Positions 1-64,000 of a DNA stretch of 64,000 bases are shown here, one piece after another. The stretch lies in contig CP075525.1 of the NCBI GenBank assembly GCA_025808415.1, forward strand, positions 310,001 through 374,000. Direction: 5' to 3'. The notes under the pieces are model-generated. The model was not told the DNA's origin, made no database searches, and was given only the letters and a program-made list of their open reading frames with translations. The DNA comes from Cyclobacteriaceae bacterium (GTDB lineage: Bacteria > Bacteroidota > Bacteroidia > Cytophagales > Cyclobacteriaceae). A program made the position numbers and the translations under genes. Position 1 is the first letter of the stretch; each line of letters begins with the position of its first letter.

Positions 1-690
1 GATGGGGAGGTGCTTGAGCAGTATTCATTAAAGGTTGTTGAGAAATGGCAGTTGGGAAAAAAGAACCGGGATAACGGTGTGTTGTTGTTGATTGCCGTGA
101 ACGACCGGAAGATGCGCATTGAGGTGGGCTACGGATTGGAAGGCTCGCTACCGGATATCACCTGTAATCAAATCATCCGTAATCAAATTGCACCGGCATT
201 CAGGCGTGGCGATTTTGACGGTGGTGTTATGGCCGGCATTTCTGCAATTGTGGATGCCATTGGTGGTGAATATTCGGCAGAGGGCTATGATGAAGAATCT
301 TTTGAAGATATCCCCTGGTTCGTAGGGCTTTTTGTGTTTGGCATACTTGGCATTTTTACCTTTTTGGGACTTTCGATTAAAGGAGGCGCAGGGTGGTTTT
401 TATATGTGTTTCTCATTCCATTCTATGCTGCTTTTCCACTGGCTTTATATGGTTGGGAAACGGGCAAACTCGTACTCTTTGGCCATTTGTTTGGCTTTCC
501 TATCCTTAAAGTGATTTTTAATAAGATGGGCTGGAGCAAGCTGGAAAGTTCAGGTGGCGGCTCCGCAGGAGACTGGTCCTCAGGCAGTGGCTGGTCATCC
601 GGAGGGGGAGGCTGGTCATCTTCATCCGGAGGAGGCTTTTCTGGTGGTGGCGGTAGTTTTGGCGGTGGCGGAAGCAGTGGCAGTTGGTAA
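1..690 (+). CDS. TPM-domain (YgcG-type) membrane protein, 5' partial
   Basis: The reading frame is open from base 1, so the start codon and probable signal peptide lie left of the window; the GTG at 10 is only an internal codon. The visible first ~90 residues match the TPM domain seen in LemA-associated YgcG proteins, with the segment RIEVGYGLEG and a following FDGGVMAGI helix. Two hydrophobic segments follow (about residues 105-122 and 128-150). The C-terminus is a low-complexity Gly/Ser/Trp-rich tail, as usual in this family. The TPM domain is related to proteins implicated in photosystem II repair and phosphatase activity, but its bacterial role is unsettled. A LemA gene, its common partner, lies far away at about 34 kb. 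Confidence 0.85.
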   Translation, partial: DGEVLEQYSLKVVEKWQLGKKNRDNGVLLLIAVNDRKMRIEVGYGLEGSLPDITCNQIIRNQIAPAFRRGDFDGGVMAGISAIVDAIGGEYSAEGYDEESFEDIPWFVGLFVFGILGIFTFLGLSIKGGAGWFLYVFLIPFYAAFPLALYGWETGKLVLFGHLFGFPILKVIFNKMGWSKLESSGGGSAGDWSSGSGWSSGGGGWSSSSGGGFSGGGGSFGGGGSSGSW

Positions 691-772
691 ATATTTGAAG
701 CTATCTTTTAGTTCAATCCTGTAAGCATACGGCTCTGCGTTTTTCTTTCCGCTCATTTAATAATTTGGGATT

Positions 773-805
773 TTGATTCTTGAATATTGAATTGCCTTAT
801 TTTTG
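773..805 (+). promoter_or_regulatory. Bacteroidota-type promoter of glyA
   Basis: The -7 box TATTTTTG (798-805) matches TAnnTTTG. A TTG at 773-775 lies 22 bases upstream, within the usual range for the -33 element. The start codon of glyA follows at 835, giving a leader of roughly 25 bases. Confidence 0.55.
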
Positions 806-834
806 GCCTTTCTATTTTATAATACCTTCCCCGA

Positions 835-2103
835 ATGAAAAGAGATAAAGTCATCTTTGACCTGATTGAAAAAGAAAAGAAACGCCAGCAAAGTGGCATT
901 GAATTGATCGCCTCTGAAAACTTTGCCTCCGCCCAGGTAATGAAAGCCATGGGCACTGTGCTTACCAATAAGTATGCTGAAGGCTTACCCGGCAAGCGCT
1001 ATTATGGTGGTTGTGAAGTGGTGGATGAAATTGAGCAGCTTGCCATTGATCGTGTGCGGCAACTTTTCAATGCCGATTGGGCAAACGTACAGCCACATTC
1101 TGGCGCACAAGCAAATGCCGCTGTAATGTTGGCATGCCTAAAACCAGGCGACAAGATACTTGGGTTTGACCTGGCACATGGTGGTCATCTTACGCACGGC
1201 TCACCTGTTAATTTTTCAGGAAAACTGTATCAGCCATCGTTTTATGGTGTTGAAGAAGCTACGGGAAAAATCGATTTTGATAAAGTAATAGAAACGGCTA
1301 AGCGTGAGAAGCCAAAGATGATTATTTGTGGTGCCTCAGCTTACAGTCGCGATTGGGATTACAAAAAGCTTCGGGAAGCGGCTGATGCCGTAGGTGCTTT
1401 ACTGCTGGCAGACATTGCCCACCCGGCAGGGTTAATTGCACGCGGATTATTGAACGACCCTATGGAGTATTGCCATATCGTAACTACCACCACGCACAAA
1501 ACCCTGCGGGGCCCTCGAGGCGGATTGATTATGGTGGGCAAAAATTTTGACAATCCGTGGGGATTAAAAACCCCGAAAGGCGAGTTCAGAAAAATCACTT
1601 CCATTTTAGATTCCGGTGTGTTTCCAGGAACACAGGGGGGGCCTCTGGAACATGTGATTGCTGCAAAAGCCATCGCCTTTGAAGAAGCGCTTTCGGATGA
1701 TTACCTGAAATATGTAGTGCAGGTGGTAAAAAATGCAAAGGCTATGGCCGCAGCGTTTATTGCTAAGGGGTATAGCATCATTTCTGGCGGAACCGACAAT
1801 CATTTAATGTTGATTGACCTGCGTTCGAAAAACCTTACCGGTAAAATTGCTGAAGAAACATTAATCAAAGCGGATATCACCATCAACAAAAATATGGTGC
1901 CATTTGATACACAGTCGCCCATGGTCACTTCAGGCATGCGCATTGGAACACCGGCCATTACAACACGTGGGCTAAAAGAAAAAGATGTTGTGAAGGTTGT
2001 TGACCTTATCGATGAAGCTTTGGGCGCCCCCGGTAATGCCGATAATTTAAAAGCGGTGAAGAAGAAGGTGAATACTTTTATGAAGAAGTTTCCATTGTAC
2101 TGA
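835..2103 (+). CDS. glyA: Serine hydroxymethyltransferase
   Basis: This PLP enzyme converts serine and tetrahydrofolate to glycine and 5,10-methylene-tetrahydrofolate in the cytosol, the main entry of one-carbon units. The 422-residue length is normal. The N-terminal IELIASENF motif, the HGGHLTHG loop (about 115-122) and the PLP-binding lysine in TTTTHKT (K222) are all present. The gene is followed 23 bases downstream by tatC and then rpiB on the same strand, so the three probably share a transcript, though their functions are not obviously linked. A TAnnTTTG promoter lies at 773-805. Confidence 0.97.
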
Positions 2104-2126
2104 TTTAATGAAGGGAGCGGTTTTGA

Positions 2127-2963
2127 ATGGCTGAAGAAAAAGAAATGACCTTCCTTGATCACCTCGAGGAGTTGCGCTGGCACATCATCCGGTCCCTGCT
2201 GGTTGTGGTGGTGTGCACTATTGTGGCCTTTATCTATGGCAAATGGATTTTTGATCATGTTGTATTTGCAGTAGCACAACCTGATTTTATTTTCTTTGAC
2301 TGGATGTGCTCGCTTGGGAAATTAGTAGGCTATACAGAAACACTTTGCGTGGATGAAATCCCTTTTAAAATACAAAGCCGGCAGATGACCGGTCAGTTTA
2401 CCATGCACATTGCATCGTCATTGTTTATTGGGGTAACAACTTCTTTTCCGTACATCGTTTGGGAATTGTGGCGATTCATTAAACCGGGATTGGTAACAAA
2501 AGAGCGGAAGTTTTCACGCGGGGCTGTATTATCCATATCATTTTTGTTTTTCACCGGGGTGTCTTTCGGTTACTTCATCATGAGCCCGTTAGCCGTGTAT
2601 TTTCTTTCAACCTATTCGCTCAGCGATGTAATCGTAAACGAGTTTGACATTACCTCGTATGTTTCCACCATTATCACCCTTGTGTTTGGCAGCGGATTGT
2701 TGTTTCAACTTCCGGTCGTAGTATATTTTCTTACTAAAATAGGTATGCTCACCCCGGCTTTCATGCGGCAATACCGCAGGCATGCCATCGTGATTATATT
2801 AATCGTAGCCGCTATCATTACCCCGCCCGATCCGTTTAGTCAAACGCTCATTGGCATACCCTTGTACTTGCTCTATGAATTCAGTATCTTAATATCGGCC
2901 ATCGTTGTTAAACGTCAGGCTAAGCGCGACAGGGAAGAAGAACAATCTTATAAAGCACCATGA
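2127..2963 (+). CDS. tatC: Sec-independent protein translocase TatC
   Basis: TatC is the multi-pass membrane subunit that recognises twin-arginine signal peptides of folded export substrates. The protein has the family signature TFLDHLEELRWHI near the N-terminus (residues 8-20) and about six hydrophobic segments. The loop between TM1 and TM2 is expanded, with two cysteines, a form common in Bacteroidota. The ATG at 2127 gives MAEEKEM and agrees with relatives. No tatA gene is nearby. Its last four bases (ATGA) overlap the start of rpiB, which suggests translational coupling. Confidence 0.96.
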   Translation: MAEEKEMTFLDHLEELRWHIIRSLLVVVVCTIVAFIYGKWIFDHVVFAVAQPDFIFFDWMCSLGKLVGYTETLCVDEIPFKIQSRQMTGQFTMHIASSLFIGVTTSFPYIVWELWRFIKPGLVTKERKFSRGAVLSISFLFFTGVSFGYFIMSPLAVYFLSTYSLSDVIVNEFDITSYVSTIITLVFGSGLLFQLPVVVYFLTKIGMLTPAFMRQYRRHAIVIILIVAAIITPPDPFSQTLIGIPLYLLYEFSILISAIVVKRQAKRDREEEQSYKAP

Positions 2964-3391
2964 GTACGATAGCTATCGGCAGCGACCACGCAGGGTTTGA
3001 GTATAAGGAGAAATTAAAAAAGTGGTTGGAGAATAATGGATACACCGTTAAGGACTTTGGCACACACAGTGCCGAGTCGGTAGACTATCCGGATTTCGCC
3101 CACCCAGTGGCATTGGCCGTGGAAAAGCAAGAAGCAGCTTATGGCCTGTTGCTTTGCGGCAGTGCCAATGGCGTAGCCATAACAGCCAATAAACATCAAG
3201 GTATTCGTGCGGCCATCTGCTGGACAGAAGAAGTTGCTGCTGTAGTTCGCCAACATAATAACGCCAATGTAGTCTGTATACCCGCCCGTTTTGTTAGCGA
3301 AGCGTTGGCTGAAAAAATATTAGCCACATTTTTGAGCACTCCTTTTGAAGGTGGGCGCCACGCCAGAAGGGTGGAGAAAATCAGTTGTTAG
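2960..3391 (+). CDS. rpiB: Ribose 5-phosphate isomerase B
   Basis: RpiB interconverts ribose 5-phosphate and ribulose 5-phosphate in the pentose phosphate pathway; some LacA/RpiB relatives use other sugar phosphates such as allose 6-phosphate. The N-terminal GSDHAGFEYK motif (D9, H10) and the catalytic cysteine loop LLCGSANG (C66) are present. The 143-residue length is typical. It starts inside the tatC stop codon (ATGA overlap). Its last 11 bases overlap the convergent membrane-protein gene that ends at 3381, with no terminator between them. Confidence 0.93.
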   Translation: MSTIAIGSDHAGFEYKEKLKKWLENNGYTVKDFGTHSAESVDYPDFAHPVALAVEKQEAAYGLLLCGSANGVAITANKHQGIRAAICWTEEVAAVVRQHNNANVVCIPARFVSEALAEKILATFLSTPFEGGRHARRVEKISC

Positions 3392-4829
3392 GTTGAGCCG
3401 GTATTAATTGCCAGTAACCTTGCAGAGATTTGCTGTACCGGATTTTTAAAACAGGCAGCCTTTCGAAAAACTTTTCCATTTTGTTTTCCGGGTCAACAAT
3501 AACCTCCGGCAAGTCCTTTTCGAACAAACGGCTTACCAACAATAGATTTTCATAATACTGCGGGCCATCCATGATTTCTTTTGTCAATGGCCAGTTGATG
3601 AAAGGAGGTGATAATTTGTTGTTTAGAAAAATGCCCGGCTGATCGGCCAGCAGTAAAACATTTTTATCGGTAATTGTAAATGATGATGCATTGACGAACA
3701 AGCTGGCGTAATCAACAGAGGTTAGTTTGTTGTAGCGGGTCAGGTATTGGCCGCAAACCACTCCTATTAATAGCATCCAAATGCTTAGCTCGGCAAACTT
3801 TCGCCTTCGTATGAGCAAAAGAAAATGGGTCAGGAAAAAACTGACAGCCGGTAAAAGCGGCAATAGGTTTTGCGGTCGCAAATCGGGTGTAAAATAAATC
3901 TGCAACAACCCGATAAGGAGCCATAAAAACATGGTTTGTAATAACTGCGACTGGTACTTGGTTAACCGCGCATCGCGGCCGAGAATAAATACAGAAATAA
4001 ATAAATAAACCAGGGGCACGCTGGTCAGTATTAATAAACTTTTTAGGGATACTAATTTTTCGTTGGGAAAAGATAGACCAAACCAATAAAACCTATTCCA
4101 TAAATCACCCAGGTTTCCGTTAATGTAGTATACGGAACAAAGAATGAGGTGAGGAAGCAGGAAACCGGTAAGCAGTAATAAGTGTTTGCGCAGGGTGTTG
4201 CGCGTGAAGAGCAGCAGGATTAAAATAATGCCGGGCAAAAAAATGATGTAAGAAAAATTGCACAATGAGGCGAAACTTATAAAAAGCCCCAGGTTAAAAA
4301 TGGTCTCGTCTCGTTGAACACGGAACTCAATTTCAGTTAATAGTGCATTTAAGGCCAGTAACAGAAATCCAAACGCCAGCAGATCCGCGGTAAGCGACAA
4401 GAAATCGAACGAAATGAGCGTCAGGATTGAGAAAATCAAAGTGGGTATATACGTGTTTTCCGCAAAAACCTTTTTGTCAATAAATACGATCCCCAAAAAA
4501 GCGCTTTGGAAAAATAAAATCAGAAGGGCTGCTATATGTCTTGCCGTCAGGCTCCTGCCAAAAAGAAAATCGCATGCACCATAAAACCACGCTGCGAAAG
4601 GCGGGGTGCTGTCAATTAACTCGTGGTAGAGGCCAAATCCATCGCTTACTTTTTCGCCCACCAAAAAACTTTTCAATTCAGGCAGGGTAGTTTGGGGAGT
4701 ATCCATTAAAAGCGGTAAGCACAACGCAACCAATAAGCCGAGCAATCCAATCAGTCGGTATGGGTCGTTTATGCGGAAGTATCGAAGCAAAGTCGGATTG
4801 TTTTGCGGAAAAATAGACAGGAATTTCAA
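3381..4829 (-). CDS. Polytopic membrane protein, possibly GT-C-like (DUF6427-like)
   Basis: The 482-residue protein has about ten hydrophobic segments and a soluble C-terminal part of about 110 residues. The first large extracytoplasmic loop contains DGFGLYHELIDSTPPFAAW, which resembles the acidic-residue plus TPP segment of GT-C glycosyltransferases such as the GT39/PMT group. This is a resemblance seen by eye only. The protein may belong to the Bacteroidota family DUF6427, but that assignment is tentative. The gene stands alone, overlaps rpiB tail to tail and is divergent from rbfA. A role in lipid-linked sugar transfer at the inner membrane is plausible but not shown. Confidence 0.6.
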   Translation of the reverse strand: MKFLSIFPQNNPTLLRYFRINDPYRLIGLLGLLVALCLPLLMDTPQTTLPELKSFLVGEKVSDGFGLYHELIDSTPPFAAWFYGACDFLFGRSLTARHIAALLILFFQSAFLGIVFIDKKVFAENTYIPTLIFSILTLISFDFLSLTADLLAFGFLLLALNALLTEIEFRVQRDETIFNLGLFISFASLCNFSYIIFLPGIILILLLFTRNTLRKHLLLLTGFLLPHLILCSVYYINGNLGDLWNRFYWFGLSFPNEKLVSLKSLLILTSVPLVYLFISVFILGRDARLTKYQSQLLQTMFLWLLIGLLQIYFTPDLRPQNLLPLLPAVSFFLTHFLLLIRRRKFAELSIWMLLIGVVCGQYLTRYNKLTSVDYASLFVNASSFTITDKNVLLLADQPGIFLNNKLSPPFINWPLTKEIMDGPQYYENLLLVSRLFEKDLPEVIVDPENKMEKFFERLPVLKIRYSKSLQGYWQLIPAQPNN

Positions 4830-4856
4830 GCTTTGAAATGAATCGCGGTTACTTCT

Positions 4857-4886
4857 TTGTTTTCGTGACAGGAGAAAGGATATTTG
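4857..4886 (+). promoter_or_regulatory. Probable promoter of rbfA with -7 box adjacent to ATG
   Basis: TTG at 4857-4859, a 19-base spacer, then GATATTTG (4879-4886), which differs from TAnnTTTG by one base. The rbfA start codon follows after only four bases (4891), so the transcript would be leaderless or nearly so. Confidence 0.4.
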
Positions 4887-4890
4887 TCGT

Positions 4891-5256
4891 ATGGCCGGAA
4901 CGACACGTCAACAGAAATTTGCCCGACTTATTCATAAGGAAATAAGCGACATCCTTCAGCGCGATAAACGCGGTATACTTGAAAATGCCTTTATTACGGT
5001 GGCCGATGTTCGGGTAAGTCCCGATTTGGGTGTTGCTAAAATATACCTGAGCATGATGTTGGCCAACAATAAGCCTGCGCTGCTCGAAAAAATTAATGCC
5101 AGAAAGAGTGAAATCCGAAAGGCTTTGGGCGATCGCATACGTAACCAGGCGAGGATAATTCCGGAGTTGGTTTTTTACATTGATGAAGTGGAAGAAAAAG
5201 CCCAACGGATTGACGAGATAATCAAAAACCTAAATATCCCACCGGCCAAAACTTGA
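4891..5256 (+). CDS. rbfA: Ribosome-binding factor A
   Basis: RbfA is a small KH-like protein that binds the immature 30S subunit and helps process the 5' end of 16S rRNA, also during cold adaptation. The N-terminal TRQQKFARLIHKEISDILQ and the central VTVSPDLGVAKIYLS-type region (here VADVRVSPDLGVAKIYLS) fit the family, as does the length of 121 residues. The stop codon overlaps the TTG start of the permease gene (TTGA), so the two are probably translated together. The start is close to a probable promoter, which leaves no room for a Shine-Dalgarno site. Confidence 0.94.
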   Translation: MAGTTRQQKFARLIHKEISDILQRDKRGILENAFITVADVRVSPDLGVAKIYLSMMLANNKPALLEKINARKSEIRKALGDRIRNQARIIPELVFYIDEVEEKAQRIDEIIKNLNIPPAKT

Positions 5257-6476
5257 AGCTTGAATTTTTTATAGCGCGCAGGTACCTGCTTTCCAGCCGG
5301 AAAAAGAATTTCATCAACATCATATCTGTTTTGTCGCTGATAGGAGTAGCCTTTAGTGCAGCTGCTATTATCATAGTGCTTTCGGTATTTAACGGGCTTG
5401 GTGATTTACTACGCTCGCTCAACAACTCCTTTGATCCGGAAATAAAAATTGAAGCTGCCGAGGGAAAATCATTCCCGGTCAACGACTCACTGTTAACCAG
5501 AATTAGGGCCGTTGAAGGGGTTTCGCTGGTGACTGAAGTAATTGAAGATTATGCTTACGTGCGTTACCGCGATGCCAACCAGGTAATTACCTTAAAAGGA
5601 GTGAGCGAAAATTTTGTAGAACAGCACCGGATGGACGACAAAATAGTAGCCGGTGAACTACGGCTTAGCCGCGGTGATGCCCAGTACGCCATTATTGGGC
5701 GGGGCGTTCAATATACGCTTTCCGTTGCGGTGGGCGATGATATGTACCCGCTACAGGTATACTATATCAATAATGTAAAGTCAGGGACTCTTGATCCTTC
5801 CCGTTTGTATTCGAGGAAAAATATCTTGGTTGGCGCAGCATTTTCCATTGTTCAGAACTTTGACGAGAACTATGTTATCGTGCCACTGTCTTTTGCAGAG
5901 GAATTGCTCCGCTATGAAAATAAGCGAACCTCATTGGAAGTGAAGACCAAACCTGGCTCGGACCTTTTTAAGGTTCAAAGCCGGTTGAAAAATGCTTTAG
6001 GGGAATACTTTTTAGTGCTTAACCACGAAGAGCAACATAAGGATTTATACCGTCTGCTGAAAATGGAAAAGTTATTCACCTTCTTAGCGCTGTCAGTATT
6101 ACTCGGCATAAGTTCTATCAATATTTTTTTTAGTTTAATGATGTTGGCCCTGGACAAAAAGAAGGACATCTCAGTTTTGGCTGCCATGGGAGCCAACGAA
6201 AATCTCATCCGAAGGATTTTTATAGTAGAAGGTGGCCTTATTGCTTTTGGCGGTGCTGCACTTGGCCTGGTGCTGGGCGGCATTTTCTGTTGGCTTCAAC
6301 TTAATTACGGCATTATCAGCATGGGCATGGAAACTTCCGTTACCGAGGGCTATCCGGTTAAGGTTAAGGCCATTGATTTTATAAGCACACTGGGCGTGGT
6401 TTCTTTGCTCACATTCATCATCTCCTGGAGGCCGGCAATACTTGCGGCCCGATCGGTTTCGGTTCATAACCTGTAA
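5253..6476 (+). CDS. LolC/LolE-type ABC transporter permease (FtsX family)
   Basis: The 407-residue protein has the topology of lipoprotein-releasing permeases: an N-terminal transmembrane segment (about 25-48), a large periplasmic MacB-PCD-like domain, then three C-terminal transmembrane segments with the FtsX core. The N-terminus MKLEFFIARRYL matches the family. The start is a TTG that overlaps the rbfA stop codon; no ATG lies nearby in frame. The likely role is sorting lipoproteins from inner to outer membrane together with a LolD ATPase. No ATPase gene is in the neighbourhood, which is common in Bacteroidota, where this permease often stands next to rbfA. Confidence 0.88.
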   Translation: MKLEFFIARRYLLSSRKKNFINIISVLSLIGVAFSAAAIIIVLSVFNGLGDLLRSLNNSFDPEIKIEAAEGKSFPVNDSLLTRIRAVEGVSLVTEVIEDYAYVRYRDANQVITLKGVSENFVEQHRMDDKIVAGELRLSRGDAQYAIIGRGVQYTLSVAVGDDMYPLQVYYINNVKSGTLDPSRLYSRKNILVGAAFSIVQNFDENYVIVPLSFAEELLRYENKRTSLEVKTKPGSDLFKVQSRLKNALGEYFLVLNHEEQHKDLYRLLKMEKLFTFLALSVLLGISSINIFFSLMMLALDKKKDISVLAAMGANENLIRRIFIVEGGLIAFGGAALGLVLGGIFCWLQLNYGIISMGMETSVTEGYPVKVKAIDFISTLGVVSLLTFIISWRPAILAARSVSVHNL

Positions 6477-6542
6477 GGTTCGTGTATGAAATAGGCTGAA
6501 ATTCAACGATTTCAGAAACGCCAAATTCTTAGCTTAGAGGTT

Positions 6543-6570
6543 CCGTTTTTAGAAAATGTGCTAAAAACGG
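6543..6570 (+). promoter_or_regulatory. Perfect 10-bp inverted repeat just before the SNF2 gene
   Basis: CCGTTTTTAG (6543-6552) and CTAAAAACGG (6561-6570) are exact reverse complements separated by 8 bases. The element ends 7 bases before the ATG at 6578. It could be an operator or an RNA hairpin that masks the start codon. There is no T-run after it, so it does not look like a terminator. Confidence 0.5.
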
Positions 6571-6577
6571 CCAAATC

Positions 6578-9517
6578 ATGAAGGTTTCTGCGTCCCAGCC
6601 GTTCCAAATCATCTACTCGTTGTTTGAACACGAGTACCTGGGGTTCCTTTTTGAGTCCTATATCGTGCATTTGGACGATAAAGGGAAACTGACCTATCAG
6701 CACCAGAACATCTCATCCAAAAACGCGCGCGAATTTTCCAAAGGGCTCGATGATCGTGATTTTGAGTTGATCAAACTTATGGATGCCATGCAACAAGATG
6801 CCGTGGCCAAGAAATTTGCCGGTAAGCCAGTTAAGCCCGAAGAGTTTTTCCCGAAAGTTTTTGATAAGAAAAAGGGTAATGAAGCACTGCAAGAGCTGAT
6901 AGAAATACACATGGAGACCAAGCGTGCAGAAGTGCTGGAAATACTAAGAGGTAAACTTCTTTTTGAAACAGGCAATGATGGAGAACCCACGCACCGTAAA
7001 ATTGAGGTAATGGAAAAGAGAGCCTCCATTCAGTTTCACTTTATGCGTGGCGAAGAGAACACCAACTATTACCCTACCATTTTTTATAATGGTAAAAAAC
7101 TTGAGTTGCCCAACCCCACCGCTTTCCTGATTTGTAAAACCCCTGCCTGGCTGGTGGTAAACGGTAAGCTTTATGGTTTCGAAAAATTTGTTGATGGCAA
7201 AAAGCTTTTGCCGTTTCTCAGCAAAAAATTTGTAGTAATCCCCAAAAACCTGGAAGAAACTTATTACAACCGGTTTGTTGCCCCGCTTATTGCTTCGTTT
7301 GATGATATAGAAGCTAAAGGATTTGAGATCAATAAAAATGAATATGATCCTAAGCCTATTCTTACCATATCGGAATTACAATCGGCACAAAGTGTGGCCA
7401 CCCCAACACTTTTCGATACCGGTTTAAAAGAAGATAAAAGTGATGAGTCTGGAAAGATCGTATTTGACCTTTCCTTCAAATATGGCAAACATAAATTTCA
7501 GGGCCGTAACCGTGTGCCGGTAAGCGTTACCATTGAAAAGCATGATAAGGATTATGTTTTTCACCGGGTTCAGCGAAAAGTAGATGTAGAGAAAAACTTT
7601 CTTCACATGCTACAAAAGCTGGGCCTTCAGATGAAGGACTTTAACGTGGCCATTTCAAAATCGGAAGCTTTTTCGTGGCTTAACGAAAACCGGGTTAACC
7701 TGCTTAACCTGGGCTTTGAAGTGAGCCAGCCACAAAGCAACGACAAAAAATATTTTGTAGGCAAAGCCATTATTGAGGTTGAGGTAAAAGAAAACATCGA
7801 TTGGTTTGATATTCACGCCCGTATAAAATTCGGTGAGTTTGAAATTCCCTTTAAGGAATTGCGCAAACTTATCTTAAAAAAGAAGGTAGAGTTTAAGCTT
7901 CCAAATGGAGAGATCGCCATCATTCCCGAGGCATGGTTAACCCGCTATGCTGATTTATTTGCGTTAAGTGAAACAGAAGGCGATAAGGAAAAGCCGGTTT
8001 TGCGCAAGCACCACCTTAACCTGGTAAAAGAACTCGAGGATGGCAACCTGGCCAAAGTCCACATCAGTGAAAAGCTGCGGTCACTGGGTTCATTCAGTGG
8101 AATAAAAAACTACGCTCTTCCTGCCGGGTTTATCGGTGAGCTCAGGCCCTATCAAAAGGCCGGTTATAACTGGTTACGATTTTTAAATGAATTTAAACTG
8201 GGGGGTTGCCTGGCCGATGACATGGGTTTGGGTAAAACAGTACAAACCCTGGCTATGCTGCAGGCTGAAAAAGAAGCCGGTCATGGCACTACGTTGCTCA
8301 TCATGCCCACATCACTGGTGTATAATTGGGAGATGGAGGCCTCACGGTTTACACCGCACCTGAAAGTATTGAATTATACCGGCACCCTGCGTAATAAAGA
8401 TGTTAAGCGATTTGAAAAGTACGACATTGTACTGACCTCATATGGCATAACCCGATTGGATATTGAACTGTTGAAAAATTTTTATTTCAACTACATCATT
8501 CTGGATGAGTCGCAGGTGATCAAAAATCCATCGTCAAACATTGCTAAAGCAGTACGCGAACTTAAATCGCGTTACCGGTTGGTACTAACCGGTACACCGT
8601 TGGAAAATACCACCCTGGATTTATGGTCACAGGTTAGTTTTATTAACCCGGGCATGTTGGGGTCGCAAAGTTATTTCCGGCAGGAGTACCAGGTCCCCAT
8701 CGAGAAGAAAGGTGATGAGGCAAAATCCAAAAAGTTAAACTCCATTATAAAGCCTTTTGTCCTGCGCAGGCACAAATCCCAGGTGGCTACCGAATTGCCC
8801 GAGAAGGTTGAGAATATACAATACTCGGTAATGACAACCGAGCAGGAGAAACGTTACGAAGAAACAAAAGCATATTACCGTGGGCGCATATTGGATTTGA
8901 TTGACAAAGAGGGAATGGGCAACAGCCGGTTTATGATTTTGGAAGGATTGACCAAGCTCCGTCAATTGGCCAATCATCCAAAAATGATTGAGCCATCTTA
9001 CGCTGGCGATTCAGGCAAGCTGGAAGACATAACCCACATGCTCGAAAATGCCATGGCCGAAGGGCACAAAGTGTTGGTATTTAGCCAATTTGTCAAGCAT
9101 TTGTCATTGGTGCGGCAGTATTTAAAATCACATAAAATCGACTTCGCTTACCTGGATGGCGCAAGTATCGATCGCAAAGAACAAGTTGAGCGCTTCAATA
9201 AAGACACCAAGGTAAAGGCATTTCTTATTTCAATTAAGGCAGGAGGATTGGGCTTAAACCTCACCGAAGCCGATTATGTTTTTATACTTGATCCGTGGTG
9301 GAACCCGGCCGTTGAAGCACAAGCCGTTGACCGTGCACACCGCATCGGGCAGAAGAAAAAAGTATTTACCTATAAATTCATTACCCGCAATACGGTTGAG
9401 GAGAAAATACTAACGCTTCAACAAAAAAAGTTGAAACTCACGCAAGAGCTGATCACAACCGAAGAAACCATCATGAAACAACTTACCCGGGAAGATATTG
9501 AGTTGATGCTGGCCTGA
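6578..9517 (+). CDS. SNF2-family DEAD/DEAH ATPase (helicase-like)
   Basis: The 979-residue protein has an uncharacterised N-terminal region of about 530 residues, then a complete SNF2 motor. Visible motifs are Walker A DDMGLGKT (from about residue 547), Walker B DESQ (about 643-646), LTGTPLEN, and motif V/VI DPWWNPAVEAQAVDRAHRIGQ-type sequence (about 905-925). SNF2 proteins of this bacterial group translocate on double-stranded DNA and can remodel RNA polymerase or other bound proteins. I see no SWIM zinc-finger cysteines at the N-terminus. No restriction or methylase genes are adjacent, so a defence role is not indicated. The gene ends inside the convergent acyltransferase gene, a 35-base tail overlap. 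Confidence 0.92.
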   Translation: MKVSASQPFQIIYSLFEHEYLGFLFESYIVHLDDKGKLTYQHQNISSKNAREFSKGLDDRDFELIKLMDAMQQDAVAKKFAGKPVKPEEFFPKVFDKKKGNEALQELIEIHMETKRAEVLEILRGKLLFETGNDGEPTHRKIEVMEKRASIQFHFMRGEENTNYYPTIFYNGKKLELPNPTAFLICKTPAWLVVNGKLYGFEKFVDGKKLLPFLSKKFVVIPKNLEETYYNRFVAPLIASFDDIEAKGFEINKNEYDPKPILTISELQSAQSVATPTLFDTGLKEDKSDESGKIVFDLSFKYGKHKFQGRNRVPVSVTIEKHDKDYVFHRVQRKVDVEKNFLHMLQKLGLQMKDFNVAISKSEAFSWLNENRVNLLNLGFEVSQPQSNDKKYFVGKAIIEVEVKENIDWFDIHARIKFGEFEIPFKELRKLILKKKVEFKLPNGEIAIIPEAWLTRYADLFALSETEGDKEKPVLRKHHLNLVKELEDGNLAKVHISEKLRSLGSFSGIKNYALPAGFIGELRPYQKAGYNWLRFLNEFKLGGCLADDMGLGKTVQTLAMLQAEKEAGHGTTLLIMPTSLVYNWEMEASRFTPHLKVLNYTGTLRNKDVKRFEKYDIVLTSYGITRLDIELLKNFYFNYIILDESQVIKNPSSNIAKAVRELKSRYRLVLTGTPLENTTLDLWSQVSFINPGMLGSQSYFRQEYQVPIEKKGDEAKSKKLNSIIKPFVLRRHKSQVATELPEKVENIQYSVMTTEQEKRYEETKAYYRGRILDLIDKEGMGNSRFMILEGLTKLRQLANHPKMIEPSYAGDSGKLEDITHMLENAMAEGHKVLVFSQFVKHLSLVRQYLKSHKIDFAYLDGASIDRKEQVERFNKDTKVKAFLISIKAGGLGLNLTEADYVFILDPWWNPAVEAQAVDRAHRIGQKKKVFTYKFITRNTVEEKILTLQQKKLKLTQELITTEETIMKQLTREDIELMLA

Positions 9518-10382
9518 TAGGATTATTGTTTTTTTCCTGAAGGTGCCTTTTCTTCCAACGGTTGTGCGACCATAGCCAACCATCAGGATGTTCGCGGATT
9601 ACTTGCTCGACTGTACGCACATAATTTTCAATTACCGTTTCGGAATCTTTGTGATAGGGTGGCTCTGCTATGGGCACTAGCGTACAGGAATAATATCCAC
9701 GCCTAAGCCTCTTAACCGAGCCATACAACACCGGGTATTGGGTCAGGTTTGCCATCTGCTGACTTCCGTAGAAGAAGACGGTTTGTTGGTTTAAGAAAAC
9801 AGTTGAGTACTTTTTATCACTTTCATACCCAGGGTATTGATCGGCAACGATGGCTATGCCACGCTGAATGCTTTTACGTTTGATCAATTCACGGGCCACA
9901 TCGTTACGTTTGATGGCCTTGCCACCAAAACGGGTACGACAGGTTTGCATAAAGCTATCAACCAGCGAATTATTTATGGGTTGGTAAACGAAATCAATGG
10001 GCATATTCAGGGAAAGCATGCCCGATGCCAGCAGCCACTCCCAGTTGAATTGGTGTGACGACAACAAAACCATGGATTGACCCTGGTCGCGGTACTTGAG
10101 AACCACTTCAGGATTTGTGTAATACATTCTTTTCTGTAATACTGTGGGCGAAATGGTTACCAGTTTTAATGTTTCAACGGCATAGTCGCACAGGTTTCGG
10201 TAAAAAGATTTTGCGATTTTCTTTCGTTCAGCTAAAGACTTTTCAGGAAAGGAGTTTTTAAGGTTTTTGTTAACCAGTTTTTTACGGTAACCTATTACGT
10301 AGTAAGCCAATAAAAACATGATATCGGAAAGAACGTATAATACTGCAAGTGGAAGCCGGGATAGAATGCGCAATAAAATCAT
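9483..10382 (-). CDS. Lipid A biosynthesis (LpxL/HtrB-type) acyltransferase
   Basis: The family transfers secondary acyl chains to lipid A precursors or lysolipids at the cytoplasmic face of the inner membrane. The protein has an N-terminal hydrophobic segment (about 5-30) and the HX4E active-site motif SSHQFNWE (H110, E115). The 299-residue length is normal. In Bacteroidota this gene often handles lipid A or aminolipid acylation; the exact acceptor cannot be read from sequence. It is divergent from the SDR gene and convergent, with a 35-base overlap, with the SNF2 gene. Confidence 0.9.
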   Translation of the reverse strand: MILLRILSRLPLAVLYVLSDIMFLLAYYVIGYRKKLVNKNLKNSFPEKSLAERKKIAKSFYRNLCDYAVETLKLVTISPTVLQKRMYYTNPEVVLKYRDQGQSMVLLSSHQFNWEWLLASGMLSLNMPIDFVYQPINNSLVDSFMQTCRTRFGGKAIKRNDVARELIKRKSIQRGIAIVADQYPGYESDKKYSTVFLNQQTVFFYGSQQMANLTQYPVLYGSVKRLRRGYYSCTLVPIAEPPYHKDSETVIENYVRTVEQVIREHPDGWLWSHNRWKKRHLQEKNNNPIRPASTQYLPG

Positions 10383-10431
10383 GTTCGTTTGTTTCCGGGC
10401 AACAAGTTAAGTAAGTATTGCTATTTTTGGT

Positions 10432-10439
10432 GCAAATTG
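10432..10439 (+). promoter_or_regulatory. -7 box TATTTTTG upstream of the SDR-radA pair
   Basis: TATTTTTG matches the Bacteroidota -7 consensus and lies 32 bases before the ATG at 10472. No convincing TTG is seen at the expected upstream distance. Confidence 0.35.
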
Positions 10440-10471
10440 AAATGAGCAGGTCTTGCCTTTCAAGGTATCAT

Positions 10472-11278
10472 ATGAAAGATAAGGTTGTTGTTATTACTGG
10501 CGGAACTTCTGGAATTGGCAAAGCCCTGGCACACGAATTTGGCCGGCATGGCTCAAAACTTGTAATTACCGGAAGGAACAAGCACGACCTTGATGAAGCC
10601 GTTGCTGAACTAAAGCAAGCAGGGGTTGAAGTTACCGGAATAAATGCTGATGTAAGCAAAGAAGAGGATAATAAACGTATGGCCGAAGAAGCCATTCGTA
10701 CCTATGGCACGATTCATATCTTGATTAACAACGCAGGTATTTCCATGCGTGCATCTTTCGAAGATGTTCAACTTGATGTAGTTAAAAAGGTGATGGACAT
10801 CAATTTTTATGGGGCGATTTATGCTACCCGTTACTGCCTGCCCGAAATCGTGAAGAACAAAGGATCGATTGTGGGCATCTCTTCCATTGCCGGCTACAGG
10901 GGCTTACCGGGAAGGACTGGATATTCGGCCTCCAAATTTGCATTAAACGGTTTTTTGGAAGTGTTGCGAACGGAGTATCTCCACAAGGGTGTGCATGTGC
11001 TTACCGCATGCCCGGGATTTACGGCAACAAACATACGCATGCGCGCGTTGTTGGCCGATGGACGCGAGCAGAAGGAATCCCCCCGCGAGGAGAACAAGGA
11101 AATGACACCCGAGCAATGTGCCCGGCACATCTACAAGGCAACCGTTAGGCGAAAAAAAATACTGATACTTACCCTGGAGGGAAAGGTTGCCGTTTTCCTG
11201 AATAAGTGGTGGCCCTGGCTGGCCGACCAGGTAGTTTTTAATGTGATGGCCAAAGAGGTAAATGCCCCGGTTAAGTAA
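10472..11278 (+). CDS. Short-chain dehydrogenase/reductase (SDR)
   Basis: This 268-residue classical SDR has the NAD(P)-binding motif TGGTSGIG (9-16), NNAG (86-89) and the catalytic triad S138, Y151, K155 (YSASK). The start at 10472 (MKDKVVVITGG) is preferred because the longer in-frame reading from 10418 would begin before the -7 box at 10432 and adds non-family sequence. The substrate is unknown; the C-terminal RRKKILILTLEGK region with a basic and hydrophobic character resembles membrane-associated SDRs acting on lipids or steroids. The radA start codon follows its stop codon without a gap. Confidence 0.9.
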   Translation: MKDKVVVITGGTSGIGKALAHEFGRHGSKLVITGRNKHDLDEAVAELKQAGVEVTGINADVSKEEDNKRMAEEAIRTYGTIHILINNAGISMRASFEDVQLDVVKKVMDINFYGAIYATRYCLPEIVKNKGSIVGISSIAGYRGLPGRTGYSASKFALNGFLEVLRTEYLHKGVHVLTACPGFTATNIRMRALLADGREQKESPREENKEMTPEQCARHIYKATVRRKKILILTLEGKVAVFLNKWWPWLADQVVFNVMAKEVNAPVK

Positions 11279-12655
11279 ATGCCCAAAACAAAATCCCTTT
11301 TCTTCTGCCAAAACTGTGGCCATGAATCGCCCAAATGGATGGGTAAGTGCCCATCGTGCAACCAGTGGAACACCTTTGCTGAGGAGGTTGTGCAAAAGGA
11401 AACCACAAATAAGAACGACTGGAGGAAAGAAACAGATCATAAGAAAAGGAATATACCCCGCACGTTAGAGCAAGTTGAATCAGGGGGTGAAGTTCGTATG
11501 ACAACGCCCGATCATGAGTTGAACCGCGTATTGGGTGGAGGGATTGTACCCGGATCGCTGGTATTGATTGGGGGTGAACCCGGCATTGGAAAGTCCACCC
11601 TAATGTTACAGTTAGCGCTGTCACTTAAAAGCATTAAAGTGCTTTATGTGTCGGGTGAAGAAAGTGAGCAACAACTAAAAATGCGCGCTGAACGATTAAC
11701 ACAATCCCTAAATGAGTCGTGTTACATTTTTACCGAGACCAATACCCAAAATATTTTTCTGGCCATTCGCGAATTGCAGCCGGATATGGTCATCATCGAC
11801 TCTATCCAAACACTCCACTCAGAACTGCTCGACTCAACAGCCGGCAGTATTGGTCAAGTACGCCAAAGTGCCGGTGAATTGATGAAGTTTGCGAAAGAAG
11901 CAAACACACCGGTCTTTCTTGTTGGTCACATCACGAAGGATGGCATGCTGGCAGGGCCGAAGGTGCTGGAGCATATGGTTGACACCGTGCTCCAGTTTGA
12001 AGGCGACCGTCATCTCGCCTATCGCATTTTACGCACCACCAAAAACCGCTTTGGGTCAACATCAGAGATTGGCATTTATGAAATGTTGGGCACAGGTTTA
12101 CGCGAAGTGTCCAATCCATCCGAAATCTTAATCTCACAAAAGGATGGGCCATTGAGTGGCGCTACCATTGGAGCTACCATTGAAGGCAACAGGCCGCTGC
12201 TGATTGAAATACAGTCGCTTGTAAGTCCGGCATCATACGGCACGCCCCAGCGCACCCCAACAGGCTTTGATCAGAAGCGATTAAACATGTTACTGGCTGT
12301 GCTGGAAAAACGTTGTGGCTTTCGTATGGGCCAGCACGATGTGTTTGTGAACATGGCAGGAGGCATTCGTGTGGAAGACCCGGCCATTGACCTTGCCGTG
12401 TGTGTTTCGGTTATTTCTTCGCTGGAAGAATTGCCGGTATCGGAAAAGGTATGCTTTGCAGCGGAAGTTGGTCTGGGAGGTGAGTTGCGTGCTGTAAACC
12501 GAATTGAGCAGCGCATATCCGAAGCAGAAAAACTCGGCTTTACGGAAATCTATGTTTCAAAATTCAGCCAGAAAGCGCTGGATACCCGAAAGGTAAAGAT
12601 CACGGTAAAATCGTTTGGCAAGTTAACCGAAGTATTTCAGGATTTATTTGGCTGA
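11279..12655 (+). CDS. radA: DNA repair protein RadA
   Basis: RadA is a RecA-like ATPase that drives branch migration in recombination intermediates. All family parts are visible: an N-terminal C4 zinc finger (C10, C13, C24, C27), Walker A GGEPGIGKST (98-107), the RadA-specific KNRFG motif near residue 255, and a C-terminal Lon-protease-like domain with GGIRVEDPAIDLAV. The length of 458 residues is typical. The ATG directly abuts the SDR stop codon, so the two genes are co-transcribed. Confidence 0.97.
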   Translation: MPKTKSLFFCQNCGHESPKWMGKCPSCNQWNTFAEEVVQKETTNKNDWRKETDHKKRNIPRTLEQVESGGEVRMTTPDHELNRVLGGGIVPGSLVLIGGEPGIGKSTLMLQLALSLKSIKVLYVSGEESEQQLKMRAERLTQSLNESCYIFTETNTQNIFLAIRELQPDMVIIDSIQTLHSELLDSTAGSIGQVRQSAGELMKFAKEANTPVFLVGHITKDGMLAGPKVLEHMVDTVLQFEGDRHLAYRILRTTKNRFGSTSEIGIYEMLGTGLREVSNPSEILISQKDGPLSGATIGATIEGNRPLLIEIQSLVSPASYGTPQRTPTGFDQKRLNMLLAVLEKRCGFRMGQHDVFVNMAGGIRVEDPAIDLAVCVSVISSLEELPVSEKVCFAAEVGLGGELRAVNRIEQRISEAEKLGFTEIYVSKFSQKALDTRKVKITVKSFGKLTEVFQDLFG

Positions 12656-12665
12656 TCGTGGCCAT

Positions 12666-12682
12666 CGTGTAATCTTTACACG
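12666..12682 (+). promoter_or_regulatory. 17-bp palindrome upstream of the UPF0316 gene
   Basis: CGTGTAA-TCT-TTACACG is a perfect 7-bp inverted repeat ten bases before the ATG at 12693. It lies in the short radA/UPF0316 gap and could be an operator or a small leader hairpin. Confidence 0.3.
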
Positions 12683-12692
12683 AAATTGATTT

Positions 12693-13301
12693 ATGGAAAC
12701 ATTTTTTACAGAAACCGTTGGCTTGCCTGAAAATCTTTTCAGCTATTTCATTTTGCCGCTGCTTATTTTTTTGGCGCGCATCATGGATGTTTCCATCAAT
12801 ACCATCCGCATTATTTATGTATTGGGTGGAAGAAGGTTAACAGCAACAACGCTTGGCTTTTTTGAATCGTTTATATGGCTCATGGCCATTCGGCAGATTT
12901 TCGAACACCTTGATAATTGGGTGTGTTACGTGGCGTATCCTGGTGGTTTTGCCATGGGCATTTTAGTGGGCATGATGATAGAAGAACGCATTGCCTATGG
13001 AAAAGTAATTGTGCGGATTATTACCCGAAAGGATGTGGATGAACTCATTGCGTTTCTTACCCAGAATCAATTCCGGTACACCCGTGTAAATTCAGAAGGG
13101 CTTGATGGCCCGGAAAGCCTGGTGTTTACAGTTTTACCCCGCGAAAACCTGGAAGAATTGCTCTCCAAAATGAAAGATATACTCCCTACGGCTTTTTACA
13201 CGGTAGAAAAAGTAAACCGTGCATCAGAGAGTGGTGCGGTGGTACAAGAAAGCACCCGTTGGAGCATTGCCAGTTGGTTAAAGGGAGGACGAAGGGATTA
13301 A
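12693..13301 (+). CDS. UPF0316 membrane protein (DUF5698 + DUF2179)
   Basis: The 202-residue protein has three to four N-terminal transmembrane segments (about 15-115), including the conserved ARIMDVSINTIRIIYVLGGRR stretch, followed by a soluble DUF2179-like domain (about 115-180). The family is widespread and has no established function; the soluble part resembles small ligand-binding domains found on YitT-type membrane proteins. It follows radA by 37 bases and overlaps the convergent T9SS gene by four bases. Confidence 0.88.
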   Translation: METFFTETVGLPENLFSYFILPLLIFLARIMDVSINTIRIIYVLGGRRLTATTLGFFESFIWLMAIRQIFEHLDNWVCYVAYPGGFAMGILVGMMIEERIAYGKVIVRIITRKDVDELIAFLTQNQFRYTRVNSEGLDGPESLVFTVLPRENLEELLSKMKDILPTAFYTVEKVNRASESGAVVQESTRWSIASWLKGGRRD

Positions 13302-14615
13302 TTTTTAATAATCTTTATTGTTCTTCGACCATTACCTGTTTGTAATTTAACAATGTAAATCCCTGCCGCTAAATCACGCACATCCACCATACAGGTTTCG
13401 TTAATGAATTTTTTCAGTACAACTTTTCCTGACAAATCAAGGAGCGTGAGTTGTGCGGGTTGTTGATGGGGCAACTGGATTTTTAAGTAATCCGTTACCG
13501 GGTTAGGCATTACAGAAATACCGGCTAATGTATCTTCTGTTCGGGTAATAATCTCCGGATAAAGATCACGGGTGTAAAAAAGCAAGCAAAGATCACTGGC
13601 ATAAGCAGGGTACATTGATGGTTGACGACCGCGGATAGTAATGACGTAAGGATTGTCACGATCTATAGCGGCAGAAGAGGTAAGTGTAAGTAATCCAACT
13701 TTAATATTGGCAGAGGATGAATCGTAGGTACTAAACTGGAGTTCATCCTCGGTTAATGTTGAGTAGGCACTCAACGTGGATTCGTTTTGCTCATTAGGTT
13801 CGTAAAGTATTTTAATCGTTCGGCTTTCATTTATCGGAATATAAACTCGGTTATTTTCGTCCAGCGGATTCTTTAGTGATATTTTGCTGCCTGAATCATG
13901 ATCTGTTAAAATTATCTGAATGTCCCTTTCTACAGTACAAAGACGATATAAGTTTCCGTCAATGACTTTTGATAAATGAATTTTTACAGCGAACAAAAAT
14001 TCTCCAGTGGTATAGGTTCCCTGAAACTTCGTGTCCCACGTAAGCAAGCCTGTAAAGGAGTTTATCTGAAGATTTTCAGGTAGCCTGTAATTCTGCACAG
14101 GCTGATTTTTGTCTCTTTTTGGAGTGCTTAATTCATATGAAATAACATGATCTTCCAGGCTAAAAGCACCTATGGAAAGTGAAAGGGGTTCATCTGCTTT
14201 AGCATGGAAAAATGGGTCAAACAAAAAATCAGGGGTGTCGAACGAACCAAGAAAGGGATCCAGGTTTATAACGGTCTCAACGTAAAATACTGTCGAAATG
14301 GAATTATCAAAATTTATAATGCCCCCGTTTCTATTGGGCTCAGTATAGAAAATGGCAAACTGGCCGGGTCCGGCATAAGTATGATCTACTGAGTAAGACG
14401 CTTTTGCAATACCAAGCGTCCCCTAAGAAAAGCAGGTCACTTTCACCACCAAAGAGTACTGGTGAACCTGTATCGGTATAGACGGTGATAGTAATTCTAC
14501 AGGTGAGATTTGTGCTGCTCAACCGCTTCACGGAAATGTACCCACAGCGCAGGTGCGTGGCGTTTATGATTAGGGGAAACGCAATGATGAGGATTAAAAC
14601 AATGATCTTTTTCAT
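13298..14615 (-). pseudogene. Secreted T9SS-sorted protein interrupted by one frameshift
   Basis: Two reading frames together make one protein of about 438 residues. The first (14615 down to about 14423) has a signal peptide and the ATHLRCGYISVKR start, then TVYTDTGSPVLFGGESD. The second continues without a gap with SYSVDHTYAGPGQFAIFY, EPNRNGGIINF, to a C-terminal Por-secretion tail (MPNPVTDYLKIQL, GKVVLKKF, LAAGIYIVKLQ). The frame changes within or near the C4/G4 run at 14420-14423: dropping one base there joins both halves. The upstream half runs out of frame to a stop near 14340. This family of Bacteroidota surface proteins has no known biochemical role. The break may be a real mutation, phase variation or a sequencing error. 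The upstream deaminase gene ends only three bases before its start. Confidence 0.85.
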
Positions 14616-14618
14616 GGT

Positions 14619-15485
14619 TTACTTATTTTGAAGGCCTCCTGAATGCACCACTAAAATTGTTGCCCACCTTCTAAAATAGCCCTTCTCAATCAAATCGTAA
14701 ACTCCGGCAACAAGCTTTCCTGTATAAACGCTGTCTAAGGGCAAATTATTTTTTGTCAGACGATCTTTTATGAATTCAAATAAAGCAGCCGTTGTTTTTC
14801 CATATCCACCAAAGTGATAATCTGTCATTAGCTTCCAGTTTCTTGCCTCCTTCCCAATTAACCTTTCTACTTCTTCTTTCAAAAATTCTCCCCCTTTTAG
14901 AACAGGAAATCCCAGAATCTCTACTGAAGCATCAAGACCTTTTATTAGCCCGGCCAATGTCCCTCCGGTTCCCACGGCACAACACAAATAATCAAATCCA
15001 TCGCCCAGTGTTTGCGCGAATTCCGCAACACCCTTTACAGCTAACGCATTGGTGCCGCCTTCGGGTATTAAATAGAAGTCACCAAACTCCTGATGAAGGC
15101 TCTCAATAAAATGCGGATTTATTTTTTGCCTGTATGCTTCTCGTGTTATGTACTTCAACCCCATTCCACGACTTTTCGCAAATGTTAACGTTGGGTTGAG
15201 CGGAAACATTTCTTCACCACGAATGATGCCAATACTTTCAAAGCCCAGTTCATGTGCAGCAGCTGCGGTGGAAAAAATGTGGTTGGAATAAGCACCACCA
15301 AAGGTGAGCAACGTTTTGTGTCCCAGTTTTTTTGCTTCTTCAAGATTGTACTTCAGCTTCCACCATTTGTTTCCTGAAACATAGGGATGATTCAAATCTT
15401 CACGCTTAACCAATACACGAATTCCCGCCTTATCAAATAGCGGATCATGTATTTCCTGTATCGGAGTTGGCGTATAGCTAAGCAT
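14619..15485 (-). CDS. ACC deaminase / D-cysteine desulfhydrase family PLP enzyme
   Basis: This is a fold-type II PLP enzyme of the 1-aminocyclopropane-1-carboxylate deaminase/D-cysteine desulfhydrase family. The PLP lysine lies in SGNKWWKLKYNL near residue 40, and the phosphate loop VGTGGTLAGL is clear. The typical N-terminal TPTPIQEI-DPLF and REDLNHPYVSGNK segments are present. I chose the ATG at 15485 (MLSYTPTP); a longer reading from 15521 adds residues without family resemblance. The length of 288 residues is slightly short of bacterial DcyD. True ACC deaminase activity cannot be claimed from sequence. It is followed after three bases by the broken T9SS gene. Confidence 0.87.
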   Translation of the reverse strand: MLSYTPTPIQEIHDPLFDKAGIRVLVKREDLNHPYVSGNKWWKLKYNLEEAKKLGHKTLLTFGGAYSNHIFSTAAAAHELGFESIGIIRGEEMFPLNPTLTFAKSRGMGLKYITREAYRQKINPHFIESLHQEFGDFYLIPEGGTNALAVKGVAEFAQTLGDGFDYLCCAVGTGGTLAGLIKGLDASVEILGFPVLKGGEFLKEEVERLIGKEARNWKLMTDYHFGGYGKTTAALFEFIKDRLTKNNLPLDSVYTGKLVAGVYDLIEKGYFRRWATILVVHSGGLQNK

Positions 15486-15589
15486 TGTCTTACAAGTTGT
15501 GGGTTGTTGTTTTCCTGACAACTTATGTCGTGCAAGTTAAAAATGTTTTCAAAGCATTTGGAGCACACCTAACTTTAGCAATTCTTACT

Positions 15590-16639
15590 ATGGATGAGTA
15601 TATAAAAGGCCGCGGTTCACAGTTAAAAACACAAAATCGGTTTTTAAAAACCAGTTATGTTACCGATCACATTGAAGGCCTTGATGAAGCTTTACTTTCT
15701 GCCCCCACCACCCAGGTTTTTTACGAACAGGCAAAAAAAATCGTAAACAAAGTAACCAGTCCGGATTTGGGTATGATGTATTCACTGAATCCTTACCAGG
15801 GCTGTGAACATGGCTGCATTTATTGTTACGCGCGCAACACGCATGAGTATTATGGGTTCAGTGCCGGTTTGGATTTTGAAAGCAAAATCATGGTAAAGAA
15901 AAATGCTCCGCAACTGCTCGAAAAATTTATTCTTCATCCTGACTGGCAGCCTGTTCCGATAAGTGTTTCGGGGAACACAGACTGCTACCAACCCTTAGAG
16001 CGTAAACTTGAAATTACACGCGGCCTACTCAAAGTGTTCGCACAGTATCGCCATCCGTTGGGCATGATTACTAAGAACAGTTTGATTTTGCGCGACCTTG
16101 ATTTGTTGAGTGATCTGGCCAAAGACAACCTCGTACATGTTTATATCTCCATCACCACGCTTGATGAAAACCTGCGAAGAATAATGGAACCCCGGACAGC
16201 CAGTGCCCTGAAAAGATTGAAAACAGTTGAGGAACTGGCAAAAGCAGGCGTGCCTGTAGGCATAATGAATGCTCCGATTGTACCGGGTTTAAACCATCAT
16301 GAAATTCCGATGATCATGAAAGCGGCCGCTGATCATGGCGCGCAGGCTGCCGGGATGACAATCGTTCGTTTAAATGGAGCCATCGGGCAACTTTTTGAAG
16401 ATTGGTTGCAAAAGAATTTCCCTGACAGGTTTGATAAGGTGTGGAACCAGATCAAATCCATGCATGGCGGAAATGTAAACGACTCACAATTTGGCAGGAG
16501 AATGATGGGTGAAGGAAACTTTGCGGAATCAATCCAACAGTTGTTTCGTGCATCCAAAAAGAAATACCTGGCAGGGAGACACATGCCCGCCTATGATCTT
16601 TCAAAATTTAGAAAAGGTGGAAACCTGAGTTTGTTTTGA
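15590..16639 (+). CDS. PA0069-family radical SAM protein
   Basis: The radical SAM cluster motif is CX3CX2C (C72, C76, C79, in GCEHGCIYCYARNTHEYY). The N-terminal region with KGRGSQ and NRF, and the following PISVSGNTDCYQPLE and GMITKNSLILRDLDLL segments, are hallmarks of the PA0069/SPL-related family. Related proteins include spore photoproduct lyase, but this subfamily has no proven reaction. The ATG at 15590 (MDEYIKGRGSQ) is preferred to a longer in-frame reading from 15485, which would overlap the divergent deaminase start. The stop is one base from that of the convergent lysA gene. Confidence 0.9.
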   Translation: MDEYIKGRGSQLKTQNRFLKTSYVTDHIEGLDEALLSAPTTQVFYEQAKKIVNKVTSPDLGMMYSLNPYQGCEHGCIYCYARNTHEYYGFSAGLDFESKIMVKKNAPQLLEKFILHPDWQPVPISVSGNTDCYQPLERKLEITRGLLKVFAQYRHPLGMITKNSLILRDLDLLSDLAKDNLVHVYISITTLDENLRRIMEPRTASALKRLKTVEELAKAGVPVGIMNAPIVPGLNHHEIPMIMKAAADHGAQAAGMTIVRLNGAIGQLFEDWLQKNFPDRFDKVWNQIKSMHGGNVNDSQFGRRMMGEGNFAESIQQLFRASKKKYLAGRHMPAYDLSKFRKGGNLSLF

Positions 16640-16640
16640 G

Positions 16641-17873
16641 TTAAAGGTCTATTTCAATTTGGCCTTTCACCAAATCTTCAAACACTTCACGCTCACGAAT
16701 AAGCTTTGCTTCATTGTTAATCACCAAAACTTCTGCCGGCCGCAAACGTGAGTTGTAGTTGGATGCCATTGAAAAACCATAAGCCCCGGCATTTTTAATG
16801 GCCAGAACATCGCCCTCCTGCACTTCATTTAATTTTCTTTCAGCACCAAGGGTATCGGTCTCGCATATGTATCCCACTACGGTGTAAACTTTTTGTTCTC
16901 CTGTTGGATTGGAGATGTTCAGAATATGATGATAGGCATCGTACATCATGGGCCTTAATAAATGGTTAAGCCCTGTATTAACACCAACAAATGTGGTTGA
17001 GGGAGTAGATTTTACTAAGGTTGTCTTCGCCAGCAAATGACCGGACTCACTCACAATGAATTTACCGGGCTCCAACCATAACTCAAGCTTTCGGCCGTAC
17101 TCTTCACAAAACAACCGGAATGATTCGGTGAGTTTTAAACCTAAATCAAAAACGTTGGTAACCCGGTCTCCTTCTTTGTAGGCAACTTTAAACCCACTGC
17201 CAAAGTCGATGAATTTCAAATCGGGGAAATCGCGTGCAACGCTGAAGAAGATATCGGCCATTTTCAGAAACACATCGGTTTCAGTTATGTCTGAGCCGGT
17301 GTGAATGTGCAGGCCTTGAATTTGGATATTATACTGACTAACAACTTCCATAATCTGTGGAAGCTGGTACACCGATATTCCAAATTTGGAATCACTATGT
17401 CCGGTTGAAATTTTGATATTTCCGCCTGCCATAATGTGCGGGTTTAGGCGGATGGAGCAGGGATAAGAACTTCTATACTGTACACCGAATTTTTTCAGAA
17501 AAGGTATGTTATCAATGTTCACTACCAGCCCGAGTTTTACGGCTTCCTCAATTTCAGTGAAGTCGGCACAGTTTGGAGAGAACATGATTTCTGATGGGGA
17601 AAACCCGGCCTTGAGTGCAAGGTGTGCTTCCTGAATAGAAACTACATCTGCCCCCGAGCCATTCTTTTTCAACAGCCGAAGGATGGCGAGGTTGGAGAGG
17701 GCCTTAACGGCATACTTGATTTTGACATCCGCATCTGCGAATGCTGTTTTCAATGTTTTAAGTTGGTGTACAATTTTTTCGGCATCATATACATAAACCG
17801 GGGTACCAAATTGTTCGGCAATATCCAATGCCTTTATGCTTTGAATAACGTATGAACCTTCTTTAAGCTCCAT
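16641..17873 (-). CDS. lysA: Diaminopimelate decarboxylase
   Basis: LysA removes carbon dioxide from meso-diaminopimelate to give L-lysine, the last step of the pathway. The PLP lysine is K57 in IKYAVKALSN, GSGF and the substrate motif CETDTLG are present, and the length of 410 residues is normal. The start at 17873 (MELKEGSYVI) is chosen because a -7 box TATATTTG (17892-17899, minus strand) lies inside the longer reading from 17918. The gene is divergent from the alpha/beta hydrolase and ends one base from the radical SAM gene. Confidence 0.95.
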   Translation of the reverse strand: MELKEGSYVIQSIKALDIAEQFGTPVYVYDAEKIVHQLKTLKTAFADADVKIKYAVKALSNLAILRLLKKNGSGADVVSIQEAHLALKAGFSPSEIMFSPNCADFTEIEEAVKLGLVVNIDNIPFLKKFGVQYRSSYPCSIRLNPHIMAGGNIKISTGHSDSKFGISVYQLPQIMEVVSQYNIQIQGLHIHTGSDITETDVFLKMADIFFSVARDFPDLKFIDFGSGFKVAYKEGDRVTNVFDLGLKLTESFRLFCEEYGRKLELWLEPGKFIVSESGHLLAKTTLVKSTPSTTFVGVNTGLNHLLRPMMYDAYHHILNISNPTGEQKVYTVVGYICETDTLGAERKLNEVQEGDVLAIKNAGAYGFSMASNYNSRLRPAEVLVINNEAKLIREREVFEDLVKGQIEIDL

Positions 17874-17891
17874 TAGCTGCTCTTTAAAATT

Positions 17892-17899
17892 CAAATATA
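17892..17899 (-). promoter_or_regulatory. -7 box TATATTTG of lysA
   Basis: On the minus strand TATATTTG matches TAnnTTTG and lies 18 bases before the ATG at 17873. It supports the shorter lysA start. The upstream TTG is not obvious. Confidence 0.4.
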
Positions 17900-17911
17900 C
17901 TTCCATAATCC

Positions 17912-17940
17912 GGTTCATGAGTTGGGATTGTTTATTTTTG
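17912..17940 (+). promoter_or_regulatory. Promoter of the alpha/beta hydrolase, leaderless type
   Basis: TTG (17912-17914), an 18-base spacer, then TATTTTTG (17933-17940). The ATG follows after four bases at 17945, so transcription would begin at or next to the start codon. Confidence 0.5.
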
Positions 17941-17944
17941 GAAA

Positions 17945-18709
17945 ATGAAGTTATTCTATCGCGAATACGGACAGGGCCAACCCTTGATTATCCTGCATGG
18001 GTTGATGGGATCTTCGGATAACTGGTTGCCACAGGCAAAGATGTTGGGTGAACACTATCGCGTTTGGGTTGTTGACCAACGCAATCACGGCCAATCGCCA
18101 CACAGCAATGAATTTAATTACACAGTCCTCAGTAATGATATTCTTAATTTCATACAGGAACATACTATCGAAAACCCGGTAATTATAGGCCACTCCATGG
18201 GCGGCAAGGCGGCCATGAATTTTGCGCTGGCCCATCCGGATAAACTGGATAAACTTATTGTTGTTGACATCGCCCCCAAAGCCTATGATGTACGGCACGA
18301 TCATATTGTTGAAGGTTTAAAAGCCGTACCGATTGATTCAATACAATCGCGTCAAGAGGCAAACGACTCGCTGGCCCAGCATATTTCAAGTGAGGCAGTA
18401 AGACAGTTTTTGTTAAAAAACCTGATGCGTAAACCCGAAGGCGGATTTGGTTGGCGTATTAATTTACCGGTGATTGATAAGAATCTTGAGGTTATTAGTG
18501 GTGGTTTGGTATACCAGGGTGTTTTTCAAAAGAAGACATTATTTATCCGCGGTGCAAAGTCGGATTATATACTGGATGAAGACCGTGCATCAATCAAGAA
18601 ATTTTTCCCGGCCTCCGCTATTGTAACCATGGATGCCGGCCATTGGGTGCAGGCTGAAAGGCCAGAGGAATTTGTACAGGTTATTTTATCTTTTTTAAAT
18701 GCCGGGTAA
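17945..18709 (+). CDS. Alpha/beta-fold hydrolase (YbfF-type esterase)
   Basis: The 254-residue protein has the oxyanion HGLMGSSDNW (about 18-27), the nucleophile elbow GHSMGG (S84), an aspartate around 208 (KSDYIL) and the catalytic histidine in DAGHWVQAE (about 235). This matches acyl-CoA/esterase family YbfF, small soluble hydrolases for short acyl esters; the physiological substrate is unknown. The gene seems to lack a leader. Its last 11 bases overlap the start of the methyltransferase gene. Confidence 0.88.
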   Translation: MKLFYREYGQGQPLIILHGLMGSSDNWLPQAKMLGEHYRVWVVDQRNHGQSPHSNEFNYTVLSNDILNFIQEHTIENPVIIGHSMGGKAAMNFALAHPDKLDKLIVVDIAPKAYDVRHDHIVEGLKAVPIDSIQSRQEANDSLAQHISSEAVRQFLLKNLMRKPEGGFGWRINLPVIDKNLEVISGGLVYQGVFQKKTLFIRGAKSDYILDEDRASIKKFFPASAIVTMDAGHWVQAERPEEFVQVILSFLNAG

Positions 18710-19409
18710 AGGAGTACTTTATTTGATACCCACCTCCATCGCAGATGAAACAACTGATCGGGTTATTCCTGATCAGGTTACTGAAACCATTAAGCCCCTC
18801 CGTTATTTCCTGGCGGAAGATATTCGCACGGCACGCAGGTATTTGAGTAGCCTGAAAATTTTCCCGGTTATTGAAGAGCTTCAGTTCAATGTACTTGATA
18901 AAAACACTCATGTAGCAACACTTCCGGGGTTACTTGCACCACTTATGCACGGCATCAATGTTGGGGTATTGTCTGAGTCAGGTTGCCCGGGAGTTGCCGA
19001 TCCGGGTTCATTGGCAGTTGCCTATGCACACCAACACAATATCCGTGTTGTTCCGTTGGTAGGGCCTTCATCTATCCTGCTGGCGTTAATGGCATCAGGC
19101 CTTAATGGTCAGCGATTTGCATTTCAAGGATATTTACCGGTTGATGGAACTGAGTGCCGTAGGGCCATCAAGGCTTTTGAGTTAGAGTCGCGAACTAAAA
19201 GCCAGACACAAATTTTTATTGAAACACCTTATCGGAACAATGCAGTTTTTGCAAACCTGTTGAAATCGTTGCAGGATGAAACCCGTTTATGTGTTGCAGT
19301 TGATATAACCGGAAAGGAGGAATCGATCAAAACCTTGCCGGTCAAAACATGGAAGAAGTTGGCGAATTCATGGCCCAAGTTGCCTGCGGTGTTCTTGTTC
19401 CTGGCCTGA
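18699..19409 (+). CDS. SAM-dependent methyltransferase, RsmI/tetrapyrrole-methylase family
   Basis: The protein has the TP-methylase fold: N-terminal YLIPTSIAD, the SESGCPGVADPGS loop (about 89-101) and VPLVGPSSILLALMASGLNGQRFAFQGYLP. These features are shared with RsmI, which methylates the ribose of C1402 in 16S rRNA. At 236 residues it is shorter than RsmI (about 280) and its N-terminal portion is reduced, a form common in Bacteroidota that may have a different target. It overlaps the preceding hydrolase by 11 bases. Confidence 0.85.
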   Translation: MPGKGVLYLIPTSIADETTDRVIPDQVTETIKPLRYFLAEDIRTARRYLSSLKIFPVIEELQFNVLDKNTHVATLPGLLAPLMHGINVGVLSESGCPGVADPGSLAVAYAHQHNIRVVPLVGPSSILLALMASGLNGQRFAFQGYLPVDGTECRRAIKAFELESRTKSQTQIFIETPYRNNAVFANLLKSLQDETRLCVAVDITGKEESIKTLPVKTWKKLANSWPKLPAVFLFLA

Positions 19410-19419
19410 AAATATCTTT

Positions 19420-19447
19420 TTGTTTTACCCCCATTAGTCTAAATTTG
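19420..19447 (+). promoter_or_regulatory. Consensus promoter of metK
   Basis: TTG (19420-19422), a 17-base spacer and TAAATTTG (19440-19447) form a textbook Bacteroidota promoter. The ATG lies 38 bases downstream. The leader is too short for a known SAM riboswitch. Confidence 0.65.
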
Positions 19448-19485
19448 CCGACTTAAACCAAGCATTAATCCTTAATTGATAACTT

Positions 19486-20742
19486 ATGCCGTATCTATTC
19501 ACCTCAGAGTCCGTGTCTGAGGGCCACCCCGACAAAGTAGCTGACCAGATTTCTGACGCACTCATTGATTACTTCTTAGCCTACGATCCTAATTCAAAAG
19601 TTGCTTGTGAGACGTTGGTAACCACAGGCCAGGTTGTGCTGGCAGGCGAAGTGAAATCCGAAGCTTACCTGGATGTTCAGGACATTGCCCGTGAAGTAAT
19701 CCGTAAAATTGGATACACCAAAAGTGAGTATATGTTTGAGGCCAATTCGTGCGGTATTCTTTCGGCTATTCACGAACAGTCTCCCGATATTAACCAGGGT
19801 GTCGAGCGGAAGAAGAAAGAAGAGCAAGGCGCGGGCGATCAAGGCATGATGTTCGGCTATGCAACTAACGAAACAGACAATTACATGCCGCTTCCTTTGG
19901 AGATTGCACATTCGTTACTTCGCGAATTGGCGGCTATCCGAAGGGAAGGAAAGCAAATGACGTATTTAAGGCCTGATTCAAAATCGCAGGTAACCATAGA
20001 ATATGACGACAACAATCAACCTGTCCGCATCGATGCTATTGTAGTTTCTACACAGCATGACGACTTTGACAAAGATGCACCGATGCTAAAGAAGATCAAA
20101 GAAGATGTGATCAACATACTGGTGCCACGCGTAATGAGAAAATTACCGAAACGTGTACATAAACTCTTCAACAGTGATATAAAGTACTTCATTAACCCTA
20201 CCGGAAAGTTTGTGATTGGCGGGCCCCATGGCGATACAGGATTAACCGGTAGAAAAATTATTGTAGATACTTATGGAGGAAAGGGAGCTCACGGTGGCGG
20301 GGCGTTCTCCGGAAAAGACCCTTCAAAGGTAGATCGTTCGGCAGCGTACGCCACGCGTCACATCGCTAAAAACCTGGTAGCTGCTGGCGTGTGCGATGAA
20401 GTGCTGGTTCAGGTTGCTTACGCTATTGGTGTGGCAAGGCCTGTTGGGTTATATGTAAATACTTATGGCACAGCCAAGGTTAACTTAAATGATGGTGAAA
20501 TTGCAAAGCGCATCGAAAAGATTTTTGATATGCGTCCTTATTTCATTGAGCAACGTTTCAAGCTTCGTTCACCTATATATGCAGAAACAGCAGCTTATGG
20601 CCACATGGGTCGCGAAACAAAGGTTGTTGAAAAAATTTTCAACAAAGGAAAGAAAAGTGAAAAGCGTGTGAAGGTTGAGTTATTCCCTTGGGAAAAACTA
20701 GATTACGTAGAGCAAGTACAGAAAGTTTTTAAGTTAAAATGA
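19486..20742 (+). CDS. metK: S-adenosylmethionine synthetase
   Basis: MetK makes S-adenosylmethionine from methionine and ATP. The N-terminal [19 protein letters not shown] motif, the [12 protein letters not shown] signature (about 117-128) and the glycine-rich [18 protein letters not shown] segment (about 272) are present. The 418-residue length agrees with the family. The gene has its own promoter and is followed directly by a strong hairpin terminator at 20742-20771. Confidence 0.98.
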
Positions 20743-20771
20743 AAAAGGGGCCGATAGGCCCCTTACTTTTA
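20742..20771 (+). terminator. Intrinsic terminator between metK and hpf (bidirectional)
   Basis: GGGGCC (20747-20752) pairs with GGCCCC (20757-20762) around a GATA loop, flanked by an A-run before and a T-rich stretch after. It fits both metK and the convergent hpf gene that ends at 20779. Confidence 0.8.
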
Positions 20772-20778
20772 GTATACA

Positions 20779-21081
20779 TTAGGCCCGACCGCCATTGATT
20801 TTAGTTTTGAATTTTTTTAACTGATTTTTTAAGGCCTCGGTTGCCTGGTCAGTTGCGGCTTCGAATGATCGTGCCTTTTCCGCGGCAAATAGTTGATTCC
20901 CCGGCAGATTGAGCTTGATTTCCACGGTTTTATTTTCGACACCTTCATTATTCAGCCTGAGGAAGACCTCACCATCCACCATTCGGTCAAAGAATGTTTC
21001 AAGTTTGTCGACTTTCTTTTGAATAAAATCGACAAGCTTACGGTCTGCATCAAAGTGGATGGATTGCACTTTCAGTTTCAT
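20779..21081 (-). CDS. hpf: Ribosome hibernation promoting factor (short HPF/RaiA)
   Basis: The 100-residue protein is the short form of the HPF/YfiA family, which binds the 30S decoding centre and silences or dimerises ribosomes in stationary phase. The N-terminal KVQSIHFDADRKLVDFIQKKV and the central VEIKLNLPGNQLFAAEKARSFE-type region (with FEAATDQATEALKNQLKK) are typical. The C-terminal dimerisation domain of long HPF is absent. It lies next to xerC/D and rpsU, a cluster often seen in Bacteroidota near tuf. Confidence 0.92.
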   Translation of the reverse strand: MKLKVQSIHFDADRKLVDFIQKKVDKLETFFDRMVDGEVFLRLNNEGVENKTVEIKLNLPGNQLFAAEKARSFEAATDQATEALKNQLKKFKTKINGGRA

Positions 21082-21162
21082 AAAAAATTAGTTTAAGGTT
21101 GAACATCAAATTCCGGTTTTCGCCGGCACAAAGCATGTAGTTATTTTTTCATAGGCAAAGGG

Positions 21163-22044
21163 TTAGGCTTTTGGATGGGCCTGATCGTAGGCCTTTTTTA
21201 TTTTTTCCATGGAATTGTGTGTATAAACTTGTGTGGCAGCCAGGCTACTATGGCCTAATAAATCTTTTACCGCATTTATTTCTGCTCCTTTATTGAGCAA
21301 ATGAGTAGCGTACGTGTGCCGGAGCACATGCGGACTTTTCTTTTCCGTTTGGGTGTTTTCATTCAGGTATCGTTTTACAATCCGGTACACCATCATCGGG
21401 TAACAAGGCTCACCTGTATCGGTTACAAAAACAAACCCATGATTTTTCAACGCCACCTCCCTATTTCGAATTTGATGATAACTTTCATAAGTAGATACGA
21501 TGCTTTTCGGGAAAGGGATTACCCTTTCCTTGTTTCTTTTTCCTAAAACCTTTATTGTGGTCTTGTGAATGTCCACCTGGGATTCCTTTAGCGTAATTAA
21601 TTCAGAAAGACGGATGCCTGTGGAATAGAACATTTCTAGTATAAGTTTGTCGCGCCAACCTTCCAATGTGTTTTCAAACGATACATTATCCAACAGGTTT
21701 ATGATCTCCGTTTCTTTCACAAAGGAGGGTAAACGCTTTTGAGTTTTCAGTACACGAATTTTGGTCATGGGATTTTTTTTAATGACCTCTTCCCGCGTAA
21801 GGAACTTATAAAATGTTTTTAGGCTGGCTATTTTTCGATTTACTGAGGCAGGTTTGATCCCACTATCGACCAATTGAATAATCCACGAGCGGACAACACC
21901 ATAGTCTGCGGTTTCAGGGGTATGATCATGAAATACCTCGTTAATAAACGATTGAAACTGATCAAGATCGTTTTGATAAGCTGTAAGCGTGTGCTTGCTT
22001 ACCCTTTTTTCAAACTGGAGGTATTTTAGAAAGGAATCGATCAT
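21163..22044 (-). CDS. Tyrosine recombinase XerC/XerD
   Basis: The protein resolves chromosome dimers at dif together with a partner recombinase. It has an N-terminal SAM-like core-binding domain (about 1-85) and a catalytic domain with all active residues: R145 (TGIRLSEL), K169, H239 and R242 (HVLRHTYATHLL), H265 and the tyrosine nucleophile Y274. The start at 22044 (MIDSFLKYLQ) fits relatives better than that at 22056. The 293-residue length and housekeeping neighbours argue for a Xer protein and not an integron or phage integrase; XerC versus XerD is not decided. Confidence 0.93.
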   Translation of the reverse strand: MIDSFLKYLQFEKRVSKHTLTAYQNDLDQFQSFINEVFHDHTPETADYGVVRSWIIQLVDSGIKPASVNRKIASLKTFYKFLTREEVIKKNPMTKIRVLKTQKRLPSFVKETEIINLLDNVSFENTLEGWRDKLILEMFYSTGIRLSELITLKESQVDIHKTTIKVLGKRNKERVIPFPKSIVSTYESYHQIRNREVALKNHGFVFVTDTGEPCYPMMVYRIVKRYLNENTQTEKKSPHVLRHTYATHLLNKGAEINAVKDLLGHSSLAATQVYTHNSMEKIKKAYDQAHPKA

Positions 22045-22080
22045 GCGGTACTGCACAAATCCATCGGTAATACCAAAGTA

Positions 22081-22120
22081 AAAAAATAATCCCCAAGGGT
22101 AAAGTCCCCTGGGGATTATT
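22081..22120 (-). terminator. Intrinsic terminator of rpsU
   Basis: The 11-base arms 22085-22095 and 22110-22120 (AATAATCCCCA and its complement) form a hairpin. On the minus strand it is followed by a run of six to seven T, so it terminates the rpsU transcript before xerC/D. Confidence 0.8.
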
Positions 22121-22163
22121 GATTATTTTATAAATAATAAGGGAATATCTCCTGAAAAGGCAA

Positions 22164-22358
22164 TTATGCGTTCTCCAAACCCTTCATGCGCTCACGGTAA
22201 GCAGCACGGATAATTTCGCTCCTGCGTCTTACAGAGGGTTTTTCGAATGCGGTGCGTGCACGTAATTCGCGAAGAACACCGGTTTTTTCGAATTTCTTCT
22301 TAAAACGCTTTAGCGCCTTGTCAATGGATTCGTTTTCTTTAATGTTGATTACAATCAT
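22164..22358 (-). CDS. rpsU: 30S ribosomal protein S21
   Basis: S21 is a small basic protein of the 30S platform near the anti-Shine-Dalgarno end of 16S rRNA. The 64-residue sequence starts MIVINIKENESIDKALKRF and has the typical KRFKKKFEKTGVLRELR and FEKPSVRRRSE segments. The start is set at 22358: the longer reading from 22409 begins with a TTG that is better explained as the -33 promoter element. The gene has its own promoter and terminator, so it is monocistronic. Confidence 0.96.
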   Translation of the reverse strand: MIVINIKENESIDKALKRFKKKFEKTGVLRELRARTAFEKPSVRRRSEIIRAAYRERMKGLENA

Positions 22359-22377
22359 CTCTTTCCGATTAGGGCTG

Positions 22378-22409
22378 CAAATATAACAATACAGCATCCA
22401 TTTTTGCAA
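22378..22409 (-). promoter_or_regulatory. Promoter of rpsU
   Basis: Minus strand: TTG (22409-22407), a 21-base spacer, TATATTTG (22385-22378). The ATG at 22358 follows a leader of about 15 bases. Confidence 0.6.
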
Positions 22410-22412
22410 AAA

Positions 22413-23582
22413 TCACTTTAACACCGCCCTGGAAATAACCAATTTCTGTATTTCCGAGGTACCCTCCCCGATCGTGCACAATTTGGCATCACGGTAGTAT
22501 TTTTCAGCCGGAAAATCCTTGGTATAGCCATATCCGCCAAATATTTGAACGCCTTCGTTCGCAATTTCAACCGCTATTTCTGAGGCATAAAGCTTTGCCA
22601 TGGCCGATTCTTTGTTGACGCTAAATCCTTTGTTTTTCAGGTCAGCCGCCCGATACGTGAGCAATTTCGCAGCTTCAATTTTGGTAGCCATGTCGGCCAA
22701 TTTGAAGGCAATGCCCTGAAACGAGGATATTGGCTTGTTGAATTGATGCCTTTCTTTCGAGTATTGAAGGGCAGCTTCAAAAGCTCCCTGTGCAATGCCC
22801 AGGCTTAGTGCCGCAATAGAAATGCGGCCACCATCTAAAACTTTCATGGCCTGGATGAAACCTTCTCCCACCTCTCCCAATAATTGTGATTTGTGTATGC
22901 GGCAATCAGAAAAAATAAGCTCGGCAGTTTCAGATGCCCGCATTCCCAGCTTATTTTCCTTTTTTCCAGAGGTAAAACCCGGGGTTCCTTTTTCAATAAC
23001 AAAGGCAGTCATGCCATGTGAATCACCAACCTCACCGGTACGAACAATTACAACAGCAACATCACCGGATTTTCCGTGTGTTATAAAATTTTTTGCTCCG
23101 TTAAGCACATAGTAATCGCCATCGGCCACGGCAACGGTGCGCATGTTCCCGGCATCTGATCCGGTGTTGGGCTCGGTTAGCCCCCACGCCCCTATCCACT
23201 CGGCAGTTGCCAGTTTGGGTAGATACTTTTGTTTTTGTTCTTCACTACCAAATTGCAGGATGTGGTTTGTACACAACGAATTGTGGGCAGCCATAGACAA
23301 ACCTATGGAACCGTCTATTTTAGCCAACTCCGATATGGCCGTAACATATTCGAGGTATCCGAAACCGGCACCACCATAGGCTTCAGGTACGAGTACACCC
23401 ATTAACCCAAGCTCACCCATTTTCTTAAACATTTTTATCGGGAATTCTTGGGACTCATCCCACTCCATCATAAAAGGTCTGATTTCACGATCGCCAAAAT
23501 CACGCACCATTTGGGCGATCATTCGTTGGTTTTCGCTTTCCTCAAAGGAGATAATATCAGATGATTCAAGTAATGTGCTCAT
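22413..23582 (-). CDS. Acyl-CoA dehydrogenase
   Basis: This FAD enzyme carries out the first oxidation of fatty acyl-CoA or branched-chain acyl-CoA breakdown. The 389-residue length, the [16 protein letters not shown] flavin loop (about 134-149), the [17 protein letters not shown] region and the C-terminal [23 protein letters not shown] and [15 protein letters not shown] motifs are typical of short/medium-chain members. Chain-length preference cannot be told. It stands alone; electron-transfer flavoprotein genes are not in the window. Confidence 0.94.
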
Positions 23583-23700
23583 AATTTCGATTCAATTTTT
23601 TTAGGGTTACGAAGGTAGAGCATTTAACGCAATAGCCAAACGAATGTTAGTTTGTTTAGGTTAAATCTTTATTACTGCCTGTTTTAGAAGGCAAAACAGT

Positions 23701-23708
23701 TATTTTTG
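23701..23708 (+). promoter_or_regulatory. -7 box TATTTTTG upstream of ugd
   Basis: TATTTTTG lies 20 bases before the ATG at 23729 and probably starts the ugd-rfbB-rfbA transcript. The upstream TTG element is not clear at the normal distance. Confidence 0.4.
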
Positions 23709-23728
23709 GGGTCTTTTTGTAGACCCAT

Positions 23729-25042
23729 ATGAAGATAACAGTAGTAGGAACAGGTTATGTTGGATTAGTAAGCGGCACCTGCTTTGCCGAAACAGGTAAT
23801 ACCGTAACCTGTGTTGATATTGATAGCGAGAAAGTTAAGAAGCTAAAAGGTGGTAAACTCACCATTTTTGAACCAGGCCTCGAGATCATTTTTGAACGGA
23901 ATCTAAAGGAGGGCAGGTTATTTTTCACAACTGATTTACGTGAAGGTATCCAGGACGCGCAGGTAATCATGCTAGCATTACCCACCCCACCAGGAGCTGA
24001 CGGTGCGGCCGACCTGCAGTATGTATTAAAAGTGGCAGGTCAACTTGGGCCTATGCTTGAAAAATACACGGTAATTGTAAATAAAAGTACAGTGCCTGTG
24101 GGTACGGCTGAAAAGGTTAGGGCTAAAGTAGCAGAAGGTGCCAACGTTGAATTTGATGTTGTTTCCAATCCGGAATTTTTGCGCGAAGGATTGGCCGTTG
24201 AAGATTTTATGAAACCCGAACGGGTGGTTATTGGAACACGTTCCCCCCGGGCACAGAAAATAATGGAGACCCTTTATGCACCGTTTGTGATGCAGGGCAA
24301 TCCCGTAATTGTTATGGACGAGCCATCCGCAGAGCTTACAAAATATGCTGCCAATGCATTCCTGGCTACTAAGATTACGTTCATGAACGAGATCGCAAAC
24401 CTGTGCGAGCGCCTGGGTGCAGATGTTGACCTTGTGCGTAAGGGCATGGGCACCGACAGCCGCATTGGCAAAAGGTTTTTATTTGCCGGCATTGGTTATG
24501 GAGGCAGTTGTTTTCCGAAAGATGTGCAGGCGCTTTCACAATCTGCGCAACAAGTGAAGTACGATTTCAAAATCCTTGATGCTGTGATGAATGTTAATGA
24601 GCATCAAAAAACAAAAATGATTGCCCGCATGAAGGAACATTTTAAAGATGGATTGAGGGGAAAGAAAATTGCAGTATGGGGCTTATCGTTTAAGCCACAA
24701 ACCGATGACATACGGGAAGCACCGGCATTGTTGAACATTCAAGAATTGTTAGCGCTTGGGGCAACGGTGCACGTGCACGACCCTGAAGCTATGGAAAATG
24801 TGAAAAAGCAGTTGGGTGACAAAGTTACCTACCATACCAATTCCTATGATGCACTTGAAAATGCCGATGCGTTATTGATTGCCACGGAGTGGCCCGAGTA
24901 CCGTACACCGGATTACGATAAGATGGCAACGCTTATGAATTCAAAAGCCATTTTTGACGGGCGGAACATCTATGATCTTTCAAATATTCGTGAACTTGGG
25001 TTCACTTACTATAGTATTGGTCGTGAAATCATAAAAAACTAA
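23729..25042 (+). CDS. ugd: UDP-glucose 6-dehydrogenase
   Basis: The enzyme oxidises UDP-glucose twice to UDP-glucuronate, a precursor for capsule or other surface polysaccharides. The N-terminal NAD-binding motif VVGTGYVGLVSG, the central NKSTVPVGTAEKV and the catalytic cysteine C261 in GYGGSCFPKD are seen, with 437 residues as expected. It is followed after four bases by rfbB and then rfbA. This group likely feeds a sugar polymer pathway whose glycosyltransferases are elsewhere. Confidence 0.95.
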   Translation: MKITVVGTGYVGLVSGTCFAETGNTVTCVDIDSEKVKKLKGGKLTIFEPGLEIIFERNLKEGRLFFTTDLREGIQDAQVIMLALPTPPGADGAADLQYVLKVAGQLGPMLEKYTVIVNKSTVPVGTAEKVRAKVAEGANVEFDVVSNPEFLREGLAVEDFMKPERVVIGTRSPRAQKIMETLYAPFVMQGNPVIVMDEPSAELTKYAANAFLATKITFMNEIANLCERLGADVDLVRKGMGTDSRIGKRFLFAGIGYGGSCFPKDVQALSQSAQQVKYDFKILDAVMNVNEHQKTKMIARMKEHFKDGLRGKKIAVWGLSFKPQTDDIREAPALLNIQELLALGATVHVHDPEAMENVKKQLGDKVTYHTNSYDALENADALLIATEWPEYRTPDYDKMATLMNSKAIFDGRNIYDLSNIRELGFTYYSIGREIIKN

Positions 25043-25046
25043 GAAA

Positions 25047-26105
25047 TTGGCAAACAAGAAAAATATTCTGATTACCGGTGGTGCCGGATTTATCGGATCG
25101 CATGTGGTGCGGTTATTTGTACGCAAATACCCCCAATACCACATCCTTAACCTGGATAGTTTGACCTATGCCGGTAATCTGGAGAACTTAAGGGATGTGG
25201 AAAATGAACCCAATTACACCTTTATAAAGGGCAATATTTTGGACATCGAACTGCTGAACCGGATTTTTTCAGAAAACACAGTTCAGGGGGTAATTCACCT
25301 GGCAGCTGAGTCGCATGTTGATCGCTCCATACACAACCCGGATGAATTTGCCATGACCAATATTATTGGCACCATTCGTTTGCTTAAAGCTGCCCATACG
25401 GCATGGCAAGGGAAGATGAACGGAAAAATGTTTTACCACATCTCCACCGATGAAGTATACGGATCTATTGATGAAGGATATTTCACCGAAGAAACTCCAA
25501 TCGATCCCCGCTCTCCTTATTCAGCATCAAAAGCAAGCAGTGATCACTTTGTGCAAGCATTTGGCAACAGCTATGGCTTACCAACCCTTATTAGTCGCTG
25601 TTCAAATAACTACGGTCCATATCAGTTTCCTGAAAAGTTGATCCCGCTAATGATTAATAATATGGTGAACGGTAAGCCGCTGCCGGTTTACGGTAAAGGT
25701 GAGAATATACGGGATTGGCTTTACGTGGAAGATCATGCAAGCGCCATTGATGCTATTTTTCATCATGGTAAATCCGGTGAAGTTTATAACATAGGCGGCA
25801 ACAATGAGTGGAAGAATATTGATCTTGTGAAATTACTATGCAGTATCGTTGATCAGAAACTAGGACGTGAAGATGGCGCTGCATTAAAATTGATTACGTA
25901 TGTCACCGACCGACCTGGACATGATTTGCGTTATGCCATTGATGCCTCTAAAGTTATAAGCGAAACAGGTTGGCGCCCTGAAACAGATTTTGCACAAGGG
26001 TTGGAGAAAACCGTGGACTGGTACCTGGCCAACAAGGATTGGCTAAGCCATGTAACTTCAGGAGAATACCTGAAGTATTACGATAAAATGTATATAAATC
26101 GCTGA
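25047..26105 (+). CDS. rfbB: dTDP-glucose 4,6-dehydratase
   Basis: RfbB/RmlB turns dTDP-glucose into dTDP-4-keto-6-deoxyglucose, the branch point for rhamnose and other deoxysugars. It has the Rossmann motif GGAGFIGSH near the N-terminus, the STDEVYGS segment and the catalytic YxxxK (Y158, K162). The start is a TTG four bases after the ugd stop; there is no ATG in the first 50 codons that keeps the Rossmann motif. The 352-residue length is normal. Confidence 0.95.
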   Translation: MANKKNILITGGAGFIGSHVVRLFVRKYPQYHILNLDSLTYAGNLENLRDVENEPNYTFIKGNILDIELLNRIFSENTVQGVIHLAAESHVDRSIHNPDEFAMTNIIGTIRLLKAAHTAWQGKMNGKMFYHISTDEVYGSIDEGYFTEETPIDPRSPYSASKASSDHFVQAFGNSYGLPTLISRCSNNYGPYQFPEKLIPLMINNMVNGKPLPVYGKGENIRDWLYVEDHASAIDAIFHHGKSGEVYNIGGNNEWKNIDLVKLLCSIVDQKLGREDGAALKLITYVTDRPGHDLRYAIDASKVISETGWRPETDFAQGLEKTVDWYLANKDWLSHVTSGEYLKYYDKMYINR

Positions 26106-26123
26106 TAATCAATTATATAACTT

Positions 26124-26981
26124 ATGAAAGGCATCATATTGGCAGGTGGATCTGGCACCCGTTTACACCCCCTTACATTGGCGGTGAGCAAGCAGCTTAT
26201 GCCGTTGTATGATAAGCCCATGATTTACTATCCGCTTTCGGTTTTAATGATGGCGGGCATTCGCGAAATCCTGATCATCTCCACACCACACGATTTGCCC
26301 ATGTTTAAAAAACTGTTGGGAGATGGCAAACAATTTGGCTGTTCATTTTCATATGCCGAACAGCCGCGGCCGGAAGGACTGGCCCAGGCATTCATTATTG
26401 GTGAAGCGTTTATTGGTGCAGATAGTGTTGCCTTGATTTTAGGCGACAACATATTTTACGGAAGTGGCTTTGCAAAATTGGTACAATCCTGTGTTGATCC
26501 ATCCGGGGGTATTGTATTTGCGTACCACGTGAATGATCCTGAACGGTATGGAGTGGTTGAATTTGATGACCAAATGAATGCCATTACGATTGAAGAAAAA
26601 CCGTCAAAGCCTAAATCAAATTATGCCGTACCGGGTTTATATTTTTATGATAATGAGGTGGTTCGAATTGCAAAAAACATTAAGCCAAGCCCGCGGGGTG
26701 AATTGGAAATTACCGATGTAAACAACACCTACCTGAAGCAAGGCAAACTTAAAGTAGCCGTGATGAACCGCGGAACGGCCTGGTTAGACACAGGCACTTT
26801 TGATTCGTTGATGCAGGCGTCAACTTTTGTACAAGTTATTGAGCAGCGCCAGGGATTAAAAGTAGGTTGCATCGAAGAAGTTGCCTACCGTATGAAATTC
26901 ATTGACCGCGATCAGTTGCTGGCACTGGCCAAGCCTCTTGAAAAGAGTGGGTATGGGGAGTACCTGAAGCGACTGGTTTAA
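26124..26981 (+). CDS. rfbA: Glucose-1-phosphate thymidylyltransferase
   Basis: RfbA/RmlA joins glucose 1-phosphate to dTTP to give dTDP-glucose, the substrate of RfbB next door. The nucleotide-binding motif [11 protein letters not shown] (8-18), [17 protein letters not shown] and LGDNIFYG are present and the length is 285 residues. The genes for the last two rhamnose steps (rfbC, rfbD) are not here, so the end product could be rhamnose, made with genes elsewhere, or another deoxysugar. It ends two bases from the convergent M28 peptidase gene. Confidence 0.96.
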
Positions 26982-26983
26982 CA

Positions 26984-28006
26984 CTATTCGTTATAAATAA
27001 CCTGGAGCAACGTTCTTCCAACAGCTTCAAGGGTTTCTTTGCTAATATTTTCCATACTGTCTTTTCGACTATGGTGAAAATCACCAAAGTAGCCTTCGCT
27101 ACCATCGTAATGAACGATGTTAATGGTGGGGATTTTTGCATAGGTATTTACAAACAGGTGATCATCCATTATTGCCCCTTCCTTCTTGTTTAGGAAAAGA
27201 TGACCATACCCTAAACGGCTGGCAGTATTCCAGACTTTATCGACAATACCCGGGGCATACTCCATCGATACACCCTCGCGAACAAATTGTGCGTACTTCC
27301 CACCTACCATGTCAAGTAAAATACCATAGTAAGCCGAGTAGTTTGGCGTGTGTTTATTTTTCGACCAGTACTGTGAACCCAGGCACCACCATGAATCCAG
27401 CTTTTTGGGGAGTTTAAAGTCGCTGTTGTTGCCATAGAGGCTTTCAGCGGTTGACGTATCAAACCCCCAGTCTTCACCATCAAAAAGAATAATGTCCACA
27501 CCTACCTCCGGCAAATTGTTCTCATGAAATACGCGGGCTATTTCAAGCAACACCCCAACGCCACTGGCACCGTCATTGGCACCATCGAAAAGTGCCCTTG
27601 GGTTTTGCGGATCTTTATCGGCAAATGGGCGGGTATCCCAATGGGCTGCCAATAGTATTCGCTTGGTTTTATCCGGATTAAAGGCGGCTATGATGTTTCG
27701 CAAAAAAATCTTTTGATTATCGTAAGTCATGGCTTCAAAATCCTGAATATTTACCTGGGCACCGTAGGCACTGAACTGTTTTACGAAATAATCGGCCGCA
27801 TTTTTATGGGCAGCGGTATTGGGTATGCGTGGGCCAAAATCAACTTGCTTCTTTACAAAATCGTAGGCAGAATCTGGATTAAACACCGGCACAACGACCA
27901 TTTTGGCAGGCCTTTCCGTTTGTTGTTCAACCTGTTTCCCTGGGTTGCCAGAACAAGAATAAAGGAGCGCAAGGGCAAGTATTAAAAGATGATCAGATGT
28001 TCGCAT
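26984..28006 (-). CDS. M28-family zinc peptidase lipoprotein (glutaminyl cyclase-like)
   Basis: A signal sequence with lipobox LLYSC (cysteine about residue 18) predicts a lipoprotein. The metal-ligand segments of M28 are in order: AAHWDTRPFAD, DGANDGASGVGVLLEIAR, ILFDGEDWG and, near the C-terminus, INIVHYDGSEGYFGDFHH. The order and spacing resemble bacterial glutaminyl-peptide cyclotransferase-like aminopeptidases. It may act on N-terminal glutamine or on peptides at the envelope. Length is 340 residues. It is convergent with rfbA and divergent from the rimP operon. Confidence 0.88.
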   Translation of the reverse strand: MRTSDHLLILALALLYSCSGNPGKQVEQQTERPAKMVVVPVFNPDSAYDFVKKQVDFGPRIPNTAAHKNAADYFVKQFSAYGAQVNIQDFEAMTYDNQKIFLRNIIAAFNPDKTKRILLAAHWDTRPFADKDPQNPRALFDGANDGASGVGVLLEIARVFHENNLPEVGVDIILFDGEDWGFDTSTAESLYGNNSDFKLPKKLDSWWCLGSQYWSKNKHTPNYSAYYGILLDMVGGKYAQFVREGVSMEYAPGIVDKVWNTASRLGYGHLFLNKKEGAIMDDHLFVNTYAKIPTINIVHYDGSEGYFGDFHHSRKDSMENISKETLEAVGRTLLQVIYNE

Positions 28007-28073
28007 AAGTGTTCAAAGTAAGACAAAATTCAGGGTTCAGAAATTCCCAACTTTGGGCATTGAAATTCATTAT

Positions 28074-28104
28074 TTGGCGATCAAGGATAAATCCTATACA
28101 TTTG
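28074..28104 (+). promoter_or_regulatory. Promoter of the rimP-nusA-infB operon
   Basis: TTG (28074-28076), a 20-base spacer, TACATTTG (28097-28104). Transcription should begin near 28110, leaving a leader of about 55 bases that contains the hairpin at 28128-28159. Confidence 0.6.
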
Positions 28105-28127
28105 CATCGAAATATGATCAACTAGAC

Positions 28128-28159
28128 GAGGGGACACAAAAGTCCCCTCTTTGTTTTAT
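28128..28159 (+). terminator. Terminator-like hairpin in the rimP leader (candidate attenuator)
   Basis: GAGGGGAC (28128-28135) and GTCCCCTC (28142-28149) pair perfectly around ACAAAA, followed by TTTGTTTTAT. This has the form of an intrinsic terminator, but it sits between the operon promoter and the rimP start at 28167. No gene on the same strand ends just upstream, so it is not an ordinary 3' terminator. NusA, made by this operon, acts on hairpin-dependent pausing and termination, so feedback attenuation is an attractive idea. Confidence 0.6.
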
Positions 28160-28166
28160 CGGTTTT

Positions 28167-28631
28167 ATGGATTTAGTGGAGCGCATAAAAGAACTGGCCG
28201 CGGTACATCTTAAGGATGAATCCCAGTTTTTGGTAGAGGTGGTTGCGTCCCTTAAAAAGAAGCCTTTTAAGTTGATCGTGATTGTTGATGGTGACAACGG
28301 TGTAACCATTGATGATTGTGCGGAGCTGAGCCGTGCCCTTTCGGCTGCGTTGGACGAGGAGAACTTGTTCAACGACCCGTACATGCTTGAGGTGTCAACA
28401 CCAGGATTGGATCACCCACTGAAACTGACGCGGCAGTACCAGAAAAACGTAGGGCGCACGGTTAAGGTGAAAACAAAGACCCTTGTTTTACAAGGTAAGC
28501 TGGTAGCGGTAACCCCACAGGAAATAACAGTAGAGGTTACCAGCGGCACAGGGAAAAAGAAAGAAGTTAAGGAAGTAACCATTCCTTTTTCTGATATAGA
28601 AAAAACATTTGTAATGGTATCATTTAAATAA
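28167..28631 (+). CDS. rimP: Ribosome maturation factor RimP
   Basis: RimP assists 30S assembly. The 154-residue protein has the N-terminal alpha/beta domain (DLVERIKELAAVHL to LKKKPFKLIVIVDGDNGVTIDDCAELSR) with the motif YMLEVSTPGLDHPLK, and a C-terminal SH3-like domain. The ATG at 28167 is chosen because the longer reading from 28053 would translate through the promoter and leader hairpin. The gene starts the classical rimP-nusA-infB operon; nusA follows after three bases. Confidence 0.93.
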   Translation: MDLVERIKELAAVHLKDESQFLVEVVASLKKKPFKLIVIVDGDNGVTIDDCAELSRALSAALDEENLFNDPYMLEVSTPGLDHPLKLTRQYQKNVGRTVKVKTKTLVLQGKLVAVTPQEITVEVTSGTGKKKEVKEVTIPFSDIEKTFVMVSFK

Positions 28632-28634
28632 GTT

Positions 28635-29888
28635 ATGACAACGAATGACACAGCTGCAGGCCTCATAGAATCGTTTGCAGAATTTGCGAAGCAGAAAAAC
28701 ATCGATCGGCCTACGATGATCCGTATCCTGGAAGATGTATTCCGGAATATGATCCGTAAAAAGTATGAAACGGACGACAACTTCGACATCATTATCAATG
28801 CCGACAAGGGTGACCTCGAAATCTGGCGCTTCCGCGAAATTGTCGATGATGATTCGGAAGACATTTGGGACCACGACAAGATCAGCTACTCGGAAGCAAT
28901 CAAGATTGAACCAGATTTTGAAGTAGGCGAAGAAGTAGCCGAGCAGATTTACCTTGAAGATTTTGGCCGCAGGGCAGTGACTACGGCACGGCAAACGCTT
29001 ATCCAAAAAGTAAAAGACCTGGAGAAAGATATTCTATTCCAGAAGTACAAAGACCTGGTGGGCGAAATAATCACGGGAGAGGTTTATCAAATACTGAGCA
29101 AAGAAGTTCTCTTGATCGATGCAGAAGGGAATGAAATCTCCATTCCACGAAGCGAACAAATCCAGAAGGACAGGTACCGCAAAGGTGAAAACGTGCGTGC
29201 CATTGTACACAAAGTTGAAATGGTAAACGGCAACCCGAAAATTATTTTATCGCGTACGTCACCCGTGTTTTTAGAACGCCTGTTCGAACAAGAAGTACCC
29301 GAAGTATACGATGGATTAATTACCATTAAGAAAGTTGTTCGTGAACCGGGCGAGCGTGCCAAGGTTGCGGTTGAATCGTATGATGATCGTATCGATCCTG
29401 TGGGCGCTTGTGTGGGCATGAAAGGATCACGCATTCATGCCATTGTGCGCGAGTTGCAGAACGAGAATATTGATGTAATCAACTTCACGGAAAACTTGGA
29501 GTTATACGTTCAGCGTGCCTTAAGCCCGGCAAAAATTTCCAGCATAAAAGTCGATAAGGACAATAGCCGGATTTCGGTTTACCTGAAACCCGACCAGGTA
29601 TCGTTGGCCATTGGAAAAGGCGGACTAAACATTAAGTTGGCAAGCCGTCTGGTGGGGTATGAAATTGATGTGTTCCGTGAACTGGATGGACAAACCGAAG
29701 AAGATGTTGACCTGGACGAATTCTCCGATGAGATTGAAGGCTGGATTATTGATGAGTTGAAGCGCATCGGTTTGGATACAGCGAAAAGTGTGTTGACTTT
29801 ATCGAAGGAAGAATTGGTAAGGAGAACAGACCTGGAAGAAGAAACCATTGAGCACGTGCACAATATTCTTCGTAAGGAGTTTGAATAA
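28635..29888 (+). CDS. nusA: Transcription termination/antitermination factor NusA
   Basis: NusA binds RNA polymerase and nascent RNA and modulates pausing, termination and antitermination. The 417-residue protein has the N-terminal polymerase-binding domain, an S1 domain (about 130-200, GEIITGEVYQ...), and KH domains with RIDPVGACVGMKGSRIHAIVRE- and SLAIGKGGLNIKLASRL-type GXXG loops. A short helical C-terminus follows but the acidic repeats of the E. coli protein are missing, as usual outside Gammaproteobacteria. It sits between rimP and infB. Confidence 0.97.
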   Translation: MTTNDTAAGLIESFAEFAKQKNIDRPTMIRILEDVFRNMIRKKYETDDNFDIIINADKGDLEIWRFREIVDDDSEDIWDHDKISYSEAIKIEPDFEVGEEVAEQIYLEDFGRRAVTTARQTLIQKVKDLEKDILFQKYKDLVGEIITGEVYQILSKEVLLIDAEGNEISIPRSEQIQKDRYRKGENVRAIVHKVEMVNGNPKIILSRTSPVFLERLFEQEVPEVYDGLITIKKVVREPGERAKVAVESYDDRIDPVGACVGMKGSRIHAIVRELQNENIDVINFTENLELYVQRALSPAKISSIKVDKDNSRISVYLKPDQVSLAIGKGGLNIKLASRLVGYEIDVFRELDGQTEEDVDLDEFSDEIEGWIIDELKRIGLDTAKSVLTLSKEELVRRTDLEEETIEHVHNILRKEFE

Positions 29889-29943
29889 CGTTTCAGTAAT
29901 ACACCCTTAACCGAAGTAATTTTAAAAAGAATAATATTTGAAT

Positions 29944-32592
29944 ATGGCAGAAGAAAAATTGATCAGGTTGAGTCAGGCTGCGAGGAAACTCAATGTGGGG
30001 CATCATACCATATTGGATTACCTGGCAAAAAAGGGGCACGTTGTTGAAAACAACCCCAACGCTAAACTTACGCCCGATCAGTTCGCCATCCTGTCCAAGG
30101 AGTTTGCGTCATCGGCAACCGAAAAAATGGAAGCCAGTGGCTTAACCATAGGCGTAAAGCATGCCGATAACCTGATCATTGAAAGCGAGAAGGAGCAGGC
30201 CTCTAAAAAGCGTGTTGACGAAGAGGAGAGCATCATGATTAAAAATCTTGGTGCGGCTGAAATTAAAAAGGAGGAAGCCAGGCCGGAAAAAATTGTACCC
30301 GAAAAGGCCAAGCTGGAAGGCATTAAGGTTGTAGGTAAGATTGAATTGGATAAAAAGCCAAAAGCTGTAAAGGAAGAAGAGGTTGAAGTTCCTGAACCGG
30401 TTAAGCAGGAAGAGAAACCCAAGGCACCGGAAGTAGTTGAAAAACCCGAGCAGGAGGTGATTAAAGCCCGTGCGGATAAATTACAGGGTCTTAAAGTTGT
30501 TGACCGCATTGAACTGCCGGTTGAACGAGAGAAGAAAAAAGATCAACCTGTAGCTTCGTCAGACGTTAGCGATGATGCTAAAAAAGGTAAACGTCCACGG
30601 AAACGCATCGTAACACCTGGCGATACAAAAGGTCAGCCTCCACGCGGTGGCCGACCGATGCCCCAACGCCCCCAAAAAGCTGAACCAACCGAAAAGGAAA
30701 TCCAGGACCAGATCCGGGCAACGCTGGCTAAACTCAGCGGAGGAAGCAAGAAGAGTTCCGGTTCAAAATACAGGCGTGAAAAGCGCCAGGCAGTATCCGA
30801 TGCACAAGAACAACAGATATTGCAAGAGCAAGAAGCATCAAAGACCCTACGCGTTACAGAGTTCATTTCGGCCAGTGACCTTGCCTCGCTGATGAACGTA
30901 TCGGTTAACGATGTTATATCTACCTGCCTGAATTTGGGCATGTTCGTATCAATCAACCAACGATTGGATGCAGAAGCCATTACCGTAATTGCTGATGAGT
31001 TTGGGTATGATGTTCAATTTACCACAGCCGATGAAGAAGCTGTTGCTGAAGAAGAACAAGAAAGGGAAGAAGACCTGAAACCTCGCGCGCCAATCGTCAC
31101 CATTATGGGTCACGTTGACCACGGTAAAACATCGTTGCTCGATTATATCCGTAAAACAAAAGTTACGGCATCCGAAGCGGGTGGAATTACACAGCATATT
31201 GGTGCATACGATGTAACAACAACAACCGGTAACAAGATTGCCTTTTTGGATACACCCGGTCACGAAGCTTTTACGGCCATGCGTGCACGCGGTGCCAAGC
31301 TTACCGATATTGCCATTATTGTTGTGGCGGCCGATGATGACGTTATGCCACAAACCAAGGAAGCCATTAACCATGCCCAGGTGGCGGGTGTGCCCATCGT
31401 TATTGCGATTAACAAAATTGATAAGCCAACGGCCAACCCTGAAAAAATAAAGGAATCGTTGGCCAAGATTAATATTTTGGTTGAGGACTGGGGCGGCAAA
31501 TACCAATGCCAGGCTATCTCTGCCAAATCTGGCCAGGGTGTAGATGAGCTATTAGAAAAAGTACTGCTGGAAGCCGAATTGTTAAACCTGCGGGCCAACC
31601 CCGACAGGCCTGCCATAGGATCTATTATTGAAGCTTCGCTGGATAAAGGCCGTGGTTATGTGGCCACTATTATGGTGCAAGCCGGTAAACTTAAAATTGG
31701 CGATGTAGTGCTTGCCGGGGCACACTACGGACGTGTAAAAGCCATGTTCGATGCAACAGGTGGAAGAATAAAAGAGGCTGGGCCATCTACCCCCGTTCAG
31801 ATTCTAGGATTGGATGGTGCACCGCAAGCAGGTGAGAAATTCCAGGTGATGGATAGCGATCGTGAAGCGCGCGAACTGGCTTCCAAACGCGGACAGATTT
31901 TGCGTGAGCAAAGTATCCGTACCAAAAAGCACATCACGCTGGATGAAATCGGCAGGCGATTGGCCATTGGTAATTTCAAAGAACTGAACGTGATTGTTAA
32001 AGGTGATGTGGATGGTTCTGTTGAGGCACTTTCCGATTCATTGTTGAAACTTTCTACGAAGGAAATCCAGGTATCCATTATCCATCGTGGTGTCGGACAA
32101 ATATCTGAATCGGATGTGTTGTTGGCTTCGGCTTCCGATGCGGTTATCGTTGGTTTCCAGGTGCGCCCTTCATCGGCCGCGCGCAGGTTGGCCGAGAATG
32201 AAGAGATCGAAATCCGTTTATACTCCATTATTTACGATGCCATCAACGATGTGAAGGCTGCCATGGAAGGTATGTTGGCGCCTGAGCAGGAAGAAGTGAT
32301 TGTGGGCAACGCGGAAGTACGCGATGTGTTCAAGATTACCAAAGTGGGCACCGTGGCCGGCTGTATGGTTACCGATGGATACATTAAACGCAACAACCCG
32401 ATACGCCTGATCCGCGATGGTATTGTGGTGTATGCCGGTAAGCTTAACTCACTCAAACGCTTCAAAGATGATGTGGGTGAAGTAAAATCAGGCTACGACT
32501 GTGGTATGGGCATCGAAAGCTTTAACGATATTCAGGTGGGGGATGTAATTGAAAGTTATGAAATGCGCGAAGTGAAGCGGACGTTGAGCTAG
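29944..32592 (+). CDS. infB: Translation initiation factor IF-2
   Basis: IF-2 is the GTPase that places initiator tRNA on the 30S subunit and promotes subunit joining. The 882-residue protein begins with an IF2N-like domain ([20 protein letters not shown]), then a long charged Lys/Glu/Pro-rich linker (about 55-290), a second IF2N module ([16 protein letters not shown]), and the GTPase with GHVDHGKT (from residue 389), DTPGHEAF and NKIDK. ATG at 29944 is preferred over an in-frame TTG two codons upstream. An intrinsic terminator follows at 32617. Confidence 0.97.
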
Positions 32593-32616
32593 TCTGTTAT
32601 TTATAAGAGATAAAAT

Positions 32617-32647
32617 AAAAGCCCCGGTTTTAGACCGGGGCTTTTTT
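32617..32647 (+). terminator. Intrinsic terminator of the rimP-nusA-infB operon
   Basis: AAAAGCCCCGGT (32617-32628) pairs with ACCGGGGC plus a T6 run (32634-32647). It is 24 bases after the infB stop codon and strong. A weaker action on the opposite strand is possible because of the A-run. Confidence 0.9.
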
Positions 32648-32734
32648 ATGAATGTACAAGGTAAGGTTCAATATCTTGCGTCTTCGCAGAGTCTCCGTTT
32701 CGGGGCTCTGCGGTTGGTTAATTTAATAACTGTC

Positions 32735-33163
32735 TCACGGATGCCTGTAAAATGTCTTGCTCACAATTCGCCAGCCTTCCAAAAATTTATATAAGGCCAG
32801 GTAATCGATGAAAATAAGTTTGCCTTCTTTGTGCAGTTCCAGTTTAACCGTAGCGGCACGGCCCATAACATCTACAGTTAAAATTTTTCCTTCGGTACGA
32901 ACAAGGTTGCCAGCGTTTTCTTTTCTCCGTGTCTCAATTGCTTTAATCCAGTCTTCTAATGACAATGGGCTAACATTATTCTCCAGTAGCCGAAGCATGG
33001 TAAAACTGGGATGAAAGCCTTTCCGGATATCGTCAATGCTTCCCAGGTTTTGTGTGCCTTCGATATAAGCGACAGTCACAACTTTTTTAATTGCCTCCAC
33101 ATCCGACTGGGCGTGGACAACAAAGGCAATACAGACAAGCGTCAGGACCAGAACCTTTTTCAT
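32735..33163 (-). CDS. Secreted NTF2-like (lumazine-binding-type) protein
   Basis: The 142-residue protein has a signal peptide (MKKVLVLTLVCIAFVVHAQ) and an NTF2-like fold by pattern: a DVEAIKKVVTVAYIEG helix, GFHPSFTMLRL, and the C-terminal DYLALYKFLEGWRIVSKTFYRH. Such proteins often annotate as putative lumazine-binding or nuclear transport factor 2 family. No catalytic residue set can be assigned. It follows the DUF2059 gene by nine bases on the minus strand, and the LemA gene lies just before that, so the three probably form an operon. Confidence 0.8.
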   Translation of the reverse strand: MKKVLVLTLVCIAFVVHAQSDVEAIKKVVTVAYIEGTQNLGSIDDIRKGFHPSFTMLRLLENNVSPLSLEDWIKAIETRRKENAGNLVRTEGKILTVDVMGRAATVKLELHKEGKLIFIDYLALYKFLEGWRIVSKTFYRHP

Positions 33164-33172
33164 AATTATATA

Positions 33173-33622
33173 TTAATAACCCTTCTCCTGCATTTTCTTC
33201 ATCACCTTGGCCGCCACGGCCTGCCCCCAAACCTGGCCGGCCTGCATTGATTCCTGTGTAATTACCGGTGTTTTTTGTGCCAGCTTTTTACCTGATGGCG
33301 TTTCGTAGAATTTTACAATGTCTTTCAAGTCAGCCTCTGTAAGATGCGCCTTGTACACCGGCACCATCATCTTTACAAGATCATCAATAGAAGTGCTCAG
33401 CATTTCCTTTTCCATTTCTTTCCAAAATTCATCAGGCACCTGGTTGTTCATGCTTTTGAAATTGGTCATCATGGAAGTAATAGCGCCTTTGAAGGCTTCC
33501 GCTGATCCGCTGGCCTCAAAGTATTTTTTAACAAGCACTGTATAACTGTCTTGCGCGGTTGCAGCAGTGACGAAGAAAAGAGTTAGCAGTACGGGAATAA
33601 TAATTTTAGTTTTCATAATCAT
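33173..33622 (-). CDS. DUF2059 secreted protein
   Basis: The protein (149 residues, or 147 if the second ATG at 33616 is used) has a signal peptide ending TAATAQ and the helical DUF2059 domain. The conserved segment AHLTEADLKDIVKFYETPSGKKLAQKTP is the family hallmark. Its function is unknown; relatives are periplasmic. The gene lies five bases after lemA and nine bases before the NTF2-like gene. Confidence 0.87.
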   Translation of the reverse strand: MIMKTKIIIPVLLTLFFVTAATAQDSYTVLVKKYFEASGSAEAFKGAITSMMTNFKSMNNQVPDEFWKEMEKEMLSTSIDDLVKMMVPVYKAHLTEADLKDIVKFYETPSGKKLAQKTPVITQESMQAGQVWGQAVAAKVMKKMQEKGY

Positions 33623-33627
33623 TGGAA

Positions 33628-34242
33628 TTAGAATTTCACTTGAGGGGCTTTGTCAGCACCTTCCGATGCTTCAAACCCTTTGCGTACACTAAAGTCTTCA
33701 CCACCACCAAATATGCCCAACGCAAAACGTTTGAAAAAACCCCGCACATAGGTGTTGTATTCGCGTATGCTTTCATTATAGCGCTGCCGGGCAACATTAA
33801 TCCGGTTTTCGGTGCCTTCCAATTGCGCCTGCAGGTCAAGAAAATTCTGATTGGCCTTTAAGTCGGGGTACCGCTCCACAACAACCATCAATCGTGACAA
33901 GGCAGCGCTTACGCCATCCTGCGCCTGCTGAAACTGGGCAAACTGCTGCGGGGTAACTTTGGAAGGATCAATCGTAACGGAAGTTGCTTTCGATCGTGCT
34001 TCAATTACACCGGTAAGCGTTTCTTGTTCAAAGTTGGCGTACCCTTTTACCGTTTCCACCAGGTTGGGTATCAGGTCCATTCGTCTTTGATAGGTTGACT
34101 GTACGTTTGCCCATTCGGCATTAACATCTTCCTGCAGTTTAACCGCATTGTCATAAACGCTAGCGCCCCACATCACAAAGCCACCGATCAAAACGATCAA
34201 TAAGCCCAATACAACCAAAATCGTAATTAAAACCTTGTTCAT
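33628..34242 (-). CDS. lemA: LemA family protein
   Basis: LemA proteins have one N-terminal transmembrane helix (about 5-25) and a helical bundle. The family signature NAEWANVQSTYQRRMDLIPNLVETVKG (about 42-68) is clear, as are the later long helices ending in VRGFFKRFALGIFGG. The 204-residue length is usual. LemA is often next to TPM-domain genes; here the neighbours are DUF2059 and NTF2-like genes, and the TPM gene is at the left end of the window. The biochemical role is unknown. Confidence 0.92.
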   Translation of the reverse strand: MNKVLITILVVLGLLIVLIGGFVMWGASVYDNAVKLQEDVNAEWANVQSTYQRRMDLIPNLVETVKGYANFEQETLTGVIEARSKATSVTIDPSKVTPQQFAQFQQAQDGVSAALSRLMVVVERYPDLKANQNFLDLQAQLEGTENRINVARQRYNESIREYNTYVRGFFKRFALGIFGGGEDFSVRKGFEASEGADKAPQVKF

Positions 34243-34340
34243 AGAATTGTGTTAATAAAATTCAAGTTAGGAATTTTCGGTGTATAAAGGTCTTTGGCAA
34301 GGCTATGAAAACTTTATCCATTGCACCGGGTTTAGTGATT

Positions 34341-34898
34341 ATGAAACCGATCGTGAAATATGCCTGTTTTATGGCATTACTGTTTACCGGATGCAAGCTT
34401 GATCGGGAAAAAGCTATCGATCGGGCACGTTTTTCTTTTAAAATCACGGCAGATTCCTATTTATTCTTCAAAAATGTCAGGCAGATTTATTATGATTTCA
34501 ATGACCTTAAAGAAGCCGGATGGCATGCTTATCGGTTAAGTAATCGTTATAAGGGCAATGACGTTCCCGTGCTTAACCCAACTCTTGTTGTTGACTGGCG
34601 CAAGGATGAGGCTTATGTGTTGATTGAAACCAATGCTGTGCTTGCTGATTTGCCTGCCTTGGTTATGTTTGAGCAAGATTCGGTTAGCGGCATAACGTAC
34701 TCCTACACGTTGGCGGAGCGTGGAAAAGAGAACATGCTGGAATTTGCCACTAAGATTTACGAAGGCATTATGGCAGATAACAAGTTTACGATAGCGGTGA
34801 ATGGTGTAAACATTCCAATTTTTCAGGGTGAAGAAGCACGTGAAAATTTCAGGGTTGCCATGGCCGATTATTACCGCTTAACCCGCATCATTCGTTGA
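34341..34898 (+). CDS. Unrecognised lipoprotein
   Basis: I do not recognise the family. The ATG at 34341 gives a lipoprotein signal peptide MKPIVKYACFMALLFTGC with lipobox LFTGC; a longer reading from 34305 would put 12 residues before it. The mature part (about 168 residues) is mixed alpha/beta with a tyrosine-rich middle (FFKNVRQIYYDFNDL) and the segment FTIAVNGVNIPIF near the end. It is divergent from lemA and convergent with prfA. Confidence 0.7.
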   Translation: MKPIVKYACFMALLFTGCKLDREKAIDRARFSFKITADSYLFFKNVRQIYYDFNDLKEAGWHAYRLSNRYKGNDVPVLNPTLVVDWRKDEAYVLIETNAVLADLPALVMFEQDSVSGITYSYTLAERGKENMLEFATKIYEGIMADNKFTIAVNGVNIPIFQGEEARENFRVAMADYYRLTRIIR

Positions 34899-34932
34899 TA
34901 CTCAGGCCATGCCTTGGCCAACTTGATAATTT

Positions 34933-36006
34933 TTATTGCGTTGCCCCTTCAGCCATTTTTTCGGCACTGTCGGCAATACGAAGCTGCTCAATAAAATTGT
35001 CAATGTCACCATTCATTACTGCAGGTAAATTGTGTTGCGTATACCCGATGCGGTGATCGGTAACGCGGCTTTGCGGGTAATTGTAGGTCCTTATTTTTTC
35101 GGAGCGGTCGCCACTGCGCACCAGCGATTTTCGGGTAGCCCCAATTTCACTTTGCTGCTTGGCAACTTCCATTTCATACAATTTTGCCTTTAGCATTTGC
35201 AACGCTCGCTCGCGGTTACCGTGTTGCGAACGTTCCACCTGGCAGGTAATTACAATGCCGGTGGGTTTGTGTGTCATCTGTACTTTTGTTTCAACCTTGT
35301 TTACGTTTTGTCCGCCCGCGCCACTGGAACGTGCCGTTTGAACTTCAATGTCGGCCGGGTTAATCTCGATGTTTACATCTTCAACTTCCGGAAGCACAAC
35401 CACCGAAGCGGCTGAGGTATGCACACGCCCTTGTTGTTCGGTGGCCGGCACACGCTGCACGCGATGCACGCCCGACTCAAATTTTAACCGACCGTAGGCA
35501 TTGTCACCACTCACGCTGCAAACAATTTCTTTGTAACCACCGGCTGTGCCTTCAGTAAAATCAACGGTACTCATTTTAAGCCCTACCCGATCACAATAGC
35601 GCTGGTACATGCGCCACAAATCACCGGCAAAAATGGAGGCTTCATCACCCCCGGTACCTGCACGTATTTCCAGTATGCAGCTCTTGTCATCGTTCGGGTC
35701 TTTTGGTATCAGCAATTCCTTTAACTCATTTTCAAGGGCCTCTATTTTTGGTTCCAGTTCATCGATTTCCAGCTTGGCCATCTCCCGCATTTCCGGGTCT
35801 TTTTCCTTTTGGAGCATTTCTTTGGCATGCTTAAACTGGCTTTGCACGAGCAGTAACTGGTTATATCGTGAAACGATTTTTTCCAGGTCGCCATATTCCT
35901 TGCTCAGTTGCGAGTATTTCTTCGGGTTACTAACCGTGTCTGGTTGAATCAGCAACTGGCCGATTTCCTCAAAACGATGCTTTATTTCTTCTAATTTTTC
36001 AATCAT
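34933..36006 (-). CDS. prfA: Peptide chain release factor 1
   Basis: RF1 reads UAA and UAG and triggers hydrolysis of peptidyl-tRNA. The 357-residue protein contains the GGQ motif (231-233, in [11 protein letters not shown]), the codon-recognition PAT motif (187-189), which distinguishes RF1 from RF2, and the [18 protein letters not shown] segment. Length is typical. The promoter lies in the short divergent region shared with the lipoprotein gene at 36079. No hemK gene follows it. Confidence 0.97.
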
Positions 36007-36022
36007 ACCTACAAAACGGGCG

Positions 36023-36050
36023 TAAAGTTAGTAAAACGTGGCATTCGCAA
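36023..36050 (-). promoter_or_regulatory. Probable promoter of prfA
   Basis: Minus strand: TTG (36050-36048), a 17-base spacer, TAACTTTA (36030-36023), one mismatch from TAnnTTTG. The ATG follows at 36006. Confidence 0.4.
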
Positions 36051-36067
36051 GATTTGTAGCCGAACAT

Positions 36068-36075
36068 TACCTTTG
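36068..36075 (+). promoter_or_regulatory. -7 box TACCTTTG three bases before the ATG at 36079
   Basis: TACCTTTG matches TAnnTTTG. An in-frame TTG at 36073 could be read as a start but lies inside this box. The expected transcript is leaderless. Confidence 0.4.
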
Positions 36076-36078
36076 GCC

Positions 36079-36555
36079 ATGCGCTTGATTAACTGGTACA
36101 CGATTACACTCATTTTTCTAATGGGCTGTGGTGGCTCCCTAAATGATGAGCAACGCAAGCAAATGCGCGAAGCCCGCGAGCTTAACAGTATTAAAAAAGT
36201 AAGTGATGTTGAAATTATGGAGGCTGCCTTTGCATTTGGAAGGGACATTATGGAAAAGGTAGAAGCCGGGCTTGACCAGGATTCGCTGGAGCTTAGCCGA
36301 AAGGTAGCCATTCGGTGGTTGCAAACCGGCTCAAGTGCCGGCTCTGAAATTGAACGACAGGTTATTGATGCTTACCTCAATAGTATGGTGTTGGGGGCAG
36401 AATTGGCCGATAACGTGCAACGGCTGGGCACCGACTCACTGTTATATACAAAACCGGTGGTGGTTGATCTGCCCGATGGCGTTGTGGAAGTGAAAGGAAC
36501 CTGGAATATTCGAATGTCAAAAAAGCAGGTTGTTTTATCGATTTCAAAAAAGTAA
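36079..36555 (+). CDS. Unrecognised small lipoprotein
   Basis: The 158-residue protein starts MRLINWYTITLIFLMGCGG, with lipobox FLMGC, so it is probably a lipoprotein. The mature part begins with a charged helix rich in Glu/Arg (DEQRKQMREARELNSIKK) and continues helical (DVEIMEAAFAFGRDIMEKVE), then a short beta-rich end (GVVEVKGTWNIRMSKKQVVLSI). I cannot assign a family. ATG at 36079 is chosen over the TTG at 36073. The stop is one base from that of the convergent lipoprotein gene. Confidence 0.68.
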   Translation: MRLINWYTITLIFLMGCGGSLNDEQRKQMREARELNSIKKVSDVEIMEAAFAFGRDIMEKVEAGLDQDSLELSRKVAIRWLQTGSSAGSEIERQVIDAYLNSMVLGAELADNVQRLGTDSLLYTKPVVVDLPDGVVEVKGTWNIRMSKKQVVLSISKK

Positions 36556-36556
36556 A

Positions 36557-37090
36557 TCATTTTACTTTTTGGAAAGTCTGTTCATTAAAGTACCCTTTTT
36601 GAATAAGTTGGATTAGTTTTTTTGGTGAAGGATCAATCAGGTAAAAAGTTTTTCCATCAACTTCCGTTTCAACAATGGTAACCTCTTGTGCGAGCTGGTC
36701 CCTGAATTTTTTCCCTTGGTATTCATGCGAAACTTCAGGCATGCTTAAATAAAGCAGGTCGCCATTTTTTTGTTGTTTCACTACACGCAGGTACCATGAA
36801 AATTCATTTCGCAGGTTAATGAAGTAGTAACCCTTGTAGTGTTTCATCACCAGGCTGTCGCTCAGCATAGCCAGTTCATCTTTACCAAGTTTGTAGCCGC
36901 CTGGCATGACAATTAATGTGTCGGCCAACTCACCTTCTTCCATAATCAGGTATTTTCCCTGAAGTTTGGCAGGAACTTGTGCGAGGCTTTTAATGCCTTT
37001 TGGCTGGGGTTCCTTATACGAAATTTCAGAACACGAGGCCAGGTATATAACACAAATCCCTAAACAAACGGCTGTCGCAAAGATTTTCAT
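36557..37090 (-). CDS. Unrecognised lipoprotein
   Basis: The 177-residue protein has a lipoprotein signal MKIFATAVCLGICVIYLASC (lipobox YLASC). The mature part has beta-rich segments such as KLQGKYLIMEEGELADTLIVMPGGYKLG and YYFINLRNEFSWYLRVV, and ends with a helix (PKKLIQLIQKGYFNEQTFQKVK). No family is recognised. It faces the preceding lipoprotein gene tail to tail with one base between. Confidence 0.68.
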   Translation of the reverse strand: MKIFATAVCLGICVIYLASCSEISYKEPQPKGIKSLAQVPAKLQGKYLIMEEGELADTLIVMPGGYKLGKDELAMLSDSLVMKHYKGYYFINLRNEFSWYLRVVKQQKNGDLLYLSMPEVSHEYQGKKFRDQLAQEVTIVETEVDGKTFYLIDPSPKKLIQLIQKGYFNEQTFQKVK

Positions 37091-37183
37091 GCGTTGAAGT
37101 TAGTCATATTGCCATCATTTCGAAATAAGAAGGTGCAGGTACAACGCTTTTAAAAACAACTGTGTCTAAATCGATCAGAAGGG

Positions 37184-37191
37184 TATTTTTG
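37184..37191 (+). promoter_or_regulatory. -7 box TATTTTTG four bases before the ATG at 37196
   Basis: A perfect -7 box directly precedes the start codon with four bases between, so the mRNA is probably leaderless. A TTTT stretch lies upstream but no clear TTG. Confidence 0.4.
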
Positions 37192-37195
37192 TAAG

Positions 37196-37903
37196 ATGAA
37201 GGGATTGACAGGATTAATCATTTCGGTAACGGTGCTGTTGGTTGCATCGGCTTGCGAGTTGAACAGTGACAACATAAGGGTATTTGCCTTTTCGTACGAT
37301 TTCGCTGTTTCAGATCATGGCTGGGATGGTGATTTTGCCGATTACCCCGAAGGTGACTCTGTTTATTATGAACTAAAATTTAAGTACGATACCCTTCCGC
37401 GCACAAACGGAAACCGCAAAGCCCTTATGAGTTCCGGAAAAAACCACAGCGATGATCTGTTTATGTTTATCCGAAAAAAATTAACCGGCTTAAAACCAAA
37501 TACCGAATACAGCGTACTGTTCAACGTCAGGATTTCATCGAACGCACCAACCGGCAGTGCAGGGGTGGGCGGGGCACCCGGTGAAAGTGTTTTTGTAAAA
37601 GCCGGGGCAGTAGTTGCGAAACCTGAGAAAGTTTTGGTTGAGGGCTTCTATAGGATGAATGCAGACATTGGCAGTCAATCGCAAGCAGGAGCTGATGTTT
37701 TGGTTATCGGAAACATTGGCGTTGCACCCACTACAACGCAGTTTACTGAAATTTTCAGGAACAATAGTTCAGCCAATCCTTTTCGTGTTACTACGAACAG
37801 CCAAGGCGAAGTGTGGATATTGGTGGGAACGGACTCTGGTTTTGAGGGCAAGACTACGGTTTACTACACAGCTATTGATATTCTGTTCAATCAGGCAAAC
37901 TAG
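37196..37903 (+). CDS. Unrecognised lipoprotein with beta-sandwich pattern
   Basis: The 235-residue protein has the signal MKGLTGLIISVTVLLVASAC (lipobox VASAC). The mature sequence is beta-rich; the part LTGLKPNTEYSVLFNVRISSNAP looks like a fibronectin-like or jelly-roll strand pair and an acidic segment DHGWDGDFADYPEGDSVYYEL stands near the start. The rest has no match that I know. It ends one base before the convergent TfoX-like gene. Confidence 0.7.
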   Translation: MKGLTGLIISVTVLLVASACELNSDNIRVFAFSYDFAVSDHGWDGDFADYPEGDSVYYELKFKYDTLPRTNGNRKALMSSGKNHSDDLFMFIRKKLTGLKPNTEYSVLFNVRISSNAPTGSAGVGGAPGESVFVKAGAVVAKPEKVLVEGFYRMNADIGSQSQAGADVLVIGNIGVAPTTTQFTEIFRNNSSANPFRVTTNSQGEVWILVGTDSGFEGKTTVYYTAIDILFNQAN

Positions 37904-37904
37904 G

Positions 37905-38285
37905 TTAACTTTTCTTTCGCTTTTTTGCTTTCGGTATTTTGCCAATTCGCTTATCACCCTTGCAGATATGGGCACAGGCTTTTAAAACGGCCTCCTCAAA
38001 ATCATCGGCCTCGGCCGGGATATTTTGCCAGGCAGTCTCTTTGCTTCCAAAAAGGTTAATGGAGCGCAAGGATGGGAATTCGCTTTTTAAACTGTCATGA
38101 TGTTCGGGCGTAGTGGCCACCCATACTCCGTTATCATAAGCATGTTCAGGTTTATTACGGGTAATGAGCACAATTTTTTCACCATGATAGATGGCATGGC
38201 AACCAAACATGGGTTTAACCGTTGGATGGATGGAGAAAAGCTCATCCAATACAAAAGAAAAGGCAATGGGCTTTTTCATTTTCAC
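37905..38285 (-). CDS. TfoX N-terminal-like small protein
   Basis: The 126-residue protein has a core PMFGCHAIYHGEKIVLITR similar to the MFGG-x-GxYxxGxxF motif of TfoX/Sxy N-terminal domains, followed by a mixed alpha/beta region and a lysine-rich tail (KAKKRKKS). TfoX is a competence regulator in Proteobacteria, but many stand-alone relatives in Bacteroidota have unknown roles. The match is short, so the assignment is tentative. Confidence 0.6.
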   Translation of the reverse strand: MKMKKPIAFSFVLDELFSIHPTVKPMFGCHAIYHGEKIVLITRNKPEHAYDNGVWVATTPEHHDSLKSEFPSLRSINLFGSKETAWQNIPAEADDFEEAVLKACAHICKGDKRIGKIPKAKKRKKS

Positions 38286-38309
38286 AAAGTTGCTTGATAA
38301 TCGGAATAA

Positions 38310-38337
38310 TTGCTCATTCTATTTTATTGTATCTTTG
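38310..38337 (+). promoter_or_regulatory. Consensus promoter of the tandem secreted paralogs
   Basis: TTG (38310-38312), a 17-base spacer, TATCTTTG (38330-38337), about 44 bases before the ATG at 38382. It also explains why the in-frame TTG at 38310 should not be used as a start. Confidence 0.6.
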
Positions 38338-38381
38338 GATTCGTTCACGCTTTCTTTCATTTACACACAAACCTTAAGCTG

Positions 38382-39179
38382 ATGAAAAGCAAGATTTTAC
38401 TGACAGCCATGTTGCTGGCAAGTATTTCATTTACCGGCATTGCGCAAGGCGTGGTGGGCAAGCTAAAACAAAAAGCAGAGCAAGCAGCCGATCGCGCAGT
38501 AGACAAAAAAATTAACGAAAAAGTTGGCGGTAACCAGTCTGGTACCAACCCACCCGGAGGCAACTTGCCTGGCAATGGACCGGGTGGCAGCGGTAGCCCG
38601 GCCAACACCAGTGGGGGCGGCCTTGTAGTAACCCCGCCCAACGTAAGGGAAAATATGGCCGAGGCCGAAAGTTCGTATAAAGCCGGTCGTTATTCCGATG
38701 CGCGTTATGCCTTAAAGCAAGCTATGCTGGGCGTTGAAATGGAAATCGGCAACAAAGTTTTAAAGTCGTTGCCCGAGAGTGTGGTGGGCCTAAGTAAAAA
38801 AGCTGATGCCGACCAGGTGACCAGTATGGGCTATGGCTGGGTAGGTCTCACCATTCATCGTGCGTATGCATCGGGTAACAAGCAGTTAAATGTTACCGTT
38901 GCCAATAATTCAGCCTGGATTTCAGCGGCTAATATGTATTTGAGCAATACCAACTATGCCGCTACAGGAGGTGAGCAAAACTGGAAGCAAACAAAAGTGA
39001 AAGGTTATCGCGGCATTATTGAATATAATCAAAGTTCAGGCTATAAACTGAGTGTACCCATAGGCCAATCATCCATAATTGTTTGGGAAGGCATAAACTT
39101 TGCCAGCGAACAAGATATGATGAATGCTGCCAACGTGTTTGACCTTGATGGTATTAAAAATAAACTGGGCGAGAAGTAA
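38382..39179 (+). CDS. Secreted protein, unrecognised family (paralog A)
   Basis: The 265-residue protein has a signal peptide MKSKILLTAMLLASISFTGIAQ, then a short charged helix, a Gly/Pro/Asn-rich linker (about 50-85) and a conserved domain of about 170 residues. The domain starts with a helical hairpin (SYKAGRYSDARYALKQAMLGVEMEIG), followed by VLKSLPESV and DADQVTSMGYGWVGLTIHRAY. The same order appears in the next gene (39198), so this is a tandem duplication. Function unknown; the helical hairpin looks TPR-like. Confidence 0.72.
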   Translation: MKSKILLTAMLLASISFTGIAQGVVGKLKQKAEQAADRAVDKKINEKVGGNQSGTNPPGGNLPGNGPGGSGSPANTSGGGLVVTPPNVRENMAEAESSYKAGRYSDARYALKQAMLGVEMEIGNKVLKSLPESVVGLSKKADADQVTSMGYGWVGLTIHRAYASGNKQLNVTVANNSAWISAANMYLSNTNYAATGGEQNWKQTKVKGYRGIIEYNQSSGYKLSVPIGQSSIIVWEGINFASEQDMMNAANVFDLDGIKNKLGEK

Positions 39180-39197
39180 TTTTAAAAGCGAACAACC

Positions 39198-39812
39198 ATG
39201 AAAAATATATTCTTATCCCTTGTAACCATAGGCTTGTGCATTACCATGATGGCCGAAGCACAGGAGTTTGACAAGAGCCTGGCCAGCGCTAAAGCATCCT
39301 ACAATTCGGGTAACCTTGAAGATGCGAGATTCAACCTGGAGAACGCTTTACGTGAAATTGATGCAGCCATTGGCCGCGAAATATTGAAAGTACTGCCCAC
39401 CACATTAGGCGGGATGAACAGTGATGTCAAAAATGATCAGGTTACCGGCATGTCGGGCGGTTTGGTGGGTGGCTTATATGTGCACCGCGTTTACGGAAAC
39501 ACTGAAACGAAAAGTGCTACCCTTGACATCATAAGTGATTCACCGTTGATGGCCGGTATCAATGCCATATTAGCAATGCCAATGATCATGAACTCAGGCG
39601 ACAGCAATCAAAAGGTAGTGAAGGTGCAAGGCTACAAGTCGTTGCTTACCCGCGAATACGATGAGAATAACCTGACCACAGGCTACCAGGTGCAAACACC
39701 GTTTGGCAATTCCATGCTTACGTTAGATTACAACGGCAATATTTCTGAAGCCGAAGTATTAAAACTAGCAAACAGTTTACCCCTTGAGAGGATCATTAAG
39801 CTGGCACAGTAG
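39198..39812 (+). CDS. Secreted protein, unrecognised family (paralog B)
   Basis: The 204-residue protein (signal peptide MKNIFLSLVTIGLCITMMAEAQ) is a shorter paralog of the gene just upstream. Corresponding blocks are ASYNSGNLEDARFNLENALREIDAAIGREILKVLP and NDQVTGMSGGLVGGLYVHRVY, then a beta-rich part with VQGYKSLLTREYDENN. It lacks the Gly/Pro linker. The gap between the genes is 18 bases, and a terminator follows at 39835, so they form a two-gene operon. Confidence 0.72.
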   Translation: MKNIFLSLVTIGLCITMMAEAQEFDKSLASAKASYNSGNLEDARFNLENALREIDAAIGREILKVLPTTLGGMNSDVKNDQVTGMSGGLVGGLYVHRVYGNTETKSATLDIISDSPLMAGINAILAMPMIMNSGDSNQKVVKVQGYKSLLTREYDENNLTTGYQVQTPFGNSMLTLDYNGNISEAEVLKLANSLPLERIIKLAQ

Positions 39813-39834
39813 AACTTAATTTTTAAGCATACAT

Positions 39835-39866
39835 AAAAAGACTGCTAAACCCTGGCGGTCTTTTTT
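39835..39866 (+). terminator. Intrinsic terminator after the paralog pair
   Basis: AAAAAGACTGC pairs with GCGGTCTTTTTT (one T-G wobble) around a nine-base loop, followed by T-rich sequence. It also has A-rich flanks that could serve the convergent dehydrogenase gene ending at 39881. Confidence 0.8.
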
Positions 39867-39880
39867 GTTTTAACACAAAT

Positions 39881-41551
39881 TCAACGAATAACAATTTTTC
39901 GTGTATTTGTTCCAAAACGATTAGTTGCCCTAAATACGTAAACCCCAGGTAAAAGATTTTCCAGGTTTAAGGTAATGTGCTTGTCGGCTGTAGTAGTTGA
40001 TTGCATGACTTTACCAATAGTATTAAAAACACGAATGTGCGTTGGTTCATTGCATGTTGACAATAAGGTAATGTGTACTATTCCGTTTGTTGGATTAGGG
40101 TAAATGTTAATCTCGTCATGCACTACTTCATATAATCCAACCACATTTTCTGCATAAGCATAATCCGACTCACCCCCATTGTTGTACGCTTTTACCCGGT
40201 AGGTATATTCATCAGCATTATTTAAAGCATCGGTGTATCCGGTAGTATTGTACGCTACTGTATCGATAGTTTCAAAAATGGTTTCGTTTGCCAGGCTGCG
40301 TTCAATAACAAACCCTAATTCATTATTCGATTCATCAGTCCAGGTAAGTTGGTTGGATGCCGTGTTACGCTGAAGCATAAGTGCCGATGGGGCTTGCGGG
40401 GCAGTTGGGGAAAACCTATAGATTCTTCCGGAGTTGCCCGAGCTATAGTGCAGTATGTAAGGCTCCCCGTTATGGTCCTCGCCAAATGCGGAGATTAACC
40501 CACCGGATGTGAGCAGAAATTCATTGGTTGCAAGGTTGTTCGAATAGTTTAGTTTCCATATCCTTCCGCTAATGTAATCTCCGTAGAGGTATTGTCCGTT
40601 CCATTCAGGAATTTGCACTCCGCGATAAACGAAGCCACCGGTAATGGAGCGGTTATTGTTTTGGTGAGGGTACTCAAAGATGGGCAGCACCAGATCGCCC
40701 GGATTACAATTCGTTGCGGGATTGTAGCATTGCGTTCCTTCCATTAACCGCCAGCCATAATTTTTTCCCCCTGTTATCAAGTTAATTTCCTCGCGTGCAC
40801 CTTGTCCTACATCCGCTGCCCAAATGTTCCCGGTCACCTGATCAACAGCAAACTTCCAAACGTTTCGCAACCCATACGCAAAAATTTCTTCGCGATAGCC
40901 TTGTGTGTTTCCTTTGTAGGGATTGGTATTAGGTATCGCATACGGCAGGCCATTTTCCGAAGCATTCACGTCAATGCGCAGAATTTTTCCCAACAGGTTG
41001 GTCAGGTTTTGTGCGTTGTTCTGCGGATCGCCACCACTGCCACCATCGCCAATCGAAACATACAAGTAACCATCGTTACCAAAAGCCAGTTTGCCGCCAT
41101 TGTGATTATCGAAAGGCTGACTTTGAGTGAGCAAGATCAATTCGCTGGAAGGATCGGCTTCGTTGGGGTTATCAGCCTTGACAGAAAACCGGGAGATTAC
41201 TGACGTTAGTGGCCCTGACCGTGTATAGTTCAAATAGAAGTAGCCGTTGTTTTTAAAATCAGGATGGAAAGCCATGCCCAATAATCCACGCTCACCACCG
41301 GAAACAATCAACGAAGATATATTCAGAAAATCTTTAACCTCGGCCTGCACTAAATTCCTTTTGTTCGGAAATACTTTAATGAGACCATTTTGCTGAACCA
41401 GGAAAAGACGTTTAGACTGATCAGGTGGCGATAACAATTCAATGGGTGCGGTGAATGTAATGCCGGGAAATGCTTCCGAATAGGTAGGCTGTGCAAAGGA
41501 TGAAGAGCCCCATGTAATAAATGCCAAACGAATAAATGCATATCGAAGCAT
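39881..41551 (-). CDS. Glucose/sorbosone-dehydrogenase-type protein with T9SS tail
   Basis: The 556-residue protein has a signal peptide, a GSDH-type six-bladed propeller (about 25-360) with FDNHNGGKLAFGNDGYLYVSIGDGG, GYREEIFAYGLRNVWKFA and ITGGFVYRG, then a fibronectin type III-like domain (about 380-455), and a C-terminal Por-secretion sorting tail (YPNPTNGIVHITL, LLPGVYVFRATN). PQQ-dependent sugar dehydrogenases share this propeller, but substrate and cofactor use cannot be confirmed. It is exported across the outer membrane by T9SS. It stands alone. Confidence 0.9.
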   Translation of the reverse strand: MLRYAFIRLAFITWGSSSFAQPTYSEAFPGITFTAPIELLSPPDQSKRLFLVQQNGLIKVFPNKRNLVQAEVKDFLNISSLIVSGGERGLLGMAFHPDFKNNGYFYLNYTRSGPLTSVISRFSVKADNPNEADPSSELILLTQSQPFDNHNGGKLAFGNDGYLYVSIGDGGSGGDPQNNAQNLTNLLGKILRIDVNASENGLPYAIPNTNPYKGNTQGYREEIFAYGLRNVWKFAVDQVTGNIWAADVGQGAREEINLITGGKNYGWRLMEGTQCYNPATNCNPGDLVLPIFEYPHQNNNRSITGGFVYRGVQIPEWNGQYLYGDYISGRIWKLNYSNNLATNEFLLTSGGLISAFGEDHNGEPYILHYSSGNSGRIYRFSPTAPQAPSALMLQRNTASNQLTWTDESNNELGFVIERSLANETIFETIDTVAYNTTGYTDALNNADEYTYRVKAYNNGGESDYAYAENVVGLYEVVHDEINIYPNPTNGIVHITLLSTCNEPTHIRVFNTIGKVMQSTTTADKHITLNLENLLPGVYVFRATNRFGTNTRKIVIR

Positions 41552-41698
41552 ACCCCAAGATATAAATTCGATGAGGGTACTGCATGTGTTTTTCGATGAA
41601 TGGACTGGACGTCAGAGAAAGTAAGGACAGCCGGGAAGGTGAAGCAGTCTGTAAACACCCCCCCTGATAAGGAGGAATCGGCTGTGGTTTGATTTACA

Positions 41699-42283
41699 CT
41701 ACTCCTTAATCCATACAACCTTTGTATCTACCGGTATCCGCTTACTGGTTTGGTGGTTGTGTTGAGGTACACCTACATGTAAAAACCCGATGATTTTATC
41801 TTCCTCCGATAAACCGAATGCAGCTTTTGCTTCAGGAAAATAGGTAACGCCCCCGGTACTGAGGTAACACCCAGCACCATTGGCAGTAGCCGTTAAATAC
41901 ATATTTTGAACGGCACAGAAGACTGCACCTGCCTCCTCAATTTCAGGAACAGATTTTTTTTCATCCCGTTTCATGTACACCAGTATGATGTGCGAAGATT
42001 CCAGCGGTTTCTTTTTCAGATTTTCGTAACGCTCTTCGCGAAATGTTCCATCAGCTTGTGTTACGGTTTTATAAACTTCCGATTGAAGTTGTGCCAGCTT
42101 TTTACGACCATCACCCGAATAAATAATAAATCGCCATGGCTCAGTGAGTTTGTGCGTAGGTGCCCAGTTGGCATTTTCCAGCATAGTGCTTATAACCGAA
42201 TCGCTAACGGGGTCCCCGGTATAATCTTTCGGAAAAACAGATCGCCTGGTACGGATGAGGGTGTTTACATCTTCTGCTATCAT
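41699..42283 (-). CDS. Nitroreductase-family FMN oxidoreductase
   Basis: The 194-residue protein starts IAEDVNTLIRTRRSVFPKDYTGDPVS, with the RTRRS phosphate-binding pattern for FMN, and contains NANWAPTHKLTEPWRFIIYSG and the C-terminal EEDKIIGFLHVGVP. Length and motifs match the family of FMN-dependent nitro- or quinone reductases. The ATG at 42283 (MIAEDV) fits relatives; a longer reading from 42316 adds 11 residues. No partner is evident. Confidence 0.9.
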   Translation of the reverse strand: MIAEDVNTLIRTRRSVFPKDYTGDPVSDSVISTMLENANWAPTHKLTEPWRFIIYSGDGRKKLAQLQSEVYKTVTQADGTFREERYENLKKKPLESSHIILVYMKRDEKKSVPEIEEAGAVFCAVQNMYLTATANGAGCYLSTGGVTYFPEAKAAFGLSEEDKIIGFLHVGVPQHNHQTSKRIPVDTKVVWIKE

Positions 42284-42324
42284 GGATAGGAGTTTAATCT
42301 GGTGAAAGTACGCCATAAGCTGAA

Positions 42325-42355
42325 AAGCAAAAAGCCGCTGGTGAGGCGGCTTTTC
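42325..42355 (-). terminator. Intrinsic terminator of the lipoprotein gene at 42375-43487
   Basis: The arms AAAAGCCGC (42330-42338) and GCGGCTTTT (42346-42354) form a hairpin. On the minus strand it is followed by TTTTTGCTTTTC, right after the stop at 42375. Confidence 0.75.
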
Positions 42356-42374
42356 AATAAGGTTAAAATATTTG

Positions 42375-43487
42375 TTACGGATTTACCGGCCGCACGATGG
42401 CATGGGCAATAAACCAAACACCATCATTGGCTTCATCGTAGTTAACAAAATTGATGTTGTGCGAATATGTGAACGATCCGCTTGGGAAAGAAACATTCTT
42501 GCCGTAATCTTCCGGATTTGATGACGCAGGCCGCAAGTCGCCTGTGTAAAGGTTTAAAGATTGCATCACCCATCCATCGTTTAATTGGTATGTGATGGAG
42601 CCTATAGCCGTTGGTATGCCGTTGATTGGCCAGGTGGTGTATTCCACCGTTAGCCTGCCGATCTTCGTTCCGTTAGCAGTATTATTTCCATCAGCCGAAG
42701 CCCAGATATCATAAAACGCTCCGATTGTTCCGGTAACATTTATGGCCCAGCCCCATCGTGTATTGGCAATACCAAGTCCGGGCAAGCATTCAGGGTTAAC
42801 GGCATTACAGCCATCGGCAACAAATACCCAACCACCTTTTGCATAAGCTACCTGCAAACCAGGTCCGGGATCGGGATGATTATCATCACCTCCACCGTCA
42901 TCGCAGCAACTTAATGTGTGCGTCATGTAATATGCCCAACGGTTACTGCCCGGTATTTGAGTAGGGCCGCCAAACGCTGACTCCCGCGCTACTTCGGCAT
43001 GGGCAACAAAAATCAGTTTGTTACCGCATTTGATTTTTCTTTTCTCCAGGTCAGCGAATGAAACCTTAAATGTGTACTGATTTTTCCCTTTGGCATCAGC
43101 CTTTAGAAAGAAATGACCGATAACGGGTATGCCTGCCGGGTTTTTTGGCATATCGCTTAAGCTGTGGCCAAACCACAGATGCAGTTTGTTGAAACTTTTG
43201 GTGGTAAAGTAGGTAACGTATAAGTAGTCAGCATCATTCGCAATTGTTACGCTGCCCACATCGTTTTTCTGGCCGGCAAATAAATCATACGTAGTAACGG
43301 CACAGGGTTTTACACCTGTTGGGATTACGGTTGGCCCGCCATCACCATCCGGCCGTTTGCGCGAAGAATCGTCATCCTCTTCAAATTCAAAGGCAAAGGG
43401 CTCTTCTTCTTTAAGTGGCAGTTCGGTTTCCTGCACCTGGCAGGAAAAAATGGAGCCTGCTAAAAATATCCAAAGGAGTTTCTTCAT
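42375..43487 (-). CDS. Lipoprotein with two similar beta-rich domains, unrecognised
   Basis: The start at 43487 gives MKKLLWIFLAGSIFSC, a lipoprotein signal (SIFSC); a reading from 43508 adds seven residues before it. The 370-residue protein has an acidic linker (ETELPLKEEEP, then EEDDDSS), a first domain with VGSVTIANDADYLYVTYFTT and FVAHAEV, a Gly/Asp/Pro-rich linker with two adjacent cysteines (SCCDDGGGDDNHPDPGPG) and a second domain with IGRLTVEYTTWPING and FIAHAIV. The two halves look like a duplication. I do not recognise the family. Its terminator lies at 42325. Confidence 0.72.
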   Translation of the reverse strand: MKKLLWIFLAGSIFSCQVQETELPLKEEEPFAFEFEEDDDSSRKRPDGDGGPTVIPTGVKPCAVTTYDLFAGQKNDVGSVTIANDADYLYVTYFTTKSFNKLHLWFGHSLSDMPKNPAGIPVIGHFFLKADAKGKNQYTFKVSFADLEKRKIKCGNKLIFVAHAEVARESAFGGPTQIPGSNRWAYYMTHTLSCCDDGGGDDNHPDPGPGLQVAYAKGGWVFVADGCNAVNPECLPGLGIANTRWGWAINVTGTIGAFYDIWASADGNNTANGTKIGRLTVEYTTWPINGIPTAIGSITYQLNDGWVMQSLNLYTGDLRPASSNPEDYGKNVSFPSGSFTYSHNINFVNYDEANDGVWFIAHAIVRPVNP

Positions 43488-43849
43488 GGTTGGTACTAGG
43501 CTATTCAAAGTTAGCGAATATTTAATTCTTTAGATGTTGACCAACGATTTTTGTGGGGGGCTGGTTTTAATGCGGGTACGAGTAGATTTGTAACTCGGTT
43601 GCGCACAATATTTTTTGTGAGTCCGCTTCAGCTCCTAAACTCAAATCCCCATGGTTCGTGTCCTCACGAACCGCGTCATTATTCACACGTTCGGTCTGTG
43701 GGACACAGACCGAGGAGATTTTAGTTCTATTTAGGACTTAAAACGGATTCTCAGGATATTTTTTGAGCTTTGATGGCAAGAAAGTTCTTCCGGCTGCGAA
43801 GGCACCAGAATATTGAAATAAGGGCGTTATTCGTAGAATCAAGTAAAGT
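43488..43849. other. Intergenic region of 362 bases holding a palindromic element
   Basis: No credible gene is present. The region holds the repeat element at 43608-43765. The remaining bases up to the ATG at 43850 show no clear promoter. Confidence 0.6.
43608..43765. repeat. MITE-like palindromic element with direct repeats
   Basis: Identical 10-base direct repeats ATATTTTTTG (43608-43617 and 43756-43765) flank an inner segment of 138 bases. Inside them lie imperfect inverted repeats (43619-43639 and 43730-43750; 16 of 21 match). Between are two perfect hairpins: GGTTCGTG/CACGAACC (43653-43672, loop TCCT) and TCGGTCTGTG/CACAGACCGA (43691-43713, loop GGA). The second, read on the other strand, resembles the first (GTGTCC core). 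No open reading frame is included, so any mobility would need a transposase elsewhere. Confidence 0.6.
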
Positions 43850-44596
43850 ATGGTTCGAAATATTATCCTGTTTTGCTGTCTTATTTCAGGTTGTGCGCCT
43901 GTGTATATTCCAAATGCCCGCAACATTGCTTTGTTTGACACCCCGGGTGAGTTTCAGGCCTCGGCAGGCCTCGGTACCAGCTATGATGTACAGGTAGCTT
44001 ATGCAGCCACCAAAAACATTGGTCTCATGACTAACTACGCTTATGTTTCAAGGCCGGGAAATTTTGACGTGGATACTGACAACAAGTATAAAAACCGAAG
44101 TAGTTTTGGTGAGTTCGGTATAGGGTACATCAGGCCTACAGTTATTGAAACCGGTTTACGCAATACGTTTACTTTCGAACTTTGGACAGGCGCAGGGGTT
44201 GGAAGAAGTTCAGGATATTATGCGCGAAACCTCTTTCCGGTTGATACACTCACCACTTCGGCCCGCTTTCAACGCTACTTTCTGCAACCCACTGTGGCCA
44301 TCCGAAATAAGAATTGGGACTGGATTTTTACCGGAAGGTTTACGGTGGTCAATTATTCGAAGGCGAACATTGAATCGACTTACTATAATTCCATTTCATT
44401 CGCCAAGACCAATGGCTATTTTGAACCCACCGCAGCATACCGGATTTATTTTAGCCAAAGAAGAATCATGCTAACATCACAAGCCGGTTTTAATTTTTCC
44501 TTTATCCAGTCCAATAGTGGTGACTATCTGCACTTATATCCCTGGAGTTGTTCCGTTTCGTTGGGGTTTAAACTTCAGCCAAACAAGATGGAATAA
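43850..44596 (+). CDS. Outer-membrane beta-barrel-like lipoprotein, unrecognised
   Basis: The 248-residue protein has the signal MVRNIILFCCLISGC (lipobox LISGC). The mature sequence is rich in alternating hydrophobic/aromatic strands ([50 protein letters not shown] and the C-terminal SCSVSLGFKL), as in outer-membrane barrels or OmpA-like eight-strand barrels. The family is unknown. Pairing of a lipidated N-terminus with a barrel pattern is unusual, although lipidated surface proteins are common here. No operon partners. Confidence 0.7.
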   Translation: MVRNIILFCCLISGCAPVYIPNARNIALFDTPGEFQASAGLGTSYDVQVAYAATKNIGLMTNYAYVSRPGNFDVDTDNKYKNRSSFGEFGIGYIRPTVIETGLRNTFTFELWTGAGVGRSSGYYARNLFPVDTLTTSARFQRYFLQPTVAIRNKNWDWIFTGRFTVVNYSKANIESTYYNSISFAKTNGYFEPTAAYRIYFSQRRIMLTSQAGFNFSFIQSNSGDYLHLYPWSCSVSLGFKLQPNKME

Positions 44597-44607
44597 TGAG
44601 GAGTTAA

Positions 44608-44632
44608 TTTTGTGCTTTGGTGTTTTAGTGGC
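44608..44632 (+). repeat. Short copy of a 25-base dispersed repeat
   Basis: TTTTGTG...TTTTAGTGGC, 21 of 25 bases identical to 45945-45969. It lies downstream of the amidohydrolase gene, whereas the other copy lies upstream; both are in the same orientation. Confidence 0.55.
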
Positions 44633-44649
44633 GCTAAAGCGATCATTAT

Positions 44650-45768
44650 CTACTTCGGAAACTGGCTCGCATCCACTTTGGGCAAGAGTTTCAAGGCATT
44701 TTTATAGTATACCTTCTTTAATACCTCATCCGGAAGGTCCAGGCCATACATCCGCCAAAAGGCATGGTAGCGTTTGTGGTACGGAAAGTATTCATCGGCT
44801 GTTTCCAATACACGGAAGTACGTGGCGTATTCTTCCGGTACCCACGAATCTTTTCCAAACAGAACCCTGTCCTGATATTTAATCATAAAGTCCCGTGCCG
44901 TGCGTGGTTGGCGACCAAGCTCAGCAATAACCGCCCCGATTTCTACATACATATTGGGCATAGCATCCAGCAATCCACTAAGTTTTTTTAAATCATTCGG
45001 GTACCATCCCATGTGGGCATTGATAAACTTTGTTTTTGGATGTTTCCTGAAAACGTTGTGCTGCTCCTGTATCAATTGTTCCCACGGTGCCGGGTCGGTA
45101 TCGCTGCGCTTTCGGCCGGCATGCGTTTTAAGTTCAAGCCATCGTTCATTGGTTTCGTCCATCGGATCCCAAAATGATTTTGGATCTGCCGTGTGAATTA
45201 AAACCGGTATGCCCAACTCACCGCACTTAGCCCAAATCGGATCAATGCGTGGATCGTCAACAGCAATGCGGTTGCCCTTACTGTCGCGGGTACTCATGCC
45301 CAGGCTCTTGTAAATTTTCAACCCCATGGCTCCACGCTTCACATCTTCCTCAAGTTGCTTCACAGCACGCGCCTGCCATTCGGGATTATCAATATTGGAG
45401 AAATCAACATTGGTGAACACGATAAAACGCTTGGGATAAAATGCATTGATGGTGTCCATCGATCGCTGCAGATGATCCGCGCTACTGCGGAAACCTCGCC
45501 CACTCAGGTTAATCATGACACCCATATTCAGCTTGTCCATTTCGGCCACCAGTTTTTTAAGCGTACCGGGTGACGTCATGTAGGGTTGGTGATTGTGAAT
45601 ATCAATAAATGGAAATTTAGCCCGTGTCACTGGGTGTTCTGGAACCACCAATGTTGAAGGCGGATCATATGCCTCAAAATCCATTTTTAACACGGCTGGT
45701 TTTTCCTGTGCCCACAGCGGGTTAACGATCAGGGACAATCCAAAAAGCAATAACCAATGTTTGATCAT
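44650..45768 (-). CDS. Secreted amidohydrolase (amidohydrolase_2 family)
   Basis: The start at 45768 gives a signal peptide MIKHWLLLFGLSLIVNPLWAQ; the longer reading from 45897 adds 43 non-family residues. The mature enzyme has the metal motif DIHNHQ (about 52-57), GAMGLKIYKSLG, PVLIHTADP and a later HMGWYPNDL, and a C-terminal DRVLFGKDSW aspartate. This is the TIM-barrel amidohydrolase type of 2-pyrone-4,6-dicarboxylate lactonase and aminocarboxymuconate decarboxylase; the substrate is unknown. Both sides of the gene carry copies of a short repeat (44608 and 45945). Confidence 0.86.
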   Translation of the reverse strand: MIKHWLLLFGLSLIVNPLWAQEKPAVLKMDFEAYDPPSTLVVPEHPVTRAKFPFIDIHNHQPYMTSPGTLKKLVAEMDKLNMGVMINLSGRGFRSSADHLQRSMDTINAFYPKRFIVFTNVDFSNIDNPEWQARAVKQLEEDVKRGAMGLKIYKSLGMSTRDSKGNRIAVDDPRIDPIWAKCGELGIPVLIHTADPKSFWDPMDETNERWLELKTHAGRKRSDTDPAPWEQLIQEQHNVFRKHPKTKFINAHMGWYPNDLKKLSGLLDAMPNMYVEIGAVIAELGRQPRTARDFMIKYQDRVLFGKDSWVPEEYATYFRVLETADEYFPYHKRYHAFWRMYGLDLPDEVLKKVYYKNALKLLPKVDASQFPK

Positions 45769-46057
45769 AAGGGGAATGTTTGCATCAAAGTAAGCACTAT
45801 TTAATACATCGTTTTCAAAAATTATCCTTTGCGGATGGATGGGTATATGAACGGATGGATTTAAACCAGGACGAGGATGGTTCAGCGGTGAAATCAAATT
45901 TTCCTAACTTGTGAACTTAACCGGACTTACGCACTTTCGTGAAGTTTTGTGTCTTCGGGTTTTAGTGGCAGCAACGTAGGCCACAAAAGCACTAAAAATT
46001 CACAAAATGGTTTCAACTAAAGCTTTGGTGCGTAAGCCTAAATCTTAATGTATGCCT
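45769..46057. other. Intergenic region of 289 bases between amidohydrolase and TPR genes
   Basis: It contains the palindromic element at 45926-46036 and a short run of GGAT words near 45835-45855. No credible gene and no clear TAnnTTTG promoter are seen for either divergent gene. Confidence 0.5.
45926..46036. repeat. Nested palindromic intergenic element
   Basis: The outer arms CTTACGCAC (45926-45934) and GTGCGTAAG (46028-46036) are exact complements. Inside, TTTTGTG (45945) pairs with CACAAAA (46001), and TTTTAGTG-GC (45960) with GC-CAC and CACTAAAA (45980-45997). It resembles the common intergenic repeats of environmental Bacteroidota that carry the words TTTTGTGTCTT and TTTTAGTGGC. It lies between the amidohydrolase and TPR genes. 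No ORF is included. Confidence 0.55.
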
Positions 46058-47170
46058 ATGAAATTTTCTGTATACAGTATCCTCTTTACCTTTTTGATTT
46101 CCTTTTCGGTATCAGCGCAGGATGCGCAACTGGAGAGCGCCAGGAAAAAACTATCGGCTAAAGATTACACCGGTGCGAAAGCTGATCTCTCCAAACTGCT
46201 GGATGCCCAACCCAAAAACAAAATAGCGTTCCGGCTACGCGGAGAAGCCCGCATGGGACTGGAAGATTTTTATGGAGCCATTGCCGACCTCACCTTTGCG
46301 TTGGAAATTGATTCAACCTATGCCGAGGCTTACAACTACAGGGGTGAAGCCAAGGTGGCGCTGGGTGATGATGAAAGCGCCATACGCGATTTTGATAAGG
46401 CCATAAAATTCAATGCAAAGTACATTAGTGCGTACACCAACCGTGGCTTTGCCAAGTACAACCTGGAGGATTTGACCGGTGCCTATTTTGATTTTTCAAA
46501 AGCGCTGGAACTGGGCCCGCCCGATGCCGACAAGTTTTTTAACCGGGGTGTTGTTAAAGCGGAACTGGGTGAATTCATAAGCGCTATTGACGACTACACC
46601 AAGGCCATTGAACTGGATAAGACTGATGCCGCCCTTTATAATTATCGGGGTGTAGCTTACTATAACATCACCGATTTTAACAAAGCCATTGCTGATTACG
46701 ACATGGCCATTAAGCTTGACGCGAAAGATCCATTGAAGTACGAGAACCGGGCCTTGGCAAAAAGTGCTAAGGAAGATTTTAAAGGCGCCCTGGAAGATTA
46801 TAACAAAGCCATAGAACTTAACCCTGATGATCCTGAAACCTATAACCTTCGTGGGGTAGTGAAATTCAGCATGGATGAAAACGATGGTGCCATTGAAGAT
46901 TACACCAAAGCCATTGCGCTTGACCCTACTAATCCGGTATATTATGATAACCGGGCGTTGAGTCGCACCGAAAAAGCAGATTACACAGGAGCCATAGAAG
47001 ATTATACTTCATCTATTGAATTGTATCCCACCGATCCGGAAACGTTTTACCAGCGTGGGTTAGTGAAGTTGCAGATGGGCAATAAGTATGATGCCTGCCT
47101 GGATTTTAAAACCGCTGAAGATTTAGGTTCGCCCGATGCACGTGCAGCCATAAAGAAGAATTGTAAGTAA
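46058..47170 (+). CDS. Secreted TPR-repeat protein
   Basis: The protein has a signal peptide (MKFSVYSILFTFLISFSVSAQ) and is built of about ten tetratricopeptide repeats covering residues 20-350. Repeat units show the W/L-G-Y-A-F-A-P pattern, with ends such as AIELNPDDPETYNLRG and AIALDPTNPVYYDNRA. Such arrays bind partners but give no enzyme. ATG at 46058 is preferred for the signal peptide over the one at 46052. The stop codon overlaps the start of the lipid kinase by one base (TAATG), suggesting translational coupling. Confidence 0.9.
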   Translation: MKFSVYSILFTFLISFSVSAQDAQLESARKKLSAKDYTGAKADLSKLLDAQPKNKIAFRLRGEARMGLEDFYGAIADLTFALEIDSTYAEAYNYRGEAKVALGDDESAIRDFDKAIKFNAKYISAYTNRGFAKYNLEDLTGAYFDFSKALELGPPDADKFFNRGVVKAELGEFISAIDDYTKAIELDKTDAALYNYRGVAYYNITDFNKAIADYDMAIKLDAKDPLKYENRALAKSAKEDFKGALEDYNKAIELNPDDPETYNLRGVVKFSMDENDGAIEDYTKAIALDPTNPVYYDNRALSRTEKADYTGAIEDYTSSIELYPTDPETFYQRGLVKLQMGNKYDACLDFKTAEDLGSPDARAAIKKNCK

Positions 47171-48135
47171 TGGCAACAGGTGGTGCAGACACTTCTTCTG
47201 ATTCTCTTTCCAAGGAGGATAAGGAGGGAGCAAAGTCAGTATGCATCATTCTCAACGGCATCTCCCTCAAGAAGAAATATTTCTATTCTAAAATACTTCC
47301 TGCCTTAAAAAAGGTAGCGAATGTGGAGGTACACGAAACGCGTTCTAAGAATGATGCTGTGCAGTTGGCCGGCAAGGCGTTGCATCAACACTACGATGCC
47401 ATCCTTGCAGCCGGTGGAGATGGCACCTTACACCAGGTGTTGAATGGTATGCTGCTACATCACGAAACCACAAAGGATCTTCCGTTGCTGGGATTAATTC
47501 CCTTGGGATCGGGTAATGATTTTGCAAGGACTATGAATATTTCAAACAGGCCTGAAGCTCTAGAAGAAATACTAAAACGGTTTTCAGGTAAGTCAATTGA
47601 CATTGGAAAGATTACATTTCCTGATAAGTCCGAACTTCCTCCTCGCTACTTTATCAACATAGCTGATGTGGGCATGGGCCCCATTGTAGTGGAGCGGTTG
47701 CTCAACAGCGGAAGGGCTTTCGGATCGTTGATAGCCTATTACGCTGCCATCGTTAAAACCTTTTTCACGTATAGTCCCGAAGAAATTACCCTACAAACCC
47801 CATTATGGAAATGGAGTGGCGCAATACGCTCGGTAGCGGTAGCCAACGGCAAATTTTTTGGCAACGGTATTGGCATTGCTCCCGATGCCGTGGTGGATGA
47901 TGGGAAATTTTCGTGCTTCATTGCCGGCAAGGTTTCGGTGCTGGATTTTATTATTCAAAACGGAAGGTTGCGCAGTGGCAAGCGGGCCATTCATGATGAT
48001 ATCGAATACCGCGAAGCCAACGAGGTAACTATTACTGCTAAGAAGGTGTTACCCATTGAGGCGGACGGAGAATTAGTTGGAAAACTGCCTGTACACATCA
48101 CCATGTTACCGAAGCGACTAAAGTTTTTGTGTTAG
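47170..48135 (+). CDS. Diacylglycerol kinase family lipid kinase (YegS/BmrU-type)
   Basis: The 321-residue protein has the DAG kinase catalytic domain with the nucleotide motif GGDGTLHQVLNG (about 80-91), PLGSGNDFART, and the C-terminal beta-sandwich with GIGIAPDAVVDDGKF and VLPIEADGELVG. Enzymes of this kind phosphorylate diacylglycerol, ceramide or related lipids at the membrane. In Bacteroidota a sphingolipid role is possible but not shown. Translation is coupled to the TPR gene. Confidence 0.92.
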   Translation: MATGGADTSSDSLSKEDKEGAKSVCIILNGISLKKKYFYSKILPALKKVANVEVHETRSKNDAVQLAGKALHQHYDAILAAGGDGTLHQVLNGMLLHHETTKDLPLLGLIPLGSGNDFARTMNISNRPEALEEILKRFSGKSIDIGKITFPDKSELPPRYFINIADVGMGPIVVERLLNSGRAFGSLIAYYAAIVKTFFTYSPEEITLQTPLWKWSGAIRSVAVANGKFFGNGIGIAPDAVVDDGKFSCFIAGKVSVLDFIIQNGRLRSGKRAIHDDIEYREANEVTITAKKVLPIEADGELVGKLPVHITMLPKRLKFLC

Positions 48136-48140
48136 AAAAA

Positions 48141-48170
48141 GAAAGCCTCCGATTTTGACGGAGGCTTCCC
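48141..48170. terminator. Intrinsic hairpin between lipid kinase and DUF5684 gene
   Basis: AAGCCTCCG (48143-48151) pairs with CGGAGGCTT (48159-48167). The minus strand has a T-rich run after it (TTTCTTTTTC), so termination of the DUF5684 gene is likely; the plus strand has a weaker tail. Confidence 0.7.
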
Positions 48171-48193
48171 TATTTAGCAGAACAGTTTTTATC

Positions 48194-48568
48194 TTAACCT
48201 TTAGGCGGACCAACATATTTGGCATCACCAAAAGCAAGTATTGGTAATGCAATGAATCCTAAAAGAAGAAGGAAAATTGTCCAACCGATGTCTTTACCGA
48301 ATGATTTTGCGAACAGATGTACCAGGTAAATCAAAACGAAAAAGTTAACAATGGGTATGAAGATTAAAATGATCCACCAAACGGGCTTTCCTACTATTTC
48401 GAGAAAGACAATAAAATTGTAGATCGGAATAATGGCAGCCCAGCCGGGCTTACCAGCTTTTTCAAAAATCTTCCAGTAGCATACCATGAAGAAAATAAAT
48501 ACGGCAATGTAAATAATACCGATCATCCCGAATATTCCGGAGGCGGCACCGTTGTCATAAGCGTCCAT
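48194..48568 (-). CDS. DUF5684 membrane protein
   Basis: The 124-residue protein has four hydrophobic segments and the repeated DUF5684 features FEKAGKPGWAAIIPIYNFIV and GKPVWWIILIFIPIVNFFV, ending in FGKDIGWTIFLLLLG. The family is found alone or joined to signal peptidase; its role is unknown. It stands alone between two gene ends. Confidence 0.88.
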   Translation of the reverse strand: MDAYDNGAASGIFGMIGIIYIAVFIFFMVCYWKIFEKAGKPGWAAIIPIYNFIVFLEIVGKPVWWIILIFIPIVNFFVLIYLVHLFAKSFGKDIGWTIFLLLLGFIALPILAFGDAKYVGPPKG

Positions 48569-48681
48569 AATTGATAGGGTTTGGTTTGTGTGTTAAATAT
48601 AATAAAAAACCAAAAGGCACCACTGTCCTAAAACCTTTTCTTCCTCGGTATCAACCCCTACCTTGAGTAAAATTTAAGCAG

Positions 48682-49203
48682 ATGAACGCATCGGTCAAGT
48701 CAGTTTTTCAGGAGTTGGAGCAACAGCTCGAAGCACTTCTTTCTTTGGTAAAAAATCTTCCGGAGGAAAAGTATAATACATCAGCCTTTCCGGGCAAGTG
48801 GTCCATCAGCCAGATACTAACACATCTGCTCACCTCTGAAAAACTTTCATTGGCTTATATTAAAAAGAAAGCGCAGGGGATTGATGCGGTTAAAAACTCT
48901 GGCCTTGTAGAAACTTTGCGACTGTGGTTGTTGATCATCTCGCAACGCATACCGCTAAAGTATAAAGCACCAAAAGTAATGGTTGATAATACACCTCCGG
49001 CCATGCCTTTACCCAAGCTTATTGAAGAATGGTCGATTGTTCGTAATGAGCTTAAACAGTTTTTGGAGAACATGGAGGATAAACATGTTCGCAAGGTAAT
49101 TTACAAGCACCCCTTAGCGGGCCGGCTGGATGTTCGGCAAACCATGATCTTCTTTCGCGAGCATATTATTCATCATACACCCCAGATCAAACGTCAGCTC
49201 TAA
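48682..49203 (+). CDS. DinB-family four-helix-bundle protein
   Basis: The 173-residue protein has the DinB/YfiT pattern: FPGKWSISQILTHLLTSE with a histidine (about residue 47) and a C-terminal FFREHIIHHTPQIKRQL with further histidines, which together form the metal site. Members include bacillithiol S-transferases and unknown enzymes. No thiol pathway gene is near, so a precise role cannot be given. Confidence 0.83.
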   Translation: MNASVKSVFQELEQQLEALLSLVKNLPEEKYNTSAFPGKWSISQILTHLLTSEKLSLAYIKKKAQGIDAVKNSGLVETLRLWLLIISQRIPLKYKAPKVMVDNTPPAMPLPKLIEEWSIVRNELKQFLENMEDKHVRKVIYKHPLAGRLDVRQTMIFFREHIIHHTPQIKRQL

Positions 49204-49286
49204 CACGTTGGTAAGTTGCGTTGGTATAAATCCTGCGCATTATGTTGATATACTTTTCTATCTTTTCGCATTAACTATTCTCACTT

Positions 49287-51821
49287 ATGAAAAAGCATTT
49301 TGTCCTGGCCTTACTTCTTGTTTCCTGCCTGGTAGCCGTTGCCCAGCAACAGTTGCTACCACCTAATCAGTTTTTGGGATATGAACTTGGCGAGCGCTTT
49401 ACCCGTCATCACCGCGTAGTAGAGTATTTTCAACACGTTGCCAGTGCCGTTCCTACTATTGAATTGTATAAGTATGGCGAAACATATGAATACCGCCCAC
49501 TGGTGTATGCCGTTATTGCATCAACCGAAAATTATGCCCGGCTGGAACAAATCCGGCTGGACAACCTGAGACGAACCGGGTTAGCTGAAGGTACGCCTTC
49601 CACCAAAGTAGCCATTGTGTGGCTGAGCTATAACGTTCATGGTAATGAGGCCAGCTCGTTGGAAGCTTGCATGCAAACATTGTATGAGTTGGCCGACCCG
49701 AACAATGCAAAATCAAGAGAGTGGTTAAAGAATACAGTGGTAATCATCGACCCGTGCATCAATCCCGATGGGCGCGACCGGTATGCAAACTTTTATAACC
49801 AATACGGTAATCGTCCGGCTAATTCCAGTGGCGATGCACGCGAACACCGCGAGCCGTGGCCCGGTGGACGAAGCAATCATTACTGGTTCGACTTAAACCG
49901 CGATTGGGCATGGCTTACGCAGATTGAATCGCAGCAGCGTGTAAAAATTTATAATCAATGGATGCCCCATGTGCATGTTGATTTTCACGAACAAGGATAT
50001 AACAACCCGTATTACTTTGCGCCTGCTGCAGAACCCTATCATGAAGTGATTACCCCGTGGCAGCGCGAATTCCAGGTTACCATCGGTAAAAACCATGCAA
50101 AGTATTTCGATCAGCAAGGTTGGCTGTATTTTACCAAAGAAGTGTTTGACTTGTATTACCCTAGTTATGGCGATACCTACCCTACGTACAATGGGGCCAT
50201 AGGCATGACCTATGAGCAAGCCGGAGGTGGTTTTGGCGGATTATCCATTACCACCCGCGAGGGTGATCCGTTAACCTTAAAAGACAGGCTCACGCATCAT
50301 CACACTACCGGAATCTCCACGGTTGAAGTAACGTCTGTTAATGCTACCCGCGTGGTGGATGAATTTGAAAAATATTTCAGGGAGAACAATTCCAGTCCAT
50401 CATCGCCCTATAAAACCTATGTGATCAAAGGCGATAATAATCCTGATAAAATTCAACGCCTTGCTTCATGGATGGATGCCCATGGCATTAAGTACGGTCA
50501 TCCATCTGCCGGAAAGGCAACACGAGGTTTTGATTACACTTCACAGGCCACCCAAAGTTTCAACGTAAGCACGGAGGATATTGTAATTAATATCTTTCAA
50601 CCGAAGTCAAGATTTATTACCACGTTGTTTGAACCACAATCCAAACTCCCTGACTCCGTAACATACGATATTACTGCGTGGAATTTAATGTACGCTTACG
50701 GGTTGAAAGGATATGCACTGAATGAACGCATCAATCCCGGAAAAAATTATGTGGCGAAAGAGGCGGCCAATACGCCAGTCAATCAAAAACCGTATGCCTA
50801 TATCTTCCGCTACCAGAGTCTGGCCGATGTTGAATTTTTATGTGCCCTGATGAATAACGGAGTTAAGGTGCGTTCATCGTTAAAGCCTTTCAAAGTAAAC
50901 GGTGAGAGTTTTGACGCGGGCTCGCTCGTTGTTACGCAGCGAAACAATGAAGGAATTCCAAATTTCGATCAGCTTGTTCAGTCGCTTGCGCGCGCAAAAA
51001 ACAGAAAGTGGTTTGCGGCAAGCACAGGCTTTGTCGATAGCGGAAAAGATTTCGGATCAGGCTATGTAAATTATTTGAAAGCCCCCCGCATAGCGGCATT
51101 GGTGGGCGATCAAACCTCATCGTTATCGGCTGGCGCTACGTGGCATTTCTTTGAGCAGGAGTTAAAATATCCCATCACGCAAATCGGTACCGATTATTTT
51201 AATTCGATAGAACTTAGAAATTATGATGTGTTGCTGGTGCCGGAAGGCCGTTACCGGATGTTTAATGAAGAAACATTAAAGTCGGTGCAGGATTGGGTTT
51301 CCAATGGCGGACGATTGATTCTTGTTTCCGGGGCACTAAATGCTTTTGCCGATAAAAATGGTTTTGCGTTGAAGAAGTATGCCACCGAAGAGGCAAAAAA
51401 AGAAGCTGAAAAGAAGGACAAGGAAGAGCAAACCAAAGATGTATTGATGCCATACGATGCCGCAGAACGCAAGGCCATATCACAATCTATTTCAGGGGCT
51501 ATTTACAAGATCACACTGGATAAAACCCATCCGCTAGCCTTTGGGTTGGGAGATACATATTACACCCTTAAAACAAACGAGTTGTACTTTGACTATTTAC
51601 AAGGCGGCTGGAACGTTGGCGTAATAAAAGGCAAAGCAAAACCGGTGCAGGGATTTGCCGGCCACAAAATCAACAAGAAAATGGACAACAGTTTTGTGTT
51701 TGGTGTGGAAGATAAAGGCCGCGGACAGATTGTTTACTTTGTTGATGATCCGCTGTTCCGTAATTTCTGGGAGAATGGTAAGATGTTATTCGCGAATGCG
51801 GTGTTTATGGTGGGGCAATAG
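49287..51821 (+). CDS. Secreted M14-type zinc carboxypeptidase
   Basis: The 844-residue protein has a signal peptide (MKKHFVLALLLVSCLVAVAQ), an M14 catalytic domain with HxxE zinc ligands H118 and E121 (NVHGNEASS), the third ligand in MPHVHVDFHEQGYN (about 228-235), the INPDGRDRY substrate loop and the catalytic glutamate in MTYEQAGGG. A long C-terminal region (about 400-840) includes a Rossmann-like piece (GGRLILVSGAL). It is probably a periplasmic or secreted peptidase. No T9SS tail is visible. Confidence 0.9.
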   Translation: MKKHFVLALLLVSCLVAVAQQQLLPPNQFLGYELGERFTRHHRVVEYFQHVASAVPTIELYKYGETYEYRPLVYAVIASTENYARLEQIRLDNLRRTGLAEGTPSTKVAIVWLSYNVHGNEASSLEACMQTLYELADPNNAKSREWLKNTVVIIDPCINPDGRDRYANFYNQYGNRPANSSGDAREHREPWPGGRSNHYWFDLNRDWAWLTQIESQQRVKIYNQWMPHVHVDFHEQGYNNPYYFAPAAEPYHEVITPWQREFQVTIGKNHAKYFDQQGWLYFTKEVFDLYYPSYGDTYPTYNGAIGMTYEQAGGGFGGLSITTREGDPLTLKDRLTHHHTTGISTVEVTSVNATRVVDEFEKYFRENNSSPSSPYKTYVIKGDNNPDKIQRLASWMDAHGIKYGHPSAGKATRGFDYTSQATQSFNVSTEDIVINIFQPKSRFITTLFEPQSKLPDSVTYDITAWNLMYAYGLKGYALNERINPGKNYVAKEAANTPVNQKPYAYIFRYQSLADVEFLCALMNNGVKVRSSLKPFKVNGESFDAGSLVVTQRNNEGIPNFDQLVQSLARAKNRKWFAASTGFVDSGKDFGSGYVNYLKAPRIAALVGDQTSSLSAGATWHFFEQELKYPITQIGTDYFNSIELRNYDVLLVPEGRYRMFNEETLKSVQDWVSNGGRLILVSGALNAFADKNGFALKKYATEEAKKEAEKKDKEEQTKDVLMPYDAAERKAISQSISGAIYKITLDKTHPLAFGLGDTYYTLKTNELYFDYLQGGWNVGVIKGKAKPVQGFAGHKINKKMDNSFVFGVEDKGRGQIVYFVDDPLFRNFWENGKMLFANAVFMVGQ

Positions 51822-51830
51822 ATTCTAAAA

Positions 51831-51884
51831 TCAAGATTCAAAATTTAAGATAAGGAAATACCAATCTTGAATTTTGAATCTTGA
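51831..51884. repeat. 21-bp inverted repeat between the M14 and tpx genes
   Basis: TCAAGATTCAAAATTTAAGAT (51831-51851) pairs with 51864-51884 with one G-T wobble and a 12-base loop. The two convergent genes lie on either side, so it may end both transcripts, although no T-run follows on the plus strand. The words TCAAGATTC and TTGAATTTTGAATC belong to a type of AT-rich repeat common in Bacteroidota intergenes. Confidence 0.6.
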
Positions 51885-51893
51885 ATTAAAAAA

Positions 51894-52391
51894 TCAAAGC
51901 GCTGCCAATGCTGCGTCATAATTGGGTTCCTGGCCTATTGCAGGAACCAGTTCTGTATATTTTACTTTACCCGTGCTGTCGATTACTATTACGGCACGGG
52001 CGAGAAGGCCCGCAAAACCTCCGTCAATCAGTTCCACACCGTAAGCCGTAGAAAAGCCGCGGTTCCTGAAATCCGTAGCGGTTAATACATTGGTAATGCC
52101 TTCAGCACCACAAAAGCGCTTCATGGCAAAGGGCAGGTCTTTTGACACGCACAATACTGTGGTGTTGTGCAAACCGGCCGCGCGCTTGTTGAACTCACGA
52201 ACAGAATTTGCACACACTCCCGTGTCGATGGATGGAAAAATGTTAAGGACAAGATTTTTTCCGGAAAACTGATTTAAGGTTACTTCTTTCATATCGCTGC
52301 CGGTAAGTATAAAATCCGGAGCGGCAGATCCTACTTTAGGTAAATCACCTGCGGTGTTTACTACATTTTCGCCAAGCTTGGTCTGTGCCAT
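51894..52391 (-). CDS. tpx: Thiol peroxidase
   Basis: Tpx is an atypical two-cysteine peroxiredoxin that reduces hydroperoxides with thioredoxin. The peroxidatic cysteine is C60 (PSIDTGVCANS) and the resolving cysteine C94 (KRFCGAEG), with the threonine T57 of the TxxC motif. The length of 165 residues is exact for Tpx. Confidence 0.96.
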   Translation of the reverse strand: MAQTKLGENVVNTAGDLPKVGSAAPDFILTGSDMKEVTLNQFSGKNLVLNIFPSIDTGVCANSVREFNKRAAGLHNTTVLCVSKDLPFAMKRFCGAEGITNVLTATDFRNRGFSTAYGVELIDGGFAGLLARAVIVIDSTGKVKYTELVPAIGQEPNYDAALAAL

Positions 52392-52619
52392 AATCAGGGG
52401 TTTAATAAGTTAAATGTTATTAATAATTACCTTCCTCTAACAATAGTTTCTTCCGATAGTTAAACAAGACTTAAACATAGTTAACATTAGTTTTTTGACC
52501 AACAGGTTCTCTGCTAATCGTACGGGATCGATTAAAGTGATCATGATTGGTAGAAGAGGAACAATTTTCAAAACTGGCAGATTACTTGTATTTTCAAAGC
52601 TCACCTTCCATCGTTTCTT
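52392..52619. other. Intergenic region upstream of tpx and the Calx-beta lipoprotein
   Basis: The gap is 228 bases long and AT-rich. It presumably holds the two divergent promoters. On the plus strand a loose -7-like TATTTTCA occurs about 30 bases before the ATG at 52620. I see no RNA gene or repeat. Confidence 0.4.
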
Positions 52620-53504
52620 ATGAAAAAGTTGTTGAGTGCCTTATTTACCATGCTTATTTTTTCATCGCTATTTCTAACTGGTTGTGGTGATGATGAGAAT
52701 ACCCCCAAGATTGATTTTCAATCAGAAACTTCAACGGTAACCGAAGGGGCCACTTCAACAGTGCAGTTCAGCTCTTCCGTGCCCAGTGGCATTGTGCCTA
52801 ATATTACGTTAGGCGGAACAGCGACCCAGGGAACAGATTATACTTTTACGATAAGTTCAACCGGAATTTCCTTTACCATTCTTGACGATCAGTTTTACGA
52901 TCCTTCCGAGACAATTATTGTAACCCTTACAGGTTTTGACGGCAACGCGGCAGTAGGCACAAAAGCGGTGCACACCATTACCATTAACGATATAGATCAC
53001 ACGGCCAGTCCGGGCCTGAAAATCAACCTGTCGTGGAATGCCGGTGGTGGCTCACCGGGCAATGTAGACATGGATTTATTCCTGTGGTACGAGACCTCAC
53101 CGGGTTCCGATGACTTTGAATTTGTTGATGGTGCCTTTTCCATTGGGACTACTTTTGAAGAGATTTTTTTACCGTCCAATAACAACACCCTTTACCCGAA
53201 CGGCATATACGGATTGGGGTATAATTATTACGAGGGCACTTCTAACAACCTGGCTGTTCGTGCAGATTTCAGGTCCTTCGGTGGAAATATTAATGGTACC
53301 TCAAACCGCGCATTTTATACAGCCATATACACGTTGGCTAACATAAACCCCTGGGAGGATACCGATGAATTTTACATCGTTCAGGTATTTGAAAAGGCCG
53401 GGACAAACTTTATCAACTTTTCGCCCATTGACGTTCCGCTAACGGGCAGCCGCGCAAAGGAAATACGCCAAGCCCGCGAAAAATTTAAAGCAAAACGGAA
53501 CTGA
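52620..53504 (+). CDS. Calx-beta-like domain lipoprotein
   Basis: The 294-residue protein has a lipoprotein signal ending LFLTGC, then a Calx-beta-type domain (about 28-120) with TVTEGATSTVQFSSSVP, GTATQGTDYTF and FYDPSETIIVTLTGF. The second half (about 125-275) is an unrecognised beta-rich domain with aspartate-rich NVDMDLFLWYE. A short basic tail ends the protein. Calx-beta domains bind calcium and are common in surface adhesins. It lies 12 bases from the convergent metalloprotease stop. Confidence 0.82.
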   Translation: MKKLLSALFTMLIFSSLFLTGCGDDENTPKIDFQSETSTVTEGATSTVQFSSSVPSGIVPNITLGGTATQGTDYTFTISSTGISFTILDDQFYDPSETIIVTLTGFDGNAAVGTKAVHTITINDIDHTASPGLKINLSWNAGGGSPGNVDMDLFLWYETSPGSDDFEFVDGAFSIGTTFEEIFLPSNNNTLYPNGIYGLGYNYYEGTSNNLAVRADFRSFGGNINGTSNRAFYTAIYTLANINPWEDTDEFYIVQVFEKAGTNFINFSPIDVPLTGSRAKEIRQAREKFKAKRN

Positions 53505-53516
53505 CGGTTTCTTAGC

Positions 53517-55988
53517 TTACCAACGGCAATAATCTTCCTGCTGCCCTATGGGCTGCCCCGGTGGTGGTGTTAGTAAATTTTCGGCTTCGTACTTCTCCGG
53601 ATTTTCACGAAACACCTGAATTAAGCTTAATGCATAGGCATAATGCGCTTTCCAACTTTCGTTGGATGTAGCTTTTACTTTTTCCGTTAGCCATGTTTTT
53701 AACTGATCGATTTTTAAGGAAGCAATGGCCCTCGCCTGTGCCGAGGCATTTTGATTATTGTTGAGTTTGATCAGATTATTCAGCACACTATGGTTAACCG
53801 TCATTTGCAACAAGCCCTCGTAGCCGGATTTGTTTGCGCTCTTAAAGGTGGTGTTGATGATTTTATCAATCACATTTTCCAATGAGGGCTGCTGATTGTA
53901 CAGGGCATTATGTTGAACTAATCGTGTTGCACGGGCGGGATGAAAGATCAATCCAAACACCATGTCGGAAGCACTCTCTGCATAGGCCAACGGATCAAAC
54001 ACTAGATCGGTGCGGGTGCGCATTACTTCCCGTGTTCGTGGGTAGCCTGTTGGATGAGGAGGGATGTTTTTGATTAAATCTGCCGGTAGCGAAAGGGCTT
54101 GCGGTGCGACAGTATTAAGTAATGCGTCCAATGCTTTTTGTTGCTGTGCCGGAGAAACCATTTCGGTTACCGGTTGTCCATCTCCGCGCAGTGCATAGCG
54201 ATAATTTAATCCTCCAATAATTTTTGAGGTGGCTTCTGTTTGATAGCGGTGAAAAAAGTAGATGGGGACAAGCGCTTCTTCCAATAAGGCCATCGGTGTT
54301 CCTTCGCGTATATTTTTCTCGCCAAAGTTTTTGAGTGCCAGCGTTCGCACCTGCATCACCCGGTTTAATTCATCGGCTGCATCTTTTCCATTATCCCACA
54401 AATGTGCAAACGGGTGGGCACCACCGGTTGGCCGTGCATCCTGATCGGATAAAAAAGTAAGCCCCTGCTTTAGCCCATCCTGGATAATTTTTTCCAGTGC
54501 AGCCTCTTCATCCGTCCCTTCCGGGAAATGCGAATAACCATACATCACGGCCACTTTATCCCATGCCCCGATTTTATCATCGTAAGCTTTGCTCAAATCA
54601 ATCTTACCATCTTTAAGGGTGGCAATAGGATGCGGATAGTCCATTACCGAAGCAAGGTTTTCGGTGCTGGAGGCATAGCTATGGGCAATACCAATGGTGT
54701 GACCAACTTCATGGGCAGAAAGCTGGCGCAGGCGGGCCAGCGCCATTTGCTGCATCTCAGGCGGAACGGTGCGGCCATCGGCATAGGGAGCCAGCAGTCC
54801 TTCGGCAATCAAGAAATCCTGACGCACGCGAAGTGAACCCAGCGACACATGGCCTTTAATGATTTCACCGGTGCGCGGATCGCTCACGGATGCGCCATAC
54901 GACCAGCCTCGTGTGGAGCGGTGCACCCATTGAATAACATTGTAGCGCACATCCATCGGGTCGGCATCTTCGGGCATCATTTCAACCCGAAAAGCATTAA
55001 TGAACCCGGCCGCTTCAAACGCCTGGTTCCACCAACGGGCGCCATCCAGCAACGCTGAGCGAATAGGTTCAGGTGTGCCACGATCGAGGTAGTATACAAT
55101 GGGCTTAACCGGATCGCTGATGGTGGCCGAAGGGTCTTTCTTTTCCAGCCGGTGACGGTTGATGAAACGCTTTTCAATCGGCTCATGGATGGGCGTGGCG
55201 TAGTCATAAAAAGAAGTGCCGAAGTATCCTGCCCGCGGATCGAATTTGCGTGGCTTGTAGTTGCTATCGGGTAACTGCACAAACGAGTGATGTTGCCGCA
55301 CGGTAACGCTGTTGGGTGTGGGTGTTACACTGCGAATGTAACCACCGGTAGCCTGACCGGTGAAGGTGAGCGTTACTTCAACTTCGGTGTTTTGTGGAAA
55401 ATTTTTTGTGCGGGGTAGATAAAATGCTGACCGCGATTTGTCCAACGAATAATTTCCTTGTTGTTGACTTCGCAGTCTTCCGATTACATCGTGAGCATCC
55501 TGTAAATAAAAGTCTGTTGCATCAACCAGCACCTTGTCTTTTTCTTCTGCGGTAACCGGAAAGCCCCACAATACGGATTGTGCAAAGGCTTGTTCTACTG
55601 CGTTGCGTTCATCCACATTAGCAGTGATCGCGCGAAAGCGATAGTTGGGTTGAATCATTAAAACTTTTGGTCCCCTGCGTTCGAACTTTACAATGCGTTC
55701 ATCGCCAAGTTGGCCGCGATCCAGCCCAATGTCGTTTGAGCCTATGCCGGCTGGTAGCGAGTTTACGTACAGGAATTCGGTATCAAACTTATCAATGACT
55801 AAAAAGATTTTATCCTGCTTTTCATCGTAGTAAAAATCGAAGTAGCCCGGGTTGTGCTTCATACCTGATACTTTGGCGGCAATGCCGGTGGCTTGTGGCG
55901 TAGGAGCAGGTTGTGTTTCGTTTTTCTTTTTCTGGGCAAAGGCTACGGAGAGAACAAAAACAAAAGGGAAAAGCAGTAATTTTTTCAT
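53517..55988 (-). CDS. Metzincin-type zinc metalloprotease (DUF5117/DUF4953-like)
   Basis: The 823-residue protein has a signal peptide and, in order, a short linker, an N-terminal DUF5117-like domain and a catalytic domain with the full metzincin motif HEVGHTIGIAH (H426-H436) and a Met-turn SVMDYP (about 446-451). Residues around KPIVYYLDRGTPEPIRSALLDGARWWNQAFEAAGF look like the substrate-side helix of this family. Such large proteases are common in Bacteroidota and act in the periplasm or at the surface. There is no T9SS tail. It is convergent with the Calx-beta lipoprotein gene. Confidence 0.9.
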   Translation of the reverse strand: MKKLLLFPFVFVLSVAFAQKKKNETQPAPTPQATGIAAKVSGMKHNPGYFDFYYDEKQDKIFLVIDKFDTEFLYVNSLPAGIGSNDIGLDRGQLGDERIVKFERRGPKVLMIQPNYRFRAITANVDERNAVEQAFAQSVLWGFPVTAEEKDKVLVDATDFYLQDAHDVIGRLRSQQQGNYSLDKSRSAFYLPRTKNFPQNTEVEVTLTFTGQATGGYIRSVTPTPNSVTVRQHHSFVQLPDSNYKPRKFDPRAGYFGTSFYDYATPIHEPIEKRFINRHRLEKKDPSATISDPVKPIVYYLDRGTPEPIRSALLDGARWWNQAFEAAGFINAFRVEMMPEDADPMDVRYNVIQWVHRSTRGWSYGASVSDPRTGEIIKGHVSLGSLRVRQDFLIAEGLLAPYADGRTVPPEMQQMALARLRQLSAHEVGHTIGIAHSYASSTENLASVMDYPHPIATLKDGKIDLSKAYDDKIGAWDKVAVMYGYSHFPEGTDEEAALEKIIQDGLKQGLTFLSDQDARPTGGAHPFAHLWDNGKDAADELNRVMQVRTLALKNFGEKNIREGTPMALLEEALVPIYFFHRYQTEATSKIIGGLNYRYALRGDGQPVTEMVSPAQQQKALDALLNTVAPQALSLPADLIKNIPPHPTGYPRTREVMRTRTDLVFDPLAYAESASDMVFGLIFHPARATRLVQHNALYNQQPSLENVIDKIINTTFKSANKSGYEGLLQMTVNHSVLNNLIKLNNNQNASAQARAIASLKIDQLKTWLTEKVKATSNESWKAHYAYALSLIQVFRENPEKYEAENLLTPPPGQPIGQQEDYCRW

Positions 55989-56086
55989 GATGGAGTTTTA
56001 AGACCTTAGAAAACTACTAAGAATTACAGGCACTCCAAAACCATGTTACAGCAGTGGGCATAAGGTTTTTTTATACCTTGGCAGAT

Positions 56087-56611
56087 ATGTTCAGCTTCTT
56101 TAAATCATCGGATAGTAACGTAAAGGTGGTGGACAAGGTATGGATGACCCGTGCAGCCAGGTTACAGGCATGCCGCGCCATGTATGGGGCCAATCCGCAG
56201 TGCCTGTTTTTGGTGTGGTTTGAAGAAAGCGCGGTCGCATTGAAGGAGGTTGTGCCTGAAGATGCCGTTATTCTGGCTGGCGATGTTGAGATTCAACAGG
56301 TGCAAAACCGAATGGTAGTTTTTGCTGAGCATTATCCCCTTAGAAAAACGGAAGATGAACTTTACAAAAGGCTCAACCTTGCCGAAGTGAACGTACTTTC
56401 CGCGTTGGACGAGCCGCTATTCAATTTTTTCGGTGGCGAGCGTTTGCAGGAAATGATGAGACGCATGGGTATGGATGAGCATGAAATTATGGGGCACAGC
56501 ATGATCACATCATCCATTAAACGCGCCCAGCAGAAACTGGAGCAGCGTGTTGTCTCCGAGCAGAAGACCACCTCGCAACAGAAATGGTTTGAATTGAACT
56601 TTCCTGTCTGA
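56087..56611 (+). CDS. Unrecognised soluble protein
   Basis: No family is recognised. The ATG at 56087 (MFSFFKSSDSNVKV) is chosen over one at 56054 because a possible -7 box TACCTTGG lies at 56074-56081. The 174-residue protein has an N-terminal alpha/beta region (KVVDKVWMTRAARLQ, CLFLVWFEESAVALKE, AVILAGDVEIQQVQ) and a helical C-terminal half (RLQEMMRRMGMDEHEIMGHSMITSSIKRAQQKLEQRV). There is no signal peptide. The pattern could be a small Rossmann-like domain. The next gene is DUF2911 on the same strand. Confidence 0.68.
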   Translation: MFSFFKSSDSNVKVVDKVWMTRAARLQACRAMYGANPQCLFLVWFEESAVALKEVVPEDAVILAGDVEIQQVQNRMVVFAEHYPLRKTEDELYKRLNLAEVNVLSALDEPLFNFFGGERLQEMMRRMGMDEHEIMGHSMITSSIKRAQQKLEQRVVSEQKTTSQQKWFELNFPV

Positions 56612-56643
56612 AACCTTGTACCTTTGATGTAAACCTAACGACT

Positions 56644-57207
56644 ATGTTAAAAAAGATACTCCTCGGCATTGGCGTGCTGGTACTTATTGTGGCCGGCTAT
56701 GTTGGTTATATGATGTTCACCACCAAAAATCACAGTCCCGCTGCCGTAGCGGAATTTAAAGATGGTGAGTTCCTCATTCAGGTTAATTACTGTCAACCGT
56801 TCAAGAAAGGCAGGGTAATTTTTGGCGAAGCATCAGAAGGTGCGCTTGTTCCATACGGAATGAAATGGCGCACCGGAGCCAATGAAGCCACCGAAATAAG
56901 TTTTAGTAACGATGTGATGCTGGATGGCAGGTTATTGAAAGCTGGACGATATTCACTCTATACGATTCCCTACGACTCGACCTGGACGGTTGTGTTTAAC
57001 AGCAAGCTTGGGTACTGGGGTGCAAAACTTGGCGGAGACCCGTTTGAAGAAAGCATGGATGTAATGCGTGTACCCGCCTCGGTGCGCAATGACTTACCGG
57101 AGATTGAGCAATTCACTATCTCTTTGACGCCTGCTGAAGGTGGAGTTAACATGCATTTTTACTGGGCCACAACACGAGCCTCGTTGTCTATACAGCGGGT
57201 GCAGTAA
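56644..57207 (+). CDS. DUF2911 membrane-anchored protein
   Basis: The 187-residue protein has one N-terminal transmembrane anchor (about 5-25) and the DUF2911 domain, with INYCQPFKKGR-like (here VNYCQPFKKGRVIFG), YGMKWRTGANEATEISFSNDV, AGRYSLYTIPYDSTWTVVFN and WGAKLGGDPF. The family has unknown function. Its stop codon abuts that of the convergent thioesterase gene with no base between. Confidence 0.9.
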   Translation: MLKKILLGIGVLVLIVAGYVGYMMFTTKNHSPAAVAEFKDGEFLIQVNYCQPFKKGRVIFGEASEGALVPYGMKWRTGANEATEISFSNDVMLDGRLLKAGRYSLYTIPYDSTWTVVFNSKLGYWGAKLGGDPFEESMDVMRVPASVRNDLPEIEQFTISLTPAEGGVNMHFYWATTRASLSIQRVQ

Positions 57208-57630
57208 TTAACTGTTCTCGAATCGTTCAATCGCTTTTCGTTGCTCTTCCGGGATGGGAATGGTTTTTTCGTGGGCGTAGTCATAACACACCAGTACAGC
57301 ATTGCCTTGCGCAACAATTTCTTCGTCTCCTGATTTTTCGCGAATAATAGCCCAATCGAGGGTGAGGCTTTTGTTGCCAATACGGGAACAACGTGTGTAT
57401 ACAAAAATTGTATCGTGTAAAAACACGGGGGCTTTGTAATCAATTTCAATGCGTGCGAGAATGATGCCCACCTGCTGGCTCCACTTTTTATCGGTGCCCA
57501 CCACATCTTCAAAATATTTTACACGGGCAATTTCAATGTAGGTAAGGTAATTGGCGTTGTTTACGTGCCCCATTTTATCAATGTCCTTAAAGCGAAGTTG
57601 AATGGGGACTTTGTGTTTGAAGGGTTGCAT
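57208..57630 (-). CDS. Acyl-CoA thioesterase (YbgC/FadM-type hot-dog fold)
   Basis: The 140-residue protein starts MQPFKHKVPIQLRF and contains the 4HBT motif DIDKMGHVNNANYLTYIEIARVKYF with the catalytic aspartate (about residue 17). A longer reading from 57666 would add 12 non-family residues. The enzyme hydrolyses acyl-CoA thioesters; chain-length preference is unknown. It is followed by no gene on its strand and preceded by a small membrane-protein gene. Confidence 0.9.
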   Translation of the reverse strand: MQPFKHKVPIQLRFKDIDKMGHVNNANYLTYIEIARVKYFEDVVGTDKKWSQQVGIILARIEIDYKAPVFLHDTIFVYTRCSRIGNKSLTLDWAIIREKSGDEEIVAQGNAVLVCYDYAHEKTIPIPEEQRKAIERFENS

Positions 57631-57666
57631 GCGGTAAAGATAACCAACCAATTGAATAACCTTCAA

Positions 57667-58131
57667 TCAGGTGTTGTCTGTAACCTCAACCTGAACCGCT
57701 TCACTTAGTGGCTTGAGTACAGCCATCAGCTTTTCTTTATTTTTGATTTTTTGAAGATGAATTTTTTCTCCGTTGCTGAATTTCAAATAGGCATTGTATA
57801 CCATATTCTCGAATGTTGATGAGTGAGTAGTATGCGCTGTATACATTTGTTGACTCTCCATTGCCCTATTAATGAAAATCAATTCAATCTCAGTGTAGGA
57901 TTTAAATCTTCCGGTTTTGAAAAAGAAGAAAGAGGTATACTCGCGGTAGGTCTTAGTAGCCGGATTGATTTCGGTGCCTTCATGGGCCACCAAAGCAAAA
58001 AATCCGACTACCCCGATTACAACGGTTACCCAGGGATTTGTTTGCCAGGCACTTAATCCAAGAATCATGGCACAAGCAGCTAATAGTCGAAACGTCCAGG
58101 GAAGCAGCAAACCAAACCTGATATCAATCAT
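57667..58131 (-). CDS. Small membrane protein, unrecognised
   Basis: The 154-residue protein has two N-terminal hydrophobic segments (about 8-27 and 32-50), then a mixed region with EYTSFFFFKTGRFKSYTEIELIFIN and an alpha/beta C-terminal part. A bacterial PH-like domain with a two-helix anchor is possible. It lies 37 bases before the thioesterase start and 55 bases after the permease gene stop on the same strand. Confidence 0.62.
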   Translation of the reverse strand: MIDIRFGLLLPWTFRLLAACAMILGLSAWQTNPWVTVVIGVVGFFALVAHEGTEINPATKTYREYTSFFFFKTGRFKSYTEIELIFINRAMESQQMYTAHTTHSSTFENMVYNAYLKFSNGEKIHLQKIKNKEKLMAVLKPLSEAVQVEVTDNT

Positions 58132-58185
58132 AGCTTCAATGAATAGAAAGTGTGAAGCTAATGATTTTCTTAAATCCAGAAACCA

Positions 58186-60648
58186 CTACTCATCCCTCAA
58201 TACCTCCACCGGGTTGGTTAATGCGGCTTTTACTGAGTGATAGCTGGTGATAAGCACGGCTACGACCAACGTACTTAAGCCGGTTACAACAAAAATCCAG
58301 ATGGACGGGGTTATGCGATAAGCGAAGTCCTGTAACCACTGTTGCATGAGCCAATACGAGAATGGCGCACCAATTACGAATGCAACAAGTATTAGCCAGG
58401 TATACCCTTTCGAGATGAGTTTGAGAATATCCCACACGGATGCTCCGGACACTTTGCGTATCCCGATTTCCTTGGTGCGTTGTTCAAGCGCATATACAAT
58501 CATGCCCAATAAACCCAAGGCTGCAATCATGATGGCAAGTACAGCCATTACCGTGAGCACACTTCCAAACTGCTGCTGGGATTTGAATGATTCGGCAAAA
58601 GCTTTATCGACAAAGTAATAATCAAAAGGTGTATCACCAGAATGTTGTTTCCATACCTGTTCAAGTTCCGAAAAAGTTTTTTTCCAGGCCTCACCCGACT
58701 GTGGCTCTATGCGCAGCGCAAGGTATTGCCTTACTTCAGCATAAAGGTTGCGGGTGTTCACATGGAAAACAGCCATGGGTTCAATGGGAGTAGACAACGG
58801 CCAATAATTGAAGTCGGCCATTACACCCATAATCTCAAAGGAATTTTCCTCGTAGGTCAGCTTTTTACCAATCACCGATTCATCCACATTCCAACCTATT
58901 TTTTTGATGGTTGATTCATTCACGATTACCCGCCCAACGTCACCGGGATTATCAATCGAAAAATTCCGGCCGATTTTCAGTTGCACACCCAACGTGGGAA
59001 GGTAGCGTTCATCGGCTGTGGTGAAGTTCAGCGGAAACATGATTTCGCTGTTTTCTTCAACTCCGAAGGAATCTCCTCCCCAAATGCGGGGCGGAACAGA
59101 AGTACACAACGTAACGTTGCTCACACCCGGAACGCTCAATGCAGCATGTGTAATGCTTTCACCGCTTTTAAGCGTTTCTACATGCCGGAGTACTAGCAGG
59201 TTCTCGCGGTTAAACCCGATGTCTTTGTCGGCAACAAATTTCAATTGCTGAAATACAACGGCTGTACATATAATGAGGATGATGGAAACACTGAATTGAA
59301 AGACAACCAACGCGTTGCGAAATGTTTTCCCTTCGCGTCCTGTTTTTACTTTTCCCTTCATGGCTTCCACGGGGTGGAAAGTGCTTAAAAAAATGGCCGG
59401 GTAACTGCCTGACACGATGGCCATCAGCAATACAAGTCCTGCAGCAACAAGCATCAGATTACCATCCAATAGGTTTAATTGAAGTGACTTCTCTGTGATC
59501 AGGTTGAATCCCGGAAGAAACATTTGCACAAGGGCAATTCCAGCCACCAATGCTATAAAGCAAAATATACACGCTTCCAAGAAGTATCCGAGGCTTAACT
59601 CCTTTTTACCAAGTCCCAGAATTTTTCTGACTCCGGCTTCTTTGAGCCTGCGTGTAAACTGCGCGGTGGACAGGTTCATAAAATTGATGCAGGAAAGGAG
59701 TACAATAAAAACAGCAGCGCCAATGAAAGAGTAAATTACCGTACGGTTGCCAGAGTTACTCAACCTGTTGATCACTTCTTTATCGGGCAAGTGAATTTTT
59801 GTCATCGGCTGCAGAAACAATTCCCACTTTTTACCGGCAGCGATGTACTCATTCCATGTTGTATTGAACGCGTTCTTCAGCGTCTGTCCGGCATGCTTCT
59901 GTGGAATTTTTTCAAGTTTGGCACGCACCTGGTTAACATCGGCAGCAGGGCTAAGTTTAATGTATGTTTCCAACTGTGTCCACACCCAACTCCACGTTCT
60001 CAATACAGCCGGGAAGCTCTTCATGGAAATCAATACATCAAACCGGATGTATGAATTGTCGGGCGTATCTTCAGCAATACCCGTTACTTCGTATGTTTTT
60101 GGTTCGCCATCGGGCCCCTCAATACGCACCAGCTTTCCAATCGGGTCTTCATCGCCAAAATACTTTTTTGCGGTGGACACCGTCATCAACACGTTGTTGG
60201 CCTGCTCGAATACCGATTCTATATTCCCTTTGATCAAAGGAAAATTAAACACCCTGAAAAAATTGGAGTCGGCTGCCAGTACGCGGGTTTCTTCAAAGGT
60301 GATCACATCATTGTTGCCTGCCACGTAGGAGATAAAAAAATTACCGGTAGTGTGAATGCTGGTAATCAGATCGATTTCCGGCAACTCTTCCTTAAGGGCG
60401 TAGGCTACACCAGGGCCTGTTGAGGCAAATTGACTATTGTTATTCTCTCCCCAGATGAATGTTTGGTTTACCCTGTAAATGCGGTCAACGTCATGATGAA
60501 ACCGGTCATAGCTGAATTCATGATCAACATAAATGTAAATGAGAAGTGTTGCCGCTATGCTTACCGTTAAGCCCAGCAGGTTAATGGCAGAAAATAGTTT
60601 TTGGCGCTTCAGGTTACGGAAGAAAAGGAGGAGTGTGTATTTGAACAT
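58186..60648 (-). CDS. MacB/FtsX-type ABC transporter permease (820 aa)
   Basis: The protein has the duplicated form common in Bacteroidota: two MacB-PCD plus FtsX modules, each with an N-terminal transmembrane helix and a set of helices (about 20-40, 285-310, 340-430, 670-810). Features include SFRINLLGLTVSIAATLLIYIYVDHEFSYD-type starts (here INLLGLTVSIAATLLIYIYV) and the FtsX EIGIRKVSGAS segment near residue 737. The ATPase is not adjacent. The role is probably efflux or envelope stress. The C-terminal end lies near the membrane-protein gene at 58131. Confidence 0.9.
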   Translation of the reverse strand: MFKYTLLLFFRNLKRQKLFSAINLLGLTVSIAATLLIYIYVDHEFSYDRFHHDVDRIYRVNQTFIWGENNNSQFASTGPGVAYALKEELPEIDLITSIHTTGNFFISYVAGNNDVITFEETRVLAADSNFFRVFNFPLIKGNIESVFEQANNVLMTVSTAKKYFGDEDPIGKLVRIEGPDGEPKTYEVTGIAEDTPDNSYIRFDVLISMKSFPAVLRTWSWVWTQLETYIKLSPAADVNQVRAKLEKIPQKHAGQTLKNAFNTTWNEYIAAGKKWELFLQPMTKIHLPDKEVINRLSNSGNRTVIYSFIGAAVFIVLLSCINFMNLSTAQFTRRLKEAGVRKILGLGKKELSLGYFLEACIFCFIALVAGIALVQMFLPGFNLITEKSLQLNLLDGNLMLVAAGLVLLMAIVSGSYPAIFLSTFHPVEAMKGKVKTGREGKTFRNALVVFQFSVSIILIICTAVVFQQLKFVADKDIGFNRENLLVLRHVETLKSGESITHAALSVPGVSNVTLCTSVPPRIWGGDSFGVEENSEIMFPLNFTTADERYLPTLGVQLKIGRNFSIDNPGDVGRVIVNESTIKKIGWNVDESVIGKKLTYEENSFEIMGVMADFNYWPLSTPIEPMAVFHVNTRNLYAEVRQYLALRIEPQSGEAWKKTFSELEQVWKQHSGDTPFDYYFVDKAFAESFKSQQQFGSVLTVMAVLAIMIAALGLLGMIVYALEQRTKEIGIRKVSGASVWDILKLISKGYTWLILVAFVIGAPFSYWLMQQWLQDFAYRITPSIWIFVVTGLSTLVVAVLITSYHSVKAALTNPVEVLRDE

Positions 60649-60773
60649 GGTTCAGGCTTATGATTTCAGGATTGCTTTGCCAAAGCCATACCACCACGCT
60701 ATTCAGGCTGTTTTGAAAGAATTTGGTTTTGGAGACCGTTCACAAACGTGATGAGCTGTGCGGAATTGGGACG

Positions 60774-61937
60774 CTAATATTCAAAAGTTCCTTGCGCTGT
60801 TTTCAGCGTTACCTTTTTGGTATCCGAATGCTCCACCCGCCCAATTACCTTCGCTTCAACACCAAAGCTTTTGGAAATATCAACTACTTGCTGCGCAAAT
60901 TTTTCATCCAGGTACACTTCCATGCGGTGGCCCATGTTGAACACTTTGTACATTTCTTTCAGATCGGTGCCGCTCACCTCGTGAATAAGTTTAAACAATG
61001 GAGGTACATCAAACAGGTTATCCTTTATCACATGAAGGTTATCAATGAAGTGCAACACTTTGGTTTGGGCGCCTCCGCTGCAATGCACCAGTCCGTGAAT
61101 GTGCTGACGAAGTTTACTGAACACCTCAATCATTATAGGAGCATAGGTACGCGTAGGAGAGAGCACAAGTTTACCCACATTCAAGGGTGTGCCAGGTAAT
61201 TCATCGGTAACGTTATGCGTCCCGGTGTAAACCAAATCTGTCGGCACATCTTTATCGTATGACTCCGGATATTTCGTGGCGTATGCTTTCGCAAACACAT
61301 CGTGGCGGGCAGAGGTAAGTCCGTTGCTACCCATGCCGCTGTTGTATTCGTTTTCATAAGTGGCCTGACCAAACGAAGCCAACCCCACAATTACATCGCC
61401 AGCCTTAATGCGGCTGTTATCAATCACATCGCTGCGTTTCATGCGGGCGGTCACCGTGCTGTCGACAATGATGGTGCGCACCAAATCACCTACATCGGCT
61501 GTTTCGCCTCCGGTGCTGCGGATGGTTAAGCCATAACTACGTAACATCTCAAGCACCTCTTCTGTGCCGTTGATGACAGTTGAGATCACTTCACCAGGAA
61601 TAAGGTTTTTATTACGGCCAATGGTGGAGGATAGTAAAATGTTATCAGTGGCACCTACGCACAGCAAGTCATCCACGTTCATGATGATGGCATCTTGCGC
61701 AATGCCTTTCCATACAGACAGATCACCGGTTTCTTTCCAATAAATATATGCTAGGGATGATTTCGTGCCGGCCCCATCGGCATGCATCACGGTGCAGTAC
61801 TGCGGATCGCCACCGAGGTGATCTTCTACAATTTTGCAGAAGGCTTTCGGATACAAACCCTTATCCAGTTTGCTGATGGCCTGGTGTACATCTTCCTTAC
61901 TGGCGGAAACCCCGCGTTGGTTGTAGCGATCGGACAT
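60774..61937 (-). CDS. purM: Phosphoribosylformylglycinamidine cyclo-ligase (AIR synthetase)
   Basis: PurM closes the imidazole ring of AIR with ATP in purine synthesis. The 387-residue protein starts with YNQRGVSASKEDVHQAI and contains MNVDDLLCVGATDNILLSSTIGRN, TGGETADVGDLV and VGLASFGQATYENEYNSGMGSNGLTSARHD, all PurM/AIRS hallmarks. The catalytic and phosphate-binding parts are complete. It stands with the VF530 gene upstream. This is the longer PurM form seen in Bacteroidota. Confidence 0.9.
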   Translation of the reverse strand: MSDRYNQRGVSASKEDVHQAISKLDKGLYPKAFCKIVEDHLGGDPQYCTVMHADGAGTKSSLAYIYWKETGDLSVWKGIAQDAIIMNVDDLLCVGATDNILLSSTIGRNKNLIPGEVISTVINGTEEVLEMLRSYGLTIRSTGGETADVGDLVRTIIVDSTVTARMKRSDVIDNSRIKAGDVIVGLASFGQATYENEYNSGMGSNGLTSARHDVFAKAYATKYPESYDKDVPTDLVYTGTHNVTDELPGTPLNVGKLVLSPTRTYAPIMIEVFSKLRQHIHGLVHCSGGAQTKVLHFIDNLHVIKDNLFDVPPLFKLIHEVSGTDLKEMYKVFNMGHRMEVYLDEKFAQQVVDISKSFGVEAKVIGRVEHSDTKKVTLKTAQGTFEY

Positions 61938-61975
61938 ACCGCAAAGGTGTTAAAAAATTTTGGTGAACGTATGCT

Positions 61976-62206
61976 TTATTGATTTTCCCACAATGTATCG
62001 AGGTAAAGTTCTTCAACTTTCTTTCTTGCCCAAGGTGTTTTTCTAAAAAAGGAGAGACTGGATTTAATGCTGGGGTTGTTTAGAAAACAGTTGACAGGTA
62101 TACGCTCCCCTAATTCCTCCCATCCATAGTGATCTACTAAGAAAGTAAGGATAAACTCAAGTGTTTTGCCGTGCAGCGGATTGTTGGGTTGTTCTTCTTT
62201 CATCAT
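61976..62206 (-). CDS. VF530-family (DUF2132) small protein
   Basis: The 76-residue protein is nearly all VF530 domain: [56 protein letters not shown]530 was proposed to be a DNA-binding protein from its structure, but the role is unproven. The gene overlaps nothing and follows the unknown gene at 62210 by three bases on the same strand. Confidence 0.92.
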
Positions 62207-62209
62207 TGT

Positions 62210-62686
62210 TTATATCCGGATTGCATGAAGAGTAACGGAATAGTCTGCACGAAAATCTTCGGGTAGTTTATCCAGTACACTGTTGATTTTTTTTAGTTGC
62301 TGATGATACAGATTAAACAATACAGTTCCGGGTGTGAGGGGAATATGCTCAGTCCTGATTTTCTCACAAAAATAAATGCGGAGTTCCAGTTCGGTTTGCG
62401 GTAAGCCAGAATACCGGATGTACTTATTGGTAACACGCAGAATTTTTCGAACCATCTTTTTAACAATGTATAAGTTCCGGTCAGACAGCTCATCGAACAG
62501 GGAATCTATTTCGCCTTTTATACTCCGGATGTATCCAGGCTCATCGCTGGCGTCAAATAAAAGATAGCCTAATAATTCTTTGTTTTCTTTTTTGTATTTG
62601 GCCAAACGAAGACAAAGGTTTTGTAAGGTAGCCTCATCCAGTGTTTGCAGTCCGTTTTTAATTTCACTTAAGGAGCCATGGTTCAT
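62210..62686 (-). CDS. Unrecognised helical protein
   Basis: The 158-residue product starts MNHGSLSEIKNGLQTLDEATLQ at 62686; the ATG overlaps the stop of the upstream methyltransferase gene (ATGA). A reading from 62734 is less likely. It is mostly helical with charged residues (KENKELLGYLLFDASDEPGY, DRNLYIVKKMVRKILRVTNKYIRY) and no signal peptide. No family is recognised. It is translated with the methyltransferase and followed by VF530. Confidence 0.7.
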   Translation of the reverse strand: MNHGSLSEIKNGLQTLDEATLQNLCLRLAKYKKENKELLGYLLFDASDEPGYIRSIKGEIDSLFDELSDRNLYIVKKMVRKILRVTNKYIRYSGLPQTELELRIYFCEKIRTEHIPLTPGTVLFNLYHQQLKKINSVLDKLPEDFRADYSVTLHAIRI

Positions 62687-63216
62687 ACTAACCTGAGTTT
62701 TTGGAAAACATCCCATACAACAATACCCAGGCAAACCGAAACATTCAAGGAGTGCTTGGTGCCTGATTGGGGTATTTCAATGGCAGTATTAGCCAGTTCA
62801 ATTACCGGTTCGCTCACGCCATTCACTTCATTTCCAAAAACCAGGCAAAGTTTTTCACCAGGGGCAACATTGAATTGGTGCAGGGGCTGGCTGGTAGTGG
62901 TTTGTTCAATTACAACGATGGTATACCCAAGCGATTTAAGTTTACTGACGGCTTCCTCAGGCTTTTCAAAATATTCCCAGTCAACCGATTCTGTGGCACC
63001 TAAAGCTGTTTTGTGAATCTCGCGGTGCGGAGGGGTGCCCGTAATTCCTGTCAGGTAAATTTTCTTAACCCGAAACGCATCGGCTGTGCGAAAAGCTGAG
63101 CCCACGTTGTGCAGGCTGCGCACATTGTCCAGCACAATACACACAGGAATTTTATCCGCTTCTTTAAACTGATCTACCGAAATGCGGCCAAGTTCTTCGA
63201 GTTTCAACTTCTTCAT
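62683..63216 (-). CDS. SpoU/TrmH-type RNA methyltransferase
   Basis: The 177-residue protein has a SPOUT fold: IPVCIVLDNVRSLHNVGSAFRTADAF (about 24-49), LGYTIVVIEQTTTSQPLHQF, LVFGNEVNGVSEPVIELA and the C-terminal HSLNVSVCLGIVVWDVF, which together are motifs 1-3 of the TrmH family. The target is tRNA or rRNA ribose, but cannot be named. A -7 box TACTTTTG precedes the ATG by four bases (63221-63228). Confidence 0.9.
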   Translation of the reverse strand: MKKLKLEELGRISVDQFKEADKIPVCIVLDNVRSLHNVGSAFRTADAFRVKKIYLTGITGTPPHREIHKTALGATESVDWEYFEKPEEAVSKLKSLGYTIVVIEQTTTSQPLHQFNVAPGEKLCLVFGNEVNGVSEPVIELANTAIEIPQSGTKHSLNVSVCLGIVVWDVFQKLRLV

Positions 63217-63220
63217 TCCC

Positions 63221-63228
63221 CAAAAGTA
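63221..63228 (-). promoter_or_regulatory. -7 box TACTTTTG four bases before the methyltransferase ATG
   Basis: On the minus strand TACTTTTG is followed by GGGA and the ATG at 63216, consistent with a leaderless transcript. No clear TTG is found upstream. Confidence 0.35.
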
Positions 63229-63239
63229 TGCAATTGGGT

Positions 63240-63854
63240 TTACTCCGGCTTGTCTATTTCATGGATTAAGGATTGAAGCTGGTTCAGGTATTTGTCGTAT
63301 GAAATCTTGTACATCCATTTGGCCAGGTAGTAGCAGAGCGGTGTGAGCACTGCGGCAGCGATAAACATGATTACGATGATCCGTGTATCGCGGATATCAT
63401 CTTCGAAATTCTGGTGTAGGGAAAGCCCCATCATATAACCGGCAATGGCACTGAACGGATAAATGAAAAGGCTGGCTTTCTCCTGAAAGCGGATTGATTT
63501 ATAAACAACGGAATGGATGTTTTGCAAGGCAGCTTTTAAAGAACCCTCAAAGGCTTTTTGCCACTGCAGCTTGAGGTTAAGATAGGTGATATAGTTGTAC
63601 CACGTAAAAAATACATAAGCGCCTATAACAATGCCGATAAACAGTTTTACCAGCCATGGATCAAACAGGAATATCAGCACCACGAACACGAGCAGGAAGA
63701 CAACGGCAAAGACCAGGGTTGTTTCCAGACTTTTCTTCAATTTGATTACCGGGTGCTTGGAGCGGCCTTTTTCCGGATGCTCAATGGCCTTCCATGTGGC
63801 AGGTTTCTCCAAATGCTCTTCTCCCAGTTTTTTCCACGCCTCACGCAAGTCCAT
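63240..63854 (-). CDS. Membrane protein downstream of ECF sigma factor
   Basis: The 204-residue protein has four hydrophobic segments in two pairs (about 47-65 and 68-86; about 130-148 and 160-178), with a soluble N-terminal stretch (LREAWKKLGEEHLEKPATWKAIEHPEKG). It follows the sigma-factor stop by two bases, so the two are co-expressed. Position suggests a partner of the sigma factor, such as an anti-sigma factor, but it lacks a recognisable zinc-binding anti-sigma motif. Family not recognised. Confidence 0.7.
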   Translation of the reverse strand: MDLREAWKKLGEEHLEKPATWKAIEHPEKGRSKHPVIKLKKSLETTLVFAVVFLLVFVVLIFLFDPWLVKLFIGIVIGAYVFFTWYNYITYLNLKLQWQKAFEGSLKAALQNIHSVVYKSIRFQEKASLFIYPFSAIAGYMMGLSLHQNFEDDIRDTRIIVIMFIAAAVLTPLCYYLAKWMYKISYDKYLNQLQSLIHEIDKPE

Positions 63855-63856
63855 AC

Positions 63857-64000
63857 TTAATTCAACTTTAATTTTTTTGTAAGGGTTTCTTTTATGCGGT
63901 GCAGTTTTACGGCCACATTATTTTTTGTTAACCCGGAGATTTCAGCAACCTCTTCATTTTCGTATCCATCCAGGTGCAGGGTGATAATCATTCTATCAAT
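63857..64000 (-). CDS. ECF sigma factor, C-terminal part (region 4)
   Basis: The frame is open to the right edge, so only the last 47 residues are seen. They are IITLHLDGYENEEVAEISG followed by TKNNVAVKLHRIKETLTKKL, the helix-turn-helix of sigma-70 region 4, as in RpoE-type sigma factors. The start lies beyond the window. Two bases separate it from the membrane protein gene. Confidence 0.85.
   Translation of the reverse strand: MDRMIITLHLDGYENEEVAEISGLTKNNVAVKLHRIKETLTKKLKLN

Follow-up and report, generated by a model that had tools for sequence, protein, structure and literature searches.

The rimP-nusA-infB operon of this Cyclobacteriaceae bacterium opens with a promoter, a perfect 8-bp G-C-rich hairpin and a T-run, an arrangement that recurs before rimP across the phylum Bacteroidota and that, by analogy, is most likely the same self-limiting NusA brake as is known in Bacillus, Streptococcus and Escherichia coli. 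Feedback of NusA on its own operon through promoter-proximal termination, without an antiterminator, is the best explanation of the data, and I would put its probability at roughly two in three. New here are the phylum-wide conservation of the element, its tight geometry with respect to the promoter, and the turnover of its stem between classes.

The features of the locus are collected in Table 1; the genes stand in the order rimP, nusA, infB, their identities being given by Pfam. A gap of 20 nt separates TTTG from the -7 box, which I take to agree with the Bacteroidota promoter consensus, and the sequence leads one to expect a transcription start near 28109-28112. Another 23 nt lie between the -7 box and the hairpin, which starts ~15-20 nt past the expected start site and ends 17 nt before the rimP ATG (28167). 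Six of its eight pairs are G-C, there is no mismatch, and TTTGTTTTAT follows directly on the 3' side. Folded alone it has a dG of -15.1 kcal/mol (z -4.4 against shuffles), and it remains the dominant fold when longer stretches of the leader are folded. The sequence-only reading that preceded this work had described a promoter, then, within about 20 bases, a perfect 8-bp GC-rich hairpin with a T-run, and only then the rimP start; sequence and folding confirm this anatomy, spacing included. Folding of the hairpin and of longer leaders disclosed neither an alternative leader fold nor an antiterminator. A leader peptide was also considered and rejected, the sole tiny open reading frame (AUG AUC AAC UAG, at 28114) being conserved in the closest relatives only. 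The U-tract is broken up (UUUGUUUU). This weakness was entertained as a mark of NusA dependence and discarded: 11 sampled ordinary 3' terminators of the genome are equally interrupted, so that the U-tract says nothing separate on NusA dependence.

Table 1. Positions of the operon, its leader and the neighbouring gene
Feature	Position	Strand	Basis
Operon promoter, -33 element TTTG	28073..28076	+	sequence
-7 element TACATTTG, consensus TAnnTTTG	28097..28104	+	sequence
Predicted terminator hairpin GAGGGGAC-ACAAAA-GUCCCCUC (3' arm also given as GTCCCCTC), 8 bp	28128..28149	+	sequence, folding, conservation
U-tract UUUGUUUUA, expected transcript-release site	28150..28158	+	sequence; T-run kept in relatives
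rimP, 154 aa, operon gene 1	28167..28631	+	Pfam RimP_N 3.5e-17, DUF150_C 1e-9
nusA, 417 aa, proposed sensor	28635..29888	+	Pfam NusA_N 1.7e-32, KH_5 4.1e-29
infB (IF2)	29944..32592	+	Pfam IF-2 1.1e-41, GTP_EFTU 4.6e-34
Divergent upstream ORF	26984-28006	-	open reading frame

Terminator-like sites as such occur in the region at chance rate (10 found, against 11.2 expected from shuffles), so that what has to be tested is the combination of promoter, hairpin, T-run and gene start. The genomic background consisted of the window (the whole 64-kb stretch of DNA analysed) and 20 sampled 20-kb stretches, 464 kb altogether, in which 191 gene starts are preceded by a gap of 80 nt or more. A terminator-like hairpin lies upstream of 13 of these 191 starts, and in this 464-kb sample rimP is the only one where hairpin and TAnnTTTG box are no more than 60 nt apart. 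The motif GGGGAC-N2-10-GTCCCC is present once in the 4.05-Mb genome, at the rimP leader, and this single site rules out a regulon with further copies. Elsewhere in the window, a 12-bp hairpin with an A-run and a T-run (32617-32645), directly past infB and between convergent genes, is probably a two-way terminator that closes the operon, and a 14-bp hairpin with a T-run on the minus strand (~22086-22119), ~41 nt upstream of a minus-strand open reading frame and with no -7 box nearby, is probably the terminator of the preceding gene.

The sequence-only reading had named absence of the hairpin from close relatives as a refutation, and the hairpin came through this check strongly. A rimP match was obtained in 36 of 39 genomes (the source genome and its relatives) and 30 loci were read; all 30, from close and order-level relatives, carry a G-rich/C-rich hairpin and a T-run before rimP, most of them with the GGGGAC/GTCCCC stem. 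The T-run after the stem is kept in relatives. On the scale of the phylum, 110 rimP upstream regions were scored with dinucleotide shuffles as the control. A terminator-like hairpin was present in 108 of them versus 27% of shuffles, and hairpins above the strong threshold in 89% versus 2.1%; in the two misses (G163 and G044) a comparable hairpin, whose loop is longer, can be made out by eye. The converse approach was a blind scan of a one-genome-per-species collection for the exact pattern AGGGGAC-N2-8-GTCCCCTCTTT, which yielded at least 80 loci. rimP lies directly downstream in 68 of the 80 matches listed (tblastn), and a Parapedobacter locus (L229) with the same leader on the opposite strand brings the rimP-adjacent loci among them to 69. 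Among the matches listed, all 69 assessable Bacteroidota loci are therefore just upstream of rimP, five other Bacteroidota loci end too early to be assessed, and six non-Bacteroidota loci have no rimP beside the motif; the closest named relative among these matches is Chryseosolibacter indicus, whose NusA is 87% identical, which places the window on the Cytophagales side of Bacteroidota.

The mechanism that I propose is as follows. The hairpin and T-run would form an intrinsic terminator beginning ~15-20 nt into the rimP-nusA-infB transcript, at which part of the RNA polymerases would stop on the T-run and free a leader RNA of ~45-50 nt, while the remainder would enter the operon. An alternative antiterminator would not fit into so short a leader, so that the efficiency of the terminator itself would be the control point. 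NusA, the product of the second gene, promotes hairpin-dependent pausing and termination; higher NusA would then lower read-through, resulting in a joint negative feedback on NusA, IF2 and RimP. Actual termination in this organism I infer from the sequence, and the role of NusA as the sensor from what is known of Bacillus, Streptococcus and E. coli. NusA feedback is taken as the most likely reading on the strength of three precedents (B. subtilis, S. agalactiae and E. coli) and because NusA is encoded in the operon. Anatomy, conservation and these precedents together uphold the attenuator interpretation put forward in the sequence-only reading; its further idea, that the operon could sense its own NusA, fits the same body of evidence, the sensing step being borrowed from other phyla. 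A simple reporter, in Flavobacterium or in Bacteroides, could serve to test feedback of this kind.

The rival that survives best is a fixed partial terminator, which would hold the output of a strong promoter constantly low and sense nothing. It would account for a leader in which no antiterminator or ligand-binding part was found, and for a terminator that stays while its stem sequence, and even its G/C orientation, turns over between classes. Stem types in the phylum include GGGGAC/GTCCCC, GGGAAC/GTTCCC, AGTGGG/CCCACT and C-first stems such as CGCCC/GGGCG, with 73 G-first, 18 C-first and 17 mixed orientations. The C-rich arm comes first (e.g. CGCCC...GGGCG) in families f25, f27, f30, f37, f41 and f45, the orientation thus not being fixed within the phylum. 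That the terminator persists through this turnover suggests that selection acts on its efficiency. Conservation specific to the nusA operon is nevertheless difficult to reconcile with a device that senses nothing, as is the NusA-dependent feedback reported for the equivalent site of B. subtilis, and I consider the fixed terminator unlikely.

Alternatively, the terminator could be gated by an RNA-binding protein reading GAGGGGAC/GUCCCCUC, be it NusA through its KH/S1 domains, RimP, IF2 or another ribosome-assembly factor. The stem was examined on 42 distinct sequences. Its eight pairs are paired in 89.6% of cells, a figure lowered by a few misaligned rows, and 13 stem cells are changed on both sides versus 4.6 in shuffles, paired changes that count in favour of the NusA-feedback reading; the tally of doubly changed pairs, four, does not by itself exceed that of shuffles. 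In Cytophagales and Flavobacteriales the stem letters are more conserved than a plain terminator would require, a point against the NusA-feedback reading: the letters themselves, and not pairing alone, are kept over many genera, the G11-C26 pair is invariant and the adjoining pairs are nearly so. A protein reader would explain this pattern, and in the text of their paper Naville and Gautheret (PMC2965389) argued for one on similar grounds. Other classes of the phylum have different stems, however, some with the C-rich arm first, and the loop sequence displays no conservation among the aligned relatives, which makes a protein reader improbable as a general explanation. A version restricted to Cytophagales and Flavobacteriales, in which a dedicated protein, either NusA through its KH/S1 domains or a ribosome-assembly factor encoded in the operon, would bind GAGGGGAC/GUCCCCUC at the 5' end, is suggested by the sequences at rather low odds; if true, this group-specific gated terminator would sense the supply of transcription and ribosome-assembly factors.

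A third possibility is that the hairpin does not terminate transcription at all and instead stabilises the mRNA or modulates the initiation of translation, as its closeness to the 5' end and to the start codon alike might suggest. A hairpin of this type would not call for the T-run retained throughout directly 3' of the stem, nor for the geometry. In each of the 55 Bacteroidia-like regions a TAnnTTTG box precedes the hairpin by no more than 35 nt, compared with 10.9% at random positions. From the -7 box to the G-run the distance is 25 ± 3.7 nt (range 16-31, n = 54), whereas the distance from the hairpin to the first in-frame ATG has a standard deviation of 18.6 nt (range 7-110, n = 51). The tight promoter distance and the variable ATG distance indicate that the hairpin is tied to the start of transcription and not to that of translation, and a role in mRNA protection or translation is very improbable. 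Finally, a chance hairpin, which the chance rate of terminator-like sites in the simple scan might have suggested, or a terminator of the upstream gene can be dismissed with near certainty, as conservation refutes both, the ORF on the upstream side runs in the opposite direction, and the operon has its own promoter ahead of the hairpin.

The NusA-feedback reading can now be set against known systems. In 2010, Naville and Gautheret described the rimP-leader as the most ubiquitous attenuator; the main text of their paper names Firmicutes and Gammaproteobacteria and leaves Bacteroidetes unmentioned (PMC2965389). According to that text, the rimP-leader has, like the present element, a G-rich 5' arm, a C-rich 3' arm and a T-stretch, is found in the 5' leader of rimP-nusA-infB, and is devoid of any visible antiterminator. 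The published terminator-gene gap of 4-130 nt there compares with 17 nt here and 7-110 nt in relatives. The published stem is GGGc/gCCC, against GGGGac/gtCCCC here, so that GGG and CCC are present and the weaker c/g is absent (PMC2965389); GGGGGC/GCCCCC stems occur in some relatives (L038, G040 and G054). On its sequence, the element is thus a Bacteroidota member of the rimP-leader class, the literal GGGc/gCCC being matched in part only. Three loci (L098, L103 and L116, from genomes G086, G041 and G170) have tandem terminator-like hairpins before rimP, GGG-first and then CCC-first, whose arms could pair with one another; this is the reverse of the order in the Gammaproteobacteria tandem form as that paper's text presents it (PMC2965389).

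Leaders of the same kind are found in other phyla as well. AGAGTGGG/CCCACTCT or a near variant precedes rimP in 12 of 12 genomes of the class of a Selenomonadales genome, and similar hairpins precede it in one Oscillospiraceae and one Rhodospirillaceae genome. In these 12 genomes (L301 and L308-L318) the rimP leader reads AGAGTGGG...CCCACTCTTT, or nearly so, and this stem, specific to the class, is kept as strongly as GAGGGGAC/GTCCCCTC is here. Rfam gave no match in the 64-kb window or at the locus. Its rimP covariance model (RF01770) has its name and gene context in common with the element; at the locus it matched nothing, even with E relaxed to 5-10, the gathering score not being reached, and its best matches in the genome lie elsewhere and below the cut-off. 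RF01770 is a 102-position model; of 14 control genomes, just one scores above its cut-off. Since RF01770 does not match, the element is filed under the published rimP-leader class and not under RF01770.

Whereas the sequence-only reading had taken a conserved Bacteroidota attenuator as not known, a structured 5' element without an Rfam match was reported before rimP in Flavobacterium psychrophilum and other Flavobacteriaceae in 2021; the main text of that report gives no mechanism for it and no link to the rimP-leader (PMC9723704). Flavobacterium species (L217 and L307, the latter Flavobacterium johnsoniae) carry the same hairpin as here, and the element of that report, as its main text describes it, is presumably this hairpin. 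The main texts of the Bacteroides thetaiotaomicron maps are silent on nusA.

Three systems provide the experimental precedent. In B. subtilis, NusA stimulates termination within its own 5' leader; entry of transcription into the gene is controlled in this way, and NusA is autoregulated (PMC12288461). In both organisms the nusA operon has an intrinsic terminator in its leader, a predicted one in the present case; the effect of NusA is experimentally established there, while the negative feedback is proposed here by analogy (PMC12288461). The B. subtilis leader is also longer, ~180 nt according to the text of PMC2965389 versus ~57 nt here. In E. coli, rimP is preceded by the terminators t1 and t2, and the operon transcripts are increased in mutants with reduced NusA termination (PMC6511841). 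In S. agalactiae, termination takes place 31 nt past the start site, before rimP, and the short RNA is present (PMC4448216); the promoter-proximal geometry is near-identical to that of the present element, as seen by RNA-seq there and as predicted here. The present element extends the rimP-leader to Bacteroidota, where it is nearly universal and keeps a tight promoter-terminator distance.
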